A DNA stretch of 64,000 nt from Rhizobium sp. FKY42 (GTDB taxonomy: Bacteria > Pseudomonadota > Alphaproteobacteria > Rhizobiales > Rhizobiaceae). Position 1 is the stretch's first letter. Each line of letters starts with the position of its first letter. The stretch lies in the NCBI RefSeq assembly GCF_005222835.1, contig NZ_STGA01000029.1, forward strand, positions 868,001-932,000, in the 5' to 3' direction. The notes below the pieces were generated by a model, which was not told the DNA's origin, did no database searches, and saw nothing but the letters and a program-made list of their open reading frames with translations. Position numbers and translations under genes: made by a program. Below are positions 1-64,000 of this stretch, one piece after another.

Positions 1-254
1 GTGAGCGGGATGCCGAAGAAGATCCAGCTGTCGTGGAACTGATCGAACGATTGAAGACCCTGACACCACAGCAGACGCGCGTGCTATCCATGCTCGCCGA
101 AGGTCTGCTCAACAAACAGATCGCCTACGAACTCGGCGTTTCCGAAGCAACGATCAAGGCGCATGTTTCAGCGATCCTTTTGAAGCTCAACGTGGATAGC
201 CGAACCCAGGCGGTGATCAAGCTTGGCAAGGTCAACATGGCTATGGTTGCTTGA
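1..254 (+). CDS. LuxR-family response regulator, C-terminal part
   Basis: The reading frame is open to the left edge, so only the C-terminal part of the gene is present. The visible residues contain a complete LuxR/FixJ-type helix-turn-helix: a T-P-Q-Q-T-R-V-L entry, then LLNKQIAYELGVSEATIKAH, and a final helix ending in SRTQAV. This domain binds DNA in response regulators such as NarL and FixJ. The receiver domain would lie upstream, outside the window, so the signal and partner kinase cannot be identified. A GTG at 33 could be read as a start, but upstream codons in frame code acidic linker-like residues, which supports an internal position. Confidence 0.8.
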   Translation, partial: ERDAEEDPAVVELIERLKTLTPQQTRVLSMLAEGLLNKQIAYELGVSEATIKAHVSAILLKLNVDSRTQAVIKLGKVNMAMVA

Positions 255-263
255 GAGCTTTTT

Positions 264-290
264 AAGAAAAGGATTTTATTCCTTTTTTTC
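264..290 (+). terminator. Possible terminator after the LuxR gene
   Basis: An AAAAGGA/TCCTTTT stem (267-273 with 280-286) with a 6-nt loop is followed by more T residues, 10 bp after the LuxR stop codon. The stem is A/T-rich and therefore weak. The remaining sequence up to 543 shows no convincing gene. Confidence 0.4.
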
Positions 291-542
291 TTTACGTCCG
301 ACGAAATATTGGCTAAAGCTTCGTGAAACTTCCGGGCATGGAAGTGTTTACTCGTATGTGGGGTGGTGATGCCCTAAGGACGAGAACACCTCCAGATTGC
401 GCGGAGCTTCAGCCCTATGCTGCGTCACCGGCTGTACTCAGTTTCGGGATCCGTAGCATTGATCGGAACTGTTTCATCCAGTTGTCGGAATACAGGCGAA
501 CTGCCACGAGGCATTCGACCGGATCGCACGAAAGAGGCGGAT

Positions 543-1292
543 ATGAGTGAGACAAGTCGCGAAGCCATTTCCCTCTTGCAGGCCGTCCAGAGTGAGCAGG
601 TTGGCAAGGCAAGCGCTCTGTCCCGATCCGCCCTGTCACATAGCGGGATATGGCAGGCAATCGATACTCTTGCCGAGAAACACAAGCTTTCAGCGTCGGG
701 CCTTGCTCGTCGGGCGGGACTTGATCCAACATCCTTCAACAAGTCGAAGCGCCTGGGCCCGGATGGGCGGGAGCGCTGGCCATCCACAGAATCCCTTTCC
801 AAGGTTTTGGAAGCCACAGGCGCATCTCTGGATGAATTCCTTGGCTATCTGGCGCCAACTGGTACTTCACGTATGCCCGATGGCACTTTCCTTCCGCAAA
901 TGAGTTCCATTCCCCTACTCGGCTTTGCCCAGGCGGGTGCGGGGGGATTCTTTGACGATGGCGGCTTTCCTGCCGGTCAAGGATGGGATGTGGTGGAGTT
1001 TCCCGCCGCTGTTTCGAAGCACAACAATGTCTATGCGCTCGAAGTTCAGGGCGATTCCATGCTGCCACTTTACCGGGACGGTGATCGGCTGATCGTAGAG
1101 CCCGGTGCGCAGGTTCGAAAGGGAGACCGCGTTGTCGTGAAGACACGCGAAGGTGAGGTTATGGCGAAGGTTCTTGCACGGCAGAGTGCGCGCTCAATTG
1201 AGCTTTCCTCGCTTAATCCCGACCATCCGAACCGCAGTTTTGCAGTCGAAGATATTGATTGGATCGCCCGTATCATCTGGGCCAGCCAGTGA
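543..1292 (+). CDS. LexA-like transcriptional repressor (HTH plus S24 peptidase)
   Basis: This 249-residue protein has an N-terminal XRE-like helix-turn-helix (about residues 38-100: LSASGLARRAGL, then SLSKVLEATG). A C-terminal S24/LexA peptidase domain follows (about 120-249). The catalytic serine is in the QGDSM motif (Ser172), and Lys209 in EVMAKVL is the likely general base. Ala-Gly pairs in the AQAGAGG stretch (about 129-135) resemble the LexA/cI self-cleavage site. Such proteins are usually repressors inactivated by self-cleavage after DNA damage or another stress, but the targets here are unknown. The ATG at 543 was chosen because an AAGAGGCGG ribosome-binding sequence precedes it; upstream in-frame residues do not look protein-like. 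Confidence 0.85.
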   Translation: MSETSREAISLLQAVQSEQVGKASALSRSALSHSGIWQAIDTLAEKHKLSASGLARRAGLDPTSFNKSKRLGPDGRERWPSTESLSKVLEATGASLDEFLGYLAPTGTSRMPDGTFLPQMSSIPLLGFAQAGAGGFFDDGGFPAGQGWDVVEFPAAVSKHNNVYALEVQGDSMLPLYRDGDRLIVEPGAQVRKGDRVVVKTREGEVMAKVLARQSARSIELSSLNPDHPNRSFAVEDIDWIARIIWASQ

Positions 1293-1321
1293 GGCACTGC
1301 TGATAAAGAGGCCGACCTGCT

Positions 1322-2200
1322 TCAATAGAAGCCGTTGGGGAAGTAGCGAAGATAGATGTCCTGCAGGCGCCCTTTTGCAGCCAGTTGCGCCAGAGCATAG
1401 TCGACGGCGGCCGTCAGTTGAACCGCATTTCCCTTGCGGAGCATAACTGCAAACCCTTCGCCCAGATAATGTTGAGACAGGTAGGGGCCATCCAGCAGAA
1501 CGCAGCACTTTTCTGCGGCCGGACTGGCGACCCAGAAGGGTACTCTCACGCCATCTGCAAGGATTGCATCGACTTTGCCTTCCTTGAGTGACGAGAACAA
1601 TTCTTCCTGTCCGTTCACAGGGACGGCTACGAGTTTTGGGAAAAATGCTCCAAGCATTTTCTCGTGGGCGGTATTGGCGATAACGCCAACTTTACGTCCT
1701 GCCAAAGCTTCTCCTGCCCGGCCAGACAAACCGAGTTTGCCTTGCACGGCGAACCGGGCCGGCAGAAACAAATACGGTCTGGAGAAAGAAAACCTTTGCC
1801 GCAAACCGGACGTTATCGCAATTCCAGACATCACGGCTTCACCGTTTCCGGCCTCGAGCGCCCCCTCCAGATCTGCGTAGGGCATAGCCTGGACCTGACA
1901 ATTGGCCTCAATGTTCAGCTCTCTACACATCTCCCTGATCACATCTACGTGATAACCAGCCAGTCGTCCGGTCTGATCGACAAAATTGAACGGAGGAAAA
2001 TCAGACGCCGTTAATATGCGAAAGCGAGCAAGGTTTGACAAATCAGGCTTGGTTAAACGTTCATTTGGGTCCGATAGGACCGGTACGCCACCAGAACTCT
2101 CCGCAGCCTGAGTTACCTGAACATAAATTGTTGAAATAATTAATAAAATAAGAAGAGATGCAACTTTAAATCCATGCTTTATTTTTTGAATAAAACTCAT
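1322..2200 (-). CDS. Extracellular solute-binding protein, family 3
   Basis: The protein (292 residues from ATG 2200; an alternative start at 2218 adds six) begins with a hydrophobic signal peptide ending near TQAAES and should be periplasmic. The mature part has the family 3 pattern: FRILTASDFPPFNF, GRLAGYHVDVIREMC, then later YADLEGALEAGNGEAVMSGI, and a C-terminal RLQDIYLRYF. This family binds amino acids or related small molecules for ABC uptake or as sensor domains. No permease or ATPase gene lies beside it, so it is an orphan binding protein. Two cysteines in the first lobe (REMC and EANC) could form a disulfide. The ligand cannot be deduced. Confidence 0.8.
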   Translation of the reverse strand: MSFIQKIKHGFKVASLLILLIISTIYVQVTQAAESSGGVPVLSDPNERLTKPDLSNLARFRILTASDFPPFNFVDQTGRLAGYHVDVIREMCRELNIEANCQVQAMPYADLEGALEAGNGEAVMSGIAITSGLRQRFSFSRPYLFLPARFAVQGKLGLSGRAGEALAGRKVGVIANTAHEKMLGAFFPKLVAVPVNGQEELFSSLKEGKVDAILADGVRVPFWVASPAAEKCCVLLDGPYLSQHYLGEGFAVMLRKGNAVQLTAAVDYALAQLAAKGRLQDIYLRYFPNGFY

Positions 2201-2260
2201 TAGTTGCAACCCTGTCATCCATAACGAACTATCGGCAACGGCCTATCACGGTGTATCAGC

Positions 2261-4192
2261 TTGACCGTTTCGGGGGAATATCCAGAGGGCATTCTTGACT
2301 CCAGGATAGCTGGGGACTCGCAAAATGAGCCGTCGCCTGCACGCGAGAGAGGACTGCTGCCGGAAGACCTCGATGAGGCAGGGGCTCTTCGGCTGCTGGG
2401 CGTTTCTCGTACGCTTGTCAGCAGGCTGTCACGACAGGCGGCGATTAACCAATCCTCACTTGAGGAGGAGTTGCTAGCGAACCGGCATGTTGACGAAGAA
2501 CGGCATTTTGAAGCCATGGCCGAAATGCTCGCACTGCCCTTTGCGGCGAAGATCAACGGAGAGAATGTTCAGGATCTCCCGCGACTGGATAGTCAGCTTC
2601 AGTATCCTACTCAAGTGCGGGTTATCGAACGGCATCGCGCGCCTAAAGTCGCTATCGTTCCGCAGGCTGCAAGGCTCGGCGCTACTGCGGAACTCCTTAG
2701 AAAACTTCCAGATCTTCGTCAGACTTTGGTCGTCACCACGCCGTCCGCCATTCGAAAGGCGGTATGGATATGCGGAGCAGAACGACGCGTGCGCTCTGTT
2801 GTTTTCCACCTTTTCGAAACTGCGCCCGATGCATCAGCCCGCATTGTCGCTTCCGGCAAACAGGGGTTTCTTGCTGGCGGGATCCTTGCGGCCTTGCTGT
2901 TGATCCTGTTGCATGCCCCCGCACTCATGCTGCCGCTGGTTCACGTCATTCTTTCTGTCTCCTATCTATTTGCAATCATTCTGCGCATCGTGGCCTTGAT
3001 CCTTTTAAGGAAACAGTCCCCGCCACCACGCCTTATCGACCTCCCGCCTGCCCTTCCGCGCTATTGCGTCATGGTCGCCCTTTACAAGGAGGCAGAAGTC
3101 GCAGCACAACTTATCCGAAGTTTGGAGCGGCTCGAATGGCCAAGCTCTCGGCTGGATATCAAGCTGGTTTGTGAAGCTGACGACCTCGACACACTCACGG
3201 TCCTCAAGCAGATCCGGCTGCCACCGAATTTCGAGATCGTTGAGGTGCCACCCTGCGCTCCCCGAACAAAACCGAAAGCACTGAGTTATGCCTTGGCCGG
3301 AGTTCGAGGTGAATACCTGACCATCTACGATGCGGAGGACAGACCGCACCCCAAGCAATTGCTTGAGGCATATACCCGGTTTCTTGCGGCACCTCCCGAC
3401 GTCGCCTGCCTCCAATCGCCTCTCGTTATCGGCAATCCGGAGAAGAGTTCTGTCAGTGCCTTGTTTGCACTCGAATATGCTGCCCTTTTCCGCGGTCTTC
3501 TGCCCATGCTGGCCCGGTTCAGATTGCCGCTACCACTTGGCGGGACATCCAATCACTTCAAAACCGACGTTCTACGCGCGGTTGGAGCCTGGGACCCATT
3601 CAACGTGACAGAAGATGCGGATCTCGGAATGCGGCTGTTTCGCCACGGATATCGGGCTGAGACCCTGCGTTATCAGACTGTCGAGGATGCGCCCGTGAGT
3701 TACAGCATCTGGCTCGGCCAACGTGTTCGCTGGTTCAAGGGATGGTTCCAAACCTGGCTTGTGATCATGCGCACCCCGAGGAAGGCGACTGATGAGTTGG
3801 GTTTTCCGGCCATGCTGACATTCCAACTCATGATTGGCGGCATGCTGCTCTCAGCCTTGATGCATCCCCTCACGCCCGTTCTCCTCATAACGATCCTCTA
3901 CAGGGTCTTTATCGACGCTGACGGCAGTTCGAGCTTCACAACTCGCGCGCTGGTCGTGCTGGATCTCTTCAATGTCTTTGGCAGCTACGCCGTGTTTCTC
4001 CTGCTTGGGCTGAAATGCATGATTGCAGAAGAGAAGCGGAGGGTCGGATGGCGGTGGATGGCTCTCCCCTATTATTGGCTGATGGTGTCGAGGGCCGCCT
4101 GGCGCGCTGCGAATGAGCTGCGGACACGCCCGTTCTTCTGGCACAAGACGCCTCACAGGCCACGTGATGAGGCCGCAATGCCGGATGGGTGA
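2261..4192 (+). CDS. Membrane glycosyltransferase, GT2 family, with GspE-N-like N-terminus
   Basis: This protein of about 640 residues has a cytosolic N-terminal region of some 200 residues resembling the N-terminal domain of type II secretion/pilus ATPases (ALRLLGVS, HFEAMAEMLALPF). Two membrane segments follow (about 205-250), then a processive-type GT2 catalytic domain and more C-terminal membrane helices. Catalytic motifs are visible: DAED at about 357, TED at about 450, and QRVRW at about 487, the Q-x-x-R-W signature of cellulose and hyaluronan synthase-like enzymes. It probably makes or extends a surface glycan; the sugar is unknown. No ATG occurs in frame before residue 86, so a TTG start at 2261 (or TTG 2294) is assumed. 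Confidence 0.8.
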   Translation: MTVSGEYPEGILDSRIAGDSQNEPSPARERGLLPEDLDEAGALRLLGVSRTLVSRLSRQAAINQSSLEEELLANRHVDEERHFEAMAEMLALPFAAKINGENVQDLPRLDSQLQYPTQVRVIERHRAPKVAIVPQAARLGATAELLRKLPDLRQTLVVTTPSAIRKAVWICGAERRVRSVVFHLFETAPDASARIVASGKQGFLAGGILAALLLILLHAPALMLPLVHVILSVSYLFAIILRIVALILLRKQSPPPRLIDLPPALPRYCVMVALYKEAEVAAQLIRSLERLEWPSSRLDIKLVCEADDLDTLTVLKQIRLPPNFEIVEVPPCAPRTKPKALSYALAGVRGEYLTIYDAEDRPHPKQLLEAYTRFLAAPPDVACLQSPLVIGNPEKSSVSALFALEYAALFRGLLPMLARFRLPLPLGGTSNHFKTDVLRAVGAWDPFNVTEDADLGMRLFRHGYRAETLRYQTVEDAPVSYSIWLGQRVRWFKGWFQTWLVIMRTPRKATDELGFPAMLTFQLMIGGMLLSALMHPLTPVLLITILYRVFIDADGSSSFTTRALVVLDLFNVFGSYAVFLLLGLKCMIAEEKRRVGWRWMALPYYWLMVSRAAWRAANELRTRPFFWHKTPHRPRDEAAMPDG

Positions 4193-4208
4193 TTGCGTCG
4201 GTAGAATT

Positions 4209-4282
4209 TGGAGCGGGTGAAGGGAATCGAACCCTCGTATTCAGCTTGGGAAGCTGCTGCTCTACCATTGAGCTACACCCGC
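4209..4282 (-). tRNA. tRNA-Gly (anticodon CCC)
   Basis: Read on the minus strand, the acceptor strands GCGGGTG and CACCCGC pair, the T-arm has GGTTCGATTCC, and the anticodon stem CAGCT/AGCTG encloses the loop TTCCCAA, giving anticodon CCC. The CCA end is encoded (4209-4211). It lies convergent with the glycosyltransferase gene; no integrase is nearby. Confidence 0.97.
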
Positions 4283-4377
4283 GCTCGAGACTTGAGAACT
4301 AGCACCGGCATCCTGCGCCATCAAGCAAAAATGCGTCTTTGCTCCGGTCAGCTTTGCAGGCCATGAAGCCGTGAAAC

Positions 4378-5472
4378 CTATAGCTTGAAATGCTTGGAGA
4401 GTTTGAGACCCTGCGCTTGATAGTTCGATCCCAGGCCGGCTCCATAAAGCCCAGACGGACGCTCCTGCATATGTTCATAAACAAGACGCCCGACAATCTG
4501 GCCATGCTCAAGGATGAAGGGAACTTCGTGACTTCGAACTTCCAGGACTGCCCGACTGCCCGAGCCGCCCGCAGCAGCATGGCCAAACCCCGGATCGAAG
4601 AAACCGGCATAATGCACACGAAACTCACCGACGAGCGGATCATAGGGGGTCATCTCGGCGGCATAGGAGGGCGGTACATGGACTGCCTCGCGCGAGACCA
4701 GAATGTAGAACTCATCCGGATCGAGGATCAATTCGTTGCGCCCTCGGCTGTAAATCGGCTCCCAGAAATCCAGAACCTCATGCTGTGCCTTTTTGTCGAC
4801 ATCGATGACAGAGGTGTGGTGCTTGCCTCTGTAGCCGATCAAGCCATCCAGGCCGGTTCCCTTCAGATCGATGGACAGGGCAATACCGCCACCAGAAACA
4901 TTCGGTGTTTCGCTGGCGACCAGCGTTTCGGCGTGATGAAGGCTCAGCACTTCCGCCTCGGTCAGCAATGCATGACCGACACGGAAACGGATCTGTGACA
5001 GGCGTGAGCCTCGACGCACGATGATCGGGAAAGTGCGCGGCGAGATTTCCAAATAGAGAGGGCCACTGTAACCGGCGGGGATCTTGTCGAATTCCTGGGC
5101 ATGATCGACCATCACGCGCGTGAAGATATCCAGCCTTCCCGTCGAGCTTTTCGGGTTGGTGGACGCTGAAAGTTCCGCAGGCAGATCGAGGCTTTCCATC
5201 AGCGGCACGATGTACACGCATCCGGTCTCGAGCACAGCGCCGTTTTCCAGGTCGATTTCGTGAAGCGTCAACCGGTCGAGCTTGCTTGCAACCGTGCTGT
5301 TGCGGCCTGGCATGAAACTGGCGCGCACTCGCAGGGCCTTGGAGCCTAGTCGAAGATCAAGGCTTGCCGGTTGGATCTGGTCACCATCCAGTGGCGCCTC
5401 GGATTTCAATTTCCCTTCGGCGAAGAGCGCCTTGATCGCACGATCTGCCAGAATACCCGCTGTACGTTCCAT
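4378..5472 (-). CDS. dcd: 2'-deoxycytidine 5'-triphosphate deaminase (Dcd family, long form)
   Basis: The 364-residue protein belongs to the Dcd/dUTPase fold: QPASLDLRLGSKALRVRASF near the N-terminus, then the core NPKSSTGRLDIFTRVM and GYSGPLYLEISP, which carries the expected catalytic glutamate. Dcd converts dCTP to dUTP for thymidylate synthesis. It is about twice as long as the roughly 190-residue enterobacterial enzyme; the second half (EPIYSRGRNELILDPDEFYI and on) looks like a second, diverged copy of the same fold, a long form annotated in alphaproteobacteria. It is read away from metZ, with the riboswitch between them. The exact activity is assigned by family only. Confidence 0.85.
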   Translation of the reverse strand: MERTAGILADRAIKALFAEGKLKSEAPLDGDQIQPASLDLRLGSKALRVRASFMPGRNSTVASKLDRLTLHEIDLENGAVLETGCVYIVPLMESLDLPAELSASTNPKSSTGRLDIFTRVMVDHAQEFDKIPAGYSGPLYLEISPRTFPIIVRRGSRLSQIRFRVGHALLTEAEVLSLHHAETLVASETPNVSGGGIALSIDLKGTGLDGLIGYRGKHHTSVIDVDKKAQHEVLDFWEPIYSRGRNELILDPDEFYILVSREAVHVPPSYAAEMTPYDPLVGEFRVHYAGFFDPGFGHAAAGGSGSRAVLEVRSHEVPFILEHGQIVGRLVYEHMQERPSGLYGAGLGSNYQAQGLKLSKHFKL

Positions 5473-5515
5473 AAACCCTATCCTTCAATCGCGCGACAAA
5501 AGCAAAAGCAGGGAA

Positions 5516-5544
5516 TTGACGCAAGCTCTGCTTGGGCGTAAGGC
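5516..5544 (+). promoter_or_regulatory. Probable promoter of the metZ riboswitch transcript
   Basis: TTGACG (5516-5521) and TAAGGC (5539-5544) are 17 bp apart, in the arrangement of a vegetative promoter. The predicted start of transcription, near 5551, falls at the first base of the riboswitch aptamer, which supports the assignment. Confidence 0.55.
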
Positions 5545-5551
5545 ATGCTTA

Positions 5552-5612
5552 TCCCGTGGTGATTTGGCCGGTCGGCTTGCAGCCACGTTAAACAAGTGGC
5601 TAAAGAACCGGG
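5552..5612 (+). promoter_or_regulatory. SAM-II riboswitch
   Basis: The stretch matches the SAM-II (metA motif) pattern first described in alphaproteobacteria. A P1 stem CGTGG (5555-5559) pairs with CCACG (5583-5587). It encloses the conserved TGATTTGGCCGGT loop and CTTGCAG. An A-rich strand and GGCTAAAGAACCGGG close the pseudoknot, with CCGGT of the loop pairing with ACCGG downstream. SAM-II binds S-adenosylmethionine and lowers expression of methionine synthesis genes. It lies just before metZ and a terminator. Confidence 0.9.
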
Positions 5613-5616
5613 TAAG

Positions 5617-5644
5617 AACCGGTCCCATTGCGACCGGTTTTTTT
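5617..5644 (+). terminator. Rho-independent terminator in the metZ leader
   Basis: An 8-bp perfect stem (AACCGGTC 5617-5624 with GACCGGTT 5632-5639) and 7-nt loop are followed by a run of T to 5644. It starts 4 bases after the SAM-II aptamer and ends 21 bases before the metZ start. This position suggests transcription control by SAM; competition between the CCGG elements of aptamer and terminator is inference. Confidence 0.85.
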
Positions 5645-5665
5645 GTTTTGAAGTGGTAACACGAC

Positions 5666-6850
5666 ATGAGCAAGACTTGGCGCCCCGCAACGAAGCTCGT
5701 CCACGAAGGCACGCTACGCTCCCCTTACGGCGAAACCTCCGAAGCGATTTTCCTGACCCAAGGCTTTGTGTACGAGAGCTCCGCCTCCGCCGAAGCGCGG
5801 TTCAAAGGCGAGACCGACGGCTTCATCTATGCGCGCTACGGCAGCCCGACGAACGACATGTTTGAAAAGCGCATGATTGCGCTGGAAGGCGCTGAAGATG
5901 CTCGCGCTACTGCTTCCGGCATGGCTGCCGTGGCTGCCGCCATCCTGTGTCAGGTGAAGGCCGGCGATCATATCGTCGCAGCACGCGCGCTTTTCGGATC
6001 CTGCCGCTACATCGTCGAAACACTCGCGCCAAAATACGGCGTGGAGTGCACATTGGTCGATGGCCGTGACATCAAGAACTGGGAGGCGGCAGTCCGCCCC
6101 AACACCAAGGTTTTCTTCTTGGAAAGCCCGACAAACCCGACGCTTGAAGTGGTAGACATCGCCGCGGTTGCTGCACTCGCCAACCAGATCGGCGTGAAGG
6201 TTGTCGTCGACAACGTATTCGCGACTCCCCTATTTCAGAAGCCGCTGGAACTTGGTGCTCATATCGTCGTCTATTCAGCAACCAAGCACATTGATGGTCA
6301 GGGTCGCTGCCTCGGCGGGATCGTGCTGTCCGACAAGCAATGGATCGACGAAAACCTGCACGACTACTTCCGCCATACCGGTCCGGCCATGTCCCCCTTC
6401 AACGCTTGGACATTGTTGAAGGGCCTCGAAACCTTGCCGCTGCGCGTGAAGCAGCAGACGGAAAATGCCGCCAAGATTGCCGATTTCCTGGCGGACCAGG
6501 CCAAGGTTGCCAAGGTCATCTATCCAGGACGCAAGGACCATCCGCAGGCTGATATCATTGCCAAGCAGATGACGGGCGGCTCCACATTGGTGTGCTTCGA
6601 ACTGAAGGGCGGCAAGGCGGCGGCATTCGCGTTTCAAGATGCCCTGAAGGTCGTGCGCATCTCGAACAATCTCGGCGACGCCAAAAGCCTGATCACCCAT
6701 CCTGCAACAACGACGCACAAGAACCTTTCGGAAGAAGGACGTGCGGAGGCGGGTATCACCGGTGGCACGTTACGTCTTTCCTGCGGTATCGAGGATGCCG
6801 AAGATCTGATCGACGATCTGTCTCAGGCCATTGCCAAGATCGGCGGCTGA
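5666..6850 (+). CDS. metZ: O-succinylhomoserine sulfhydrylase
   Basis: This 394-residue PLP enzyme belongs to the Cys/Met metabolism transsulfuration family. The PLP lysine is Lys207 in SATKHIDGQGR; other family marks are YARYGSPTNDMFEKR, TASGMAAVAAA, FLESPTNPTLEV and the C-terminal TTTHKNLSEE/RLSCGIEDAEDLIDD. MetZ makes homocysteine directly from O-succinylhomoserine and sulfide in alphaproteobacteria and pseudomonads. The close match in pattern to MetZ and the SAM-II riboswitch just upstream both support methionine synthesis. O-acetylhomoserine sulfhydrylase is the main alternative; the shorter length of about 394 residues favours MetZ. Confidence 0.93.
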   Translation: MSKTWRPATKLVHEGTLRSPYGETSEAIFLTQGFVYESSASAEARFKGETDGFIYARYGSPTNDMFEKRMIALEGAEDARATASGMAAVAAAILCQVKAGDHIVAARALFGSCRYIVETLAPKYGVECTLVDGRDIKNWEAAVRPNTKVFFLESPTNPTLEVVDIAAVAALANQIGVKVVVDNVFATPLFQKPLELGAHIVVYSATKHIDGQGRCLGGIVLSDKQWIDENLHDYFRHTGPAMSPFNAWTLLKGLETLPLRVKQQTENAAKIADFLADQAKVAKVIYPGRKDHPQADIIAKQMTGGSTLVCFELKGGKAAAFAFQDALKVVRISNNLGDAKSLITHPATTTHKNLSEEGRAEAGITGGTLRLSCGIEDAEDLIDDLSQAIAKIGG

Positions 6851-6862
6851 CCTGCTACTCGA

Positions 6863-6910
6863 CAGACACAGCGGATTGCAATGCTGTTTCACACAGATCC
6901 GCTGTGTCTG
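6863..6910 (+). other. Long perfect hairpin after metZ
   Basis: A 14-bp perfect inverted repeat (CAGACACAGCGGAT, 6863-6876, with its complement at 6897-6910) encloses a 20-nt loop, starting 12 bp after the metZ stop. There is no T run, so it is either a 3'-end stabiliser, a Rho-type end or a protein site rather than a standard intrinsic terminator. Confidence 0.5.
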
Positions 6911-7064
6911 GCCGGTCCATCAAAGGGCCTTAAATCGATGTTTACCTTGACGATTAGCATTAACCGCTGAAATCCCACAGTTTTCCTGGAAGATTTCAGC
7001 AGGTTTCTTGACCCTTATCGTAAGCTGTACGATATCCGTACATCAAGGCAGTGAGGTGTCGCCT

Positions 7065-7457
7065 ATGTATCGCGCACGGACGAAGGATATCGAAGTCGAA
7101 GTGGAGCCCTATTATCTGGAGGAGCAATCCGATCCGGAAGATGGTCGCTACGTCTGGGGATATCGTATCGTGATTGCCAATCATTCTAATACGACAGTCC
7201 AGTTGATCCATCGCTACTGGCACATCACGGATGAAAACGGGCTGGTGGATGAGGTTGAGGGACCGGGGGTGGTCGGCGAACAGCCGCGCCTTGAGCCGGG
7301 TGATACCTACGAATATTCTTCCGGCTGCCCACTCGATACGCCATCCGGCATCATGTTTGGCCACTACCAGATGCGGACAGATGACGGCCGTACCTTTATC
7401 GTTGACATTCCAGCCTTCTCGCTGGATTCGCCGGGCCTGTTGCGCATACTGAACTGA
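7065..7457 (+). CDS. apaG: ApaG protein (Co2+/Mg2+ efflux-associated)
   Basis: The 130-residue product is a complete ApaG/DUF525 domain: [24 protein letters not shown], then [24 protein letters not shown] and a glycine-rich GIMFGHYQM. ApaG has a fibronectin III-like fold; the name comes from the apaGH locus, and links to cobalt/magnesium tolerance are reported, but its molecular role is unclear. Start ATG 7065 is preceded by GAGGT at a suitable distance; the frame is open 57 bases further upstream but those residues are not family-like. It converges on hslO. Confidence 0.93.
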
Positions 7458-7504
7458 CTGCCAGTGGATAGGAAGACGGCAGGACACCGTTTTCCTCACG
7501 CGCC

Positions 7505-8497
7505 TCATTTGGCAGGTTGGATCTCTTCTATCGGATAGCGATACGTTGTAGAGCAGAATTCACAGGTGACGGCGATTTCACCATTGTCCTGGCTTGCCTC
7601 GACTTCCTCAGCAGAAAAGCCCGCCAGAACATCCTTGATCTTGTCACGCGAACAGCTGCAGCGATCCAGAACCGACTGCGGCTCATAGATTCTGACGCCG
7701 CGCTCATGAAACAACCGGTACAACAGGCGCTCTATCCCGACCTGCGGATCCGTTAGTTCATCGGTATCCACGGTCGAAACAAGCATGCTGGCTTCGGACC
7801 AGGCATCGTCCTCTGCGAGATCGTACTCACGCTCATCCCCGTCACCGCCATGGAGATCGGGCTGCCGCATCCGCTCTGGGGCATCTGGAAGAAACTGCGC
7901 CAACACGCCGCCAGCACGCCAGTTATGGCGGGGTTTACCGCTCTCGTCACGATCAAAGAGTTCGGCCACGCCCAGCCGCACCTTTGTTGGAATCTGCTCG
8001 GACTGACGGAAATAGACGCCCGCAATTTCTTCGAGCGAAGAACCATCGAGCGGCACGATGCCCTGATACGGCTGCATCCCGCGGCCCTGGTCGATCGTGA
8101 AAGCCAGCACGCCCTCCCCCAGCAATTCGGGCGGGGATATCCGCCCTGCCTTGACCGACACCGCCAGCGCATCTTCATCGAAACGAGCATAGGCGCGCAT
8201 GTTCTGCGGGCTGGTGAAATCCGCGACCAGCAGATCGACCGGACCGTTACCCTTTGTCTGCACCGTGAAGCGACCTTCGAATTTCAGCGAGGTGCCGATC
8301 AGCGCCGTCAGGACGATGGCTTCTGCCAGCAGTCTTGCAACGGGAGCCGGATAGTCATGGCGTCCAAGAATCTGGTTGAGGATAGGTCCCAATTGAACGG
8401 CTCGACCACGCACATCCAACCCTTCAACCTGGAAAGGCACGACCTTGTCGTCTCCTGCGAAATGCAGTTCATTCAAATCGACGGTGGCTTCAGCCAT
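7505..8497 (-). CDS. hslO: Hsp33 redox-regulated chaperone
   Basis: The protein has 330 residues. The C-terminal zinc-binding redox switch is present as C-S-C (Cys280, Cys282) and C-E-F-C (Cys312, Cys315). In Hsp33 these four cysteines release zinc and form disulfides under oxidative stress, which turns on holdase chaperone activity in the cytosol. The N-terminal core has GRAVQLGPILNQILGRHDYP and family-typical GNGPVDLLVADF. An acidic linker (DGDEREYDLAEDDAW) precedes the switch and is characteristic of alphaproteobacterial forms. AAGGAG lies before ATG 8497. It is the last gene of an argD-argF-hslO run on this strand. Confidence 0.95.
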   Translation of the reverse strand: MAEATVDLNELHFAGDDKVVPFQVEGLDVRGRAVQLGPILNQILGRHDYPAPVARLLAEAIVLTALIGTSLKFEGRFTVQTKGNGPVDLLVADFTSPQNMRAYARFDEDALAVSVKAGRISPPELLGEGVLAFTIDQGRGMQPYQGIVPLDGSSLEEIAGVYFRQSEQIPTKVRLGVAELFDRDESGKPRHNWRAGGVLAQFLPDAPERMRQPDLHGGDGDEREYDLAEDDAWSEASMLVSTVDTDELTDPQVGIERLLYRLFHERGVRIYEPQSVLDRCSCSRDKIKDVLAGFSAEEVEASQDNGEIAVTCEFCSTTYRYPIEEIQPAK

Positions 8498-8716
8498 AAG
8501 TCACTCCTTCGCGCCGGAGCCATCCATTTCGCACATAACCCGGTAGAGCGAAACCGCTGAACCGGGGGAAACAGGCCGACGATTTTTGTGTTGATACACC
8601 TGTTCATGCGACAGATGCCCATTGGAAAGCCGAGAGATGGGTATGAGGTCCCTTCAAGTCAAGCCAACCGGCAGAGCTGGGTGAACCGACGCGATCCCAT
8701 CAAGACCGGAGGTCGC

Positions 8717-9628
8717 TCAGAGCGCGCCCAGGCACCAGGCAAGAATGGACTTCTGCGCATGCAGGCGGTTTTCCGCTTCATCGAAAACAACGGACTGAGG
8801 ACCATCGATAACCTCGTCCGTCACCTCCTCGCCACGGTGGGCCGGGAGGCAATGCATGAAGAGGGCATCGCTTTTCGCCTTCGACATCAACTGTTCGTTG
8901 ACCTGGAAAGGTTGGAATATGTTGTGGCCGCGCGCCTTGTGCTCCTGGTTCATGGACACCCAGGTGTCGGTCACAACCATGTCGGCGCCGTTCACCGCCC
9001 GCTCTGCCTCATGGCAAAGCATGATTTCGCCGCCATTATTGCGTGACCAGTTCAAGTACTTGTCCAGCGGCTCAGAGCCCAGAGGAACCGCCATATTCAT
9101 GCGATATCCAAAGCGGGCAGCTCCCTCGACAAAGGAATGCAGCACATTGTTACCATCGCCGGTCCAGGCAAATGTCTTGCCGGTGACGGGACCGCGATGC
9201 TCTTCAAAGGTTAGAAGATCCGCCATGATCTGGCAGGGATGTGTTTCATCCGTCAGGCCGTTAATGACCGGAACAGTGGCATGCTCCGCCAATTCCAGCA
9301 ACCGCTTGTGATCGGTAGTGCGGATCATGATCGCATCGACGTAGCGCGAAAGAACTTTTGCGGTGTCGCCGATGGTTTCCGCGCGCCCCAACTGCATTTC
9401 CGTGCCGGACAGAAAAAGCGTTTCACCGCCAAGCTGGCGCATGCCGACATCAAAAGAGACGCGTGTGCGCGTGGACGGCTTTTCAAAGATCATGGCGAGC
9501 ATCTTACCCGCGAGCGGCTTGTCCGCCGTTCCTGCCTTCGTTGCCTGTTTGCGTGTGCGTGCATCATCCAGGATAGAACGCAGTTCGTTGGAGGAAACGG
9601 CCGAGAAATCGAGAAAATGCTTTGCCAT
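8717..9628 (-). CDS. argF: Ornithine carbamoyltransferase
   Basis: The enzyme (303 residues) joins carbamoyl phosphate and ornithine to citrulline in arginine synthesis. The carbamoyl phosphate loop S-T-R-T-R is at residues 52-56; [11 protein letters not shown] and the catalytic [11 protein letters not shown] (Cys260) mark the ornithine-binding part. Start ATG 9628 (MAKHFLDF) was preferred over 9655 because the family begins in this way. It follows argD by 59 bp on the same strand, forming an arginine gene pair. Confidence 0.96.
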
Positions 9629-9687
9629 GATGCGATCAATCCATCGGGGCGCCATCCGGCGGCCCTTTTCGTTTCAAATACCCAGTT

Positions 9688-10884
9688 TCAAGCCGACTTC
9701 TTCAACTGGTCCCTTTGCAGCTTCTCAGCGGCGCGCTCGATACGGGCAATACCCTCCCGCGCCTCTTCAGCCGTTACAACAAGCGGCGGCAGAAGACGAA
9801 TGACGTTGTCGCCTGCCGGCACTCCGAGAAGGTGTTCGTCACGCATAGCAGTCGCAAGTTCCCCAGCTGGAACGACGGCCTTGATGCCCAGCATCAGGCC
9901 TTCGCCGCGGATCTCTTCGATCACACCCGGAAAGCGATCTTTCAGCGCGGCCAGACCCTGCCGGAAAACGAGGGCGACATCGCGAACATTTTGCAGGAAG
10001 CCATCCTCAAGGACGACATCAAGAACGGCATTGCCCACGGCCATGGCAAGCGGATTACCGCCATAGGTCGTGCCGTGCACACCGGGCTTCATGCCGGAAG
10101 CAGCTTCTGCCGTTGCTAGGCAGGCGCCGAAAGGAAAACCGCCGCCGATGCCCTTGGCGACTGCCATGATGTCGGGCGTCACGCCGGACGACTCATAGGC
10201 GAAGAACTTGCCGGTACGACCGACACCCGTCTGGACTTCATCGAACATCAGCAGGAGACCATGCTCATCACACAGATCGCGCAAGGTCTTCAGAAACTCC
10301 TTCTCGACCACACGAATACCGCCCTCACCCTGGATCGGCTCGATCAGGATCGCCGCAGTGCTCTCGGTAATCGCAGCCTTCAATGCGTCTAGGTCACCGA
10401 AGGGAACCTGATCGAAGCCCGGTGCCTTTGGACCGAAACCCTCCAGATACTTTTCCTGGCCGCCCGCTGCGATTGTCGCAATCGTGCGTCCATGGAATGC
10501 GCCCTCAAAGGTGATGATGTGGAATTTCTCCGCATGCCCCTTGGAGTAGTGATAGCGGCGCGCGGTCTTGATTGCGCATTCGAGAGCTTCGGCACCGGAA
10601 TTGGTAAAGAACACCTTGTCGGCGAAGGTCGCATCGACGAGGCGACGTGCGAGACGCTCCTGATCCGGAATTTCATACAGGTTCGACAGATGCCAGACCT
10701 TCTCGGCCTGCGATTTCAGCGTCTGAACCAGATGCGGATTGGAATGACCGCACGACGTGACGGCGACGCCTGCGCCAAAATCGAGATATCGCTCGCCCGT
10801 TTCCGTCACGAGCCAGACGCCCTCGCCGCGCACGAAGCGCAATGGAGCCCTTGCAAACGTGTCGAAAAGCGCGGCTTCAGCCAT
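9688..10884 (-). CDS. argD: Acetylornithine transaminase
   Basis: This 398-residue class III aminotransferase has the expected PLP site ([18 protein letters not shown], with the lysine after AVA) and [13 protein letters not shown], together with [17 protein letters not shown]. It converts N-acetylglutamate semialdehyde to N-acetylornithine, and in many bacteria also acts on succinyldiaminopimelate. Start ATG 10884 ([10 protein letters not shown]) has AAGGAGTG upstream; the open frame extends to 10959 but those residues are not family-like. argF follows directly, so the two are probably cotranscribed. Confidence 0.96.
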
Positions 10885-11301
10885 GGCGACATCACTCCTT
10901 GAGGCAATAAATCCAACCGGCGGCGGCACTCGCCGCCAAAAATCAAAATGCCGCCCCAATGGACGGCGTCGGCACTATCCGCATTTAGCCACTCCCTGTC
11001 AACAAAAGCCTTGATTCACAGCGGAAACCGGCGACAAAGGCGGCTTGAATGCCACTCAACTCTCTGTGGCAAAAATGACTCGCCCTTCAAGCAAGTTGGG
11101 GAAAACCCGGAAATCGATTCGCAGCGATTCCGCCGACTCTTGTCAGCGAGTCCAGCGCCCATTAGGTTAATCATCAATTACTAGACTGCATGCGGCGGAA
11201 CTAGTCACCAAAAGTATAGATATAGTATGCGCGGCGAATTACTTTCGCCGTAACGGTGAGAGATTCTGTCTTCTAATGCGTGCTCAAGGCGGAGAGACTG
11301 C
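10885..11301. promoter_or_regulatory. argD-gcrA intergenic region with clustered GANTC (CcrM) sites
   Basis: This 417-bp divergent region holds no gene that I can support. Six GANTC sites lie at 11077, 11116, 11126, 11135, 11148 and 11262; four of them fall within 37 bp. CcrM methylates GANTC in alphaproteobacteria, and GcrA reads that methylation. A TTAA-N7-TTAC sequence at 11167-11181 is one base from the CtrA consensus TTAA-N7-TTAA. A GC-rich inverted repeat (GGCGGC/GCCGCC) lies near 10920-10938 beside argD. Functions are inferred from position and motif. Confidence 0.55.
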
Positions 11302-11865
11302 ATGAACTGGACAGATGAACGCGTCGAGAAATTGAAACGGCTATGGGCCGAGGGGCTGAGCGCGAGCCAGATTGCCGCACAACTGGGTGGCGTCAGCCGC
11401 AATGCCGTGATCGGCAAGGTGCACCGTCTCAATCTTCCTGGTCGCGTGAAGGCAGGCGGACCGGCCACCCCGACCCGCGCCCCAAAGCGTCCTGCGGCAA
11501 CACCTGCAGCACGGCCAGCAACTTTCGCTGCACGGCCAGCGGCAGCGCCTGCGCCGGCAAACCGGTCGGTTTCTCGTCCGGCCAACATCATTTCCTCTAC
11601 GGACAACATGGACATCACTGTCCTCGAGCCGACGGAATTGGTGCCGGTCAATGATCGTGCAATGCCCGAGGCGCGTCGTCTGGTCCTCACCGAGTTGACA
11701 GAGCGTACATGCAAGTGGCCGGTGGGCGATCCTTTGAAGGAAGACTTTCATTTCTGCGGTGCGGAAGCCTGTGATGGTTCGCCCTACTGCAAGTACCATG
11801 CACGCATGGCCTACCAGCCGGTTACCGAGCGCCGCAAGGCAGCCAATGCCGTCTCCCGCGGCTGA
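11302..11865 (+). CDS. gcrA: GcrA cell-cycle regulator
   Basis: The 187-residue product begins with the diagnostic GcrA helix-turn-helix: MNWTDERVEKLKRLWAEGLS, then QIAAQLGGVSRNAVIGKVHR. A low-complexity Ala/Pro/Arg linker (about 55-95) joins it to the conserved C-terminal part, CKWPVGDP...FCGA, with CKYHARMAYQP at the end. GcrA binds sigma-70 RNA polymerase and activates promoters carrying methylated GANTC, controlling the cell cycle in alphaproteobacteria. Its own upstream region is rich in GANTC. A ribosome-binding GGCGGAGAG precedes the ATG. Confidence 0.95.
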   Translation: MNWTDERVEKLKRLWAEGLSASQIAAQLGGVSRNAVIGKVHRLNLPGRVKAGGPATPTRAPKRPAATPAARPATFAARPAAAPAPANRSVSRPANIISSTDNMDITVLEPTELVPVNDRAMPEARRLVLTELTERTCKWPVGDPLKEDFHFCGAEACDGSPYCKYHARMAYQPVTERRKAANAVSRG

Positions 11866-11890
11866 TCGCCAAACACATCCAGGTTTTCGA

Positions 11891-11916
11891 AAAACGGGCC
11901 GCGCGCCCGTTTTTTT
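11891..11916 (+). terminator. Rho-independent terminator of gcrA
   Basis: Stem AAAACGGGC (11891-11899) pairs with GCCCGTTTT (11905-11913), with a 5-nt loop and a T run to 11916. Confidence 0.9.
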
Positions 11917-11936
11917 GTGCCTTGTCCAGGGGCCAC

Positions 11937-11958
11937 AAAAAACCCGGCTTTCGCCGGG
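11937..11958 (-). terminator. Rho-independent terminator of the phoB-end transcript
   Basis: On the minus strand CCCGGC-GAAA-GCCGGG forms a hairpin with a GNRA tetraloop followed by six T residues, 28 bases after the phoB stop. It faces the gcrA terminator. Confidence 0.88.
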
Positions 11959-11986
11959 CTTGTTCGTCTCTATTCTGGAAAGCCTC

Positions 11987-12670
11987 TCAGGATTCCATAG
12001 AGTAGCCGGCACCGCGAACCGTGCGGATGACATCCTGCATGTTAGAGAAATTCAGGGCCTTGCGCAGGCGCCCGACATGCACATCCACCGTGCGCTCATC
12101 GACATATATGTCATGACCCCAGACGCCGTCGAGCAACTGCGATCGTGAAAAGACACGCCCCGGCGAGGCCATCAGGAACTCCAGCAAACGGAACTCCGTC
12201 GGCCCCAGCCGCACTTCACGGCTCTTGCGGTGAACACGATGCGTCTCCCGATCCAGTTCGATATCACCGCACTTTAAGACGCTGGAGAGAACCTCAGGCT
12301 TTGCGCGGCGCAGCATGGCCTTTACGCGGGCCATGAGTTCCGGCGTCGAGAAGGGCTTCACAACGTAGTCGTCGGCACCCGTAGCAAGGCCACGCACGCG
12401 CTCGTTTTCCTCACCGCGCGCCGTCAGCATGATGATCGGCAGGCGTTCGGTTTCCGCCCGCATGCGCAGCCGACGGCAGAGCTCGATACCCGATACGCCC
12501 GGAAGCATCCAGTCCAGGATCAACAGGTCCGGAACACGTTCCTGAAGCCGGATCTCGGCTTCATCACCCCGTAAGATGGTTTCAACCTCGTAGCCCTCAG
12601 ACTCAAGATTGTAGCGCAGGAGAACGCTGAGCGCCTCCTCGTCTTCGACAACCGCGACTTTCGGCTGCAT
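11987..12670 (-). CDS. phoB: Phosphate regulon response regulator PhoB
   Basis: The 227-residue OmpR-type regulator has a receiver domain (phosphoacceptor Asp53 in LLILDWMLPG, acidic pocket VVEDEE at 8-13, switch Lys in VVKPFS). A winged-helix DNA-binding domain follows (LGPTEFRLLEFLMASPGRVFSR and DERTVDVHVGRLRKAL). Phosphorylated by PhoR during phosphate shortage, PhoB binds Pho boxes such as the one before pstS. It is the last gene of the phoR-pst-phoU-phoB series, 21 bp after phoU, and is followed by a terminator. Confidence 0.97.
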   Translation of the reverse strand: MQPKVAVVEDEEALSVLLRYNLESEGYEVETILRGDEAEIRLQERVPDLLILDWMLPGVSGIELCRRLRMRAETERLPIIMLTARGEENERVRGLATGADDYVVKPFSTPELMARVKAMLRRAKPEVLSSVLKCGDIELDRETHRVHRKSREVRLGPTEFRLLEFLMASPGRVFSRSQLLDGVWGHDIYVDERTVDVHVGRLRKALNFSNMQDVIRTVRGAGYSMES

Positions 12671-12691
12671 GGCATATCACTCCGTTCCCGC

Positions 12692-13402
12692 TTACTCGAC
12701 GACAGCGCCCAGTGTATTGGAGCTATCGTCCTTGGGACGCTCTCCCTGCGGCTGTGCACCGGTCGCGATGTAATAGATCGTTTCGGCGATGTTGGTCGCA
12801 TGGTCGCCAATGCGCTCGATGTTCTTCGCGCAAAACAGAAGATGCGTGCAGGTGGTGATGTTACGGGGATCTTCCATCATGTAGGTCAAAAGCTCGCGAA
12901 ACAGCGAGGTGTACATGGCATCGATCTCTTCGTCGCGCTGACGGATCGCTTCAGCCTTTTGGGCCGAACGGTTGGCAAACACGTCCAGGACTTCCTTGAG
13001 CTGCACCAGCGCCAGTTCGGAAAGATGCTCCAGCCCGCGCGCCAGTTTGCGTGGAACGCCGGTGCCCTGAACGGCAATCACCCGCTTGGCGTTATTCTTG
13101 CCAAGGTCGCCGACGCGCTCAAGATCAGCCGCGATCCGAAGCGTACCGATGATTTCACGCAGGTCCGCTGCCATCGGCTGCCGCTTGGCAATCGTGACAA
13201 TGGCCTTTTCCTGAATTTCGCGCTCGGCATTGTCCAGAATGACGTCGTCAGAAATGACCTTCTGGGCGAGAGCGCTATCGCCGTTCACCAAAGCGTGCAC
13301 GGCATCGGCGCACATTTGTTCGGCCAACCCACCCATTTCCGAAATGCGCCGGTTGAGATACTTCAGCTCTTCATCAAAGGCTGACATAATATGCGATGAC
13401 AT
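12692..13402 (-). CDS. phoU: Phosphate signalling protein PhoU
   Basis: The protein (236 residues) consists of two PhoU three-helix bundles. The repeated metal-binding pattern is visible as ADLEREIIGTL-like ADLREIIGTLRIAADLERVGDLGKN in the first half and FCAKNIERIGDHATNIAE in the second. PhoU connects the Pst transporter with PhoR and keeps the regulon off when phosphate is plentiful. It lies between pstB and phoB in the leftward operon. The start at 13402 has GAGGAAA before it; a later Met (MSAFDEELKYL) is an alternative. Confidence 0.97.
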   Translation of the reverse strand: MSSHIMSAFDEELKYLNRRISEMGGLAEQMCADAVHALVNGDSALAQKVISDDVILDNAEREIQEKAIVTIAKRQPMAADLREIIGTLRIAADLERVGDLGKNNAKRVIAVQGTGVPRKLARGLEHLSELALVQLKEVLDVFANRSAQKAEAIRQRDEEIDAMYTSLFRELLTYMMEDPRNITTCTHLLFCAKNIERIGDHATNIAETIYYIATGAQPQGERPKDDSSNTLGAVVE

Positions 13403-13452
13403 GGAATTTTCCTCGGATCTGGAGTGTCAGGGACGGTCAGGAGCTGGTGGGC

Positions 13453-14268
13453 TCAGCCGAAGCGGCCCATGATGTAGTCCTGCGTGCGCTGGTCATCCGG
13501 GTTGGTGAACATCTTGTCGGTATCGTTTTCTTCTACCAACTGTCCCAGGTGGAACATGGCGGTGCGCTGCGATACGCGTGCGGCCTGCTGCATCGAATGC
13601 GTCACGATGACGATCGTATAGTTACTGCGCAACTCGTGGATCAGTTCCTCCACTTTGGCCGTCGCAATCGGATCGAGCGCCGAGCATGGCTCATCCATGA
13701 GGATCACTTCAGGCGACACCGCGATGGCGCGCGCAATGCAGAGGCGTTGCTGCTGGCCACCGGAAAGACCGGTGCCGGATTCCTGCAGGCGATCCTTCAC
13801 CTCGTTCCAGAGGCCGGCACGCTGAAGGCTAGCCTCAACGATCTGGTCCATGTCGGTCTTTGACCGGGCAAGACCATGGATGCGCGGGCCATAGGAGATG
13901 TTTTCGTAGATCGACTTCGGGAAAGGGTTCGGCTTCTGGAACACCATGCCGACGCGAGCCCGCAGTTCCACCACGTCAATGGCCGGATCATAGATGTCAT
14001 CGCCATCCAGCGTAATCCTGCCTGTCACCCGGCAGCTATCGATCGTGTCGTTCATGCGGTTCAGTGTCCGCAGGAAAGTCGACTTGCCGCATCCTGACGG
14101 TCCGATCAGCGCCGTTACCGTGTTCTGCCGCACATTCAGGTTCACGTCGAACAGGGCCCGCTTCTCCCCGTAATAGACGGAGACGTCCTTGCCGATCATC
14201 TTGTAGGAAAGGTCATTCATTCTCTGATCCAGCGCCTTTTCAACTGCTGCTTCGGTCATCATGTTCAT
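13453..14268 (-). CDS. pstB: Phosphate ABC transporter, ATP-binding protein PstB
   Basis: This ATPase of 271 residues energises phosphate uptake at the inner membrane. Walker A is GPSGCGKST at about 56-64, the signature is [15 protein letters not shown], and Walker B is [13 protein letters not shown]; the PstB-typical [20 protein letters not shown] is complete. Start ATG 14268 has AAGGAG eight bases upstream and sits 16 bp after pstA; the frame stays open further upstream inside pstA, which is not meaningful. It cooperates with PstC, PstA and PstS encoded next door. Confidence 0.97.
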
Positions 14269-14284
14269 AGAACCGTCTCCTTGG

Positions 14285-15604
14285 CTACCAGCGCCGCTCG
14301 AACCGGCGCCGCAAGAGGATCGCGCCGACATTCATGACAATGAGGAAGAGGAGCAGAATGATGATTGCTCCGGAAGTCCGTTCAACGAAGGCGCGTTCCG
14401 CCTCGTTTGCCCACATGTAGATCTGCACCGGCAGCGCCGTCGAAGGATCCATCGGGGTCGTCGGGAAATTGGCCACGAAAGCGACCATGCCGATCAGAAG
14501 CAGAGGCGCCGTCTCGCCCAGGGCGTGCGCCAGGCCGATGATCGTGCCTGTCAGGATACCCGGCATGGCAAGCGGCAGAACGTGGTGAAAAATGGTCTGC
14601 ATCTTGGAAGCGCCAAGGCCGAGTGCCGCTGCACGGATTGAGGGCGGGACCGCCTTCAACGCAGCCCGGGTCGCAATAATGATGGTCGGCAATGTCATCA
14701 ATGTCAGAACGAAACCACCAACCAGCGAGGCCGAACGCGGCAGGCCCATGAAGTTGATGAACACCGCAAGGCCCAGCAGACCGTAGACGATAGATGGCAC
14801 CGCCGCGAGATTGTTGATATTCACCTCGATCAGATCCGTGAAGCGGTTCTTGGGTGCGAACTCTTCAAGATAGATGGACGCTGCAACGCCGATGGGCAGC
14901 GAGAGCACCAGGACGATCAGCATCATGTAGAACGAGCCGATCAAAGCTACTCCCACACCGGACGCTTCGGCACGACTGGAAGCACCGTTGAAAAAGATGC
15001 CAGTGTTGAAATGTTTAGCGAGCGCGCCCGCTTCCGCGAGTTTGTTCATCCAGCCGACCTGCTGGTCCGAAACTTTGCGATTTTCCTGCGGAACGGACAG
15101 GTTGATCTGGCCCTTGAAGGCGGAGTCGATGTCACCGGCCGCAAGCAGCGTTACGGTCTTTGTCGTGCCAATAATCGATGGATCAGCGACGACCATGTCA
15201 CGCAACTGGCTGCGGACACCGTCCGACAGCATCTGGCCCAGCTCTTTCTGCTTGGCTCTATCATTCTGGGCGACACCAAGAGCGTTGGCCAGAGCATTGC
15301 GGGCCATAACAGGATAATTAGCAGTCAGCAGGACCTGCGGATTGCTGGCGCGCTGATTCTGAGGATCGATGATCTTCTCTGAAAATTCGACTGCGAGCGT
15401 GACACCTGTCTGCTGAAAGGCGGTGTAGCCCTTGGAAACGACCGACCACAACAGGACGAACAGAAAGATCAGACCGAACGAAAGCGCGGCAATGCCATAG
15501 GCGCGGAACCGACGCTCCGCTGCATAGCGCTTCTTCAGTCCAATATCACGACGCGGTGTGCGTGCCACTGGAGCAGTGGCCGTGGGTGTGACGACCTGGC
15601 TCAT
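14285..15604 (-). CDS. pstA: Phosphate ABC transporter permease PstA
   Basis: The protein has 439 residues. An N-terminal extension carries one membrane segment ([20 protein letters not shown]) and a large periplasmic loop with the DUF3333-like part. The six-helix BPD permease core follows, with the EAA loop [21 protein letters not shown] and [13 protein letters not shown]. The long N-terminus is normal for alphaproteobacterial PstA. Its ATG overlaps the pstC stop as ATGA (4 bp), indicating translational coupling. Confidence 0.95.
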
Positions 15605-17085
15605 TCATACTGCTCCCGATATTTGCGCACGATGTAGAGCGCGTAGATGTTGAGGCATAGCGTGATGATAAACAGCGTGATGCCGAGTGCGAAGGCGACG
15701 AGCGTTTGCGGCGAAGTGAATTCCAGGTCGCCCGTCAACTGGCTGACGATCTTGACGGTCACGGTCGTCATCGGTTCGAACGGGTTCAACTGGATGCGGG
15801 CAGCAACACCGGCGGCAAGGACCACGATCATGGTTTCACCGATTGCACGCGATGCCGTCATCAGGATCGCACCGACAATGCCGGGCAGTGCTGCGGGCAG
15901 GACGACACGCTTGATCGTTTCGGAGCGGGTTGCACCCAGGCCGAGCGAACCGTCCCGGAGTGCGCGCGGCACGGCAGTGATGATGTCATCCGAGAGGGAA
16001 GAAACGTATGGGATCAGCATGATGCCCATGACGAAACCGGCTGTCAGGACACTCTGCGCCTGGATGAAGTTCGAATAGTCACCCGTCGCAAGCCCATGGA
16101 TCTGCGAAGAAATGTCACGCAGGAAAGGGCCGACAGTCGTCAGAGCAAAGAAGCCGTAGACGATGGTCGGGATACCCGCCAGCACTTCCAGGAGCGGCTT
16201 AGTGATAGAGCGAACGCGCTGCGAGGCATATTCCGACATGTAGATTGCCGCGAACAGGCCGATCGGCACCGCGAACAGCATGGCGACGAAACCGATATAG
16301 AGCGTGCCGAGCAGAAGCGGGATCAGGCCGAACTGGCCTTCCGATGCCGTCGCTCCCGCTGCTGCGAAGCGGGGATCCCAGACAGTTCCGAAAAAGAACT
16401 CATGAGCCGGAACGCGGGCAAAAAAGTGTGTGGCCTCCGTCAACATCGATGCAATGATGCCGACTGTTGTCAGGATCGCGATGGATGAAGCGACAACGAG
16501 ACTTGCCAGAATGACGGACTCGACGCGGTTGCGGGCGCGGAACCTTGGCGCGATCAGCCGATAGGCGAGCGCAGCACCGCCGACAGCGACAAGCAGAACG
16601 GCAACATTGCGCAGCAGATCGCTTCGCGCATTCATGCTATTCAGGTCGTTCGCGGCCTTGATCATGTAGGCTTCCGGGTCGCCTGCAATGGCAACACCAC
16701 GTGCCGCCATGAGATTGCGCAAGTCTGCCGGATTGCGCTCGGCCTGGGCCGCTTCTTCGGCAGAAAGTGCGCGCATTCCCCGCGCAATACCTTCGATCAT
16801 GCCGAAGGACAGGCCTTGGCTCGCCTGCGACTGAGCCTTGACCTCAGCCGGAAACTCGCCACGAATACTGGAATTGATGATGGCTGGCGCCGCTATGAGC
16901 CAGACGCCAAGCAAAAGGGCCGCCGGAAGTGCGGACCAGATGGCGACGAAGCTACCGTAGTAGCCGGGCCGCGAATGCATACTGGAGGAACGACCGCCTG
17001 CGAGCGCAAGCGCGCGGCGGCTTCCGGCCAGATAGCCGATCATTGCAATTGCCGCTGTGATCAACAGAAGCGTGGAAGTTGTCAT
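15601..17085 (-). CDS. pstC: Phosphate ABC transporter permease PstC
   Basis: The 494-residue permease has extra N-terminal membrane segments (one at the start, one near 55-70, one near 160) and a periplasmic stretch. These precede the permease core with ADVRSITKPLLEVLAGIPTIVYG-like RSITKPLLEVLAGIPT and the EAA loop ITAVPRALRDGSLGLGAT. Like PstA it is the long alphaproteobacterial form. It pairs with PstA as the phosphate channel. GGGGGAT precedes the ATG. A 197-bp gap with a hairpin separates it from pstS. Confidence 0.95.
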   Translation of the reverse strand: MTTSTLLLITAAIAMIGYLAGSRRALALAGGRSSSMHSRPGYYGSFVAIWSALPAALLLGVWLIAAPAIINSSIRGEFPAEVKAQSQASQGLSFGMIEGIARGMRALSAEEAAQAERNPADLRNLMAARGVAIAGDPEAYMIKAANDLNSMNARSDLLRNVAVLLVAVGGAALAYRLIAPRFRARNRVESVILASLVVASSIAILTTVGIIASMLTEATHFFARVPAHEFFFGTVWDPRFAAAGATASEGQFGLIPLLLGTLYIGFVAMLFAVPIGLFAAIYMSEYASQRVRSITKPLLEVLAGIPTIVYGFFALTTVGPFLRDISSQIHGLATGDYSNFIQAQSVLTAGFVMGIMLIPYVSSLSDDIITAVPRALRDGSLGLGATRSETIKRVVLPAALPGIVGAILMTASRAIGETMIVVLAAGVAARIQLNPFEPMTTVTVKIVSQLTGDLEFTSPQTLVAFALGITLFIITLCLNIYALYIVRKYREQYE

Positions 17086-17248
17086 AAGATCCCCCGGCTT
17101 GCGCCCCAGCGGTTTCAGCTCAGTCGAGCGCCGCGCGCCTCACATTGAGAGGCCGTACAGAATTCCGGTTAACAGGATACTGAGCCTTCAGAAAAGCCCG
17201 TCCGAAGAAATGGAGCCAGTCCTGCCATGAGAGCTGGCTGGCTGAGAG

Positions 17249-17269
17249 CTGGCGGTCGATCCGCCAGCC
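17249..17269 (-). other. Intercistronic hairpin between pstS and pstC
   Basis: GCTGGCGG (17249-17256) and CCGCCAGC (17262-17269) form an 8-bp perfect stem with a 5-nt loop, 13 bp after the pstS stop. There is no T run. Hairpins in this place usually protect or trim the messenger so that the binding protein is made in excess over the permeases; that role is inferred here. Confidence 0.6.
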
Positions 17270-17281
17270 CTCATAATTTGA

Positions 17282-18316
17282 TTACATGGTCTTGCCGGCG
17301 GCAAAGTCCTTGCGGACCTGCTCGCGCTGCGCATCAGGAGCGGCAACGAGGCCGTATTCTGCCAGCGGGGAGTCAGGGCCGACCATTGCGTCGGAGGTGA
17401 AGAACTCAACATATTCCTTCAGGCCCGGGATCACACCCAGATGCGCCTTCTTCACGTAGAAGAACAGCGGACGAGAAACCGGGTACTTGCCGGAGGAGAT
17501 GGTTTCAGTCGACGGAACAACGCCCTCGACCGTTGCAACCTTCAGCTTGTCCATGTTGTTTTCATAGAAGGCGAGACCGAAGACGCCGAGGCCGGTCTTG
17601 TTGGCAGAAATACGAGCCAGCGTTTCAGTGTAGTCGCCGTCGATATCCACAGCCACACCGTCCTTGCGAACAGCAACGCACTTAGCGGCAGCCTGCTTGG
17701 CATCGGTGATTGCAGCCTTGATCACGTCCGCTGCACCCGACTTCTTGCAGCCTTCAGACATGATCTTCTCTTCGAAGACTTCGCGCGTGCCGTGCTTGGA
17801 GCCCGGAATGTAAGCGGCAATCGGGCCCTTTGGCAGAGTCGGGTTGATGTCGGACCAGTTCTTGTAAGGATTGGCAACGAGCTTGCCGTCAACGACGACT
17901 TCAGCCGCCAGAGCCTTGTAAATATCCTTCGGCTCGATCTTCATGTCGCCATTGCCGGAGTCGGCTGCGAATACGATGCCATCGTAACCGATGCGAACTT
18001 CCTGGATTTCGGTTACACCGGCAGCCTTGCAGGCTTCAACTTCGCTCTTGTTGATCGGACGCGAAGAGTTTGCGATGTCGATGGTCGCCTCACCAACGCC
18101 CTTGCAGAATTCCTTGAGGCCGGCACCCGAACCGCCAGACTCAACGACCGGCGTCTTGAACTTGTTGAAGGTTTCGCCAAAGGTCTCGGCAACAATCTTG
18201 GCGTAGGGAAGAACAGTCGAGGAGCCAGCGATCTGGATCTGGTCGCGCGCGGAGGCTGCACCGGCGAATGCAACGGAAGCAACCAAAGCAGCTGCGGTAA
18301 GTTTCAGAACGGTCAT
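17282..18316 (-). CDS. pstS: Periplasmic phosphate-binding protein PstS
   Basis: The 344-residue protein has a signal peptide (LTAAALVASVAFAGAASA, cut before RDQIQIAG). The phosphate-site motifs follow: AGSSTVLPYAKI at the start, VESGGSGAGLKEFC and ANSSRPINKSEVE. It captures inorganic phosphate in the periplasm for PstCAB. Start ATG 18316 has GGGAG six bases upstream; ATG 18322 would be too close to that site. A three-unit Pho box lies 115-145 bp upstream. Four or more cysteines in the mature part may form disulfides. Confidence 0.96.
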   Translation of the reverse strand: MTVLKLTAAALVASVAFAGAASARDQIQIAGSSTVLPYAKIVAETFGETFNKFKTPVVESGGSGAGLKEFCKGVGEATIDIANSSRPINKSEVEACKAAGVTEIQEVRIGYDGIVFAADSGNGDMKIEPKDIYKALAAEVVVDGKLVANPYKNWSDINPTLPKGPIAAYIPGSKHGTREVFEEKIMSEGCKKSGAADVIKAAITDAKQAAAKCVAVRKDGVAVDIDGDYTETLARISANKTGLGVFGLAFYENNMDKLKVATVEGVVPSTETISSGKYPVSRPLFFYVKKAHLGVIPGLKEYVEFFTSDAMVGPDSPLAEYGLVAAPDAQREQVRKDFAAGKTM

Positions 18317-18431
18317 AATCATCTCCCGATAGGGGCCCGATAGGGGGTTTGAATGGACGCTGCCTTCTGCTGGCTCTTGCCTGGCCAGCACTTCGGCTTG
18401 CCTCTCATAGCTGCCGGAGCACAACCCTTTT

Positions 18432-18460
18432 ATGTCAGTTCAATGAAACATTTATGACAA
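18432..18460 (-). promoter_or_regulatory. Pho box (PhoB binding site) of pstS
   Basis: Read on the minus strand, TTGTCAT, GTTTCAT and CTGACAT follow each other with 4-bp gaps, an 11-bp period. The consensus is direct repeats of CTGTCAT at the same spacing. The site lies upstream of pstS and downstream of phoR, so it should drive the pstSCAB-phoUB transcript. Confidence 0.85.
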
Positions 18461-18521
18461 TCTAAATAACTGAATTCTATTCCTTTTTTGAGCGAGCGAT
18501 GCATGCCGTACGAAAGCTTCG

Positions 18522-19790
18522 TCAAAATCGGACGGTGAACTCGGTTCCTTTGCCCAGTTCTGACCTGACGATCAGACGAGCACGATGTCGGGTGAGGATG
18601 TGCTTGACGATCGCAAGACCAAGGCCCGTGCCTTTTTTGGAGCGGCTGTCGGCGACGCTCACGCGGTAAAAACGCTCCGTCAAACGCGGAACATGCTCCG
18701 CCGGGATACCGGGGCCACGGTCGATGACACCGAATTCCACGCGCTCGTTCTCGTCTCGCCGCAGATAGACATCGATGATCTTCCCGTCCTGACCGTATTT
18801 ACAGGCGTTCTCCACGAGGTTCTCGATGACCTGTACGAGTTCGTCGCGGTCGCCTGTCACCTCCACGTTTCCATCAGGGATTTCGAGGCGCATTTCGACG
18901 CCGAGATCTTCCGCAAGTGGCGCCAGCGTATCGCAGACGTGCCTGACCAGGGGCACCAGATCCAGACGCTTGTCCGGGGCGATGTGGGATTTGACTTCCA
19001 ATCGGGAGAGCGAAAGCAGATCGTCAACAAGGCGGCTCATGCGCGTTGCCTGATCGAGCATGATGGAAAGAAAGCGCTCATGGGCTGCCGCATCGCCTTT
19101 GGCAGGCCCCTGAAGGGTTTCGATGAAGCCTCGCAAGGACGCCAGCGGCGTGCGCAGTTCATGGCTTGCATTGGCCACGAAATCGGACCGCATCCGATCA
19201 AGGCTTCTAAGGTCAGAGACATCCCGGAAGGACAAGGCATAAAGCCGTCCTGGCAAAGCTTCGATTGCAGGGATCGGAGCGATCCGCGCGATATAAACGC
19301 GCTCGGAGGGAAGGCGCTCCGAATGCTCTATCTGGTTTGGAAGGTTCGTTCGCATCGTCTCGCGAACCATGTCCAGAATGCCCGGAGAGCGCAGGCGTGC
19401 CGAGAGGTGCTGACCGCGCACAAGATCGCCAAAAGCTTTCGACGCAGCATTGTTGATGTGCAGGATGTTGCCATCGGCACCCAGCAGGATCACCGGCATG
19501 TCGATGGCCTCGAACATGCTTCCAAGGTCGATCGGCGACGGTGGCGCAGGCGTCTCGGAAAGCGCAACAGTCGGCAATTCGACCGGTCTGCTGTCTGCAC
19601 CCGGAAGTGTAAGAACCGCGAAGAAGAGAAGGATCCAGCTTGCCAGGACAAGTCCGGTAGACACGTGCGCGAGCAGGGCGACAGTCGCCAGAAGCGTTGC
19701 CACGGCGATGACGATCCAGCCCTGTCGCAAGCGCTTGCCGATTCCTTCCATCCAGCTCTGCGCCTCCCCGCTCGATCCTATCTCTACCAT
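18522..19790 (-). CDS. phoR: Phosphate regulon sensor kinase PhoR
   Basis: This 422-residue inner-membrane histidine kinase has two N-terminal membrane helices (about 25-62) and a PAS domain (about 90-190). The HisKA region follows with the phosphorylated His210 in NASHELRTPLASL. The ATPase domain has VENACKYG (N box), GVIDRGPGI (G1) and GTGLGLAIVKHI (G2). It phosphorylates PhoB during phosphate starvation. There is no large periplasmic sensor, as expected for PhoR, which reads the Pst/PhoU state. It is the first gene of the leftward pho/pst series but is separated from pstS by the Pho-box promoter. Confidence 0.95.
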   Translation of the reverse strand: MVEIGSSGEAQSWMEGIGKRLRQGWIVIAVATLLATVALLAHVSTGLVLASWILLFFAVLTLPGADSRPVELPTVALSETPAPPSPIDLGSMFEAIDMPVILLGADGNILHINNAASKAFGDLVRGQHLSARLRSPGILDMVRETMRTNLPNQIEHSERLPSERVYIARIAPIPAIEALPGRLYALSFRDVSDLRSLDRMRSDFVANASHELRTPLASLRGFIETLQGPAKGDAAAHERFLSIMLDQATRMSRLVDDLLSLSRLEVKSHIAPDKRLDLVPLVRHVCDTLAPLAEDLGVEMRLEIPDGNVEVTGDRDELVQVIENLVENACKYGQDGKIIDVYLRRDENERVEFGVIDRGPGIPAEHVPRLTERFYRVSVADSRSKKGTGLGLAIVKHILTRHRARLIVRSELGKGTEFTVRF

Positions 19791-19953
19791 CAGTCACCTC
19801 CCCGCAACGCGATTGCTGGAGATAGCCGATCCGTATGACAGATATACATTGCGGGTTCGCGCGATAAGGAAAAAATCGTCGTGGGACTTGCAAAGCGGAT
19901 CAAAGAGACAAGACTTCTGTTGAATGTTGGTATCAGCAATCTGGAGGACAGGC

Positions 19954-20832
19954 ATGGTCGATTCTGAAGGAAGCCGCGCAGTAGAACTGGATATCGGCGG
20001 GAAGCTGCGTGTTTTCGATATCGATGACCCAAAACTGCCTGATTGGATCGATGAGGCTGCGCTGACATCCGGCAACTTTCCCTACAAGAAGAAGCTGAAA
20101 AGCGAAGAATATGACGATGAGTTGACGGCGTTGCAGATCGAGCTCGTGAAGGCGCAGATATTCATGCGACAAACCGGGCAGCGAATCATGGCGCTCTTTG
20201 AAGGACGCGATGCGGCCGGGAAAGGTGGCTCGATCCTTTCCATCCACAGTGCGGTCAACCCTCGCTATGCGCGTGTCGTTGCACTGACGAAGCCAACGGA
20301 GACCGAGGCGGGTCAATGGTATTTTCAGCGCTACGTCACGCATTTCCCGACGAAGGGCGAAATGGTCCTGTTCGATCGATCCTGGTATAACCGGGCTGGC
20401 GTCGAGCCGGTCATGGGCTTCTGTTCCCCCGAGGAGCACAAGCATTTTTTGAGAGTTGTTCCAAGCTTCGAGCAGCTGATCGTCGACGACAAGATCCACT
20501 TCTTCAAATTCTGGCTGAACATCGGACGGGAAATGCAGCTGAAACGCTTCCACGACCGCAGACATGATCCACTCAAGACCTGGAAGCTTTCGCCGATGGA
20601 TATCGCGGCCCTAACGAAGTGGAAAGACTATACGCAGATGCGCGATCTGATGATCGAGAAAACGCACACGAAATTCGCTCCCTGGACTGTCGTTCGGGCC
20701 AATGACAAGCGCCGCGCACGCCTCAATATCATTCGGCACATTCTGATGGCGATCGATTATGACGGCAAAGACAAGAAGGCGATAGGCGAGATCGATAACA
20801 AGATACTCAGCTTCGGGGCCGAAGACCTATAG
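19954..20832 (+). CDS. ppk2: Polyphosphate kinase 2
   Basis: The 292-residue protein is a single-domain PPK2. Walker A is GRDAAGKG at 84-91, the conserved [15 protein letters not shown] is followed by the Walker B region [18 protein letters not shown], and the lid has [16 protein letters not shown]2 enzymes transfer phosphate between polyphosphate and nucleoside diphosphates (class I) in the cytosol. It is read divergently from phoR, next to the phosphate regulon, which fits storage and reuse of phosphate. Start ATG 19954 has GGAGG eight bases upstream; the frame is open 30 bases further. Confidence 0.92.
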
Positions 20833-20844
20833 GCGCCACCTTGA

Positions 20845-22038
20845 TCACTGGCCTGGAAGCACCCGGATCGAATAGACGACGATCGGCTGGCGCGAGCCAA
20901 GAATATCGCTGTTGATCAAGATGCGGCCCGGCTGCGTCGGGACGAGTGTCCTGTCAAAGGCCACACGGAACAGCGTGTCTGAACGTTCCTGCGTCGCCAT
21001 CACCCGGTGGCGGCTGCAATTCCCCAGACTTGAGAAATCGCATCGGACAGCGAGCTGCACCGATTGGTCGGCTCCCGCCTGCAGGGTCAGCGCGATCGTC
21101 GAGGTCTTGCCTGCCAGTTCGCGCAGGACTTCGACCGGCACTTCGATCCCGACATCTCCTGCGGCATCCGGCGATGCCGACGTTATGCGCAAAGCCGGTC
21201 CGTCGGCCATCGCGATGGTTTCCGCCTTGGCCTGCGCTCCAGGTGCCACCCTGCCCTTTCGCGCATTGCCGTAGATTTCGAGCCAGTCTGCAGAAAACCC
21301 CTGCTTCGGATCCATGGCGTTGGATGGTGCACCAGAGAAGTCTTCCTCCCGGACGGATGCCGGAGGATTGGGTACGCTTGTGTCGCGCTCGGCCGCCGTC
21401 ATGAACAGCCCCGCCGTAAAGGCCCACCAGACCCCCATCCCGATGAAGGTAAAGAAGATGAGATAGATGAAAAGGCGAGAAATCAGCCCCCTCTTGCGGC
21501 GCTTGCGCTTTTCTCCCGGAACGAGGGGCGCAGTGTCTGAGACAGGCGCCGCCGACGCAACTGGACGGCGTTTACGCTTGAACAAGCCCCGCTTCTGTTG
21601 CTGGGTCGCAGCAACAGACGGGTTGGGCGCGAGCCTGTCCTGGCTCGGTTCCGCGCGCATTGCGGAGAGATCTGCGGTGGTCATATCCGGAAAAGAGGCC
21701 GGGGTCGCCCGCTCTCGCGTCTGACCGCCAAGAACGGTCGCTTCTGCCGCATTGAACGAAGGCATCGGGGCGCCCGGCGCAATATCGAGATCGGGCTCGG
21801 CCAGCAGGTCGGGAATTGCTTGCGCACTCCGCGCCTCTTCCTCGCTTTCGATCTGGAGGATCAGTTCCTCAAGGCGCGCCTGTTGAGCAACGATGACCTC
21901 GGGATCGGTGATGTCCTGCTTCTTGAGGCCCGCATCAAGCGCCTGCCGGGCAGATTGATAAATGCGTGCACGAGTACTGGGATCGTTGCGATCTGAGCGC
22001 GAGAGCGCATTCCGGATTGCCGTTTCCAAACCGCTCAC
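20845..22038 (-). CDS. Conserved single-span membrane protein of unknown function
   Basis: I do not recognise a characterised family. From a GTG start at 22038 (preceded by GAAGAAGG) the protein has 397 residues. The N-terminal part is predicted helical, with SGLETAIRNALSRSDRNDPS and a Glu-rich stretch EELILQIESEEEARSAQA. A basic linker (about 175-195, KRKRRP and EKRKRRKRG) leads into one strong membrane helix (LFIYLIFFTFIGMGVWWAF). A C-terminal domain of about 190 residues ends in a beta-rich region (VQLAVRCDFSSLGNCSRHR; DRTLVPTQPGRILIN). The basic stretch before the helix suggests a cytosolic N-terminus and periplasmic C-terminus. It converges on ppk2, 12 bp apart. Confidence 0.75.
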   Translation of the reverse strand: MSGLETAIRNALSRSDRNDPSTRARIYQSARQALDAGLKKQDITDPEVIVAQQARLEELILQIESEEEARSAQAIPDLLAEPDLDIAPGAPMPSFNAAEATVLGGQTRERATPASFPDMTTADLSAMRAEPSQDRLAPNPSVAATQQQKRGLFKRKRRPVASAAPVSDTAPLVPGEKRKRRKRGLISRLFIYLIFFTFIGMGVWWAFTAGLFMTAAERDTSVPNPPASVREEDFSGAPSNAMDPKQGFSADWLEIYGNARKGRVAPGAQAKAETIAMADGPALRITSASPDAAGDVGIEVPVEVLRELAGKTSTIALTLQAGADQSVQLAVRCDFSSLGNCSRHRVMATQERSDTLFRVAFDRTLVPTQPGRILINSDILGSRQPIVVYSIRVLPGQ

Positions 22039-22255
22039 GAAATTTCCTTCTTCTCTATCGCACTGGCCTTGCTTTACCTTTCGGTAACCTCTTGCCACGG
22101 GAACTGCAAGCGTTGCCCACCAATCGGATGGTGACAGAGGGCGAGAGCTTCTGCCAGATGATGACGCCACGGCGAAAAAGATGCCAGATGATGCTTGAAA
22201 TCTGTTTTCATTCGCTGTATCAGCCCCCTCACACAGCGAACGGACAGTTCGCCGG

Positions 22256-22331
22256 GCCGCTTTAGCTCAGTCGGTAGAGCACGTCATTCGTAATGACGGG
22301 GTCACGTGTTCGAGTCACGTAAGCGGCACCA
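22256..22331 (+). tRNA. tRNA-Thr (anticodon CGT)
   Basis: Acceptor strands GCCGCTT and AAGCGGC pair, the D-arm has AGCTCAGTCGGTAGAGC, the anticodon stem CGTCA/TGACG encloses TTCGTAA, and the T-arm has GTTCGAGTC. CCA is encoded at 22329-22331. Confidence 0.97.
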
Positions 22332-22556
22332 TTCACTCTTCTTTTCATGAACACATACATCTGCACGGAAATGTGATCGGTGTTGATCGCGCCGTTATTC
22401 TTACAATTTCGGGCTGAGAAGCCCTAAATTACCCGTTACGAATACAGACACTGCGCAGCAAGGGCTTGCATTTCAAATCAAAAGAGCCTTGGCTAGCTGA
22501 AAGTTCATTCTTTTCCTTCATCGTGTTTTTTGTGATGGTGGAAATCGACAGGGTTC

Positions 22557-23387
22557 ATGAAGGACGACGTGTTTCAGGTAAAGTTCTGGGGAACGCGCGG
22601 CAGCGTTCCGGTCTCAGGACCAGACTTCATCCATTATGGGGGGAATACGGCCTGCGTGGAGGTCCGCTGCGGGACACACCGGCTGCTCTTCGATGCCGGC
22701 TCGGGCATCCGCGAGGCGGGCCTCGATATGCTCGCCGAGAGCACGCCGGAGGTCGATCTATTCTTCACTCATGTTCACTATGACCACATTATCGGGCTGC
22801 CATTTTTCAAGCCGATGTACGTGCCAAGCACTGTCGTCAACATGTGGTCCGGACATCTGCACGGCGTGATGACGACGGGGGAGATGATCGAGCAATTCAT
22901 CAGCCCTCCCTTCTTCCCGATCAAGCTGGATATCTGCAAGGCTTCCTTGGCATTCAGGGATTTCAAACCTGGAGACATCCTGACGCCTCGCCCGGGCATA
23001 ACGCTCAAGACTTTCTCCCTCAACCACCCCGGCGGTTGCGTAGGCTATCGCGTGGAATGGGAAGGTCGCTCCGTCGCTCTCGTATTCGATCTGGAACATG
23101 TTCCGGGCCAGTTGGATCCCGTTGCGCTCGAAATGATGCAAGGGGCAGACCTAGCAATCTATGATTCGGCATTCACCGATGCGGAAATGCAGCGCTATTG
23201 CGGCTTTGGCCACTCCAGCTGGGAGCAGGCAGTCAAACTGGCTGATACGGCCAAGACTAAAAACCTCGCGCTTTTCCATCACGCACCATCACGCACCGAC
23301 AATGAAATGGCGCTAATGGAACGTCTGGCGCAGGAACACTTCGCCAACACCTTCGCTGCTCGCGATGGAATGGTCGTCTCGCTTTAA
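22557..23387 (+). CDS. Metallo-beta-lactamase-fold hydrolase
   Basis: The 276-residue protein has the MBL metal signature THVHYDH (His72, His74, Asp76, His77), a later His in SLNHPGG, Asp in VFDLEH and a last His in LFHHAPSR. The opening FWGTRGSVPVSGPDFIHYGG is typical of the RNase Z / phosphodiesterase-like branch, whose substrates are phosphodiesters. It stands 131 bp before the cyclase gene cyaC on the same strand. A cyclic-nucleotide phosphodiesterase role is therefore attractive, but this is inference from neighbours; the sequence itself gives only the fold and metal site. Confidence 0.85.
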   Translation: MKDDVFQVKFWGTRGSVPVSGPDFIHYGGNTACVEVRCGTHRLLFDAGSGIREAGLDMLAESTPEVDLFFTHVHYDHIIGLPFFKPMYVPSTVVNMWSGHLHGVMTTGEMIEQFISPPFFPIKLDICKASLAFRDFKPGDILTPRPGITLKTFSLNHPGGCVGYRVEWEGRSVALVFDLEHVPGQLDPVALEMMQGADLAIYDSAFTDAEMQRYCGFGHSSWEQAVKLADTAKTKNLALFHHAPSRTDNEMALMERLAQEHFANTFAARDGMVVSL

Positions 23388-23518
23388 TCCTGCCACCCTT
23401 TCGACCGAATCGCCGAAGACAAGCAAAACCCATTGATGCGGTCGCAGGCCCGGACGTTTACAGAGGACCGCAAAGCTGCCATTTCTGCATCGAGTATGGA
23501 CCAACGAGTCGAGGATGC

Positions 23519-25240
23519 ATGGCCGCTGGGGCGATACGATCAATAGTGACGGAGCGCCAGTTGCGGCGCGTACGGCTCCTGTCAGGCCTGATCATCTTCA
23601 CCTTCCTCGCAATGCATATGACCAACCATGTGTTCGGCCTCATCTCGGTCGAGATGGCAGACTACGCCCGACGCTGGTTCTTGCCGATCTGGCGCAACAA
23701 GATCGGCTCGATCCTTCTCTACGGCTCCTTCATCGTCCACATCATTCTTGTGCTCGGCTCGCTTTACATGCGCCGCAGCCTTGCAATGCCATGGTCGGAA
23801 GCCGCGCAGATCACGCTTGGTCTCCTTGTACCGGTTCTCCTGATCGATCATATCGTCGCAACCCGCCTCTCATCCTCCCTGTTCTATTTGCGGGACAGCT
23901 ACGAGACGGTCGTCCATACCCTGTGGAGCAAATCGCCGTTCAACGGTGCAAAGCAATCTCTCGCGCTGGTCGTGATCTGGCTGCATGGCTGCATCGGCAT
24001 TCATTTCTGGCTGAGATACCGTCCCTGGTATTCCGCCATCTGGCCAGGTGTCCTGACGATCGGCATTCTTCTGCCGACACTCTCGTTGCTGGGTTTCGTC
24101 CAGATGGGACGCACCATGGCAACGCCTGTCTACCTGCTAAGCGGCTATCCCGGCGGATACTACGACCCGACCTTACTCTCGGCGGATGCCAATGCCACCC
24201 TGATGCGGATCCGTATTACACTGCACGGAACCTTTCTGGCCGCGGTGCTCGGCGTCTTTGCGCTGCGTGCCTTGCGCTGGCTGAGGGAGCGGGCTCACCT
24301 CATCACCATCCGGTATCCCGGGGGCGAGGCCATCAGTGTACCTCGAGGATACACTGTTCTGGAGGCAAGCCGAATGGTAGGCCGTCCTCACTATGCGGTA
24401 TGCGGGGGAAAGGGCCGCTGTTCGACATGTCGCGTTCAGGTCATTGAAGGAGAGGACAATCTTCCGGCCTGCGATCCGCAGGAAGAGCGGACACTCTCCC
24501 GCATCAAAGCCGGCAAAGGCGTACGTCTTGCCTGTCAACTGCGCCCGACCGGACCTGTTACCGTAACACCCTTGCTCATGGCCAAAACGCCCTCGGAGGA
24601 AGCGCCGGACAGTTACGAGGCCATTCCGGGACGCGAGCGTGAAATCGCGGTTCTCTTTTGCGATATCCGTAACTTTACAACGCTGACCGAAAGCCGGTTG
24701 CCGTTCGATATCGTTTTTCTCCTGAACCGCTATTTCAACGTTGTCGGGCAGGCGGTAGAGCAGGCTGGCGGCCGCATGGACAAGTTCATCGGCGATGGGG
24801 CCATGGCGCTGTTCGGCATAACCGGTTCCGAAGAGCTTGCCTGCCGACAGGCGCTGGACGCAGCGCGCCGCATCATCGAGGGGATCGAAAACCTGAACGA
24901 ACAGCTTTCGGGAGAGCTTCCTGATCCGCTTCGAATCGCGATCGGCATTCACACGGGCCCGGCGGTGGTCGGAACTCTGGGTTACAGCAATGCACGCACG
25001 CTGACAGCCATTGGCGATACGGTGAACGTTGCTAGCCGTCTGGAAGCGGTTGCCAAGGATCTGGATACGAAGCTCGTGATGTCCGCTCCCGTTGCGGATC
25101 TGGCAGGCCTGGACTTCTCTTCCATCCCCAGCCGCGAGATCAGCGTTCGTGGAAGAACCGAACCACTGAAGGTCTACGTCTTCGAAAAGGGTGTCAGAAA
25201 GGCGCTTAAGGGCCTCGATCTGGATCCAGGCTCAGCGTAG
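23519..25240 (+). CDS. cyaC: Haem-anchored, ferredoxin-containing adenylate cyclase CyaC
   Basis: The 573-residue protein joins three parts. Residues 15-255 form a six-helix membrane anchor with histidines at 33, 37, 74, 111, 156, 162 and 236, like the dihaem-B anchor of succinate dehydrogenases. Residues 260-350 form a [2Fe-2S] ferredoxin domain (Cys295, Cys301, Cys304, Cys339). From about 372 a class III cyclase follows, with metal Asp382 in LFCDIRNFT and Asp426 in FIGDGAMALFG, purine-selecting Lys422, and GDTVNVASRLE. Sinorhizobium meliloti CyaC has this build and is reported as an adenylate cyclase responding to quinone redox state. It is the first of three cyclase-fold genes in a row. 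Confidence 0.92.
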   Translation: MAAGAIRSIVTERQLRRVRLLSGLIIFTFLAMHMTNHVFGLISVEMADYARRWFLPIWRNKIGSILLYGSFIVHIILVLGSLYMRRSLAMPWSEAAQITLGLLVPVLLIDHIVATRLSSSLFYLRDSYETVVHTLWSKSPFNGAKQSLALVVIWLHGCIGIHFWLRYRPWYSAIWPGVLTIGILLPTLSLLGFVQMGRTMATPVYLLSGYPGGYYDPTLLSADANATLMRIRITLHGTFLAAVLGVFALRALRWLRERAHLITIRYPGGEAISVPRGYTVLEASRMVGRPHYAVCGGKGRCSTCRVQVIEGEDNLPACDPQEERTLSRIKAGKGVRLACQLRPTGPVTVTPLLMAKTPSEEAPDSYEAIPGREREIAVLFCDIRNFTTLTESRLPFDIVFLLNRYFNVVGQAVEQAGGRMDKFIGDGAMALFGITGSEELACRQALDAARRIIEGIENLNEQLSGELPDPLRIAIGIHTGPAVVGTLGYSNARTLTAIGDTVNVASRLEAVAKDLDTKLVMSAPVADLAGLDFSSIPSREISVRGRTEPLKVYVFEKGVRKALKGLDLDPGSA

Positions 25241-25292
25241 TGGACCAGAGAATGCGCGTGCGCCCACCAAGACTTCATGTTAGCCTCTTTTC

Positions 25293-26456
25293 ATGCAATC
25301 CGAGAGCAACGATTTTTTCTATTCCGTCCTTCCCGTTCTAACGCGGTTCGAAGATGTGACGGATGCGGAAAATTACACCTCTCTTCCGGACGACTGGTTC
25401 CTGGCGCTTGCCGATATCGTTGGTTCAACGGGCGCAATCGCGGAAGGACGATACAAGGATGTGAACATGGCGGGCGCCAGCGTCATATCCGCAATCCTCA
25501 ACGTGCTGGACCAAACGGACTATCCGTTTGTCTTCGGTGGAGACGGCGCCCTTGTTGCCATTCCGCCCACAAAGCGATTGGATGCACGTCAGGCACTTTC
25601 TTCGGTTTGCAGTTGGGTCAAAGAGGAATTGCGCCTTGATATGCGTGTTGCTCTCGTTCCAATGAAGGACGTGCGCAAGGCGGGACGCGATGTGGGCGTT
25701 GCACGGTTTGCGGCAAGCCCATCGGTATCATACGCCATGTTCAATGGCGGCGGTGCCAGCTGGGCCGAACAGCAAATGAAGGCAGGGCACTTTCTCATCA
25801 AGGAGGAGAGCGCCGCCCATCCGGATCTCACAGGCCTTTCCTGCCGCTGGGACGCGATCCCGAGCCAGCGAGGTCAGATCGTCTCACTCATCGTCAGCCC
25901 AACGTCGCCGTCGACGATGAATGAGTTTCGAGATCTGATGGTCAGACTGATAGCGATCACCAGCCATACCTCAAGAAACGGAAATCCGGTACCCGCGGAG
26001 GGGCCGCCGTTGCGCTACAACGCACAGAACATTGAGCGGGAAGCCCATGCGACGGCACCACCGGACAAGAGAAGCGCGCGAAAATGGGCGATCCGGATGC
26101 AGATCTGGCTTACGATCCTGCTCTATCGCTTCAATCTGTCATTGGGACGCTTCAATGCGCGCCAGTATGCTCGGGACGTGGCCCAGAATTCGGACTTCCG
26201 CAAGTTTGACGACGGCCTCAAGATGACACTCGATGTAGATGCCGATCAGCTTAAGCAGATCCGATCCTTGCTGGAGACCGGAAAAGGCAATGGCATCTGT
26301 GACTATGGCCTGCACAGTCAGGACAGCGCGCTGATGACCTGCCTTGTTTTCAATCCGCTTTCCCACAACCATGTCCATTTCATCGATGGCGCAAGCGGGG
26401 GATATGCACTGGCAGCCAGCCAATTGGTGAACAGGCCCAAACCGATGCGCCCGTAA
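25293..26456 (+). CDS. DUF3095 protein with a cyclase-like fold
   Basis: The 387-residue protein matches the DUF3095 pattern as I know it. Near the N-terminus WFLALADIVGSTGAIAEGRY and PFVFGGDGALVAI resemble the two metal-binding segments of class III nucleotide cyclases, so a related fold is likely. The usual purine-selecting lysine (normally four residues before the G-D of GDG) is not present: the segment reads YPFVFGGDG. The C-terminal half (MTLDVDADQLKQIRSLLETG; YGLHSQDSALMTCLV) is a separate region conserved in this family. Activity is unknown. It starts 52 bp after cyaC on the same strand and may share its transcript. Confidence 0.75.
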   Translation: MQSESNDFFYSVLPVLTRFEDVTDAENYTSLPDDWFLALADIVGSTGAIAEGRYKDVNMAGASVISAILNVLDQTDYPFVFGGDGALVAIPPTKRLDARQALSSVCSWVKEELRLDMRVALVPMKDVRKAGRDVGVARFAASPSVSYAMFNGGGASWAEQQMKAGHFLIKEESAAHPDLTGLSCRWDAIPSQRGQIVSLIVSPTSPSTMNEFRDLMVRLIAITSHTSRNGNPVPAEGPPLRYNAQNIEREAHATAPPDKRSARKWAIRMQIWLTILLYRFNLSLGRFNARQYARDVAQNSDFRKFDDGLKMTLDVDADQLKQIRSLLETGKGNGICDYGLHSQDSALMTCLVFNPLSHNHVHFIDGASGGYALAASQLVNRPKPMRP

Positions 26457-26782
26457 ACATCAATCAGGTTTGTCGCTCGACCGACGGAATTTCAACCGGC
26501 CATCGGAAAATTTCCAGAGAGCGGGCTTGTTTGAGGAATGGTCCATACCAAACTGATGTGCGTATTTGGCTATACTCATATATAGTCATTCCCGAAGCGG
26601 GTCGTGAGCCTCCAGTGCCTCTTCCTCGCTTCAGGCTTCGTTTTGCTAGCATGGCATCTTCGCAAGGCCGTCGAGTATTTTGCGTTCACCATGCTTGAGA
26701 TGATGCGCTTCCGGATCACCGGGCTCGCAGGACCTACACGACAGTGCCCAAGCACGGGCACGGATCTCTTCAAGGCATTGCT
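26457..26782 (+). other. Gap between DUF3095 gene and second cyclase; possible small ORF
   Basis: This 326-bp stretch has no recognised gene. One small frame, GTG 26604 to stop 26786, would code 60 residues with a hydrophobic start (CLFLASGFVLLAWHL) and overlap the next ATG as ATGA at 26783, the arrangement of coupled genes. The upstream half includes an AT-rich palindromic patch (ACTCATATATAGT, about 26574-26586) that could hold a promoter. Neither is certain. Confidence 0.3.
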
Positions 26783-28129
26783 ATGACGACAGCTCCTGTT
26801 TCCTCGATCTTCATGGACAAGGTTGCCGACTGGCTGACCCGAACGGCTCTTTCCGGGGCCTCTCTCGAGCAGATTGTCCGCGGCTTCTGCGAGCGTATCG
26901 CCGCAGCGGGGCTGCCTGTCATTCGCGTACATCTTTCCTTTGCGATGCTGCATCCTCTTTACGATGCGCTCGGCTTCACCTGGCGACAGCAAAGCGGATT
27001 GGAAATCGAGGGTTACCGCCACGACAACGGCAACAACGACGTTTTCCTGAAAAGCCCCTACTTCCAGCTCCTGAGCAATGGACTGGACTATCTGCGCCGC
27101 AAGATACCGGCTGAGGGTCCGGTAGAATTTCCGGTCTTCGAGGATCTGCGGCGCGAGAATGTCACGGATTATATCGCCTTCATGCAGCCGTTCGGCGACG
27201 ATTCAGTGCAGGGCATGATGGGTTCCTGGTCGACAGACGCGCCCGGCGGCTTCACCGAGGAAATGGTCGGCGCCCTCATGCGGCTTCAAAACCATCTGGC
27301 CGTCGCCGCCAAGATGGCAGTCCTGGACAAGCTCGCCAGCAACATGCTGACCACCTATTTAGGCATGGATGCCGGGCAGCGGGTTCTGAAGGGGCAGGTT
27401 CGCCGCGGCGATGGTGAGACGATCCGGGCCGCGCTTGTGATGGGCGACATGCGCGAATCGACATCGCTGGCCGATCAGGAAAGCCGTCAGGATTACATCG
27501 ACACGCTGAACGCCTTTTTTGATGCTCTGGCGGCTCCCTTCAATCGCAATGGCGGCCAGATCCTGAGCTTTCTTGGTGACGGCTTCCTTGCGGTCTATCC
27601 CTGTGACAGACATCGCGAACCATCCCGCGAGGCAGCGCAGGCGGCCATGTCGGCCGTCAGGCAGGCACAGATCCGGATGGAGGATCTCAATGCCGAGCGT
27701 CGAAAGACAGGTCTCGACCCGATTTCATTTGGCCTTGGCCTTCACATCGGCAATGTCATGTTCGGCAATGTGGGGCTGCGTGACCGGTTGACTTTTTCCG
27801 CCTTCGGCTCCGCCGTCAATGAAGTCGTCCGCCTTCAGGAGCTGACGAAGAAGCATGAGTGCGACGTGATCGCCAGCGAAGCCTTTGCGGATTATTGCGA
27901 GGGTGAGTGGATCAAACTCGGAGACCGCAAGCTGCGCGGCGTGTACCAGAAGGTGACGATCATGAAGCCCGCTCCCGTAACGGATGCCTTGAGGCGGGAT
28001 GATGTGGTGGCTGACCTTCGGCACCAGGCACTTTCAGAAGCCGAAAGGCTGATCCTGCTGCACCGCGACGCGGCGGCAGGCAAACCGGACAAGCAAGCCC
28101 CGCGCCTCCTTGATAAATTTCTGCAATAG
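26783..28129 (+). CDS. Class III nucleotide cyclase-like protein with altered purine site
   Basis: The 448-residue protein has an N-terminal domain (about 1-200) rich in aromatic and acidic residues with no family that I recognise. A C-terminal class III cyclase domain follows. Metal aspartates are present: Asp222 in VMGDMREST and Asp266 in FLGDGFLAVY. The residues that select adenine are changed: Ser262 stands where the lysine is expected and Ser343 (FGSAVNEVVRLQ) where Asp is expected, while the transition-state Asn346 and Arg350 are kept. It may use another nucleotide or be weakly active. ATG 26783 was chosen; the frame is open to 26744. Confidence 0.82.
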   Translation: MTTAPVSSIFMDKVADWLTRTALSGASLEQIVRGFCERIAAAGLPVIRVHLSFAMLHPLYDALGFTWRQQSGLEIEGYRHDNGNNDVFLKSPYFQLLSNGLDYLRRKIPAEGPVEFPVFEDLRRENVTDYIAFMQPFGDDSVQGMMGSWSTDAPGGFTEEMVGALMRLQNHLAVAAKMAVLDKLASNMLTTYLGMDAGQRVLKGQVRRGDGETIRAALVMGDMRESTSLADQESRQDYIDTLNAFFDALAAPFNRNGGQILSFLGDGFLAVYPCDRHREPSREAAQAAMSAVRQAQIRMEDLNAERRKTGLDPISFGLGLHIGNVMFGNVGLRDRLTFSAFGSAVNEVVRLQELTKKHECDVIASEAFADYCEGEWIKLGDRKLRGVYQKVTIMKPAPVTDALRRDDVVADLRHQALSEAERLILLHRDAAAGKPDKQAPRLLDKFLQ

Positions 28130-28248
28130 GCCTGTAGCTACGTTTTGAACATCTGCTTGATGGTCTGCCCTTGGAAGGCGCTACAAAACTGCTAGTTTCT
28201 CCATACGGCTGGCTTATATCCGCGCAAGGCCGATGTGATGGAGAGACG

Positions 28249-28272
28249 ATGAAGCAGGCTACCTGTCGATGA
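28249..28272 (+). CDS. Possible 7-residue leader peptide before the ABC-like gene
   Basis: GGAGAG followed by ATG 28249 opens a frame MKQATCR that stops at 28272, overlapping the next gene's ATG as ATGA. It may give the downstream gene its ribosomes by coupling, since that gene has no good ribosome-binding site of its own. It is too short to support by coding signals. Confidence 0.3.
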   Translation: MKQATCR

Positions 28273-30989
28273 GGATGGAAAAGGGACTAGCGCGGTACAT
28301 CTGGCGCAATACCTCGCGGCAGCAATTGTGGATTCTTGCGATCGTTGCCCTGTCGATGATCCCCTACTTCCTGTCGTTCGACCTGCCGAAGCAGATCGTC
28401 AACGGACCGATTCAGGGCCAGGGCTTCGAGGATGTCGATGCTACGCGCACATTCATGGAGTTGTCTCCGACACTTCCGCTGATCGGAGAAGTTCATCTGT
28501 TCAGCGGTTTCGAGCTCGACCGGCTGCAGACTCTCCTCGCACTCAGCTTCGTGTTTCTCGGCCTCGTCGTCCTCAACGGTCTCTTCAAATTCTACATCAA
28601 TACCTACAAGGGACGACTTGGCGAACGGATGCTAAGGCGCATCCGCTTCGATCTGATAGACCGTGTCCTGCGCTTCCCACCGAACCAGTTCAAAAAGGTA
28701 AAGTCGGCCGAGATCGCCACCATGATCAAGGACGAGGTCGAGCCTCTCGGCGGCTTCACAGGCGATGCCTTTGTTCAGCCCGCGCTTCTGGGCGGTCAGG
28801 CCATTACCGCGCTCGCCTTCATCATCATCCAGAATTTCTGGCTGGGCATGATTGCGGCGGGCATCGTTTGTGTACAGGCCATCATCATTCCGCGCATGAG
28901 GCGGCGCCTGCTCGAACTGGGCCGCCAGCGCCAGTTGACGGCGAGACAGCTTTCAGGACGCGTGAGCGAAATCGTTGACGGAATTCACTCCATCCACGCG
29001 CATGACACCTCGAACCTCGAGAGGGCAGACATTGCCCAGCGACTGGGCCTGATCTTCAACATTCGCTATGACCTTTACCAGTGGAAGTTCCTCGTCAAGT
29101 TCATCAATAACTTCCTGGCGCAGGTCACGCCCTTCCTGTTCTATGTCATCGGTGGCTATCTTGCCCTGCAGGGTCGTCTGGACATCGGGCAGCTGGTGGC
29201 GGTCATCGCGGCCTACAAGGATCTTCCTGGCCCTTTGAAGGAACTGATAGACTGGGATCAGGCACGCCAGGATGTTCAGGTGAAATACGCCCAGGTGGTC
29301 GAGCAGTTCGACGTTGAACCTCTTGTGCCCGCCACTGTGCAGACCGTGATGCGGGAGCCCGTCGAGAGGCTGGCTGCTCCGCTGGTCGCATCGCATCTTC
29401 TTGTGACCGACGATAGCGGAGCACCCATTCTCAACCGGGTATCGCTGGAAATCCAGCCGAACGAGACAATTGCGGTCCTCGGTCAAAATGGCGCTGGCGG
29501 CGAGGCCATAGCGGAAGCGTTCGGTCGCGTCGTCTGGCCGGATAGCGGCAAGATCACGATTGGCGGGCAGGATATTCTGGAGATGCCGGAATCGGTCACC
29601 GGTCGCCGTATAAGCTTTGCCTCCTCCGACGCGCACTTCTTTCACGGCACGTTGCGTGACAATCTGTTCTACGGCCTGAAACATGCGCCCCTGACGGAAA
29701 CGACCTACAAGGGCAGCGAGGCGAGAGCATTCAAGCGAAACCTGCTGGAAGCGCAGCGATCGGGAAATCCATCGTTTGACCTCAACAGCGACTGGATCGA
29801 CTATGACGCAGCCGGTGCCACAGGCCCTGACGACCTTCTCAAGGTTATTCGTCCCGTTCTCGATGCTGTGATGATTTCACAGGATATCTTCGATCTGGCA
29901 CTGCGTTCCAAGGTCGATCTTGCGGCCCATCCAGCCATGAGCGAGGTGATCGTCGATGTTCGCGCAGCGTTGCAAAGGCGTCTGGCGGAGGAGGATCTCG
30001 AGGGAACGGTGGTGCCGTTCCAGCCGGACAGCTACAACGATCAGGCGACCGTTGGCGAAAACCTGCTGTTTGGAACCATGAAACAGTCGATGCTGACACC
30101 CGCCACGCTCGCCGCACATCCCTATTTCAAGCAGATCATGCGGGAAACGGGGTTGAGCAACGAGCTTTACGCCATGGGTCTCGAAATTGCTGAGACTGCC
30201 GTCGAGCTGTTCCGTGATTTGCCTCCAGACAATCCGTTTTTCCAACAGCTCACCTTCATGTCCGCTGAAGACATTCCCGCCTATCAGGAACTACTGCAAT
30301 CGCTCAAAGGAACAACGGCTGAAGATGTCTCCTCCAAAGACCGTATCAACATTATTCGCTTGAGCTTTGCCTATATCGAGCCACGGCACCGCTTTGGCCT
30401 TTTGACGCCTGACCTGCGTGACAAGATCGTCAAGGCGCGCCAGAGCTTCTATGCCGATCTGCCAGAAGATCTGGCGACCATGATCGAGCGGCACGATCCA
30501 GCCAAGTTTTCGGAGTCCGCCTCCCTCATCGACAATGTGCTGTTCGGCCGCATCGCCTATAGTGAGGCGGATGCATCAGATCGCATCAAGCGCATCGCCC
30601 GCGATATCTTTGCCGACATGGATCTGGAACACAATGTCCTGTCGATCGGGCTCGATTTCGATGTGGGTACGCAAGGTCGTCGCCTTACCAATGTGCAGCG
30701 GCAAAAGCTGAACCTCGCGCGAGCGCTCTTGAAGCGGTCGGATTACTTCATTTTCAATCGGCCACTGCCGGCACTGGACCAGAGAGCGCAGGACCAGATC
30801 GTAACAAATGTCATGCGCGACCTGCACAGGGATGGTTATCGACCGGCAATCATCTGGGTTCTGCCCACCGCCGATGTTGCGCAACTTTTCGATCGTGTTC
30901 TGGTTTTCAAGGGCGGAAACCTTGTCGAAAACGGCTGCTATGATGAAGTTTTCGATAAAAACGGTATGTTCAAGCAATTGGTCTCATAA
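28269..30989 (+). CDS. Giant ABC exporter-like protein without ATPase motifs
   Basis: The 906-residue protein begins like a type I ABC exporter: membrane helices near 18-36, 85-106, 172-205 and 285-305, with RIRFDLIDRVLRFPPNQFKKVKSAEIATMI as the usual first cytosolic loop. The nucleotide-binding part is degenerate. The Walker A position reads GQNGAGGE (about 404-411), lacking Lys and Ser/Thr. The signature position reads LTNVQ (about 805), and Walker B ends in FIFNRP (about 825) without Asp-Glu. About 300 extra residues lie inside this domain, and the motif D/E-N-x-L-F/Y-G recurs three times (about 463, 597, 755). ATP-driven transport is unlikely; a sensing or scaffold role is inferred. Confidence 0.82.
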   Translation: MRMEKGLARYIWRNTSRQQLWILAIVALSMIPYFLSFDLPKQIVNGPIQGQGFEDVDATRTFMELSPTLPLIGEVHLFSGFELDRLQTLLALSFVFLGLVVLNGLFKFYINTYKGRLGERMLRRIRFDLIDRVLRFPPNQFKKVKSAEIATMIKDEVEPLGGFTGDAFVQPALLGGQAITALAFIIIQNFWLGMIAAGIVCVQAIIIPRMRRRLLELGRQRQLTARQLSGRVSEIVDGIHSIHAHDTSNLERADIAQRLGLIFNIRYDLYQWKFLVKFINNFLAQVTPFLFYVIGGYLALQGRLDIGQLVAVIAAYKDLPGPLKELIDWDQARQDVQVKYAQVVEQFDVEPLVPATVQTVMREPVERLAAPLVASHLLVTDDSGAPILNRVSLEIQPNETIAVLGQNGAGGEAIAEAFGRVVWPDSGKITIGGQDILEMPESVTGRRISFASSDAHFFHGTLRDNLFYGLKHAPLTETTYKGSEARAFKRNLLEAQRSGNPSFDLNSDWIDYDAAGATGPDDLLKVIRPVLDAVMISQDIFDLALRSKVDLAAHPAMSEVIVDVRAALQRRLAEEDLEGTVVPFQPDSYNDQATVGENLLFGTMKQSMLTPATLAAHPYFKQIMRETGLSNELYAMGLEIAETAVELFRDLPPDNPFFQQLTFMSAEDIPAYQELLQSLKGTTAEDVSSKDRINIIRLSFAYIEPRHRFGLLTPDLRDKIVKARQSFYADLPEDLATMIERHDPAKFSESASLIDNVLFGRIAYSEADASDRIKRIARDIFADMDLEHNVLSIGLDFDVGTQGRRLTNVQRQKLNLARALLKRSDYFIFNRPLPALDQRAQDQIVTNVMRDLHRDGYRPAIIWVLPTADVAQLFDRVLVFKGGNLVENGCYDEVFDKNGMFKQLVS

Positions 30990-31019
30990 TATCGTAGTAT
31001 CGGAGGAACAGGGGTAGGT

Positions 31020-31490
31020 GTGCGGATGTTGCTGAAAGAAGAAGTCGAAATGCTGCGGCGTGTGCCGCTGTTTTCGAAGATCGCTCCGGCGAAACTGAAG
31101 CTCTTGGCTTTTGCTTCCGAACGCCTTAACTGCCGAGAGGGACAAAACCTGTTCCGTCAGGGCGATCCCGGCGATGCCGCCTATGTGGTGCTTTCGGGCA
31201 CGGCGGACGTTCTGGTCAATTCGAATGGCGATGAAGTAAAAGTTGCCGATGTCGAGCAAAACTCGATCGTCGGCGAGATCGCCATCCTGTGCGATGTTTC
31301 GCGCACCGCGACCGTCCGGGCAACCTCACGCCTTGAGGTCCTGAAGATCAGCAAGGAGAATTTTCTAGGGCTGATGAATGATTTCCCGGATATGGCGGTT
31401 GAGATCATGCGTGTCCTCGCCGACCGCTTGAACCACACGACCTCCGAATTGACTGCTGCGCGCGTTCGTGAACAGCGCGCGACAACCTGA
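31020..31490 (+). CDS. Stand-alone cyclic-nucleotide-binding domain protein
   Basis: The 156-residue protein is one cNMP-binding domain without a DNA-binding domain. The beta-barrel starts with LFRQGDPGDAAYVVLSGTADV, and the phosphate-binding cassette reads VGEIAILCDVSRTATV, keeping the Glu and Arg that hold ribose and phosphate in CRP and protein kinase A regulatory subunits. A helical C-terminus (AVEIMRVLADRLNHTTSEL) follows. It begins 30 bp after the ABC-like gene and is probably coexpressed; it could carry the cAMP signal to that membrane protein. Start is GTG 31020 or ATG 31026. Confidence 0.87.
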   Translation: MRMLLKEEVEMLRRVPLFSKIAPAKLKLLAFASERLNCREGQNLFRQGDPGDAAYVVLSGTADVLVNSNGDEVKVADVEQNSIVGEIAILCDVSRTATVRATSRLEVLKISKENFLGLMNDFPDMAVEIMRVLADRLNHTTSELTAARVREQRATT

Positions 31491-31496
31491 TACAAC

Positions 31497-31518
31497 TCAG
31501 GACCCTTTCGGGTCCTGA
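31497..31518. terminator. Hairpin between convergent genes
   Basis: TCAGGACCC (31497-31505) pairs perfectly with GGGTCCTGA (31510-31518) around a TTTC loop, between the cNMP-binding gene and the PRC-barrel gene. No T run follows on either strand, so termination is likely but not certain. Confidence 0.55.
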
Positions 31519-31527
31519 TCGGGATGC

Positions 31528-31920
31528 TTACATCCAGTATGGCGGTACGCCGTAATAATCGTAAATTGTTCGATCTTTCTCACGATACCAGGTATCATCA
31601 TCCAGATTGCTGTAGCGGGGTGCGCCCGTAATCTGGTCCTTCGTCAGGTCGATGCGGTAACCATCCAACTGCTCGTCATAACGAAGCTTCTCCCAAGGCA
31701 ACGGATAGTAGTCATCGCCGATGCCGAGGAAACCGCCGAAACTGAGTACGGCGTAGGCAACGCGTCCGCCACGCTTTTCCAGCATGATGCGCTGGATGGA
31801 ACCGATCTTCTTGCCGTCGGCCCCGTAAACGCTTGTGCCCTCCACCTTGTCGCTGGCGATGAGAGCACGCGTGTCCTTCGCATATGGATCCTGTCCGCGG
31901 CTCGTTTCCTGATGCAACAT
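31528..31920 (-). CDS. PRC-barrel domain protein
   Basis: This 130-residue soluble protein is one PRC-barrel: LIASDKVEGTSVYGADGKKI, GSIQRIMLEKRGGRVAYAVL and SFGGFLGIGDDYYPLPWEKL are the typical strands, as in the photosynthetic reaction centre H subunit and RimM. Small PRC-barrel proteins of rhizobia are often stress-induced; the role is unknown. The ribosome-binding sequence AAAGGAGGTG is nearly perfect, which suggests high expression. The C-terminus is rich in tyrosine and proline (IYDYYGVPPYWM). Confidence 0.88.
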   Translation of the reverse strand: MLHQETSRGQDPYAKDTRALIASDKVEGTSVYGADGKKIGSIQRIMLEKRGGRVAYAVLSFGGFLGIGDDYYPLPWEKLRYDEQLDGYRIDLTKDQITGAPRYSNLDDDTWYREKDRTIYDYYGVPPYWM

Positions 31921-32010
31921 CTTGCACCTCCTTTCGCTGAAGTTCTAATGATCTAACCCTTCACGAAGAGGCAGGTTCCGCAAAATCCGTTTAAGACCGT
32001 CATTGAATAA

Positions 32011-32026
32011 TTGACGCTTACGTCAA
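32011..32026. promoter_or_regulatory. Perfect palindrome before fadD, LiuR-like operator
   Basis: TTGACG-CTTA-CGTCAA is a perfect 6-4-6 inverted repeat, 115 bp before the fadD start and 91 bp before the PRC-barrel start. It resembles operators of MerR-type regulators of fatty acid and branched-chain amino acid breakdown (LiuR), which suggests control of fadD. The regulator is not in this window. Confidence 0.55.
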
Positions 32027-32140
32027 AGTTATTTAGCGTTGGAATAAATCGGGTGTAAGATCCGTATACAACAGCATCGGAGAGGCAGGATGGGAGTGGA
32101 GGCTCGCCCGTCTCTCGGCTTGAGGAGGAGAACGCCGCCA

Positions 32141-33844
32141 ATGAACGAAATGTCTCAAACAGCCCTGCATCCGGCGGCCAAGAAGATCTGGCTTGCCTCT
32201 TACCCGCCGACAGTGCCCGCCGAACTGCCGCCGCTGGCTCATCGCTCGATCGGACAGTTGTTCGACGAAAGCTGCGCACGCTTTGCCGATCGAACGGCCT
32301 ATTCCAGCATGGGCAAGGCCCTTTCGTTCCGGGAACTGGAGCAGGAAAGCCGGAAAGTGGGCGCCTGGTTGCAGTCGCGAGGTCTTGCCAAGGGTGACCG
32401 CGTTGCCGTGATGATGCCAAACATTCTGCAAAATCCGGTCGTGGTCTTCGGTATTCTGCGTGCCGGGTTCGTGGTCGTCAACGTCAATCCGCTCTACACG
32501 CCACGTGAGCTGGAGCATCAGCTGAACGATGCCGGAGCGAAAGCGATTTTCGTACTGGAAAACTTTGCGCACACGGTTCAGCAGGTTCTATCAAAGACCT
32601 CGGTCAAGCATGTGGTCGTCACAAAGATGGGCGACATGCTGGGACTGAAAGGGCACATCGTCAACTTCGTCGTGCGCAAGGTCAAGAAGCTGGTCCCGGC
32701 GTGGAGCATATCGACTGCCATTTCATTCAAGACTGTCCTTGGCGATGGCGCCAAAGCCACGCTGACCCCCGCCGACGCCAATCTGGATGATCTTGCATTT
32801 CTGCAATATACCGGGGGAACCACCGGCGTTTCCAAGGGTGCCATGCTCACGCATCGCAATCTCCTGTCGAACAAGGACCAGATGGCCTACTGGCTGGAAA
32901 CGGCTTTCATCCGCTGCGACAGACCTGCCGTGATGACCTTCCTATGCGCCCTGCCGCTCTATCATATCTTTGCACTGACGGTGAATTCCCTGATGGGTGT
33001 CGCAATCGGTGCTCACAATGTTCTCATCGCAAATCCGCGCGACCTGCCAAGCCTTGTGAAGGATATTCAGAAGCACAAGATCCACATCTTCCCGGGTCTC
33101 AATACGCTCTTCAATGCCCTGCTGAACAACGCTGAATTCCAAAAGCTGGACCATTCGTCCCTATTGATGGTGTTCGGCGGCGGCATGGCCGTTCAGAGGC
33201 CGGTTGCCGAGCGTTGGCACAAGTTGACGGGATGCCCGATCACCGAAGGGTATGGCCTTTCCGAAACGTCCCCGGTCGCGACCGTCAACCGTATCGACAT
33301 TGCCGATTTTACCGGAACCATCGGCTTACCGGTCCCTTCGACCGAAGTCAGCATCCGTGACGAAGAGGGCAACCCCCTTGTCTTTGGTGAGGTTGGCGAA
33401 ATCTGCATTCGCGGACCGCAGGTCATGGCGGGTTACTGGAACCGCCCGGACGAAACGGAAAAGGTGATGACGCCAGACGGGTTCTTCCGGACAGGTGACA
33501 TGGGTTACATGGATGAACGTGGTTATACCAAGATCGTGGATCGCAAGAAGGACATGATTCTTGTCTCCGGCTTCAACGTCTATCCGAATGAGGTCGAAGA
33601 AGTGGCGGCCAGCCATCCGGGCGTGCTTGAATGCGCAGCCGTTGGTGTACCTGACGAAAACTCTGGCGAAGCGGTCAAACTCTTCGTCGTGAAGCGCGAT
33701 CCGAGCCTGACGGAAGCAGACCTGAAAGCGCATTGCGCAAGCGGCCTCACGAATTACAAGCGGCCCAAATTCATCGAGTTCCGGACGGAATTGCCGAAGA
33801 CGCCGGTCGGAAAGATTCTCAGGCGTGAGCTTCGTCCGAAGTAA
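32141..33844 (+). CDS. fadD: Long-chain fatty acid-CoA ligase
   Basis: The 567-residue ANL-family enzyme has the AMP-binding P-loop YTGGTTGVSKGAMLTH, GYGLSETSP, the hinge region TGDMGYMDERGYTKIVDRKKDMI and the C-terminal catalytic Lys in GKILRRELR. It activates fatty acids to acyl-CoA at the inner face of the membrane for beta-oxidation. The FadD-like motif NVYPNEVEEVAASHPGV is complete. Start ATG 32141 follows GAGGAGG; the frame runs open to 32090. A LiuR-like palindrome lies upstream. Confidence 0.93.
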   Translation: MNEMSQTALHPAAKKIWLASYPPTVPAELPPLAHRSIGQLFDESCARFADRTAYSSMGKALSFRELEQESRKVGAWLQSRGLAKGDRVAVMMPNILQNPVVVFGILRAGFVVVNVNPLYTPRELEHQLNDAGAKAIFVLENFAHTVQQVLSKTSVKHVVVTKMGDMLGLKGHIVNFVVRKVKKLVPAWSISTAISFKTVLGDGAKATLTPADANLDDLAFLQYTGGTTGVSKGAMLTHRNLLSNKDQMAYWLETAFIRCDRPAVMTFLCALPLYHIFALTVNSLMGVAIGAHNVLIANPRDLPSLVKDIQKHKIHIFPGLNTLFNALLNNAEFQKLDHSSLLMVFGGGMAVQRPVAERWHKLTGCPITEGYGLSETSPVATVNRIDIADFTGTIGLPVPSTEVSIRDEEGNPLVFGEVGEICIRGPQVMAGYWNRPDETEKVMTPDGFFRTGDMGYMDERGYTKIVDRKKDMILVSGFNVYPNEVEEVAASHPGVLECAAVGVPDENSGEAVKLFVVKRDPSLTEADLKAHCASGLTNYKRPKFIEFRTELPKTPVGKILRRELRPK

Positions 33845-33912
33845 AGAGCCGCACCTGGTGCACTTGCGCCAGATGTAATCTGGACGCAAAGCTAAGCCTT
33901 GGTTAAACCCTT

Positions 33913-33941
33913 GAAAGGCCGCTCATGACGGGCGGCCTTTC
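33913..33941 (+). terminator. Hairpin after fadD
   Basis: GAAAGGCCGC (33913-33922) pairs perfectly with GCGGCCTTTC (33932-33941) around a 9-nt loop. A short TTT follows after CG, so it may work as a weak terminator. It ends 10 bp before the next start codon. Confidence 0.6.
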
Positions 33942-33950
33942 GTGTTTCTG

Positions 33951-35207
33951 ATGGTGTGGATCGTGATCGTCCAAATTGCAAGTTCGAAGCGGCTCGCCGT
34001 CGTCCTGTTTATCGGTCTACTTCTGGGTTCCTGCGCAGGCCGCCCGGAAGGCGTTCTCTTGCCGGTGAAAGAAACTTCGGCTAACGCATCAAAGGTAGAT
34101 GTTCTGGTGGCAACGACCCGCAAGGCATCACCAGCGCCCGGCGTTCTGTTTTCCGGTGAACGGGGAAGAGAACCGCAATTGACGGAAATCGAGATTTCCA
34201 TTCCACCGGATTCGAAGCGCAGCATAGGTCAGGTTCAATGGCCGACGCGCCTTCCTGCGGATCCATCGAAGGATTTTGCAACACTTTCCGTCAATGAAAT
34301 GACGCCCGACAAGGCACGAGGCTGGGTGCGGGAACACCTGCCAAAAAGCCGTCGCGTGCTGATCTTCGTACATGGCTTCAACAATCGCTACGAAGATGCG
34401 GTCTATCGCTTTGCGCAGATCGTGCATGACAGTCGCGCGGATGTCGCACCTATCCTGTTCACCTGGCCATCACGCGGCAGTATCTTTGCCTATAACTACG
34501 ACAAGGAGAGCACGAACTTCTCACGCGACGCGCTGGAAACCATGTTGCGCCGCGTATCCGAAGATCCCAAGGTCGGAGAAGTCACCATCATGGCTCATTC
34601 GATGGGCTCATGGTTGACCGTGGAAGCGCTTCGGCAGATGGCGATCCGAGACGGGCGCGTCAATCCAAAAATCCAGAACGTCATCCTTGCCTCTCCCGAC
34701 CTTGATGTGGATGTCTTCGGCAGGCAGATGGATGAGATTGGGCCAAAGCGGCCGAAGTTCACGCTGTTCGTCTCTCAGGACGACCGAGCCCTCGCGCTGT
34801 CGAAGCGAATCTCCGGCAATGTCGATCGCCTCGGCCAGATCGATCCTCGTCAGGAGCCCTATCGCTCCAGGCTGGAGGAGGCCGGCATCACCGTGCTGGA
34901 TCTGACCGCGCTGCAGGTCGGGGACAGGCTCAACCACGGGAAATTTGCCGAAAGTCCAGAAGTGGTCAAACTGCTTGGCAACCGCCTCATCGCGGGTCAG
35001 ACGGTGACCGACTCCAAGGTCGGGCTCGGCGAAGGGCTTGGGGCCATCGCCATCGGAACGGCTCAAACCGTCGGAAACGCTGCCAGTGTTGCCGTCAGCA
35101 CCCCGATCGCCATTTTCGATCCGAACACCCGGAGAAGTTATGGGGATCAGGTCGGCAGGCTTGGTGGATCACTGGGCGGCACCGTTCAATCGGCTGTCGG
35201 CCAATAA
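33951..35207 (+). CDS. Alpha/beta hydrolase lipoprotein (DUF900-type)
   Basis: The protein (418 residues from ATG 33951; GTG 33942 is an alternative) starts with a hydrophobic segment and a lipobox LLGSC, so it is probably a lipoprotein. The hydrolase part has FVHGFNNRYEDAVYRFAQI, the nucleophile elbow AHSMGSWLTVEAL and the later Asp in SPDLDVDVF, the usual DUF900 pattern. The C-terminal 70 residues are glycine- and threonine-rich (GLGEGLGAIAIGTAQTVGNA). The substrate is unknown. It stands alone between fadD and pgi. Confidence 0.83.
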   Translation: MVWIVIVQIASSKRLAVVLFIGLLLGSCAGRPEGVLLPVKETSANASKVDVLVATTRKASPAPGVLFSGERGREPQLTEIEISIPPDSKRSIGQVQWPTRLPADPSKDFATLSVNEMTPDKARGWVREHLPKSRRVLIFVHGFNNRYEDAVYRFAQIVHDSRADVAPILFTWPSRGSIFAYNYDKESTNFSRDALETMLRRVSEDPKVGEVTIMAHSMGSWLTVEALRQMAIRDGRVNPKIQNVILASPDLDVDVFGRQMDEIGPKRPKFTLFVSQDDRALALSKRISGNVDRLGQIDPRQEPYRSRLEEAGITVLDLTALQVGDRLNHGKFAESPEVVKLLGNRLIAGQTVTDSKVGLGEGLGAIAIGTAQTVGNAASVAVSTPIAIFDPNTRRSYGDQVGRLGGSLGGTVQSAVGQ

Positions 35208-35291
35208 AACTAAATCGATTGAAAGCGACTTGATTTGCTCTGCAAAGCGAATAGGTTCCCACTCATCTCCAGACGAGCATGAGGAAGTACC

Positions 35292-36908
35292 ATGCAAGCG
35301 ATTGTCGATGCGCTGAAAGCGACCGTAACCCGCACGAATGCCACGGACCTGCGTGCTTCTTTTGCAAGAGATCCGGAGCGTTTCAGTTCCTTCAGCGCAC
35401 GTTTCGATGATCTGCTGATGGATTTTTCAAAGTGCGCGGTGAATGACGAGATCATGGCGCTGCTTGAAAAGCTGTTCACAGAGGCGACGGTTGCGGAAAA
35501 GCGGGAAGAGATGTTTGCCGGAAAGGCCATCAATTTCACCGAAAACCGTGCCGTACTTCACACCGCTCTTCGCAATCGCTCCAACACGCCGGTGCTTGTG
35601 GACGGCAAGGATGTGATGCCGGACGTGAACGCAGTTCTGGATGCCATGGGCAAGTTTGCAGATGGCATCCGCTCAGGCGCGCTGAGGGGCGCGACCGGCA
35701 AGAAGATCACTGATGTCGTGAACATCGGCATTGGCGGCTCGGATCTCGGACCGGTGATGGCGACGCTTGCGCTTGCCCCGTTCCATGATGGGCCTCGCGC
35801 ACATTTCGTTTCAAACGTGGATGGCGCGCATATTGCTGACACCCTGAAGCTGCTTGATGCCGAGACCACGCTCTTCATCATCGCATCCAAGACCTTCACG
35901 ACCATCGAGACGATGACCAATGCGGCTACAGCGCGTGCCTTCATCGCCGACAAACTCGGCGAAGCGGCTGTGAAGCATCACTTCGCCGCTGTCTCGACCG
36001 CACTGGAAAAGGTCGCAGCCTTCGGTATCGAAAGCGACCGCATTTTCGGTTTCTGGGATTGGGTTGGCGGGCGCTATTCGATCTGGTCCGCTATCGGCCT
36101 GCCGTTGATGTTGGCCATTGGTCCGCAGAATTTCGGTCGCTTCCTGGATGGCGCCCATGCCATGGACAAGCATTTCCGGGAGGCGCCTGTGCGCGAAAAT
36201 CTTCCGGCTTTGCTTGGTCTCATCGGCTTCTACCATCGCAATGTTCTGGACTATCCCTCCCGCGCCATTCTTCCCTACGATCAGCGGCTTTCCCGTTTTC
36301 CGGCCTATCTACAGCAACTGGATATGGAATCGAACGGCAAAGGCGTCACAATTGATGGTACGCCGGTCGAAGGGCAGTCCGGTCCGGTCGTTTGGGGTGA
36401 GCCTGGCACCAATGGGCAACATGCATTCTATCAGCTCATCCATCAGGGAACGAGCATAATCCCGGCAGAATTCATGGTGGCGGCAAAGGGTTTCGAGCCC
36501 AATCTGCGCCACCAGCACGAACTCCTGATCGCCAATTGCCTGGCGCAATCAGCGGCACTGATGAAAGGGCGCACGCTTGAGGAAGCCAAGGCGCAGCTTC
36601 TGAAATCCGGAATGGACGAAGCAAAAGCCGATCACATTGCGCCGCATCGCGTCTTTACCGGCAATCGGCCTTCGATCACCTTCGTCTATGATCAGCTGAC
36701 GCCGTTCGCGCTCGGTCGCCTGATCGCGCTCTACGAACATCGCGTCTTCGTCGAGGGCGTTCTCTTCCGGATCAACTCCTTCGACCAGTGGGGCGTTGAA
36801 CTCGGCAAGGAACTGGCAACCGGCCTCCTGCCAGTCGTTCAAGGTAAACAGGACACGGATGGACAGGATGCGTCCACAGCGGGCCTCGTGAAGGCGCTGC
36901 TCGGCTGA
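35292..36908 (+). CDS. pgi: Glucose-6-phosphate isomerase
   Basis: The 538-residue enzyme has the full PGI pattern: [61 protein letters not shown] and [19 protein letters not shown]. It interconverts glucose 6-phosphate and fructose 6-phosphate in the cytosol. GAGGAAG precedes the ATG. It converges on the fructokinase gene frk, so the two may serve use of sucrose or fructose. Confidence 0.97.
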
Positions 36909-36932
36909 ATGGGGCTATAGGCACAAACTGAT

Positions 36933-36959
36933 GGGGCGGCAACCAATGGTCACCGCCCC
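36933..36959. terminator. Hairpin between pgi and frk
   Basis: GGGGCGG (36933-36939) pairs with CCGCCCC (36953-36959), with an inner ACC/GGT extension. It sits between convergent stop codons. No T run follows. Confidence 0.5.
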
Positions 36960-36983
36960 TCTTCAACTTGATAAATGCAACAG

Positions 36984-37910
36984 TCAGAGACCGATCTCGT
37001 GCGCATAGGGCGGATTGGCCCCGGCGCGCGATACGGTCACAGCCGCGGCCCTGGCGCCAAGCACCAACGCATCTCGAACCGCCTGTTCGGACAGATTGGC
37101 AACCTTTTCCTTCGTCAGCAAATTCTGTCGCTTCAAGGAAGCAAGAATGCCAGCGTCGAAAGTATCGCCCGCACCAACCGTATCGACCACGGTAACGCGC
37201 TCTGCCGGGACAGCAACCTTGAAGGACTCCGTGTAACCAACAGCACCTTCCGCACCACGGGTGATGACAATCAGCTTGGCGCCCTGGCCGAGCCAGTATT
37301 TCGCAAGTTCATCGTGGTCGCCTTGCATGCCGAACCATTCCAGATCCTCGTCAGAGAATTTGATGATATCGGACATGGCCGCCATGCGCGCTACCCGACC
37401 GTGATGCTTCTCACGGTCCTTGATGAAGCCAGGTCGGATGTTGGGATCAAACGAAATGACGCGCTTGCGATACTCGCGCGCCATCAGGGTCTCATAGGTT
37501 TCTCCGCAAGGCTCCGGAATAAGGCTGATTGCGCCGAAATGCATGGCCTCAACCTCATCGCTCAATTCAGGCAAATCATCGCGCGACAGCATGCGGCCCG
37601 CAGTACCTTCGTCGTAAAAGGCATAGGTTGCGTGCCCGTTGACCAGCTTCACGAAGGCAATCGTGGTTGGACGCGAAGACGTTGCACAAAGGCGATAGTC
37701 CACATGGCTCTGCTTCAGCGTATCCCGCAGGATATCCCCCATCATGTCATCAGAAAGACCGGTGAAGAAGGCGGCTGGCTGACCGAGGCGACCAAGTGCT
37801 ATGGCCGTATTAAAGATTGCACCACCTGCGTAGGGCGCAAAGCCGTTTTCTCCTCGCGTCGTTTCCCGCGGCAGCATGTCGATAAGCGCTTCACCACAGC
37901 ACAAGATCAT
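36984..37910 (-). CDS. frk: Fructokinase, PfkB/ribokinase family
   Basis: The 308-residue sugar kinase has the N-terminal GGAIFNTAIALGRLG (PfkB signature 1 region) and the C-terminal DTVGAGDTFDAGILASL, which carries the catalytic Asp and anion hole (PfkB signature 2). The opening ILCCGEALIDMLP is like fructokinases of rhizobia. It phosphorylates fructose to fructose 6-phosphate, which the neighbouring Pgi can use. Start ATG 37910 follows GGGAGGG. Other PfkB sugars such as ribose cannot be excluded from sequence alone. Confidence 0.87.
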   Translation of the reverse strand: MILCCGEALIDMLPRETTRGENGFAPYAGGAIFNTAIALGRLGQPAAFFTGLSDDMMGDILRDTLKQSHVDYRLCATSSRPTTIAFVKLVNGHATYAFYDEGTAGRMLSRDDLPELSDEVEAMHFGAISLIPEPCGETYETLMAREYRKRVISFDPNIRPGFIKDREKHHGRVARMAAMSDIIKFSDEDLEWFGMQGDHDELAKYWLGQGAKLIVITRGAEGAVGYTESFKVAVPAERVTVVDTVGAGDTFDAGILASLKRQNLLTKEKVANLSEQAVRDALVLGARAAAVTVSRAGANPPYAHEIGL

Positions 37911-38016
37911 CGTAACCCTCCCATCGGGTCGACAGGACCCATTCAATCGATTAAATCAATCCATCGGAAAAATCCAGAACAATTAGACAACTGCTCTGGA
38001 TTTGAGCTTTTATTCG

Positions 38017-38721
38017 TTATTTCTTGGGCAAGCCAAGCTCCGCCACGCCACCGTTGCGCGCAGACCAGGCAAGCGGCTGGTCAAGGAAGCTTTCGACCTC
38101 TCCAAGCGTCCCTTCACTGAAAAGCTGCTGCTGCTTTGCGACGGCAAGAACCTCGCGCCAAGTGGCGATGTGGTGCAACTGCACCTTGCCAGCGGCAAAC
38201 CTCGCCTCGGCTTCGGGAAAAAAGCCGTAATAGAACAGAGCGATAGCGTGATCGACGATCCCGCCTGCGGCACGAATGGCATCGATGAACTGGAACATGC
38301 TGCCGCCGACCGTGGTCAGGTCCTCGATCACCAGAACCCGCGCACCTTCCGGCATGTGCCCCTCGATCTGGGCGTTGCGTCCATGCCCCTTTGGCTGTTT
38401 GCGCACGTAGATCATCGGCAAGGCCAGTCGCTCGGCAAGCAGTGCCGCAAAGGGAATGCCCGCTGTCTCTCCACCAGCAACGCAGTCGAACTGCTCGAAG
38501 CCGGCCCCGCGCGTGACGGCAGAGGCGGCAAAATCCATGATTGTCGAGCGAATGCGCGGGAAGGAAAGCAGCTTGCGGCAATCGATATAGACTGGGCTCG
38601 CCATGCCGGATGCCAGCTTGTAGGGCTGTTCCGGGCGGAAGTGAACGGCACCGATTTCCCAGAGCATCCTTGCCATCAGCTCAGCCATAACGGCGCGGTC
38701 TGGATAGGTTACCTGTATCAT
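38017..38721 (-). CDS. pyrE: Orotate phosphoribosyltransferase
   Basis: The 234-residue enzyme has the PRPP-binding motif [14 protein letters not shown] and [22 protein letters not shown], with [17 protein letters not shown] (flexible catalytic loop). It converts orotate and PRPP to OMP in pyrimidine synthesis. pyrC lies two genes upstream on the same strand, with a diguanylate cyclase between them. AAGGAG precedes ATG 38721. Confidence 0.95.
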
Positions 38722-38837
38722 GTGCGATCTCCTTGCCCTGTTTTATGCGCCATAGCAGCAACCGGATTTGGACACCAGCAGGACATATGCCCGCAGACCG
38801 CAAAAGCCCTGCGTAAAAGACGTTTTCCACGCCGCCC

Positions 38838-40013
38838 TCATGCCAGAGATCGGCTTTCCGACATCTGCACCGTCAAATCCGGTTTGGCCAGCTCAATACG
38901 GTTACGCCCGCCCCGCTTGGCCTGATAGAGCGCCAGATCGGCCAGTCTGAGTATGGTGTCAAAATCGCTACCATCGCTTCGCCCATAGGCGATACCCGCA
39001 CTGACCGTTGCCCGGATCGTATCGTTCAGCACCCTGATCTCCCGATCGGCGAAATGGCGCCTGACGCGCTCCGCGAGCCATTCGGCGTAACCGGGTGCGG
39101 CTGTTCGAATAACGGCGGCAAACTCCTCACCGCCCAAACGCGCCACCATGGTCAACCCAACACAATCGCGCAATTCGTCAGCCATAAGGCGGATAATCGC
39201 GTCACCGGCCGCATGACCAAATTGATCGTTGATGCTTTTGAACCGGTCGATATCGAAGACGACGACTGCCATTTCATGCGTGAAGTCTTTCTTCTCGTAG
39301 GCCTCAAAAAGAGCACGCCTGTTCGGAAGGCCGGTCAATGCGTCCGTCAGAGACTCCTTGCGATGGAATTCCGTCAGTCGCGCCTGATGCACCATCAGCG
39401 ACATCGCGCCGATTCCGGTCATTCCCGCAATGCTGACGCCGATGTTCAGATTCTCCGCCCAGTTATCGGGTGCCTGACCCAACACCCATTGGCCTTCGAC
39501 GGCGATTACAGACGCACAAAGCACGAAGGAAATCGCTGTGGCCGCATAGAGAAATGTCATACCGAGAAGCGGCCCCGGCGCTTCCGCCCTCGCAAGCCAA
39601 TACTCGTAGGCCGTGGCAAACAGAATGATCGCAGCAGCCACGTTCAGGCTGACAAAGCCAAGCCCGTCCAGCCCAAAGAGAATGGGCGTGACTGTTACGG
39701 CGCCCGCGAGAATGGAAGAACGCAGAGCATAGCGCACCGGCGAGCAGCCAAGCCGAAACTGTCTGGAAGCGCCATAGATAGTGGCAAACCCCATCAACAT
39801 CAGCAAGCAACACAGGATCGCGACTGGTTGAAGCGGCATCTCAGTGTAGTAGCTATAGGAAAAAATGCCCGGCACCAGGAATGCAAGGCCGATAACGCAG
39901 GTCAGCAGGAAGCCGTCCTGCCGGCGTGCCATCCAGGTACCAAGAAACGTCAGGAGCAGACACAGGGTCGAAACCCCTAACGAGATCAGAAGTGTTTGAT
40001 AATCCAGCATCAT
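38838..40013 (-). CDS. Membrane diguanylate cyclase (GGDEF domain)
   Basis: The N-terminal 220 residues have six or more hydrophobic helices without a recognised sensor motif. A GGDEF domain follows with SLTDALTGLPNRRALFEAY, DIDRFKSINDQFGHAAGD and the active site RLGGEEF (about 293), so it should make cyclic di-GMP. The inhibitory I-site R-x-x-D is absent (the segment before GGEEF reads GLTMVA), so product feedback may be lacking. No EAL domain is present. Start ATG 40013 has GGAG upstream; ATG 40037 is an alternative. It lies between pyrE and pyrC. Confidence 0.9.
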   Translation of the reverse strand: MMLDYQTLLISLGVSTLCLLLTFLGTWMARRQDGFLLTCVIGLAFLVPGIFSYSYYTEMPLQPVAILCCLLMLMGFATIYGASRQFRLGCSPVRYALRSSILAGAVTVTPILFGLDGLGFVSLNVAAAIILFATAYEYWLARAEAPGPLLGMTFLYAATAISFVLCASVIAVEGQWVLGQAPDNWAENLNIGVSIAGMTGIGAMSLMVHQARLTEFHRKESLTDALTGLPNRRALFEAYEKKDFTHEMAVVVFDIDRFKSINDQFGHAAGDAIIRLMADELRDCVGLTMVARLGGEEFAAVIRTAAPGYAEWLAERVRRHFADREIRVLNDTIRATVSAGIAYGRSDGSDFDTILRLADLALYQAKRGGRNRIELAKPDLTVQMSESRSLA

Positions 40014-40107
40014 GCCCGCTCCGAACAACGTCATCATACGTTTCTTCGCTGCGCAGGTTAGGGCGCAAGTCTATCGGAAAGGTTACTATCTAAGAATATT
40101 TGCAACC

Positions 40108-41157
40108 CTATACACCCGCGTCCCGCACCGCCCAATGAAGCGGGAATTGCGGATCGAACACCGTGATAAGACCCGCAGCAGTTTCAATCTTTGCCGGATA
40201 GGCCTGTGGCTCATCGCGCTTTTCCAGCACCATCACCTCTTCGTTGGGAGCAAGGCCGTACCATGCCGGTCCGTGCAGTGAGGAGAAAGCTTCGAGCTTA
40301 TCCAAAGCGCCCTCATCCTCGAACACATGGGCAAGGCAGCTCATGGTGTTGATGGATGTATAAATGCCAGCGCAGCCACAGGAACATTCCTTCATACCAT
40401 CCACATGCGGAGCAGAATCAGTGCCCAGGAAGAAACGGGTATCGCCGGATGTTGCCGCCTTCCGTAGAGCCTGACGGTCTGTTTCACGCTTGGCAATCGG
40501 CAGGCAATAGTAATGGGGACGAATACCGCCAACCAGAATCGTGTTTCGGTTGATGATGAGGTGATGCGTGGTGATGGATCCGGCAAGATTTCGGTCGCTT
40601 GCGAGAATGTAATCCACGCCGACCTTGCTCGTCACATGTTCCATCGTGACCTTCAACTCCGGGATACGCCGACGGATGACATCAAGCTTTTCTTCGATGA
40701 AGACCGCTTCGCGATCGAAGATATCGACTTCCGGCGTTGTGACTTCCCCATGAACGCAAAGGTTCAGCCCGACCTTAGCCATGCGCTCCAGTACCGGCAT
40801 GACCTTGTCGATGTTGTGCACGCCGCCATGTGAATTCGTCGTAGCCCCGGCAGGATAGAGTTTTACTGCGGAGATGAGGCCGCTCTTCTTGCCCTCTTCG
40901 ACGTCATTAGCGTCTGTATGTTCCGTCAAATAGAGCGTCATCAGCGGCTCAAAGCGATGCCCTGCCGGAACGGCATCAAGAATGCGCTCCCGATAGGCCT
41001 TTGCATCTGTGGTTGTCACGACCGGCGGCACCAGATTGGGCATGATGATGGCACGGGCAAAATGCCGTGACGTGTCACCGATAACGCCTGCAAGCACGGC
41101 GCCATCGCGCAGGTGGAGGTGCCAATCATCCGGGCGACGAATGCTGATGGTTTTCAT
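40108..41157 (-). CDS. pyrC: Dihydroorotase
   Basis: The 349-residue enzyme has the zinc-binding [13 protein letters not shown] at the N-terminus, the carboxylated lysine in [13 protein letters not shown], and [13 protein letters not shown] with the catalytic Asp near the C-terminus, all in the pattern of the short (class II) PyrC of Escherichia coli. It closes carbamoyl aspartate to dihydroorotate in pyrimidine synthesis. ATG 41157 was chosen from the family N-terminus; 41187 and 41253 are upstream alternatives with poor ribosome-binding sites. Confidence 0.95.
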
Positions 41158-41371
41158 GAGTGCCGTTCCGCTGTTCTGAGTTGCCATCGCAATAGCACCG
41201 ACCAACAAAATCCGACAACTGTCTCTTTTCGTTTTTTGGTACGCCTGCGACACGATGGATCAAGGACAATCAGCAAGACGTGATCCAGACCGATCTTAAG
41301 GAACCGTTACGCAAGGAAAGCGTTCGTTAACCAACCAAGTCAAGAGACAAGATCAACGACCGGAGAGAAGA

Positions 41372-42301
41372 ATGACAATGCGTTCTTCCAGCATCAAGAA
41401 ATTAAGCCTCGCTTTCGCAAGCAGCGCCATCGCTTTAGGCGGACTGACAATGAACCTGCATGCCGAGCAGCAAGCTTTGGGAGGGGTTTCGCTCGTCATG
41501 CAGGAACAATGCGACAAGATGGCGGGCAGCCCTTACGATCGCAGCCGGAACCAGGCCTATCAGCCTGTCAGCATCGAACAGATCGACACCAATGCGGTCA
41601 ACGCATGCTCCATAGCTTTCAAAGATACCGGCAACCCCCGTTTTGCATTTCAGCTTGGACGCGCTTTGAACAGGACGGAACAGGCGGATGCAGCAATGGC
41701 CGCCTATGAAACTGCGGTAAAGGCCGATTATTCTGCAGCGAAGGTCAATCTCGGCATGCTGCTGGGTCGTATTGGCGACCAGGCCTCCGAGTTCCGTATG
41801 TACTCGCAGGCCGCCGAAGCAGGCAATGTGCTTGCAGCCTACAATCTGGGTGTGGCCTACCGTGACGGTCTTGGCACCGATCCAGACGCCGCCAAGGCAA
41901 TCCATTGGTTCGAGTTCGCCGCTGCAAATGGCGACGACATCGCTGCCTTCAATCTCGGTGCCATCTACGACGAAGGACAGATGGTGCCGGAAGATAACCA
42001 GATGGCAATTGCATGGTACGATCTTGCTGCAAAACGCGGCAACAAGGATGCCATGATCAACCTAGGCATCATGTTTGAATCTGGTGAAGGCATTGCTGCC
42101 AATGCGCAGAAGGCCGCTGAACTCTACGCGCAGGCGGCATCGCTTGGCGATAAATTCGGAGCGCAGAAACTCGCAGAAATGCAGGCTGCCGGGGTGGCTT
42201 CCCAACCCTCCCCCGAAGTCGCATCAACTGGCAGCGGCTTCGACATGCTGGTGCTCGGCCCCGGCGATGTGACCATATCGTCGTCGCTGGTGGATATTTA
42301 A
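41372..42301 (+). CDS. Exported Sel1-repeat protein
   Basis: The 309-residue protein has a signal peptide (KKLSLAFASSAIALGGLTMNLHA). The mature part carries at least three Sel1-type TPR repeats, each with N-L-G near the start and A-A-x-x-G near the end: AAYNLGVAYRDGLG, AAFNLGAIYDEGQM and AMINLGIMFESGEG (about 150-265). Before them TPR-like segments RFAFQLGRALNRTEQAD occur. Such proteins act as periplasmic adaptors, as in ExoR of Sinorhizobium, but no partner is suggested here. GGAGAG precedes the ATG. Its stop is 4 bp from the convergent racemase-family gene. Confidence 0.85.
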   Translation: MTMRSSSIKKLSLAFASSAIALGGLTMNLHAEQQALGGVSLVMQEQCDKMAGSPYDRSRNQAYQPVSIEQIDTNAVNACSIAFKDTGNPRFAFQLGRALNRTEQADAAMAAYETAVKADYSAAKVNLGMLLGRIGDQASEFRMYSQAAEAGNVLAAYNLGVAYRDGLGTDPDAAKAIHWFEFAAANGDDIAAFNLGAIYDEGQMVPEDNQMAIAWYDLAAKRGNKDAMINLGIMFESGEGIAANAQKAAELYAQAASLGDKFGAQKLAEMQAAGVASQPSPEVASTGSGFDMLVLGPGDVTISSSLVDI

Positions 42302-42305
42302 GGTA

Positions 42306-43346
42306 TCAGTCCGGAATATCGCCAGCGGATGGCCCCCAGACATCTGTCATCGCAAACCCACGCGCCAGTGGATCGAACGGGTCGAGGGCCACTGTCTGCT
42401 GGCCGAATGTGAAGCCTCGACCACTGATCGTCGGGATGATTGCCGGTCTTCCGGCCACCATGGTCTCGGCTGCCAACCCTACGCGGAATTCCGAATTGAT
42501 GATGGAACGAGAGGTCAACGTATCCCCCACCTTGACCTTACCACGCGCATAGAGGGTTGCGAGGTTGGCGGAATTGCCCGTACCGCAAGGCGAGCGGTCC
42601 GCCCTACCCGGCCACATTGTCGTGCAGGTGCGGATGGTTCCGTCAGGATCGATGTCGCGAAACATCACATAGGCAATGCCGGAAACAGCTGGAATTTCCG
42701 GATGCACCACTGGGAACGCGGCATTGACGAGAGCCTTGAGTTCCATGCCTGCAGATACGAGAGCAGCCGCGTTTTTCTTTTCGATAGTCAGCCCAAGCTG
42801 TTGCACATCCACCAGCGCGTAGAATACGCCGCCGTAGGAGATGTCCAGCGAAATTTGTCCCCATTTCGTATCGAGGCTGACATCCAGCTCGTGAACGAAG
42901 GATGGTACCATCGTGAGCTCTACGCGTTCACATCGTCCATCATGGCAGGTGGCTTTTGCCCGAACGAGACCTGCAGCCGTTTCCAGAACCACGATAGTTT
43001 CAGGTTCCTGCATTTCCACGATACCGGCCTCAAGCAGCGCTGTCGTAACGCAGATGGAATTCGACCCGGAACTGGCATGCGCCTGATCAGGCTGAAGGAT
43101 GATGAATGCTGCGTCTGCATCCGGATGAATTGGCGGCAGCAGGAGATTGACAGAACCGATCGGATTTCCACGCGGCTCAAGACACAGGAACCGCCTGAGG
43201 TCTTGCCCCTTTGGATCGGAATTCAACCATGCCAGCTTGTCGGCGATGGTCGCGCCCGGAATCTTCGGCACTCCCCCGATAGCGACCTTGCCGATTTCCC
43301 CCTCGGCATGAACGTCAAGAAGCTGCATCGTTCGTTTCCAGCGCAT
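42306..43346 (-). CDS. Proline racemase family enzyme, Ser/Cys type
   Basis: The 346-residue protein has the family N-terminus RWKRTMQLLDVHAEGEIGKV. The first catalytic position, cysteine in proline racemase, is serine here (HASSGSNSICVTTALLEAG). The second, in DRSPCGTGNSANLATLY, is cysteine. Ser/Cys members are reported as 4-hydroxyproline 2-epimerases and trans-3-hydroxyproline dehydratases rather than proline racemases. No other hydroxyproline gene is adjacent, so the substrate is open. ATG 43346 has CAGGAG upstream; the frame is open to 43493. Confidence 0.85.
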   Translation of the reverse strand: MRWKRTMQLLDVHAEGEIGKVAIGGVPKIPGATIADKLAWLNSDPKGQDLRRFLCLEPRGNPIGSVNLLLPPIHPDADAAFIILQPDQAHASSGSNSICVTTALLEAGIVEMQEPETIVVLETAAGLVRAKATCHDGRCERVELTMVPSFVHELDVSLDTKWGQISLDISYGGVFYALVDVQQLGLTIEKKNAAALVSAGMELKALVNAAFPVVHPEIPAVSGIAYVMFRDIDPDGTIRTCTTMWPGRADRSPCGTGNSANLATLYARGKVKVGDTLTSRSIINSEFRVGLAAETMVAGRPAIIPTISGRGFTFGQQTVALDPFDPLARGFAMTDVWGPSAGDIPD

Positions 43347-43497
43347 GGCCGCCCACTCCTGATATATCTGTTGGGGCGACATTAATCCGAAGCCGAAGCG
43401 AGGGAAATCGCAGACTGACGCCTTTCGGCATTTTTCTGATCGCACTCCCAGCAACCTCGGCATTGCATTCCGCAACAGTGTGCGCCATTCCAAAGAA

Positions 43498-44325
43498 ATG
43501 ACTTATTTCGAAACGCAACTTCTCGCCCTTTTCGAGACCGCCGCCTTGCGAGCCGGACGGATCATTCTCGACATTTATGAACGCGGTTGCGAGGTCGAGA
43601 CAAAGAACGATGCTTCGCCGGTCACGGAAGCAGATATAGCCGCAGAGGCGGAGATCCTGGCAGTTCTTGCGCCTGCCTTGGTCGATATTCCTGTGATTGC
43701 CGAGGAGCAGATGTCCCAGGGCATTCAGCCGGACATCAGCGCCGGACGGTTCCTACTGATCGATCCTCTGGATGGGACGCGCGAATTCATCAGCCGCAAT
43801 GGCGAATTCACCGTCAACATTGCCCTCGTTGAACATGGGGTGCCGGTGGCGGGTATCGTTTACGCTCCAGTTCTGGCGACAGCCTATATCGGTGGAGCGT
43901 CAGGCGCATGGAAGCTTGCCATTGGCGAGAACGATGAGGTCCTGGAGCGCACCCGCATCCGTGTCCGGCTTCGTGAAACGCCGCCGGTTGCGCTGACCAG
44001 TCGCTCGCATCGCGACGCCTTTATTGGTCCCTTTCTGGATTCGCTTGGCGTGAAAGATTGCCGCATTGTCGGCTCATCTCTGAAATTCGGTGTCCTGGCG
44101 GAAGGCGCGGCAGATCTATACGCGCGATACAATCGAACCATGGAATGGGATACCGCAGCAGGCGATGCAGTTCTACGTGCCGCCGGCGGCATGACCTTGA
44201 CTGCCGACGGCACCCCCCTGAAATACGGGAAGACGGGCCAGAGTGGCGATGCCGATTTCGCCAATTCGGGCTTTTTTGCCTGGGGACAGCCCCCTGTCGA
44301 CTGTCCCCCTTCAGACAGCAACTGA
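43498..44325 (+). CDS. cysQ: 3'(2'),5'-bisphosphate nucleotidase CysQ
   Basis: This 275-residue member of the inositol monophosphatase superfamily has the metal motifs VTEADIAAEAEIL, IAEEQ and LIDPLDGTREFISRNGEFTVNI, and the C-terminal EWDTAAGDAVLRAAGG. The DGTREF form and overall length match CysQ, which removes phosphate from PAP, a by-product of sulfate assimilation; metZ elsewhere in the window is also in sulfur metabolism. It is divergent from the racemase-family gene. The start has no clear ribosome-binding site. Confidence 0.88.
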   Translation: MTYFETQLLALFETAALRAGRIILDIYERGCEVETKNDASPVTEADIAAEAEILAVLAPALVDIPVIAEEQMSQGIQPDISAGRFLLIDPLDGTREFISRNGEFTVNIALVEHGVPVAGIVYAPVLATAYIGGASGAWKLAIGENDEVLERTRIRVRLRETPPVALTSRSHRDAFIGPFLDSLGVKDCRIVGSSLKFGVLAEGAADLYARYNRTMEWDTAAGDAVLRAAGGMTLTADGTPLKYGKTGQSGDADFANSGFFAWGQPPVDCPPSDSN

Positions 44326-45660
44326 GTGGCGCGCAGCGTTGCGTCCAAGATATTGATCGAAACCGGCGGCAATGGTTCGCACGAAGACCCGACCGGCTTC
44401 ATTGACTTCAAAACGGTCGCCATCGAAGCTGATGAACCCATCCTGATCCTGCTGTTGAAGACGAGCGGCATCGGCCAATAGAACATCCGCAGCCGCGCCA
44501 TGTTCACGGCGAAGATCGCGCATGGAGAAGCCGTAAGAGCACATCAACTGCTCAATAGCGCTTCCGACGACACGATCAGTCACCGTCAGTTCGATGCCTT
44601 TATCGATGGGAAGCCGGCCCTCGTTCACGGCGCGCATATATTCGCCAGTCGCCACGATGTTCTGTGCGTAACCGGCTTGCACCTTGCCGATGGCTGAGGC
44701 ACCTAGACCAATCAGGCTCGGCGCGCCATCTGTGGTGTAACCCTGAAAATTGCGCTTTACTTCGCCTGCGTCGAGCGCGGCAGCGAGACTGTCCCCCGGC
44801 TTGGCGAAATGGTCGATCCCGACGGCGAGGTATCCTTCAGCCGTGACCATGTCACTGATAAGCTGCTGCATGGCGAAACGCTCCTCGACACCCGCCAGCG
44901 CTTTCTCGTCGATCAAGGTCTGGTGCTTCTTCATCCACGGCACATGGGCATAGCCAAAGATTGCAAACCGTTCGGGCTGCATGGACAATGCCATCGTGAG
45001 CGTTTTCTCCAGACTGGAGCGTGTCTGATGCGGCAAGCCATAGACGACATCGAGGTTGATGCCGCCGACCTCCAAGTCTCTCAGAAGCGAGACAATCATA
45101 TGCGTCTGCTCGAAGGATTGCGGGCGGTTGATCGCCGCCTGCACCTTTGGGTCAAAATCCTGTACACCGACGCTTGCACGCGTGACACCGAAGGCCCGCC
45201 AGCCTTCCAGCTTCTCGCGATCCACGAAACCAGGATCGATCTCGACACTGATCTCTGCACCGGACTCCACATCGAAATGTTGATCCAGCACCTGACGGAC
45301 ACGCATGAGATCCGCGATCGACAGAATGGTTGGCGAGCCGCCGCCGAAATGAATGCTGGCGACTTTCCGCCGTTTTGGCAGATTTTGCGCAACAAGAGCA
45401 ATTTCGGCGAGCAGAGCATCTACATAGCCCGCGACAGGATCGTAACGCCTGGTCTGCTTGGTGTGGCAGCCGCAATACCAACAGAGCCGATCACAAAACG
45501 GGATATGCAGATAGAGTGAAAGACCTGTTTCCCCGTCCTCGCGTGCAAGCCAATGGGCATAGGTTGCGCCGTTTACGCCCGTATGGAAATGGGGCGCAGT
45601 CGGATAACTGGTGTAACGGGGAACCGCGATAGCGTAGCGACGGATGAGTTCTGGCTGCAT
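44311..45660 (-). CDS. hemN: Oxygen-independent coproporphyrinogen III oxidase
   Basis: The 449-residue radical SAM enzyme has the [4Fe-4S] motif C-x3-C-x2-C (Cys56, Cys60, Cys63 in FCDRLCWYCGC). SIHFGGGSPT, the HemN-typical YTSYPTAPHF at the N-terminus and QGYTTDGAPSLIGLGASAIG complete the pattern. It makes protoporphyrinogen IX in haem synthesis without oxygen. ATG 45660 has AAGGAAC upstream. A perfect FNR box lies 48 bp before the start and is shared with divergent fnrN, giving expected anaerobic induction. The last 15 bp overlap the end of cysQ. Confidence 0.94.
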   Translation of the reverse strand: MQPELIRRYAIAVPRYTSYPTAPHFHTGVNGATYAHWLAREDGETGLSLYLHIPFCDRLCWYCGCHTKQTRRYDPVAGYVDALLAEIALVAQNLPKRRKVASIHFGGGSPTILSIADLMRVRQVLDQHFDVESGAEISVEIDPGFVDREKLEGWRAFGVTRASVGVQDFDPKVQAAINRPQSFEQTHMIVSLLRDLEVGGINLDVVYGLPHQTRSSLEKTLTMALSMQPERFAIFGYAHVPWMKKHQTLIDEKALAGVEERFAMQQLISDMVTAEGYLAVGIDHFAKPGDSLAAALDAGEVKRNFQGYTTDGAPSLIGLGASAIGKVQAGYAQNIVATGEYMRAVNEGRLPIDKGIELTVTDRVVGSAIEQLMCSYGFSMRDLRREHGAAADVLLADAARLQQQDQDGFISFDGDRFEVNEAGRVFVRTIAAGFDQYLGRNAARHSVAV

Positions 45661-45707
45661 GGAATGTTCCTTTTGCAGCGACATTAGAAGCTCGGAGCCG
45701 CCATTCC

Positions 45708-45721
45708 TTGATCAAGATCAA
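45708..45721. promoter_or_regulatory. FNR/FixK box between hemN and fnrN
   Basis: TTGAT-CAAG-ATCAA is an exact match to the FNR consensus TTGAT-N4-ATCAA. It lies about midway between the start codons of hemN (minus) and fnrN (plus), so FnrN probably activates hemN and regulates itself here. A TCTAAT sequence (45688-45683 on the minus strand) is a suitable hemN -10 element. Confidence 0.92.
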
Positions 45722-45765
45722 GTGGAATGGAAGCATCCTTAAGAAGCCGCTATAACGAGCGTGCC

Positions 45766-46488
45766 ATGGATATTTCGCGCCTCGACATTCACAACTCCGA
45801 TATTCCCGAACTTTGCAAAAGCTGCGAGGTTCGCCACAAAGGCATGTGCGGCGCCCTGAACGCGATGGAGCTAACGTTTCTTTCGAAACACACACGGCAA
45901 ATCAGCCAGCCCGCCGGTGAGGAACTGGTTGGCGAAAGCACCGATATCGATGCCTATGACAACATCATCCGGGGTGTGGTGAAACTCTCCAAGACGCTCG
46001 AAGATGGCCGCCAACAAATTGTGGGATTGCAATTCGCGCCGGATCTCGTCGGTAGGCTCTATGCCAGCGAAAGCCCGATGACCGCTGAAGCCGCATCGGA
46101 TGTGGATGTCTGCCGTGTACCGCGGCGCATTCTGGAAAGACTGATCGACGGAAACCCGGAACTTCGCAAAAGACTAATGGATCAGTCGCTGCGTGAACTG
46201 GATGAGGCACGCGACTGGATGGTAACGCTCGGCCGCAAGACCGCTGCCGAAAAAGTTGCCAGTCTGCTTCTGCTGATTGCCACGCATCTGGATCCGGACG
46301 CAGAAGGGGAGAAACGGGTTTTCGATCTCCCCGTCTCGCGCCTGGATATCGCCGATTATCTCGGCCTGACGATTGAAACCGTCTCCCGCCAGCTTTCAAA
46401 GCTCAAGGGCGAGAAGGTCATCTCGATTACCGCAAACCGCCACATAGAGGTTCTTAGTTTTACTAAATTGCGCGTTCGGGCGGGGTAA
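45766..46488 (+). CDS. fnrN: Oxygen-sensing transcription factor FnrN
   Basis: The 240-residue CRP/FNR protein carries the four cysteines of an oxygen-sensitive [4Fe-4S] cluster: Cys17, Cys20 and Cys28 in LCKSCEVRHKGMC, and Cys116 in VDVCRVPR. The HTH has SRLDIADYLGLTIETVSRQL, with the E-x-x-S-R recognition core of FNR, matching the TTGAT/ATCAA box upstream. It should activate genes for low-oxygen life such as hemN. ATG 45766 was chosen from family alignment; the frame is open to 45727. Confidence 0.94.
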   Translation: MDISRLDIHNSDIPELCKSCEVRHKGMCGALNAMELTFLSKHTRQISQPAGEELVGESTDIDAYDNIIRGVVKLSKTLEDGRQQIVGLQFAPDLVGRLYASESPMTAEAASDVDVCRVPRRILERLIDGNPELRKRLMDQSLRELDEARDWMVTLGRKTAAEKVASLLLLIATHLDPDAEGEKRVFDLPVSRLDIADYLGLTIETVSRQLSKLKGEKVISITANRHIEVLSFTKLRVRAG

Positions 46489-46516
46489 GATAAGCGGGCG
46501 ACGTTTTGCCATTCGT

Positions 46517-46530
46517 TTGATCAAGATCAA
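46517..46530. promoter_or_regulatory. Second FNR/FixK box, upstream of rutA
   Basis: TTGATCAAGATCAA recurs exactly, including the 4-bp spacer of the hemN/fnrN box. It lies 28 bp after the fnrN stop and 203 bp before rutA, so it could affect the rut operon or an antisense transcript into fnrN. Confidence 0.8.
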
Positions 46531-46598
46531 AAAATAAGCATTGCGCTGTTCAACAGGCGTGCGCGACGACTGCTGCCTGTCTAACGGATAGGCATTTT

Positions 46599-46614
46599 TT
46601 GACCATTTGATAAA
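46599..46614. promoter_or_regulatory. RutR-like operator upstream of rutA
   Basis: TTGACCA-TT-TGATAAA matches 12 of 14 fixed bases of the RutR palindrome TTGACCA-NN-TGGTCAA. RutR represses rut genes until uracil or thymine binds. The site lies 52 bp upstream of the sigma-54 promoter. No rutR gene is in the window. Confidence 0.5.
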
Positions 46615-46665
46615 TTTTTTTGATCGCCGAAACTTAACCATTTGTTTTACAATCACTATTTCATC

Positions 46666-46681
46666 TGGCACGCGGATTGCA
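46666..46681 (+). promoter_or_regulatory. Sigma-54 promoter of the rut operon
   Basis: TGGCACG-CGGA-TTGCA matches the sigma-54 consensus TGGCACG-N4-TTGCA, with GG and GC 12 bp apart. Transcription should start near 46692, leaving a leader of about 40 bases before rutA. Control by NtrC under nitrogen limitation is expected; no clear NtrC site was found. Confidence 0.85.
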
Positions 46682-46733
46682 AAACCTTCTGCAGCGGGTC
46701 TCGGACCCTTGAGCGACAGAAGGAGTAAGTCTC

Positions 46734-47825
46734 ATGGAAATCGGTGTCTTCATTCCAATCGGCAACAATGGCTGGCTGCTCTCGGAAAATGCGCCGCAAT
46801 ACAAGCCAAGCTTCGAGCTCAACAAGGAAATCACGCTCCGGGCAGAGAAGTACGGCTTCGACTTTGCGCTCTCGATGATCAAGCTGCGTGGATTTGGCGG
46901 AAAGACGGAGTTCTGGGACTATAATCTGGAAAGCTTTACACTGATGGCGGGTCTTGCCGCGGTCACCTCCAAGATCAAGCTCTTCGGCACGGCCGCTACG
47001 CTCATCATGCCGCCGGCCATCGTCGCACGGATGGCAACCACGATCGATTCCATTTCGGGCGGACGGTTTGGCGTCAACCTCGTCACGGGCTGGCAGCGGC
47101 CGGAATACAGCCAGATGGGACTGTGGCCGGGAGATGACTATTTCTCCGACCGGTACGAATATCTTTCGGAATACACCACAGTCCTCAAGGATTTGCTGAC
47201 GACAGGTCAGTCCGACCTGAAGGGCAAATATTTCCAGATGGATGATTGCCGGATGAAGCCGGTGCCGCAGGGCGATGTTAAGCTGATCTGCGCCGGTTCC
47301 TCGAATTCAGGCATGGCGTTCTCGGCACAGTTTGCAGACTACAGCTTCTGCTTCGGCGTTGGCGTCAACACGCCCAAGGCCTTTGCACCTACCAATGAGC
47401 GGCTTCTGGCCGCCACGCAAAAGACAGGTCGTGAAGTGCGCTCCTTCGTGTTGACCATGGTGATTGCGGAAGAAACGACAGAAGCCGCCTTCGCCAAGTG
47501 GGAGCACTACAAGGCAGGTGCGGATGAAGAAGCTATAAAGTGGCTTGGCCTGCAGAGTGCCGCCGACACCAAATCCGGCTCCGATACCAATGTGCGCCAT
47601 ATGTCCAACCCGGTCTCCGCCGTCAACATCAACATGGGTACGCTGATCGGCTCCTATGCGGAAGTGGCAGCCATGCTGGACGAGATGAGCGAAGTGCCCG
47701 GCACCGGCGGCGTCATGCTGACCTTCGACGACTTTTTGGAAGGCATCGAAAAGTTTGGCCAGTTCGTCCAGCCGCTGATGAAGAGCCGCGCCCACATTCA
47801 ATCCATGTTGGAGGCCGCCGAATGA
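46734..47825 (+). CDS. rutA: Pyrimidine monooxygenase RutA
   Basis: The 363-residue flavin-dependent enzyme belongs to the luciferase-like monooxygenases: [33 protein letters not shown] and [20 protein letters not shown] are typical of RutA. It opens the uracil ring with oxygen and FMNH2 to give ureidoacrylate peracid. AAGGAG precedes the ATG. The gene overlaps rutB as ATGA, and FMNH2 should come from RutF downstream. Confidence 0.95.
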
Positions 47826-48568
47826 GCGAGAGGGTTGTTGCAGGATACCAGCCTCGCCCGGAACTGACCAAGAGCGTGACACTTCCGGCCCGACCAGAAC
47901 CGATTTCGCTGAAGCCGTCTGAAACTGCCGTCGTGGTGGTGGACATGCAGAATGCCTATTCCACCGAAGGCGGCTATGTGGATCTCGCGGGCTTCGATAT
48001 CTCAGGCGCCAAAGGGACGATTTCCAACATCAAGAAGACACTCGATGCGGCGCGCGCGGCGGGCGTTCTGGTTGTTTATTTCCAGAACGGCTGGGACAAG
48101 GACTATGTGGAGGCTGGCGGCCCCGGCTCACCCAACTGGCACAAATCCAACGCGCTGAAGACCATGCGCAAGCGCCCGGAGCTTCAAGGTCAGTTGCTTG
48201 CCAAGGGTACCTGGGATTACGCCATCGTGGACGAGCTTCAGCCGCAGCCCGGGGACATTCTGGTGCCGAAGACGCGCTATTCCGGTTTCTTCAACACCAA
48301 TATGGACAGTGTCCTGCGCGCCCGCGGCATCCGTAACCTCGTCTTTGTCGGCATTGCCACCAATGTCTGCGTGGAAAGCTCGCTGCGGGACGCTTTCCAC
48401 CTCGAATATTTCGGCGTGATGCTGGAGGATGCGACCCATCATCTTGGGCCAGACTTCATTCAGCAGGCCACCGTCTACAACGTCGAGAAATTCTTTGGCT
48501 GGGTTTCGACCGTCAATGATTTCTGCGGCGCGATCGGTCAGGCAGCACCCGCCGAAGCCGCCGAATAA
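47822..48568 (+). CDS. rutB: Ureidoacrylate amidohydrolase RutB
   Basis: This 248-residue isochorismatase-like hydrolase has the catalytic triad: Asp41 in [10 protein letters not shown], Lys150 in VPKTRYSGF and Cys183 in [17 protein letters not shown]. RutB splits ureidoacrylate (peracid) into aminoacrylate (peracid), carbon dioxide and ammonia. It is read from ATG 47822, overlapping the rutA stop by 4 bp; the frame is open upstream within rutA, which is not meaningful. Confidence 0.95.
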
Positions 48569-48593
48569 TATCCATCACATCAGGAGAGAGATC

Positions 48594-48983
48594 ATGCCGA
48601 AAACTATCGTCGTTCCCGAAGGCACGCAGAAGCCCATCGCCCCCTATTCGCCCGGCACGCTGGCCGATGGCGTACTGTACGTGTCGGGCACCCTTCCCTT
48701 CGACAAGAACAACGATGTTGTTCACGTGGGTGATGCGGCCGCACAGACCCGCCATGTGCTGGAAACCATCAAATCCGTTATCGAGACTGCGGGCGGCACG
48801 ATGGAAGATGTCACCATGAACCACATCTTCCTCACCGACTGGGCCAATTATCAGGCGATCAACAAGGTCTATGCCGAATATTTCCCCGGCGAAAAACCCG
48901 CCCGCTACTGCGTACAGTGCGGGCTGGTGAAGCCGGATGCGCTGGTGGAAATCGCCACTGTTGCGCATATCGGAACGAAGTAA
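48594..48983 (+). CDS. rutC: RutC, RidA-family aminoacrylate deaminase/reductase
   Basis: The 129-residue protein is of the RidA/YjgF family: [19 protein letters not shown] at the start, the conserved [22 protein letters not shown] and the C-terminal [22 protein letters not shown] with the family arginine. In the Rut pathway it is assigned to the aminoacrylate step. CAGGAGAGAG precedes the ATG, 25 bp after rutB. Confidence 0.94.
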
Positions 48984-49051
48984 ACCGATCGCCTCCCCTT
49001 CGCGCGTGCGGCCGGGGGAGGCTCCATATCCATTTCAGCCAAGAGCACCCG

Positions 49052-49825
49052 ATGCATTACGAGATCCACGGCCTGACCGAGCCAGATGCGCCAACCATTC
49101 TGCTTTCCTCTGGACTCGGCGGCTCAGGCGCCTACTGGGCACCACAGATCCCGGCGCTCTCCAAGCGTTTCCGTGTCATTACCTACGATCATCGTGGGTG
49201 CGGAAATACAGGCGGCGAGGTTCCAGTGACAGGCGGCATCGCGGCCATGGCCGATGATGTGCTGGAGATCGTTGAAGCTCTTGGCCTTACACGCTTTGAT
49301 TTCATGGGTCATGCGCTGGGCGGGCTGATCGGCCTCGACATCGCTCTTCGCAGGCCCGACCTCATCGAAAAACTCATTCTGATCAATGCATGGAGCAAGG
49401 CCGATCCGCACTCCGGCCGATGCTTTGATGTACGCCTCGAACTGCTGGAAAAGTCTGGTGTGCCTGCCTTCGTGAAGGCACAGCCCCTGTTTTTATATCC
49501 TTCCTGGTGGATGAGCGAAAACGCCGAACGGCTTGCCCGGGATGATGCGCATGGCATCACACACTTTCAGGGCAAAGAAAACGTGACGCGGCGCATTGCA
49601 GCACTTCGTGCCTTCGATGTGGATACAAAGCTTGATCGCATCTCCTGCAAGACCTTCGTCATGGCAACAAAAGACGACCTGCTGGTACCGTTCACCCGGT
49701 CTGTGCGGCTTGACCAGGGACTGACCCATTCGACCCTGTCTGTCTGGGACCATGGAGGTCACGCCATGAACATTACCCTGTCGGATCGCTTCAATGCCGA
49801 GGTCGGGGAATTTCTTTCATCTTAA
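49052..49825 (+). CDS. rutD: RutD, alpha/beta hydrolase of uracil catabolism
   Basis: The 257-residue protein has an alpha/beta hydrolase fold: ILLSSGLGGSGAYWAPQ, RVITYDHRGCGNTGG, the elbow FMGHALGGLIG and the last-helix His in DHGGHAMNI. The elbow has Ala where hydrolases carry the nucleophilic Ser; from memory, Escherichia coli RutD also has GHALG, so this is the family state. RutD is thought to speed hydrolysis of aminoacrylate to malonate semialdehyde. ATG 49052 lies 68 bp after rutC. Confidence 0.92.
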   Translation: MHYEIHGLTEPDAPTILLSSGLGGSGAYWAPQIPALSKRFRVITYDHRGCGNTGGEVPVTGGIAAMADDVLEIVEALGLTRFDFMGHALGGLIGLDIALRRPDLIEKLILINAWSKADPHSGRCFDVRLELLEKSGVPAFVKAQPLFLYPSWWMSENAERLARDDAHGITHFQGKENVTRRIAALRAFDVDTKLDRISCKTFVMATKDDLLVPFTRSVRLDQGLTHSTLSVWDHGGHAMNITLSDRFNAEVGEFLSS

Positions 49826-49918
49826 ACAAGCTGTGAAAGTTTGAGAGCCACGCCATTGAACCTTAACGCTGCTTCCTCCGTAACATTCAAGACTACTGCC
49901 CCTCTGGAGACATCCGAA

Positions 49919-50428
49919 ATGCCCGCTTCGCCTCAACTTCTCTCCTCCACCGAGACTGACATGCGCCAGATTTTCCGAGATGCCATGGCGCGTCTGGCTG
50001 CTGCGGTCACCATCGTGACCACGGATGGGGATGGTGGCCGGGCGGGTTTTGCGGCAACAGCCGTATGTTCTGTGTCTGACTCTCCTCCCATGCTTCTCGT
50101 GTGCCTCAACAAGGGGTCTTCCGCCTACCCGGCGGTTGCGGCCAATCAAGCAATCTGCGTCAACATTCTGGCCAGCGAACATGAGAGCCTCAGCCGCCTC
50201 TTCGGCGGCAAGACACCGGTAGACGAACGTTTCGCGGCGGCAACCTGGTCTCGGACAGAGACGGGCTGCCTACGTCTGGAGGGAGCGCTTGCGAGTTTCG
50301 ACTGCACGATCTCCTCTGTCGCCGATGGCGGAACTCATGACGTCCTTTTCTGCTCTGTCGAAACGATCGATATCCGGAGCGAGGGCCAAGGCCTTATCTA
50401 TTTCGATCGCGCTTACAAGACGGTGTGA
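49919..50428 (+). CDS. rutF: RutF, flavin reductase for RutA
   Basis: The 169-residue protein has the flavin reductase-like pattern: [62 protein letters not shown] and the final [11 protein letters not shown]. It supplies reduced FMN to RutA. ATG 49919 (GGAG upstream) was chosen; the frame opens at 49841. No rutE or rutG follows: the operon ends with the hairpin at 50454-50475. Confidence 0.9.
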
Positions 50429-50442
50429 TCATTCACGGCATG

Positions 50443-50455
50443 AACGGCAGCTAAA
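50443..50455 (+). promoter_or_regulatory. Repeated motif AACGGCAGCTAAA upstream of curlin gene 1
   Basis: The 13-bp sequence AACGGCAGCTAAA lies 84 bp before the first curlin start and recurs exactly at 51540-51552, 72 bp before the second. CATGAA precedes both copies. It overlaps a hairpin (AATGGCGTC 50454-50462 with GACGCCATT 50467-50475) that may end the rut transcript. A shared regulator site is inferred. Confidence 0.5.
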
Positions 50456-50539
50456 TGGCGTCTTCAGACGCCATTCCGCATCGGCCAACTAAAAAGAAAG
50501 CGTTCAATGGCGGAACGATCCGCACAAGGAGACGCTTTC

Positions 50540-50971
50540 ATGATCCGCAAAACTCTCATCGCTCTTGCAGCCCTGACCAGCCTCACCGCGGCTGTGCCGG
50601 CCTTGGCCAACGATGTCCGGATCGATCAATACGGATGGTCCAATTCCGCTGGCGGCACGCAGCATGGATCCTGGAACCGCATAAGATCCTACCAGAACGG
50701 CTACGGCAACTCGTCGGCCTCTCACCAGCGTGGCTACGACAACCTCTCCGTCACGGGCCAGGACGGCAACCGCAATTCCGCAAGCACCTATCAGACCGGA
50801 AACCGCAACAGCGCAGGTGTCGGCCAGTTCGGCTCCGGTCACCAGACGATCCTGACCCAGGATGGCAATGGCAATATCGCTGCCGGTGTTCAGGTGGGCC
50901 GTGGCTGTAGCGCAAATGTAGCGCAGGCCGGCAGCGGCAATATCGCTGCCTTCGTCCAGTCCTGCGACTGA
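50540..50971 (+). CDS. csgA: Curlin-repeat amyloid subunit (CsgA-like)
   Basis: The 143-residue protein has a signal peptide (LIALAALTSLTAAVPALA) and then repeats of the curlin pattern Q-x-G-x-x-N, for example QYGWSN, QHGSWN, QNGYGN, QRGYDN, QDGNRN and QDGNGN, at intervals of about 11 residues. Curlins are secreted through CsgG and polymerise on the cell surface as amyloid fibres for adhesion and biofilm. Two cysteines near the C-terminus (GRGCS, QSCD) may form a disulfide, which is unusual for a curlin. AAGGAG precedes the ATG. No csgG, csgE or csgF lies nearby. Confidence 0.87.
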   Translation: MIRKTLIALAALTSLTAAVPALANDVRIDQYGWSNSAGGTQHGSWNRIRSYQNGYGNSSASHQRGYDNLSVTGQDGNRNSASTYQTGNRNSAGVGQFGSGHQTILTQDGNGNIAAGVQVGRGCSANVAQAGSGNIAAFVQSCD

Positions 50972-51033
50972 CGCCAACCCAAACCTGTTCAAACGCTTCC
51001 CGCCCACAGAGCCAGTTTGTTTGGAGAATGGCC

Positions 51034-51426
51034 ATGTTCATCAATACCAATGCCAAGAGCACCGTCGTCGTCGCCCTACTGCTCGCCGCAGTGGGCGGAA
51101 CGGCAGGGCTTGCCATCGCGGGCTCAAGCAAGGGTCCGCTACGCTGCGAGTTGCGCGTCACGAAATCCGGCGGAAACATTACACTGGAAGCTCTCGCCTT
51201 CTCGGACAAAAGCATTGAGGGCACCTACCGTCTGATGGTGGATAGATCTGGTCAAGGCGGCAATAGCGTGATTCAGCAAGGCGGCCCTTTCAATGTGGAC
51301 GCCGCGAAAGCCAGCTCTCTCGGCCTGGTGTCACTCGGCACAGGTTCCAGCTACGATGCACGACTGGAAGTCAAGGGTGGCGGGACAAGCGTCAAATGTA
51401 CGGAAACGGTCGGCGCGGGGGTCTGA
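51034..51426 (+). CDS. csgH: Curli chaperone CsgH
   Basis: The 130-residue exported protein has an N-terminal hydrophobic helix (VVVALLLAAVGGTAGLAIAG). The CsgH-type beta-sandwich follows: LRCELRVTKSGGNITLEALA, GTYRLMVDRSGQGGNSVIQQ and YDARLEVKGGGTSVKC. CsgH in alphaproteobacteria inhibits premature amyloid assembly of curlin in the periplasm. It lies between two curlin genes. ATG 51034 has better spacing from GGAG than ATG 51028. Cys near the start and end (RC, KC) may form a disulfide. Confidence 0.88.
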   Translation: MFINTNAKSTVVVALLLAAVGGTAGLAIAGSSKGPLRCELRVTKSGGNITLEALAFSDKSIEGTYRLMVDRSGQGGNSVIQQGGPFNVDAAKASSLGLVSLGTGSSYDARLEVKGGGTSVKCTETVGAGV

Positions 51427-51450
51427 ACTCCTGCCAAAAGAAAATTGTTG

Positions 51451-51481
51451 ATCCGGCTTCCAGGAGCCGGATTTTCTTTTT
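51451..51481 (+). terminator. Rho-independent terminator after csgH
   Basis: ATCCGGCT (51451-51458) pairs with AGCCGGAT (51465-51472) around a 6-nt loop and is followed by a T-rich run to 51481. It separates csgA-csgH from the second curlin gene. Confidence 0.88.
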
Positions 51482-51539
51482 GAGTTCATTTGCGGATTGG
51501 CACTTCTAACGGCGACCGGGCTTGCCCGACATGAAGTTA

Positions 51540-51552
51540 AACGGCAGCTAAA
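51540..51552 (+). promoter_or_regulatory. Repeated motif AACGGCAGCTAAA upstream of curlin gene 2
   Basis: Exact second copy of the 13-bp motif at 50443-50455, 72 bp before the csgB-like start. The sequence between motif and gene is otherwise different, so the copy is not just part of a longer duplication. Confidence 0.5.
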
Positions 51553-51624
51553 CATCGGGTTCCGCAGCCATTCAGCCATGGCAGTGCAATCTCTCTTCAG
51601 GCTCAGATCAAGGAGAGACCGACG

Positions 51625-52038
51625 ATGAACCGCCTGCTGAAGACACCCGTAGCCGCTCTTGCTTTGGCAGCCCTTTCCCTGTCGCTTGGCACGCAAACGC
51701 CCGCCCATGCTGGAGGATCGGTCTCTTTCACGCTCAACCCTTCGCGGGATCAGGGTGGAGACCTGCTTTCAACGGGCGTACGCCTCTACTCCATGTACCG
51801 AGGATTGAAGCAAGGAGAGATCCGGCAGGATGGTTCACATAATGAAGCTGGTGTCGTCCAGAACGGGAGAGACAATGTCGGATTCATCCGGCAGCGCGGC
51901 AGCGACCACTCTGCGACACTGCGCCAGAACGGCGACGAGAATGCCTACGGAATATTTCAGTACGGTCGCGGAGCGGTGGCAAACGTCGAGCAGCGCGGTC
52001 AAGAAAGCGGCCTGACGTTCAGCTACGGATGGCGATAA
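51625..52038 (+). CDS. Curlin-repeat protein (CsgB/CsgA-like)
   Basis: The 137-residue protein has a signal peptide (VAALALAALSLSLGTQTPAHA) and a non-repeat part of about 40 residues. Curlin-like units then follow from about 64: IRQDGSHNEAGVVQNGRDN, IRQRGSDHSATLRQNGDEN and FQYGRGAVANVEQRGQES. Charged residues in the units and a distinct N-terminal region recall the nucleator CsgB, but CsgA-like minor subunit is also possible. AAGGAGAG precedes the ATG. It has its own upstream motif and lies after the csgH terminator. Confidence 0.8.
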   Translation: MNRLLKTPVAALALAALSLSLGTQTPAHAGGSVSFTLNPSRDQGGDLLSTGVRLYSMYRGLKQGEIRQDGSHNEAGVVQNGRDNVGFIRQRGSDHSATLRQNGDENAYGIFQYGRGAVANVEQRGQESGLTFSYGWR

Positions 52039-52074
52039 TCTGCCCGCGTGCTATCAAAATCATTGGAAGAAGAA

Positions 52075-52151
52075 TGGCGCACCCGAAGAGATTCGAACTC
52101 CTGACCCCCAGATTCGTAGTCTGGTGCTCTATCCAGCTGAGCTACGGGTGC
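52075..52151 (-). tRNA. tRNA-Arg (anticodon ACG)
   Basis: On the minus strand GCACCCG pairs with CGGGTGC, the D-arm has AGCTCAGCTGGATAGAGC, the anticodon stem CCAGA/TCTGG encloses CTACGAA, and the T-arm has GAGTTCGAATCTC. CCA is encoded at 52075-52077. ACG is normally edited to ICG and reads CGU, CGC and CGA. Confidence 0.97.
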
Positions 52152-52283
52152 TTGCCTCACCGACTGTCCGTCGGCGTTGGCGATCCTCTAAAGCGTTACG
52201 TTTCGGATTGCAAGCGCTTTTGAAAAATCAGGCGTCATTTTCTTGAAATATATGAGCAAGGTATTGAAAAATATCGGTTATTT

Positions 52284-53786
52284 TCATGCCCTTGCGCGAT
52301 AGCTCTCCAGGGAGACCGGCCGGTCAGGAATCTCTATGCGAAATTGCGTGCCCCGTCCCGGCTTCTCGACGAGCGCAATCGTGCCGCCGTGAGCGAGCAC
52401 GAGCTCACGCGCTATGGCCAGGCCCAGGCCCGTCCCACCAGAGCGGGCAGCGCCCCGAAACGCCGTAAAGAGGTTCTCCCGGGCCTTCTGCGGCATGCCG
52501 GGACCATTGTCGTCGATAGTGATGCTGACAACCGATCCCACACGCTGCGCACTGAGGGTAATACGGTGTGCCTGTGCGTCTTCACCAGGCTCGGCCTGGC
52601 TGAGCGCCTGAACGGCGTTTCGACACAGATTGTGGATCACGCGGAACAGTTGCTCACCATCGGCGTCAACCTCCAGATCCTCCGCAATCTGCTCGACAAA
52701 ACCAATCGTTCCTTCCGGATCGATGGCCAGCATGTCCCGAACATCCTGACAGAGGTCGGCAAGCTTCAGCAGCCTGCGGCGCGGCGCCGCCTCCGAGGCC
52801 TGACCGTAGGCAAGAACCTCATTGGTATAGCCGACTGCGCGATCAATCGTGCGCAGCAGCTTGGGGGCGAAGCTGCGCACCATGGGATCCTCCACGTCCA
52901 CAAGCCGGTCAGACATCAACTGGGCCGAAGCAAGAATGTTACGCATGTCGTGATTGATTTTTGAGACCGCGAGGCCAAGATCGGCAAGATTCTTTTGTTG
53001 CTTGAGTGTCCGCTGCAATTCCATCTGCATGGCAGCCAGATGCTGACCGGCCACTTCAATTTCACCCTTTGCCCTGCCCGGCTGGAAGATTCGGTCCGGA
53101 TCTTCGGGACGATCGGAAAAGCGCTGCATGCCATGCGTCAAACGGCGGATCGGACTAATCATCATGCGGTTGATCGAGACGTAAATCAGTCCGGCCGTCA
53201 CCAGGGAGATCAAGAGCGAAATACCGAACATGAGCTTGGAAAAACTGATCATCGCCTTGCGAAGGGCATCGTCCGTCATGACCAGCTCAATGATCATGTC
53301 GGTCTCACCGATTGGACCGAAGACGCGCATCACCTTCCCGCCACCCAAAAACAGCGTATCAAGCGCATTTTGCATGGCGTAGACGGCGCCTTCATTGGCG
53401 AGATCGTACTGGTCATCGACCTGTGGAGGCACATCAATGGCCGCCAGAAGTCGAGACGTTCCATCCTTGCGCAGCGCCAGAACTTTCGTCCCGGTCGCAA
53501 GCAGCGTATCGTCCTGAACTTCGCGGGGCAATTCAGCCGGCTGCAGGCCATCGATGACGATCCCAGCAGCGGCGGCTGTATCGAGCCTGTCGCGCAGCCA
53601 GGTCGTGCGCATCACAGAAATGGACGGTATGAATATCAGGACTTCGGCAAACATGACGAAGGCAACCGTCAGCCAAAGAAGGCGCCCTGACAGGCCGTGA
53701 AGTCGCCGCGGCATCCGCTGTATCGCCGCGTCCGCATCGTCTCCTGCCAGTGCCTGTCGGGCGGATAGATCCGCCACTCTGCTCAT
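52284..53786 (-). CDS. Membrane sensor histidine kinase, orphan
   Basis: The 500-residue protein has membrane helices at about 35-58 and 183-207 around a periplasmic sensor of about 125 residues, then HAMP (RMMISPIRRLTHGMQRF). A HisKA-like region has His279 in SKINHDMRNILASAQ, and the ATPase domain has LCRNAVQAL, ITIDDNGPGMP and GTGLGLAIARELV. The H-box is the H-D-M-R-N type rather than H-E-x-R-T. No response regulator gene is adjacent, so the partner is unknown. ATG 53786 has GGAG six bases upstream; the frame is open to 53828. Confidence 0.88.
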   Translation of the reverse strand: MSRVADLSARQALAGDDADAAIQRMPRRLHGLSGRLLWLTVAFVMFAEVLIFIPSISVMRTTWLRDRLDTAAAAGIVIDGLQPAELPREVQDDTLLATGTKVLALRKDGTSRLLAAIDVPPQVDDQYDLANEGAVYAMQNALDTLFLGGGKVMRVFGPIGETDMIIELVMTDDALRKAMISFSKLMFGISLLISLVTAGLIYVSINRMMISPIRRLTHGMQRFSDRPEDPDRIFQPGRAKGEIEVAGQHLAAMQMELQRTLKQQKNLADLGLAVSKINHDMRNILASAQLMSDRLVDVEDPMVRSFAPKLLRTIDRAVGYTNEVLAYGQASEAAPRRRLLKLADLCQDVRDMLAIDPEGTIGFVEQIAEDLEVDADGEQLFRVIHNLCRNAVQALSQAEPGEDAQAHRITLSAQRVGSVVSITIDDNGPGMPQKARENLFTAFRGAARSGGTGLGLAIARELVLAHGGTIALVEKPGRGTQFRIEIPDRPVSLESYRARA

Positions 53787-53919
53787 GCGGAACTCCATTC
53801 CCCTTGGACAGCAGGCCCTCAGGCCCACCTAGCTCAGGACAGAATGATAATGGCGCCCGAAGGGTTTTTCCAGCCCTCGGACGCCAAACCTTCATTACAG
53901 TTCGTTAATTCGGCAGTTC

Positions 53920-55980
53920 TCAGAATTCTTCCCAGTGTTCGCCGCTGGCGGCAACCGCCACGGCAGCGCTTGGCACCGAGAGAGCACGGGCGAGATTGCC
54001 CATGATCTTGCGGGCTGGCGAGGCCTTTGGTGAAGATGCCGTATCGGCAGCACGGGGCACACGAGAAACGCCCGGACGCGAAGTTGCTTCGGATGCGTAA
54101 CTCGAAGGCGCAGCGACCACCATGTCACCAATCTTGAAGTGTGACAGAAGCGAGAAGAGCGTTGCGGTTTCGCTCGAAAGCTTGTGTGTCGCGGCGGACG
54201 TCTCTTCCACCATGGCAGCGTTCTTCTGCGTAACCTGATCCATCTGGTTGATGGCGGTATTGATCTCGTGCAGACCAGTCGCCTGTTCCCGGGCAGCAAC
54301 CGCGATCGAATGAATATGATCGTTGATGCTGAGGACCTGCGTCTCGATTTCGTGGAGCGAAGCGCCCGTTTTCTGTACAAGCTTCACACCACCAGCAACC
54401 TCGTCGCCGGACTTCGTGATCAGCGTCTTGATGTCTTTGGCGGCGTTCGCAGACCGCTGGGCCAGTTCACGAACCTCCTGGGCAACGACGGCAAAGCCTT
54501 TACCTGCCTCACCGGCACGAGCCGCTTCGACGCCTGCGTTCAGAGCCAGCAGGTTCGTCTGGAAGGCGATCTCATCGATCACATTGATGATCTGAGAAAT
54601 TTCGTGGGAAGCCTGCTCGATGCGGCCCATCGCGGTGATGGCGTCACGAACAACATTTGCGGATTGAGCGGCGCTCTGCTTGGCTTCGGTCACCATTTCG
54701 CTGGCTTCCTGAGCTCGTGTCGTGGATGTCTTGACCACGGCTGTGATTTCATCGAGCGCGGCTGACGTTTGTTCAAGTGCAGCGGCCTGCTGCTCAGTTC
54801 GACGAGACAGGTCATCGGCTGCTATACGAAGCTCTTCCGAGTTGCTGTTGATCGAGCTCGTCGCGTTGCGGATCTCTTCCATGGTCTTGCGCAGACCCGT
54901 GATGGCTTCATTCACATTGAACTGCAGCTCTGCAAAGGCACCGCGAAATTCACCGCGCATCGTCTCCGTCAGATCGCCAACGGCGAGGCGCTTCAGGATT
55001 GCGCCAGTCTGGGTAAGTCCGGAATCAACCGATTCCAGCAGTTCATCGACATTGCGAGCGAAGCGATCGAGTGCCGGATCACCAAACTCCTTGTTGATAC
55101 GAGAAGAGAAATCACCACTTGCAGCCGCAGCCATAACGCTGGCCATGCGATTCTGCAGAGCATCACTCTTGGCACGATTCGCGGTTTCCTGGGCATTCAT
55201 ACGATTGACTTCGACGCCATTCGACTTGAACACCTCGACGGCAGCGGCCATATCGCCGATTTCATCCTGGCGTCCCATGGACGGAATCTCAGTGGAATAA
55301 TCTCCGTTTGCGAGGCGCTTCATCGCTTCAGTCAAGCCAATAATCGGGTTGCTCAGCGAACGGGTGCCGATAAACATCCCTACGGCAGCACCGGCAATCA
55401 CGCCGATGGCAGTAATCGCGGCAATCATACTGAACAATGTCCGACCGAACGATTCCGCGCTCTTTTGGACCTCGTCCAGTTCAGCGAGATCGGAGGCAAC
55501 CACTGCGTCGATTTCTGCTTGGAACGCCTTGCGGTTATTGCGGTTTGCTTCGTTGTTACCCTGCTTGTTGGCTGCGACAGGACCTTCCTCCTTCGCCAGC
55601 CGGACCGTTTCAGAACGGAACGCACGGAATTCCTTGGCGCGCGACACCATCGCCTCAAAAACAGCACGCTGATCCTTGGGAACCAGCGGCTGCCAGGAAG
55701 CCAGAACCTGATCAATCTGATCCAGGCTCTTCATGAGGCCCGGGCCAAATTTCTCGGCGTCTGCTGCGTCCTTGGCAGCGTAGATGCCACGCGCTTCCAT
55801 GACGACGGCCGTGACCGCACGGTTCAGAGTTTCGCCCTTGTAGGCCCGCGTGGCAGCATTATCAAATGCCGCGATGCGGTTGCTGTACTCAACAATTGCA
55901 AAGAGCGACAATCCGCCGACAACCAATGCAACCATACTCAGTATGCCAACAAGTAAATTGATTTTGCCTCGAATTCTCAT
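53920..55980 (-). CDS. Methyl-accepting chemotaxis protein
   Basis: The 686-residue receptor has a membrane helix at about 9-30, a periplasmic sensor that looks helical and another membrane helix near 195-220 ([21 protein letters not shown]). HAMP regions ([21 protein letters not shown] and [19 protein letters not shown]) lead into the signalling hairpin with [39 protein letters not shown]-type core (about 520-570). The last residues, EHWEEF, form an x-W-x-x-F pentapeptide like the CheR/CheB tether. ATG 55980 has AGGAAGGG upstream. No other chemotaxis gene lies nearby. Confidence 0.93.
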
Positions 55981-56330
55981 TGCACCCTTCCTGTCTTCCG
56001 TGTCGCCGGCTACTGAGCCCCCGCTCCCGGACAGCTTCGATTGCCCGAAATTTTGCCATCGAGTAATTAAGGAAGCCTGAACATAAATCAGAGCTTGTGT
56101 CGTAAACGACCTACCCGCATAGGTGACCGGAACAAAATCGGAGTCAGAGTTACCGTGATGTGAAGGCGGCAATGATTGACTTTGCGCGGCTGATGCCCTT
56201 ATAAGCCGCGCACGTCCGGCATCTCAGGCTGAAGCGCATCAGCGCACCTGTGGCTGAAACGTTTTCAAACAACGCTCTTGCTCCTCTCGGAGCAACTTCA
56301 AGAAGGGCCGCACACCGCGGTGTTAAAAAA
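55981..56330 (+). promoter_or_regulatory. mcp-rpmH intergenic region with rpmH promoter
   Basis: The 350-bp gap has no gene. TTGACT (56176-56181) and TTATAA (56199-56204), 17 bp apart, form a near-consensus promoter for rpmH-rnpA-yidC, giving a leader of about 120 bases. The half nearer the chemoreceptor holds nothing that I can name. Confidence 0.7.
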
Positions 56331-56465
56331 ATGAAGCGTACCTACCAACCATCCAAGCTTGTTCGCAAGCGTCGTCACGGCTTCCGCGCCCGCATGGCTA
56401 CGCCTGGCGGTCGCAAGGTTCTTGCTGCCCGTCGCGCACGTGGCCGCAAGCGTCTGTCGGCCTAA
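56331..56465 (+). CDS. rpmH: 50S ribosomal protein L34
   Basis: The 44-residue basic protein is a complete L34: [20 protein letters not shown], then [20 protein letters not shown] and RLSA. The frame is open upstream to GTG 56250, but the family always begins at MKRT. rnpA follows after 28 bp, the classical order rpmH-rnpA-yidC. Confidence 0.98.
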
Positions 56466-56493
56466 GTGTCGACAGCCCGAGATTGACCGGGCA

Positions 56494-56886
56494 ATGAAGT
56501 CGAAAGACATTATGCAGCGAACTGTCGGGCGGCTGAAAAGTCGGCCGCAGTTTCTTGCCGTGAGGGACGGTGAGAAGCGGCGTGGACCCCTCTTCCTTCT
56601 GGAGGTTCTCGATCGCAAGGATCCCGCAAGCGAGCCCCGCGTCGGCTTCACGGTTACGAAGAAGCAGGGCAATGCTGTAGAGCGAAACCGGATGAAGCGA
56701 CGGCTGCGCGAAGCAGTTCGTCAAAGCGCCCAGTTTGCAATGAAAGACGGTCACGACTACGTCATTGTCGCGCGGCGCGAGTTACTAAGTGCGCCTTTCG
56801 CAGACGTGACGAAAGCGCTTTCCGAGCGGATCGGAAGCAGACCGAAACACAAGCGGTCCGAGGAGACCCGTTCCAGGAAAGCATGA
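56494..56886 (+). CDS. rnpA: Ribonuclease P protein component
   Basis: The 130-residue basic protein carries the RNase P signature [20 protein letters not shown] and RRLREAVR. With the RNA subunit it cuts the 5' leader from tRNA precursors. The start is ATG 56494 (MKSKDIMQR) or ATG 56512 ([11 protein letters not shown]); the shorter form is closer to the usual family length. The stop overlaps the yidC start. Confidence 0.95.
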
Positions 56887-58688
56887 TGGAAAAGAATCGC
56901 AATTACTTCATCGCGATCGCCCTTTCAGTGGTGATTGTTCTTGCCTGGCAATTCCTCTATATGAATCCGAGGTTGGAAGCCCAGCGTCGCGCCGAGGAAG
57001 CCCGGCTCGCGAGCCAGGGGCAAAGCCAGATCATCCAGCCGGAGAGCCTTGGCGCTCAATCCGGCGTACAGCCGAACGGCACCCTGCCTGCCAGCGCACA
57101 GGCTCAGGGCCAGGTTACGCGCGAAGAATCGCTTGCGAAATCCGCACGCGTCGTGATCGACACGCCTGCCCTCTCCGGCTCCATCAACCTCACGGGCGCC
57201 CGCTTTGACGATCTGAGCCTTCGCGAATATCATGAGACGGTCGATCCGAAGAGCCCGACCATCGTGCTCTTCTCTCCGGCCGACACGAAGGACGGATACT
57301 TCACCGAACTCGGTTACATTGGTAGTCAGGAGACCGGAACGGTGCCGGGTCCATCAACGGTATGGACGGCACCTGCAGGTGCCAAGCTGACCGTCCAGAC
57401 ACCGGTAACACTGACGTTCACCAATGATAAAGGCTTGCTGTTCAACCGCACGGTCGCTATCGACGAACATTACATGCTGACGGTGACCGACAAGATCGAG
57501 AACCCGACCGGCGCAGCCGTCAATCTTTCGTCCTATGGACGCGTCACACGCTACAACAAGCCGAACCATCCCTCCGTTTATGTGATTCATGAAGGCTTTC
57601 TCGGCGTCATCGGCTCCGAGGCAGGTCTCTCAGAGCACAGCTATAGCAATGTCGAAAAGGAAGCGACCGTCAACGCAAAGGCGACCGGCGGCTGGCTTGG
57701 CATAACCGACAAGTATTGGGCTGCAACACTCATTCCGCCGCAGACGCTCGCCTATGAATCCCAGTTCCGCTATCTCGCGGACGGCCAGACGCGCTATCAG
57801 GCGGACTTCAAGTCAGACAGCTTCACCGTACAGCCGGGTCAGCCGACCGAGATCAAGAATCTTGTCTTTGCAGGCGCCAAGGAAGTACCGCTCGTCGACG
57901 GCTATGAAGCAAGCCACTCAATTCCAAAGTTCGATCTGCTCATCGACTGGGGCTGGTTCTATTTCATCACCAAGCCGATGTTCAAGCTGATGGACTTCTT
58001 CTTCCGCTTCTTCGGCAACTTCGGCGTCGCTATCCTGTGCACCACCATCGTGGTCAAGGGATTGTTCTTCCCGCTCGCAAGCAAGCAATACGCCTCCATG
58101 GCTGCGATGAAGCGCGTTCAGCCAAAGATGGAGGAATTGAAGGCAAAGCATGGCGATGACCGCATGGCCATGCAACAGGCGATGATGCAGCTCTACAAGG
58201 AAGAGAAGATAAACCCGATTGCAGGCTGCTGGCCGGTCCTGCTTCAGATCCCGGTGTTCTTCGCTCTCTACAAGGTCATCTACGTCACGATCGAAATGCG
58301 CCACGCGCCGTTCTTCGGCTGGATCCAGGATCTGTCTGCGCCCGATCCGACATCGCTGTTCAACCTTTTCGGCCTTCTGCCCTACGACGTGCCGCATGCA
58401 TTGATGATCGGCATCTGGCCCATCATCATGGGTGTCACGATGTTCCTGCAGATGCGCATGAACCCGACACCGCCGGATCCGACGCAGGCCATGATCTTTA
58501 CGTGGATGCCGCTGGTCTTCACCTTCATGCTGGCGTCGTTCCCTGCTGGTCTGGTCATCTACTGGGCGTGGAACAACACCTTGTCGATTATGCAGCAGGC
58601 GCTGATCATGAAGCGTCACGGTGCAAAGATTGAGTTGTTCGGCAATCTGAAGAGTATATTCCAGCGAAAACCGGCGCAAACCAAGTAA
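56883..58688 (+). CDS. yidC: Membrane protein insertase YidC
   Basis: The 601-residue protein has an N-terminal membrane helix ([21 protein letters not shown]), a large periplasmic domain (about 60-350) and the conserved five-helix insertase core from about 360. The core includes [43 protein letters not shown] and [15 protein letters not shown]. It inserts and folds inner-membrane proteins, alone or with SecYEG. It starts at ATG 56883 or 56886, overlapping rnpA, and is followed by a terminator. Confidence 0.97.
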
Positions 58689-58697
58689 ATACAAGAT

Positions 58698-58729
58698 GGC
58701 CCCGGCTTACTCAAAGGCCGGGGCCTTTT
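58698..58729 (+). terminator. Rho-independent terminator of the rpmH-rnpA-yidC operon
   Basis: GGCCCCGGC (58698-58706) pairs with GCCGGGGCC (58717-58725) with a 10-nt loop and TTTT after it, 10 bp after the yidC stop. Confidence 0.88.
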
Positions 58730-58843
58730 GCTTCACGGTTGCAGGAAAGTCTGGCGCGGGATTTCAGCAAGACAGGTGCGCTCGCCGCTTGACTCGGGCA
58801 TCGAAACCCTGAATGCACGGGACCTGAAACAAAGGCACTGTTC

Positions 58844-59500
58844 ATGACAAGCGACACCAAAAGCACGAAGCCGATCTTTGGGCACCCCTGGATTTTCATT
58901 CGCGGGGTTCCCGCCATGAAGTTCCTGCCACCGGAAGGACCGCTCGAGGTTGCTTTTGCAGGGCGTTCGAATGTTGGCAAGTCTTCGCTGATCAATGCAC
59001 TTGTCGGGCAGAAGGGTCTTGCGCGAACATCCAATACGCCCGGCCGCACCCAGGAACTCAACTACTTTGTCCCGGACGGCTATTCCGGTGAAGGCGACGA
59101 TCTGCCGCCCATGGCGCTGGTGGACATGCCCGGTTACGGCTATGCACAAGCCCCCAAGGAACAGGTGGATGCCTGGACGAAGCTGGTTTTCGATTACCTT
59201 CGCGGCCGCGCGACCCTGAAGCGCGTTTATGTGCTGATCGACAGCCGCCATGGGCTGAAGAAGAACGATGATGAGGTTCTGTCGCTGCTCGACAAGGCCG
59301 CCGTCTCGTACCAGATCGTTCTGACAAAGACCGACAAGATCAAGGCACCTGCCGTACCGAAACTGGTTGACGAAACGCTGGAGAAGATCCGCAAGCGCCC
59401 CGCCGCCTATCCAGAGGTTCTGGCGACTTCATCGGAGAAGTCTGAAGGTCTCGATGCCTTGCGCGCGGAAATCCTGAAGACGATCGGGCGTCCGGCCTGA
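58844..59500 (+). CDS. engB: Ribosome biogenesis GTPase EngB (YsxC/YihA)
   Basis: The 218-residue GTPase has all G motifs: G1 GRSNVGKSS (40-48), G2/G3 region [15 protein letters not shown] and DMPGYGYA, G4 TKTDK and G5 ATSSEK. EngB is needed for assembly of the 50S ribosomal subunit. It follows yidC in the common alphaproteobacterial order yidC-engB-argB; here an ECF/fasciclin group on the other strand is inserted before argB. Confidence 0.95.
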
Positions 59501-59536
59501 CGTATCGGTGAGCCAGGCCGGACCTTGATCTGGCTA

Positions 59537-60090
59537 TTACATGGTCTTCGGCAGCATAACGCGGTCGATCACATGGATCATGCCGTTCGACTGCTTCACA
59601 TCGGCAATCGTGACACGAGCAGCGCTTCCGTTTTCATCCGTCAGCGTAATACGGCCCTTGTTCATCTTTGCTTTCAGGATACAACCGTCTTGACGTCGTG
59701 CGTACCGCCATCATCCTTGATCATCTTTGCGATCATGCCGGACATGGCATCAGCCGCGACAACATGACATGTCAGCACCTTCTGCAACTGCGCCTTGTTT
59801 TCCGGCTTCAGGAGATTATCGACCGCACCCTTCGGCAGCTTTTTGAATGCGGCATTCGTCGGCGCGAACACGGTGAAGGGGCCCTTGCCGGACAATGTAT
59901 CGACAAGACCGGCAGCCTTCACAGCAGCAACCAGCGTCGTGTGATCCCTGGAGTTGACGGCATTCTCGACGATGGTCTTTGTTTCATACATCGGCGCGCC
60001 GCCGACCTTCGGATTCGCAGCGAAGACGCGAGCGGTGGAACCCGCTACCAGAGCGACAGCTGCCAATGTGTGCATCGCGAATTTGAACAT
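59537..60090 (-). pseudogene. Fasciclin-domain protein, frameshifted near its C-terminus
   Basis: The frame from ATG 60090 codes a signal peptide (MHTLAAVALVAGSTARVFA) and most of a FAS1 domain: TLVAAVKAAGLVDTLSGKGP, FTVFAPTNAAFKKLPKG and LTCHVVAADAM. It then stops at 59674. The missing end is present in another frame, from TGT at 59683 to TAA at 59537: CILKAKMNKGRITLTDENG, then the typical NGMIHVIDRVMLPK. Only two bases stand between the two parts (59684-59685), so one base (or four) has been lost. This may be a true mutation or a sequencing error. The gene is read in the same direction as the ECF sigma and anti-sigma genes, its probable regulators. Confidence 0.85.
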
Positions 60091-60223
60091 GGATATTTCC
60101 TCTTCCTTCGTTCAAACAGCGACGGGACTCTTGCCCGTTGGATGGCCCGAAATAGTCGGGTCATTTGAAAGGACGAGAGTTGGGGAGAGGAAGTTTCAGC
60201 TAATCTAAAATAAATTTCACCAC

Positions 60224-60952
60224 TCAGCGAGCAGCCATCTGTCCAGACATCAGCACGGGACCGGTGGGACCGGTGGACGGCGAGCCGCCTTTTGGTTCAA
60301 GACTGACGGCCAGCGTGACACCGTTCGCAATGCGTCGGCGCATAGCATCCGGAATGATGACATCCCCAGTCCCGATGTCCGGCATCAGGCCAAGTGAAAC
60401 AGGCGGGGCGTTTCCGTCAATCATCCAGAGCTGTAACGACTTTGGCTCCGCCTGCGAATTGGCAATGGGCGTCATCACAAGTCTTCCACTGCGCGGCTCG
60501 AAACTTGCGAGCAGGCTCATATTAGTCGCATCCTGCCCTTTCAATTGCGCCTGCAGCTGTCCACCAGTCTTCAGGGAAGACGGAGGCTGAAGACCAAAGA
60601 TGGCGACACCAATCAGCATAAGGAACAAGGTAAGGGCCAAAGTTCGCCAAACCGTAGCCGAAGACCACAGGCGTCCAAATCCCGAAAGCTGCGTCTGTTG
60701 CGAGTTCCTCGTCAACAGACGCTGTTGCACTTGCGGAAATACAGATTCCGGTGGCAGTTGCGGAGTGTATTCATCATCCATGGATGACAGATTTTCCTGC
60801 CAACGCGCGACCATAGCCGCAAAGGCACGGTCGCGCCGGATCCGTTGTTCGACCTGCTGACGCTTTTCGGCGGGCAGGACGCCCAGAACATACTCGCCCG
60901 CAAGAACTTCGTCTCTTGCGCGATCCCCTTCGCTCTGGTCCGGCCTAGTCAT
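60224..60952 (-). CDS. Anti-sigma factor (RskA/anti-sigma-K type)
   Basis: The 242-residue protein has a cytosolic anti-sigma N-terminus (LAGEYVLGVLPAEKRQQVEQ, then FAAMVARWQENLSSM). One membrane helix (VWRTLALTLFLMLIGVAIFG, about 108-128) leads to a periplasmic domain with LQLWMIDGNAPPVSLGLMPD and the C-terminal LAVSLEPKGGSPSTGPTGPV, all typical of anti-sigma-K factors. It holds the neighbouring ECF sigma factor inactive until a signal arrives. ATG 60952 overlaps the sigma stop as ATGA; the frame is open to 60997 inside the sigma gene. Confidence 0.92.
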   Translation of the reverse strand: MTRPDQSEGDRARDEVLAGEYVLGVLPAEKRQQVEQRIRRDRAFAAMVARWQENLSSMDDEYTPQLPPESVFPQVQQRLLTRNSQQTQLSGFGRLWSSATVWRTLALTLFLMLIGVAIFGLQPPSSLKTGGQLQAQLKGQDATNMSLLASFEPRSGRLVMTPIANSQAEPKSLQLWMIDGNAPPVSLGLMPDIGTGDVIIPDAMRRRIANGVTLAVSLEPKGGSPSTGPTGPVLMSGQMAAR

Positions 60953-61491
60953 CGGTCCATGCACACTCTCAGTTTCAAAAGACTGCGCCTCAGCCACGTC
61001 CGCATCGTATTCAATGGCACATCGTACCGTTCCGCCAGTTCCTGATAACCCATGCCATCGACATATGCTGCACGAACCGCCTGCGCCCGGTCAGGATCCA
61101 ACTCTTCCATGCACCTGTCAATGCGCCTTCCTTCGCCATTGATCACAGTTTGTGCCTCCGGATCGGGAACTTCATCGACAAGGCGGTCCGTTTCATCGTC
61201 CAGATTTTCCGTCTCTTGCTTCCGGCCTCGCAGCACATCCAGCGAATGGTTACGTGCAATCGCGCAGAGCCAGGGCATCGCGCTGGTCTGCCCTCCGACA
61301 AAACGATCGGCCCGATACCAGATCTTGACGAAGATTTCCTGCAGCGCAACTTCCGCATCCGTCCGCACTTTGAGGAGACGAAGGCAAATGCCGAAAAGTT
61401 TCGGGGATGCGGCAAGATAAAGGGCGCGGAAAGCTGCACGATCCTGCAAGGCCACCCGGGCCAGCAGATCCGGGAGATCGGTTTCAGCCAT
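60949..61491 (-). CDS. ECF RNA polymerase sigma factor (SigK-like)
   Basis: The sigma factor has 180 residues. Region 2 reads [40 protein letters not shown] and [20 protein letters not shown]. Region 4 reads [20 protein letters not shown] and [16 protein letters not shown]. It is coexpressed with the anti-sigma factor by a 4-bp overlap; the fasciclin gene follows, so that gene is a probable target. ATG 61491 was chosen for length and GGAAG upstream; 61500, 61542 and 61578 are alternatives. Confidence 0.92.
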
Positions 61492-61616
61492 TGCACTCAT
61501 CTTCCACGGCACATTTGGCGATACTACGTCGCTTACGCTCATTTGTTTCAAACGGATTATTTCCTCCGCCAAAAACATGGGTTAAAAGGCCGCACCAAGG
61601 TTCCAGAGGTGTTTTC

Positions 61617-62504
61617 ATGTCCCCTTCCGAAAGCGAGATGCAGGCCCAGTTGCTGGCGCAGGCCCTGCCCTTCATGCAGCGTTACGAAAACAAGACGATT
61701 GTCGTGAAATATGGCGGCCATGCAATGGGTGATACGGCACTCGGTCGCGCTTTCGCCGAAGACATTGCACTTCTCAAGCAGGCGGGCGTCAACCCGATCG
61801 TCGTGCATGGTGGCGGTCCGCAGATCGGCGCAATGCTTTCCAAGATGGGAATCGAATCCAAGTTCGAAGGCGGATTGCGGGTGACAGACCAGAAGACGGT
61901 CGAGATCGTTGAAATGGTGCTGGCTGGTTCCATCAACAAGGAGATCGTCGCGCTCATCAACCAGACGGGCGAATGGGCAATCGGGCTTTGCGGCAAGGAC
62001 GGCAACATGGTGTTTGCTGAAAAGGCCAAGAAGACCGTGATCGATCCGGAATCCAATATCGAGCGCGTTCTGGACCTCGGCTTCGTCGGCGAAGTGGTGG
62101 AAGTGGATCGTACGCTGCTCGACCTTCTGGCGAAGTCGGAAATGATCCCTGTCATCGCACCTGTTGCTCCGGGCCGTGATGGCGCTACCTACAACATCAA
62201 CGCCGATACGTTTGCCGGGGCGATTGCTGGCGCACTCCGCGCCGACCGTCTGCTGTTTTTGACCGATGTACCAGGCGTGCTCGACAAAGATAAGAACCTG
62301 ATCAAGGAGCTTTCTGTTGCGCAGGCGCAGGCGCTGATCAAGGACGGTACAATTTCCGGCGGCATGATTCCGAAAGTCGAGACCTGCATCGACGCCATCA
62401 AGGCAGGCGTTCAGGGCGTCGTCATCCTCAACGGCAAGACGTCGCATTCGGTTCTTCTGGAAATCTACACCGAAGGTGGCGCAGGAACGCTCATCGTTCC
62501 TTGA
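61617..62504 (+). CDS. argB: Acetylglutamate kinase
   Basis: The 295-residue enzyme has [44 protein letters not shown] and [15 protein letters not shown], the full ArgB pattern. It phosphorylates N-acetylglutamate, usually the feedback-controlled step of arginine synthesis; argD and argF lie 50 kb away in this window. The start at 61617 has AGAGGT upstream; the frame is open to 61407 but those residues are not family-like. It is 6 bp from the convergent EamA gene. Confidence 0.96.
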
Positions 62505-62510
62505 TATCGC

Positions 62511-63413
62511 TCAAACGAAAATGAGACCGAGGATGCCTGTCAGAATGAGCAGGCATCCCAAGACTTCCAGCCGGTTGATACGCTCCTTGAACAGGAAGAC
62601 CGAGGCTGCGAATGTAAAAACGAGTTCGATCTGGCCTAGCGCCCTGACATAGGCCACCTGCTGCAGCGTCATGGCCGTAAACCATCCCGCAGACCCCAGG
62701 ACGCCTGCCAGCCCAACCAGCGCTGACGATCGCCAGGACCGGATGACCTTGCCGATTTCGGCACGGTCGGTAAACACCATCCAGACCAGCATATAGAGCG
62801 TCTGGAACCCGGTGACGAAGGCCAGCGTGAAGGCTGCCTGCACTACGGCATTGGGTCCGTCCAGGGACAGAGACGCGCTCCGATAGGCGACGGCCGAGAT
62901 TCCGAAGACACCGCCCGACGCAATGCCGATGAGGGCTGTGCGGCTGAAAAGCGCGGCCAATAGACTGCGCGCGTTGAGTGGCGTGCGGGCAACCGAGATC
63001 AGCATGACACCGATAACGCCGATGATGATGGCAACGACGGTTCCCGGCTGGAGCCTTTCGCCGAGAAGGACCAGACCGAACAGCGCGGCCTGCACGGGCT
63101 CTGTTTTCGAGTAGGCAGTTCCAACCGCGAAGTTTCGCAAGGAAAACAGATAGACCAGCATGATCGTCGCGTAGATCTGCGCCAGTCCACCGAAAATTGC
63201 CCAGCCAACGAAGGGCCAGTTCATCTGCGGCAGGTGATAGCCTCCAACAAAATGGAGGGCCGCGACGTAAAGAACGGCAACCGGAAAACCGTAGCCGAAG
63301 CGCACGAAACTGGCGCCCCGGGTGCCGAGGCTAGAACGCAGATGACGCTGCAGGGCAGAGCGCAGATTCTGCAGAAATGCAGCCGCAATCGTGATGGGGA
63401 TCCAGAGTTCCAT
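62511..63413 (-). CDS. EamA/DMT-family membrane transporter
   Basis: The 300-residue protein has about ten hydrophobic helices in two similar halves, as in EamA drug/metabolite exporters: TYAYSKTEPVQAALFGLVLLG-like AYSKTEPVQAALF in the first half and ALGQIELVFTFAASVFLFKE in the second, each followed by a short RL-x-x-G loop. It probably exports a small molecule; the substrate is unknown. ATG 63413 is two codons inside a GTG start at 63419. Confidence 0.87.
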   Translation of the reverse strand: MELWIPITIAAAFLQNLRSALQRHLRSSLGTRGASFVRFGYGFPVAVLYVAALHFVGGYHLPQMNWPFVGWAIFGGLAQIYATIMLVYLFSLRNFAVGTAYSKTEPVQAALFGLVLLGERLQPGTVVAIIIGVIGVMLISVARTPLNARSLLAALFSRTALIGIASGGVFGISAVAYRSASLSLDGPNAVVQAAFTLAFVTGFQTLYMLVWMVFTDRAEIGKVIRSWRSSALVGLAGVLGSAGWFTAMTLQQVAYVRALGQIELVFTFAASVFLFKERINRLEVLGCLLILTGILGLIFV

Positions 63414-63512
63414 GATCACGCGCTAACACGCGTTCGTGCACCCGCCAAGTCCTCATGCAACAGCAAGCGTTCGCCTCTTTCAATTCTCCTCGGCTCAAGG
63501 CATAAAGCGCGC

Positions 63513-64000
63513 ATGGCCAAGATGACGAACACACCTGACCCCGCCGATTTCTCGCATGTCCGCGACTGGGTCTTCGACCTCGACAACACGCTCTATCCGC
63601 ATCACCTCAATCTGTTTGAACAGATCGATCGCAATATGACCGAGTTCGTCGCGACCCTTCTGCAGCTAGAGCCGGACGAAGCACGCAAGCTTCAGAAGCA
63701 GTATTACCACGAGCATGGCACCACGCTGCGCGGCTTGATGATCCATCATAAGATCGATCCAAATGCCTTTCTGGAAAAGGCCCACGCCATCGATTACTCG
63801 GCGCTTCTGCCGCATCCGGAACTTGGCGAGGCAATCAAGGCACTCTCAGGCCGTAAGTTCATCTTCACCAATGGCACCGTATCGCATGCGGAGGCCGCGG
63901 CCCGGGCGCTCGGGATCCTTGATCATTTCGACGATATTTTCGACATTGTCGCTGCCGATTACGTTCCAAAACCTGCTGGCGAAACCTATGACAAGTTTAC
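63513..64000 (+). CDS. HAD-family pyrimidine 5'-nucleotidase, N-terminal part
   Basis: The frame from ATG 63513 is open to the right edge (162 codons seen). It has HAD motif I, WVFDLDNTLYPHHLNLFEQI, and motif II, FIFTNGTVSHAE, after a helical cap (MIHHKIDPNAFLEKAH). KPAGETYDKF near the edge should begin motif III. This is the SDT1-like/pyrimidine 5'-nucleotidase branch, which removes phosphate from UMP or CMP. The gene is cut by the window, so its end is not seen. Confidence 0.87.
   Translation, partial: MAKMTNTPDPADFSHVRDWVFDLDNTLYPHHLNLFEQIDRNMTEFVATLLQLEPDEARKLQKQYYHEHGTTLRGLMIHHKIDPNAFLEKAHAIDYSALLPHPELGEAIKALSGRKFIFTNGTVSHAEAAARALGILDHFDDIFDIVAADYVPKPAGETYDKF

Follow-up and report, generated by a model that had tools for sequence, protein, structure and literature searches.

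What brings together, on one strand of a rhizobial genome, proteins that look fit to make, bind and perhaps degrade a cyclic nucleotide, and a membrane protein resembling an ABC exporter without its ATPase motifs? The genes in question lie at positions 22557-31490 of the window, by which we mean the whole 64,000-nucleotide stretch of Rhizobium sp. FKY42 DNA that was analyzed, and encode in order an MBL-fold hydrolase (MBL), a CyaC-like cyclase, a DUF3095 protein, a second class III cyclase (Cyc2), the exporter-like protein (pABC), and a stand-alone cyclic-nucleotide-binding protein (cNMP), all on the plus strand (Table 1). The original prediction of six consecutive genes on one strand is borne out by the open reading frames and by Pfam; its three cyclase-fold proteins are recovered as well, two by Pfam and DUF3095 by predicted structure, and its exporter devoid of ATPase motifs agrees with motif inspection in the window and in 74 aligned rows. 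We consider it possible, with a probability of about 0.42, that the six genes constitute the cyclic-nucleotide signaling arm of an alphaproteobacterial envelope-glycan system in which pABC is cNMP-gated.

Table 1. Features of the six-gene locus, in window positions
Feature	Position	Strand	Evidence
MBL-fold metallo-hydrolase, 276 aa	22557..23387	+	Lactamase_B_2 68.1 bits; HxHxDH site intact
CyaC-like cyclase, 573 aa	23519..25240	+	Fer2 37.3 bits (cut-off 21) and Guanylate_cyc 76.5 bits
DUF3095 protein (387 aa) with two predicted cyclase-homology domains in tandem	25293..26456	+	PF11294 455.9 bits (cut-off 22.2)
Cyc2, class III cyclase whose N-terminal region is unnamed	26744..28129	+	Guanylate_cyc 32.9 bits
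pABC (906 aa), pseudo-ATPase membrane protein resembling ABC exporters	28269..30989	+	ABC_membrane and partial ABC_tran 48.8 bits
Walker A remnant of pABC, without Lys and without Ser/Thr	29481..29504	+	Motif inspection; G411/E412 in the window
About 310 residues of pABC from the Q-loop region to the signature remnant	29709..30638	+	Two further xNxLFG-like motif copies
Stretch of pABC from the signature remnant (LTNVQ) to that of Walker B (FIFNRP)	30684..30764	+	N830/R831 in the window
cNMP, stand-alone cyclic-nucleotide-binding protein, 156 aa	31020..31490	+	PF00027 74.5 bits (cut-off 27.5)
Phosphate-binding cassette of cNMP (GEIAILCDVSRTATV)	31272..31316	+	Gly 60/60, Glu 58/60, Arg 60/60 rows

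The intergenic gaps, from MBL to cNMP, measure 131, 52, approximately 290-330, 139, and 30 bases, the uncertain one reflecting two candidate starts of Cyc2 (GTG at 26744, or an ATG 39 bases downstream). Two of the three PF00211 cyclases of the genome and its sole DUF3095 gene lie together here in a span of 4.7 kb, and the grouping thus exceeds chance. A scan of the locus revealed no promoter or terminator signals above those of shuffled sequence, and the window contains no Clr-type box, in the form we assumed for this motif (0 found, 0.5 expected).

The exporter membrane domain of pABC is recognized by PF00664 (69.3 bits, cut-off 28), and its membrane and nucleotide-binding domain (NBD) halves align with MsbA and other ABC exporters (TIGR02203, 182.4 bits), although well below the cut-off of 602. 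It differs from these exporters in the absence of an intact ATPase motif set (74/74 rows), in the NBD insertion of about 310 residues, and in having a cyclic-nucleotide-binding domain (CNBD) as partner or fusion. Among the 74 rows, GK[ST] and DE are each retained in two and a loose signature in seven, and none combines intact Walker A, signature, and Walker B; the same patterns applied to two ordinary ABC genes as a control detected GK[ST] in both, the signature in one, and DE in the other. Judged by these motifs, pABC looks incapable as an ATPase. Loose patterns for the two extra xNxLFG-like motifs match 71/74 and 70/74 rows. The membrane domain is the best conserved part (191/350 invariant positions vs. 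104/556 elsewhere, 33 rows). The predicted model is weak in this part (pLDDT 71, pTM 0.53); Foldseek matches it to exporters with E-values of 1.9e-13 and above, at TM-scores of 0.12-0.26 by query length.

Homologs of pABC occur in 131/385 genomes and 87/277 genera of the class. We fetched 58 loci from 57 positive genomes, chosen out of the 131 (41 family labels) for spread rather than at random; 57 of the loci come from other orders, the exception (L181) being the second copy in the genome of the window. A same-strand cNMP match starting 2.3-3.7 kb past the pABC start was counted as following it. By this definition cNMP follows pABC in 46 loci, is fused to it in 10 (confirmed by Pfam in Sulfitobacter and Azospirillum), and was not found in two; a further locus, L228, was excluded because its pABC match is partial (188 bits) and it has no cNMP hit, and counting it would bring the missing cases to 3/59. 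The gene also follows pABC in 80/80 named loci, which are the best 80 of 444 and mostly from Rhizobium. As far as gene order and fusion can tell, pABC and cNMP are a conserved core and a true pair. The binding fold and the cassette arginine are kept in cNMP, and nucleotide binding is accordingly predicted for it from sequence. A cyclic-nucleotide-binding domain is likewise linked to transport in the bacteriocin-type transport-associated proteins of TIGR03896, a model that cNMP matches at 44.8 bits against a cut-off of 161. We found no description of the pair or the locus in the literature searched, which covered Brucella CNB, MsbA2, and the R. leguminosarum and S. meliloti locus tags and mostly excluded subscription journals.

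The neighbors of this pair point to surface glycans. At least three of four glycosyltransferase (GT) families lie beside it in 40/58 class loci, compared with 1/30 control loci, and in 69 of the best 80 of 444 named loci; 17/58 class loci contain none of the four. Pfam identifies GT28-like and group 1 transferases, a UDP-sugar dehydrogenase, a polysaccharide lyase, and a histidine phosphatase among the neighbors, which by annotation also include a polysaccharide deacetylase. The genome of the window contains a second pABC-cNMP pair elsewhere, and it is that copy, not the six-gene locus, which GT genes adjoin. In gene content, the glycan locus is the deepest association of the pair. The signaling genes have a narrower distribution: within the stretches read, the 58 class loci contain a cyclase in five cases, MBL in one, and DUF3095 in none, and local synthesis of a messenger therefore appears to lie outside the deep design. 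In the named loci (again the best 80 of 444) cyclases were found in at least 20, MBL in at least 18, and DUF3095 in at least 10, these numbers being low bounds because the 10-kb flanks cut the locus. Signaling and glycan genes co-occur in the order to which the window belongs; in other orders GT genes are common and cyclases are seldom seen.

Comparison across Rhizobiales, which the original prediction had proposed as its check, shows a neighborhood kept together past close relatives. All six families and glycan genes fall inside 31 kb of R. johnstonii pRL11, five of the six share one locus with glycan genes on S. meliloti pSymB, five are present in the stretch read of R. etli p42e, and five were found in 8/10 same-family genera, the ten being drawn from the top 15 of 47 positive rows (101 genomes), with some stretches stopping at a contig end. 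In the pABC tree, the compact six-gene order is confined to a single clade. The functional unit of the original prediction is thus supported by its conservation, by the layout of the CyaC-like protein, and by the pABC-cNMP pair; the prediction missed the deepest tie, the one to glycan loci. Since the relatives place the six genes in a larger surface-sugar set, the locus may serve the control of the cell coat by an internal messenger.

Candidates for producing this messenger retain much of the expected machinery. The CyaC-like protein consists of a six-helix haem-anchor-like domain, a [2Fe-2S] domain, and a class III adenylate cyclase domain; invariant (11/11) are His33/37/74/111/156 in the transmembrane region, putative ligands of two haems, Cys295/301/304/339 of the [2Fe-2S] domain, which precedes the cyclase domain, and the catalytic residues D382, K422, D426, D500, N503, and R507, which we take to be those of an active adenylate cyclase. 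In Cyc2, D223, D267, N347, R351, and S263 are invariant (14/14), so that metal and transition-state residues are retained and the base-reading ones are altered; as Ser replaces the base-reading Lys throughout, the messenger is not necessarily cAMP. DUF3095, detected in 70/249 genomes of the order, has invariant D41 and GGD84G (11/11) and a predicted structure (pLDDT 80). Over residues 5-384 this model superposes on structures of tandem cyclases, AC9 and human sAC included, with Z 10-13 and a sequence identity of 8-11%. Most of the model is predicted to adopt a cyclase-homology fold. The profile gave no sequence match among solved chains. The nearest structure, 6yii from P. aeruginosa (269 residues, Z 13.2, rmsd 4.4, just 10% identity), is titled a class III adenylyl cyclase-like ATP-binding protein, and DUF3095 may thus not be a cyclase. 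No paper mentioning DUF3095 was found in the literature searched, subscription journals lying mostly outside the search; the family gains here a predicted fold and one context.

The MBL protein, with H72, H74, D76, H77, D178, and H241 invariant (8/8 rows), is a candidate hydrolase acting on the messenger or on a glycan. The original prediction assigned it to a phosphodiesterase-like branch, but it scores 41.4 bits with the cyclic-nucleotide phosphodiesterase model NF041851 (cut-off 400) and 80.8 bits with the RNase Z model (cut-off 252), reaching neither threshold; RNase Z and ELAC1 account for the four solved chains nearest to it. The NCBIfam "GPMC system" resembles the locus in counting an MBL hydrolase and a GT4 transferase among the members it names, yet its models yield only 17 (cut-off 360) and 37-39 (cut-off 400) bits here, far below the cut-offs.

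We propose the following scheme. A cyclic nucleotide would be made by Cyc2, CyaC, and perhaps DUF3095, and MBL would clear it or process a related intermediate. The cNMP protein, in complex with pABC as its subunit, would bind the messenger and switch pABC; because pABC looks incapable as an ATPase, the switch would be set not by ATP but by the cNMP state of its partner. The switched pABC would then transport a lipid-linked glycan built by the glycosyltransferases of the locus, or pass it on. Mutant phenotypes support this scheme, provided that the inferred order of locus tags holds; in R. leguminosarum 3841, where the tags pRL110043-pRL110071 would correspond to RL_RS29975-RL_RS30115, that order would make pRL110056 the UDP-sugar dehydrogenase gene, pRL110066 the CyaC gene, and pRL110071 the MBL gene. 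A generalization is more doubtful, that of a class-wide set of ABC exporters with a cyclic-nucleotide switch for ATP, having dead NBDs and extra helical repeats, in which a separate or fused CNBD gates the membrane domain and releases an envelope glycan. If the scheme were true, cyclic nucleotides would gain a direct, non-transcriptional membrane target in much of Alphaproteobacteria, the dead ATPase sites of an "ABC transporter ATP-binding protein" beside a "Crp/Fnr regulator" would be explained, and second-messenger signaling would be tied to a surface glycan that root-colonizing bacteria may need.

The same motif losses, the long NBD insertion, and the adjoining GT genes would also fit a pABC that is a membrane scaffold or receptor rather than a transporter, and that together with cNMP recruits or regulates glycosyltransferases at the membrane. 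We regard this as unlikely, as conservation in pABC is highest in the membrane domain, which fits a working membrane path. Somewhat less probable is the course suggested by the original prediction, in which the CyaC-like cyclase senses the quinone or redox state of respiration and passes it through cAMP to cNMP and pABC. Its redox step is possible, since the CyaC layout and residues are intact and a CyaC-type N-terminal half is present somewhere in 6/7 genomes searched; moreover, cyoABCD comes after the Rhizobium loci read. According to the available text of PMC10463352, S. meliloti CyaC (SMc01818), a redox-regulated adenylate cyclase, responds to quinone and has the same layout of six-helix anchor, [2Fe-2S], and class III cyclase domain. 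Conserved transmembrane histidines are common to it and the protein of the window. The same text mentions variants K410/T484 and N491/R495, and Asp500 of the CyaC-like protein stands where S. meliloti CyaC seems to carry T484. The neighbors of S. meliloti cyaC, a TetR and a LysR gene, differ from those in the window. Nevertheless, CyaC is the partner least often near pABC: within about 19 kb it was seen in at least 1/10 same-family genera (MBL 10, Cyc2 9, DUF3095 8), a low bound because the pRL11 CyaC sits 22 kb from pABC, and within 10 kb in at least 10 of the best 80 of 444 named loci. Any cyclase is near few pairs class-wide (5/58), and the S. meliloti stretch read contains Cyc2 and lacks CyaC. 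The redox story thus keeps its enzyme and loses its place at the center.

The scarcity of cyclases near most pABC-cNMP pairs would also be expected if cNMP had merely retained its fold, being a structural subunit of pABC or binding another ligand, and the nearby cyclases served global regulators. The solved stand-alone relative 5d1i keeps the cassette Gly-Glu and Arg, with RLTGA vs. RTATV in the window; still, retention of the cassette Gly, Glu, and Arg in nearly all of the 60 rows makes this reading very unlikely. It is hardly credible that the locus is a Pycsar-like anti-phage system, in which a cyclase-made messenger opens a membrane effector: the matches to the PADLOC PycC and PycTIR models are partial and, in a search with the six proteins, limited to cyclase and cNMP-binding segments, pABC is widespread in the class and resides in glycan loci, and the combination that marks Pycsar, PycC together with its TIR or membrane effector, was not found among the six proteins.

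The preferred reading of pABC as a cNMP-gated component of glycan loci recalls the S. meliloti MsbA2 (SMb21191) operon, in which, by the available text of PMC3687685, an MsbA-like protein likewise stands beside glycosyltransferases. MsbA2 was rejected as the S. meliloti homolog of pABC, which is located at 842-844 kb of pSymB, in contrast to approximately 938 kb for the MsbA2 operon, where just a 107-residue NBD stretch matches pABC. In the available texts of PMC8146911 and PMC5539429, msbA2 appears just in a reference entry. The homolog is perhaps SMb20813, which the available text of PMC10945364 terms an S. meliloti msbA homolog.

The six plus-strand genes described in the original prediction were all present, as judged from ORFs and Pfam matches. 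They encode an MBL hydrolase, a CyaC-like cyclase, a DUF3095 protein, a second cyclase (Cyc2), an ABC exporter-like membrane protein without ATPase motifs (pABC), and a stand-alone cyclic-nucleotide-binding protein (cNMP). The 4.9-Mb window genome contains one DUF3095 gene, seven PF00027 genes, and three matches above the PF00211 cut-off, two lying inside the cluster. Among the best 80 of 444 named loci, Agrobacterium vitis has the protein nearest to pABC (76%), from which we deduced that the window belongs to the order Rhizobiales. The flanks of the cluster, namely PPK2 and an unknown protein upstream and a PRC-barrel protein downstream, had no match in either of two sets of 40 and 65 loci.

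Coordinates and contents of the loci and single features considered
Feature	Location	Coordinates	Content or remark
Window	G000:C51	868001-932000	
Six-gene cluster	Window, + strand	22557-31490	MBL, CyaC-like, DUF3095, Cyc2, pABC, cNMP
Crp/Fnr-like protein	Window	45727-46488	Weakest of the genome's seven PF00027 matches
Second pair (L181/L257)	G000:C44	~84000-122900	pABC-cNMP
R. johnstonii 3841 locus	pRL11	56.2-87.3 kb	All six window families, 56-77% identity
RES/Xre toxin-antitoxin pair (L267)	pRL11	78.9-80.0 kb	Inside the locus
RelE-type gene (L267)	pRL11	55.9-56.2 kb	Directly after cNMP
S. meliloti 1021 stretch (L265)	pSymB	805000-850000	pABC split into two ORFs (113 and 762 aa)
L049, L057, L264			MBL and a cyclase beside pABC-cNMP
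L037			CyaC, MBL, and DUF3095 beside pABC-cNMP
L070			DUF3095 and Cyc2 beside pABC-cNMP

A profile of the pABC insertion, used to count its spread, matched 131/385 genomes and 87/277 genera of the class and 47/101 genomes of the family; in a phylum-wide draw it matched 31/398 genomes, all 31 from the same class. In 58 pABC loci chosen for spread, cNMP lies downstream in the same orientation in 46 (44 identified by script; in L208 and L218 the called ORF extended upstream, but the cNMP match is there), forms a C-terminal fusion with pABC in 10, and gave no match in two. Among named loci, cNMP follows pABC in 80/80 (best 80 of 444), and Pfam confirmed the fusion with a cyclic-nucleotide-binding domain (CNBD) in Sulfitobacter and Azospirillum plasmid proteins. 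Since some lineages carry the pair as a fusion and most others as neighbouring genes, the two proteins probably work as one complex. One genome (G401) has three pABC-profile matches, the two that were read (L231, L232) being CNBD fusions, which suggests an expansion in family label f74.

The neighbours of class-wide pABC loci are mostly glycosyltransferases (GTs), not cyclases. At least three of four recurring GT families were observed in 40/58 pABC loci, compared with 1/30 control loci picked by DUF3095 alone; the corresponding numbers are 36/58 and 5/30 for a histidine phosphatase, 31/58 and 2/30 for a deacetylase-like protein, and 28/58 and 0/30 for a methyltransferase. Cyclases were seen in 5/58 and 8/30, MBL in 1/58 and 2/30, and DUF3095 in 0/58 and 30/30. 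Pfam assigned a GT28-type C-terminal domain to two of the GT neighbours and group 1 domains to two, and further identified a UDP-sugar dehydrogenase, a polysaccharide lyase, a family 5 solute-binding protein, and the histidine phosphatase; the names deacetylase-like and methyltransferase come from the sequence records, as the former had no Pfam match over the cut-off and the latter no match. The plain form is seen in Sulfitobacter: nucleotide-sugar dehydrogenase, GT, GT4, GT4, histidine phosphatase, GT, deacetylase, and pABC-CNBD.

Both halves occur together in the window's order. The R. johnstonii pRL11 locus also carries three GTs, an importer, a nucleotide-sugar dehydrogenase, methyltransferases, a GT4, and a deacetylase. 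Five of the six families were found on R. etli p42e, where the stretch read stops short of the place of MBL, and in one 22-kb run on S. meliloti pSymB, with no CyaC within the stretch. In ten same-family genera, read up to ~19 kb on each side of pABC, we found cNMP, MBL, and GT_B in 10/10, Cyc2 and GT_A/C/D in 9/10, DUF3095 in 8/10, and CyaC in 1/10, the last being a low bound because pRL11 has 22 kb between CyaC and pABC. Of seven genomes, six have a CyaC-type N-terminal half, which in one is split across two ORFs. Partial sets accompany pABC-cNMP in four other families of the order. In the pABC tree, the window falls within a supported six-row clade (100/99) of compact cyclase-first loci (L071, L072, L106, L128, L133) that is nested among GT-first loci. 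Of these loci, only L128 and L133 share all six genes in the window's gene order; DUF3095 is missing from L071 and L072, and Cyc2 from L106. The window genome's second pair, whose pABC is 54% identical, lies beside GT, importer, nucleotide-sugar dehydrogenase, and deacetylase-like genes. In three Rhizobium plasmids (L250, L266, L267), ubiquinol oxidase genes cyoABCD follow a few genes past the locus, which would suit a quinone-linked role.

The ATPase motifs of pABC are degenerate. The Walker A Lys-Ser/Thr pair and the Walker B Asp-Glu pair are each retained in 2/74 rows and a loose ABC signature in 7/74, the three never together (0/74). The Walker A Lys is absent from all 15 grouped rows of the window's order, as well as from L049 and L057 outside that group; other orders mostly have GKD, GKE, GRD, or GRE, and we therefore think, from these sequences, that the motifs were lost long ago and step by step. 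Conservation is highest in the membrane domain; pABC is thus under selection and not a pseudogene. The xNxLFG-like motif normally follows the Q-loop. In pABC, ~310 residues separate the Q-loop region from the signature remnant and include two more copies of this motif, loose patterns of which match 71/74 and 70/74 rows. We read this insertion as a tripled helical subdomain, with which the predicted model (pLDDT 71, pTM 0.53) is compatible without proving it.

The CyaC-like protein keeps five membrane-domain His, four [2Fe-2S] Cys, and the class III catalytic residues in 11/11 rows. Cyc2 retains both metal Asp, Asn, and Arg in 14/14 rows, with Ser at the base-reading Lys position and likewise at the base-reading Asp position, where one row has Ala, roles that we assume from class III cyclases; with these altered residues, its product need not be cAMP. 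DUF3095 keeps the Asp of the DIV-ST motif and the GGDG motif in 11/11 rows, and its predicted model (pLDDT 80) aligns with tandem cyclases over nearly its whole length (best match 6yii, Z 13.2, rmsd 4.4, 269 residues; next AC9 and soluble AC), so that it resembles a cyclase-homology protein with two lobes and a putative activity. The HxHxDH site of MBL is intact, and the protein is close to RNase Z and phosphodiesterase models but below the cut-offs of both; cNMP consists of a CNBD alone, its phosphate cassette intact. No pABC was visible in 34 of the 40 stretches read around DUF3095 genes of the order (L031-L070), in G187 because it lies just beyond the stretch; DUF3095 apparently occurs in other contexts as well.

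The explanation that fits best is a proposed glycan system in which pABC, under a CNBD subunit, performs or controls the membrane step; its messenger, gating, substrate, and direction are putative. Across most of the class, the pair would respond to the general cyclic-nucleotide pool of the cell, and in the window's order it would have gained dedicated enzymes for synthesis (Cyc2, CyaC, perhaps DUF3095) and a hydrolase (MBL). The redox input originally proposed, passing through CyaC and cAMP, is a plausible option where CyaC occurs. CNBD-linked transporters are a known idea: MFS-CNBD fusions are named in part of a review (PMC10710835), and NCBIfam TIGR03896 ties cNMP proteins to bacteriocin-type transport. 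In the portions of the literature searched, no paper turned up that describes this locus or a pseudo-ABC/CNBD pair.

Phenotypes were linked through pRL11 RefSeq tags, which rise by five per gene from repA, with one later tag inserted and one number missing from the table. This count places pRL110043, described as an arabinose efflux permease (PMC11406972), on an MFS gene, as expected; by the same tag order, pRL110056 would be the nucleotide-sugar dehydrogenase, pRL110066 the CyaC-like cyclase, and pRL110071 the MBL gene. Root colonisation is reported to depend on pRL110056, listed as an O-antigen enzyme (PMC11103875), and mutation of pRL110071 lowers attachment to pea roots to 28, 33, and 20% of the wild-type level at the three pH values used (PMC11406972). 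In some growth screens the latter gene also scored as essential or growth-defective (PMC11406972), so its attachment phenotype is not specific. Both pRL110066 and pRL110071 are among 14 loci of a Ni/Co tolerance transposon screen (PMC6266702); the chance of two such loci among six genes is ~6e-5 (7,000 genes assumed), evidence that is strong only if the tag numbering holds. In S. meliloti, one paper notes for a variant in SMb20811, a candidate member of the locus only, that there is no indication of a role of this gene in growth, stress, or symbiosis (PMC6180224), which would count against a broad role of the locus. SMb20804 and SMb20805, candidate flanks, affect capsule (PMC5539429). Compared with the query copy, the pABC of strain 1021 has one additional base and is split, and other strains have intact copies, indicating a strain difference or a sequencing error.
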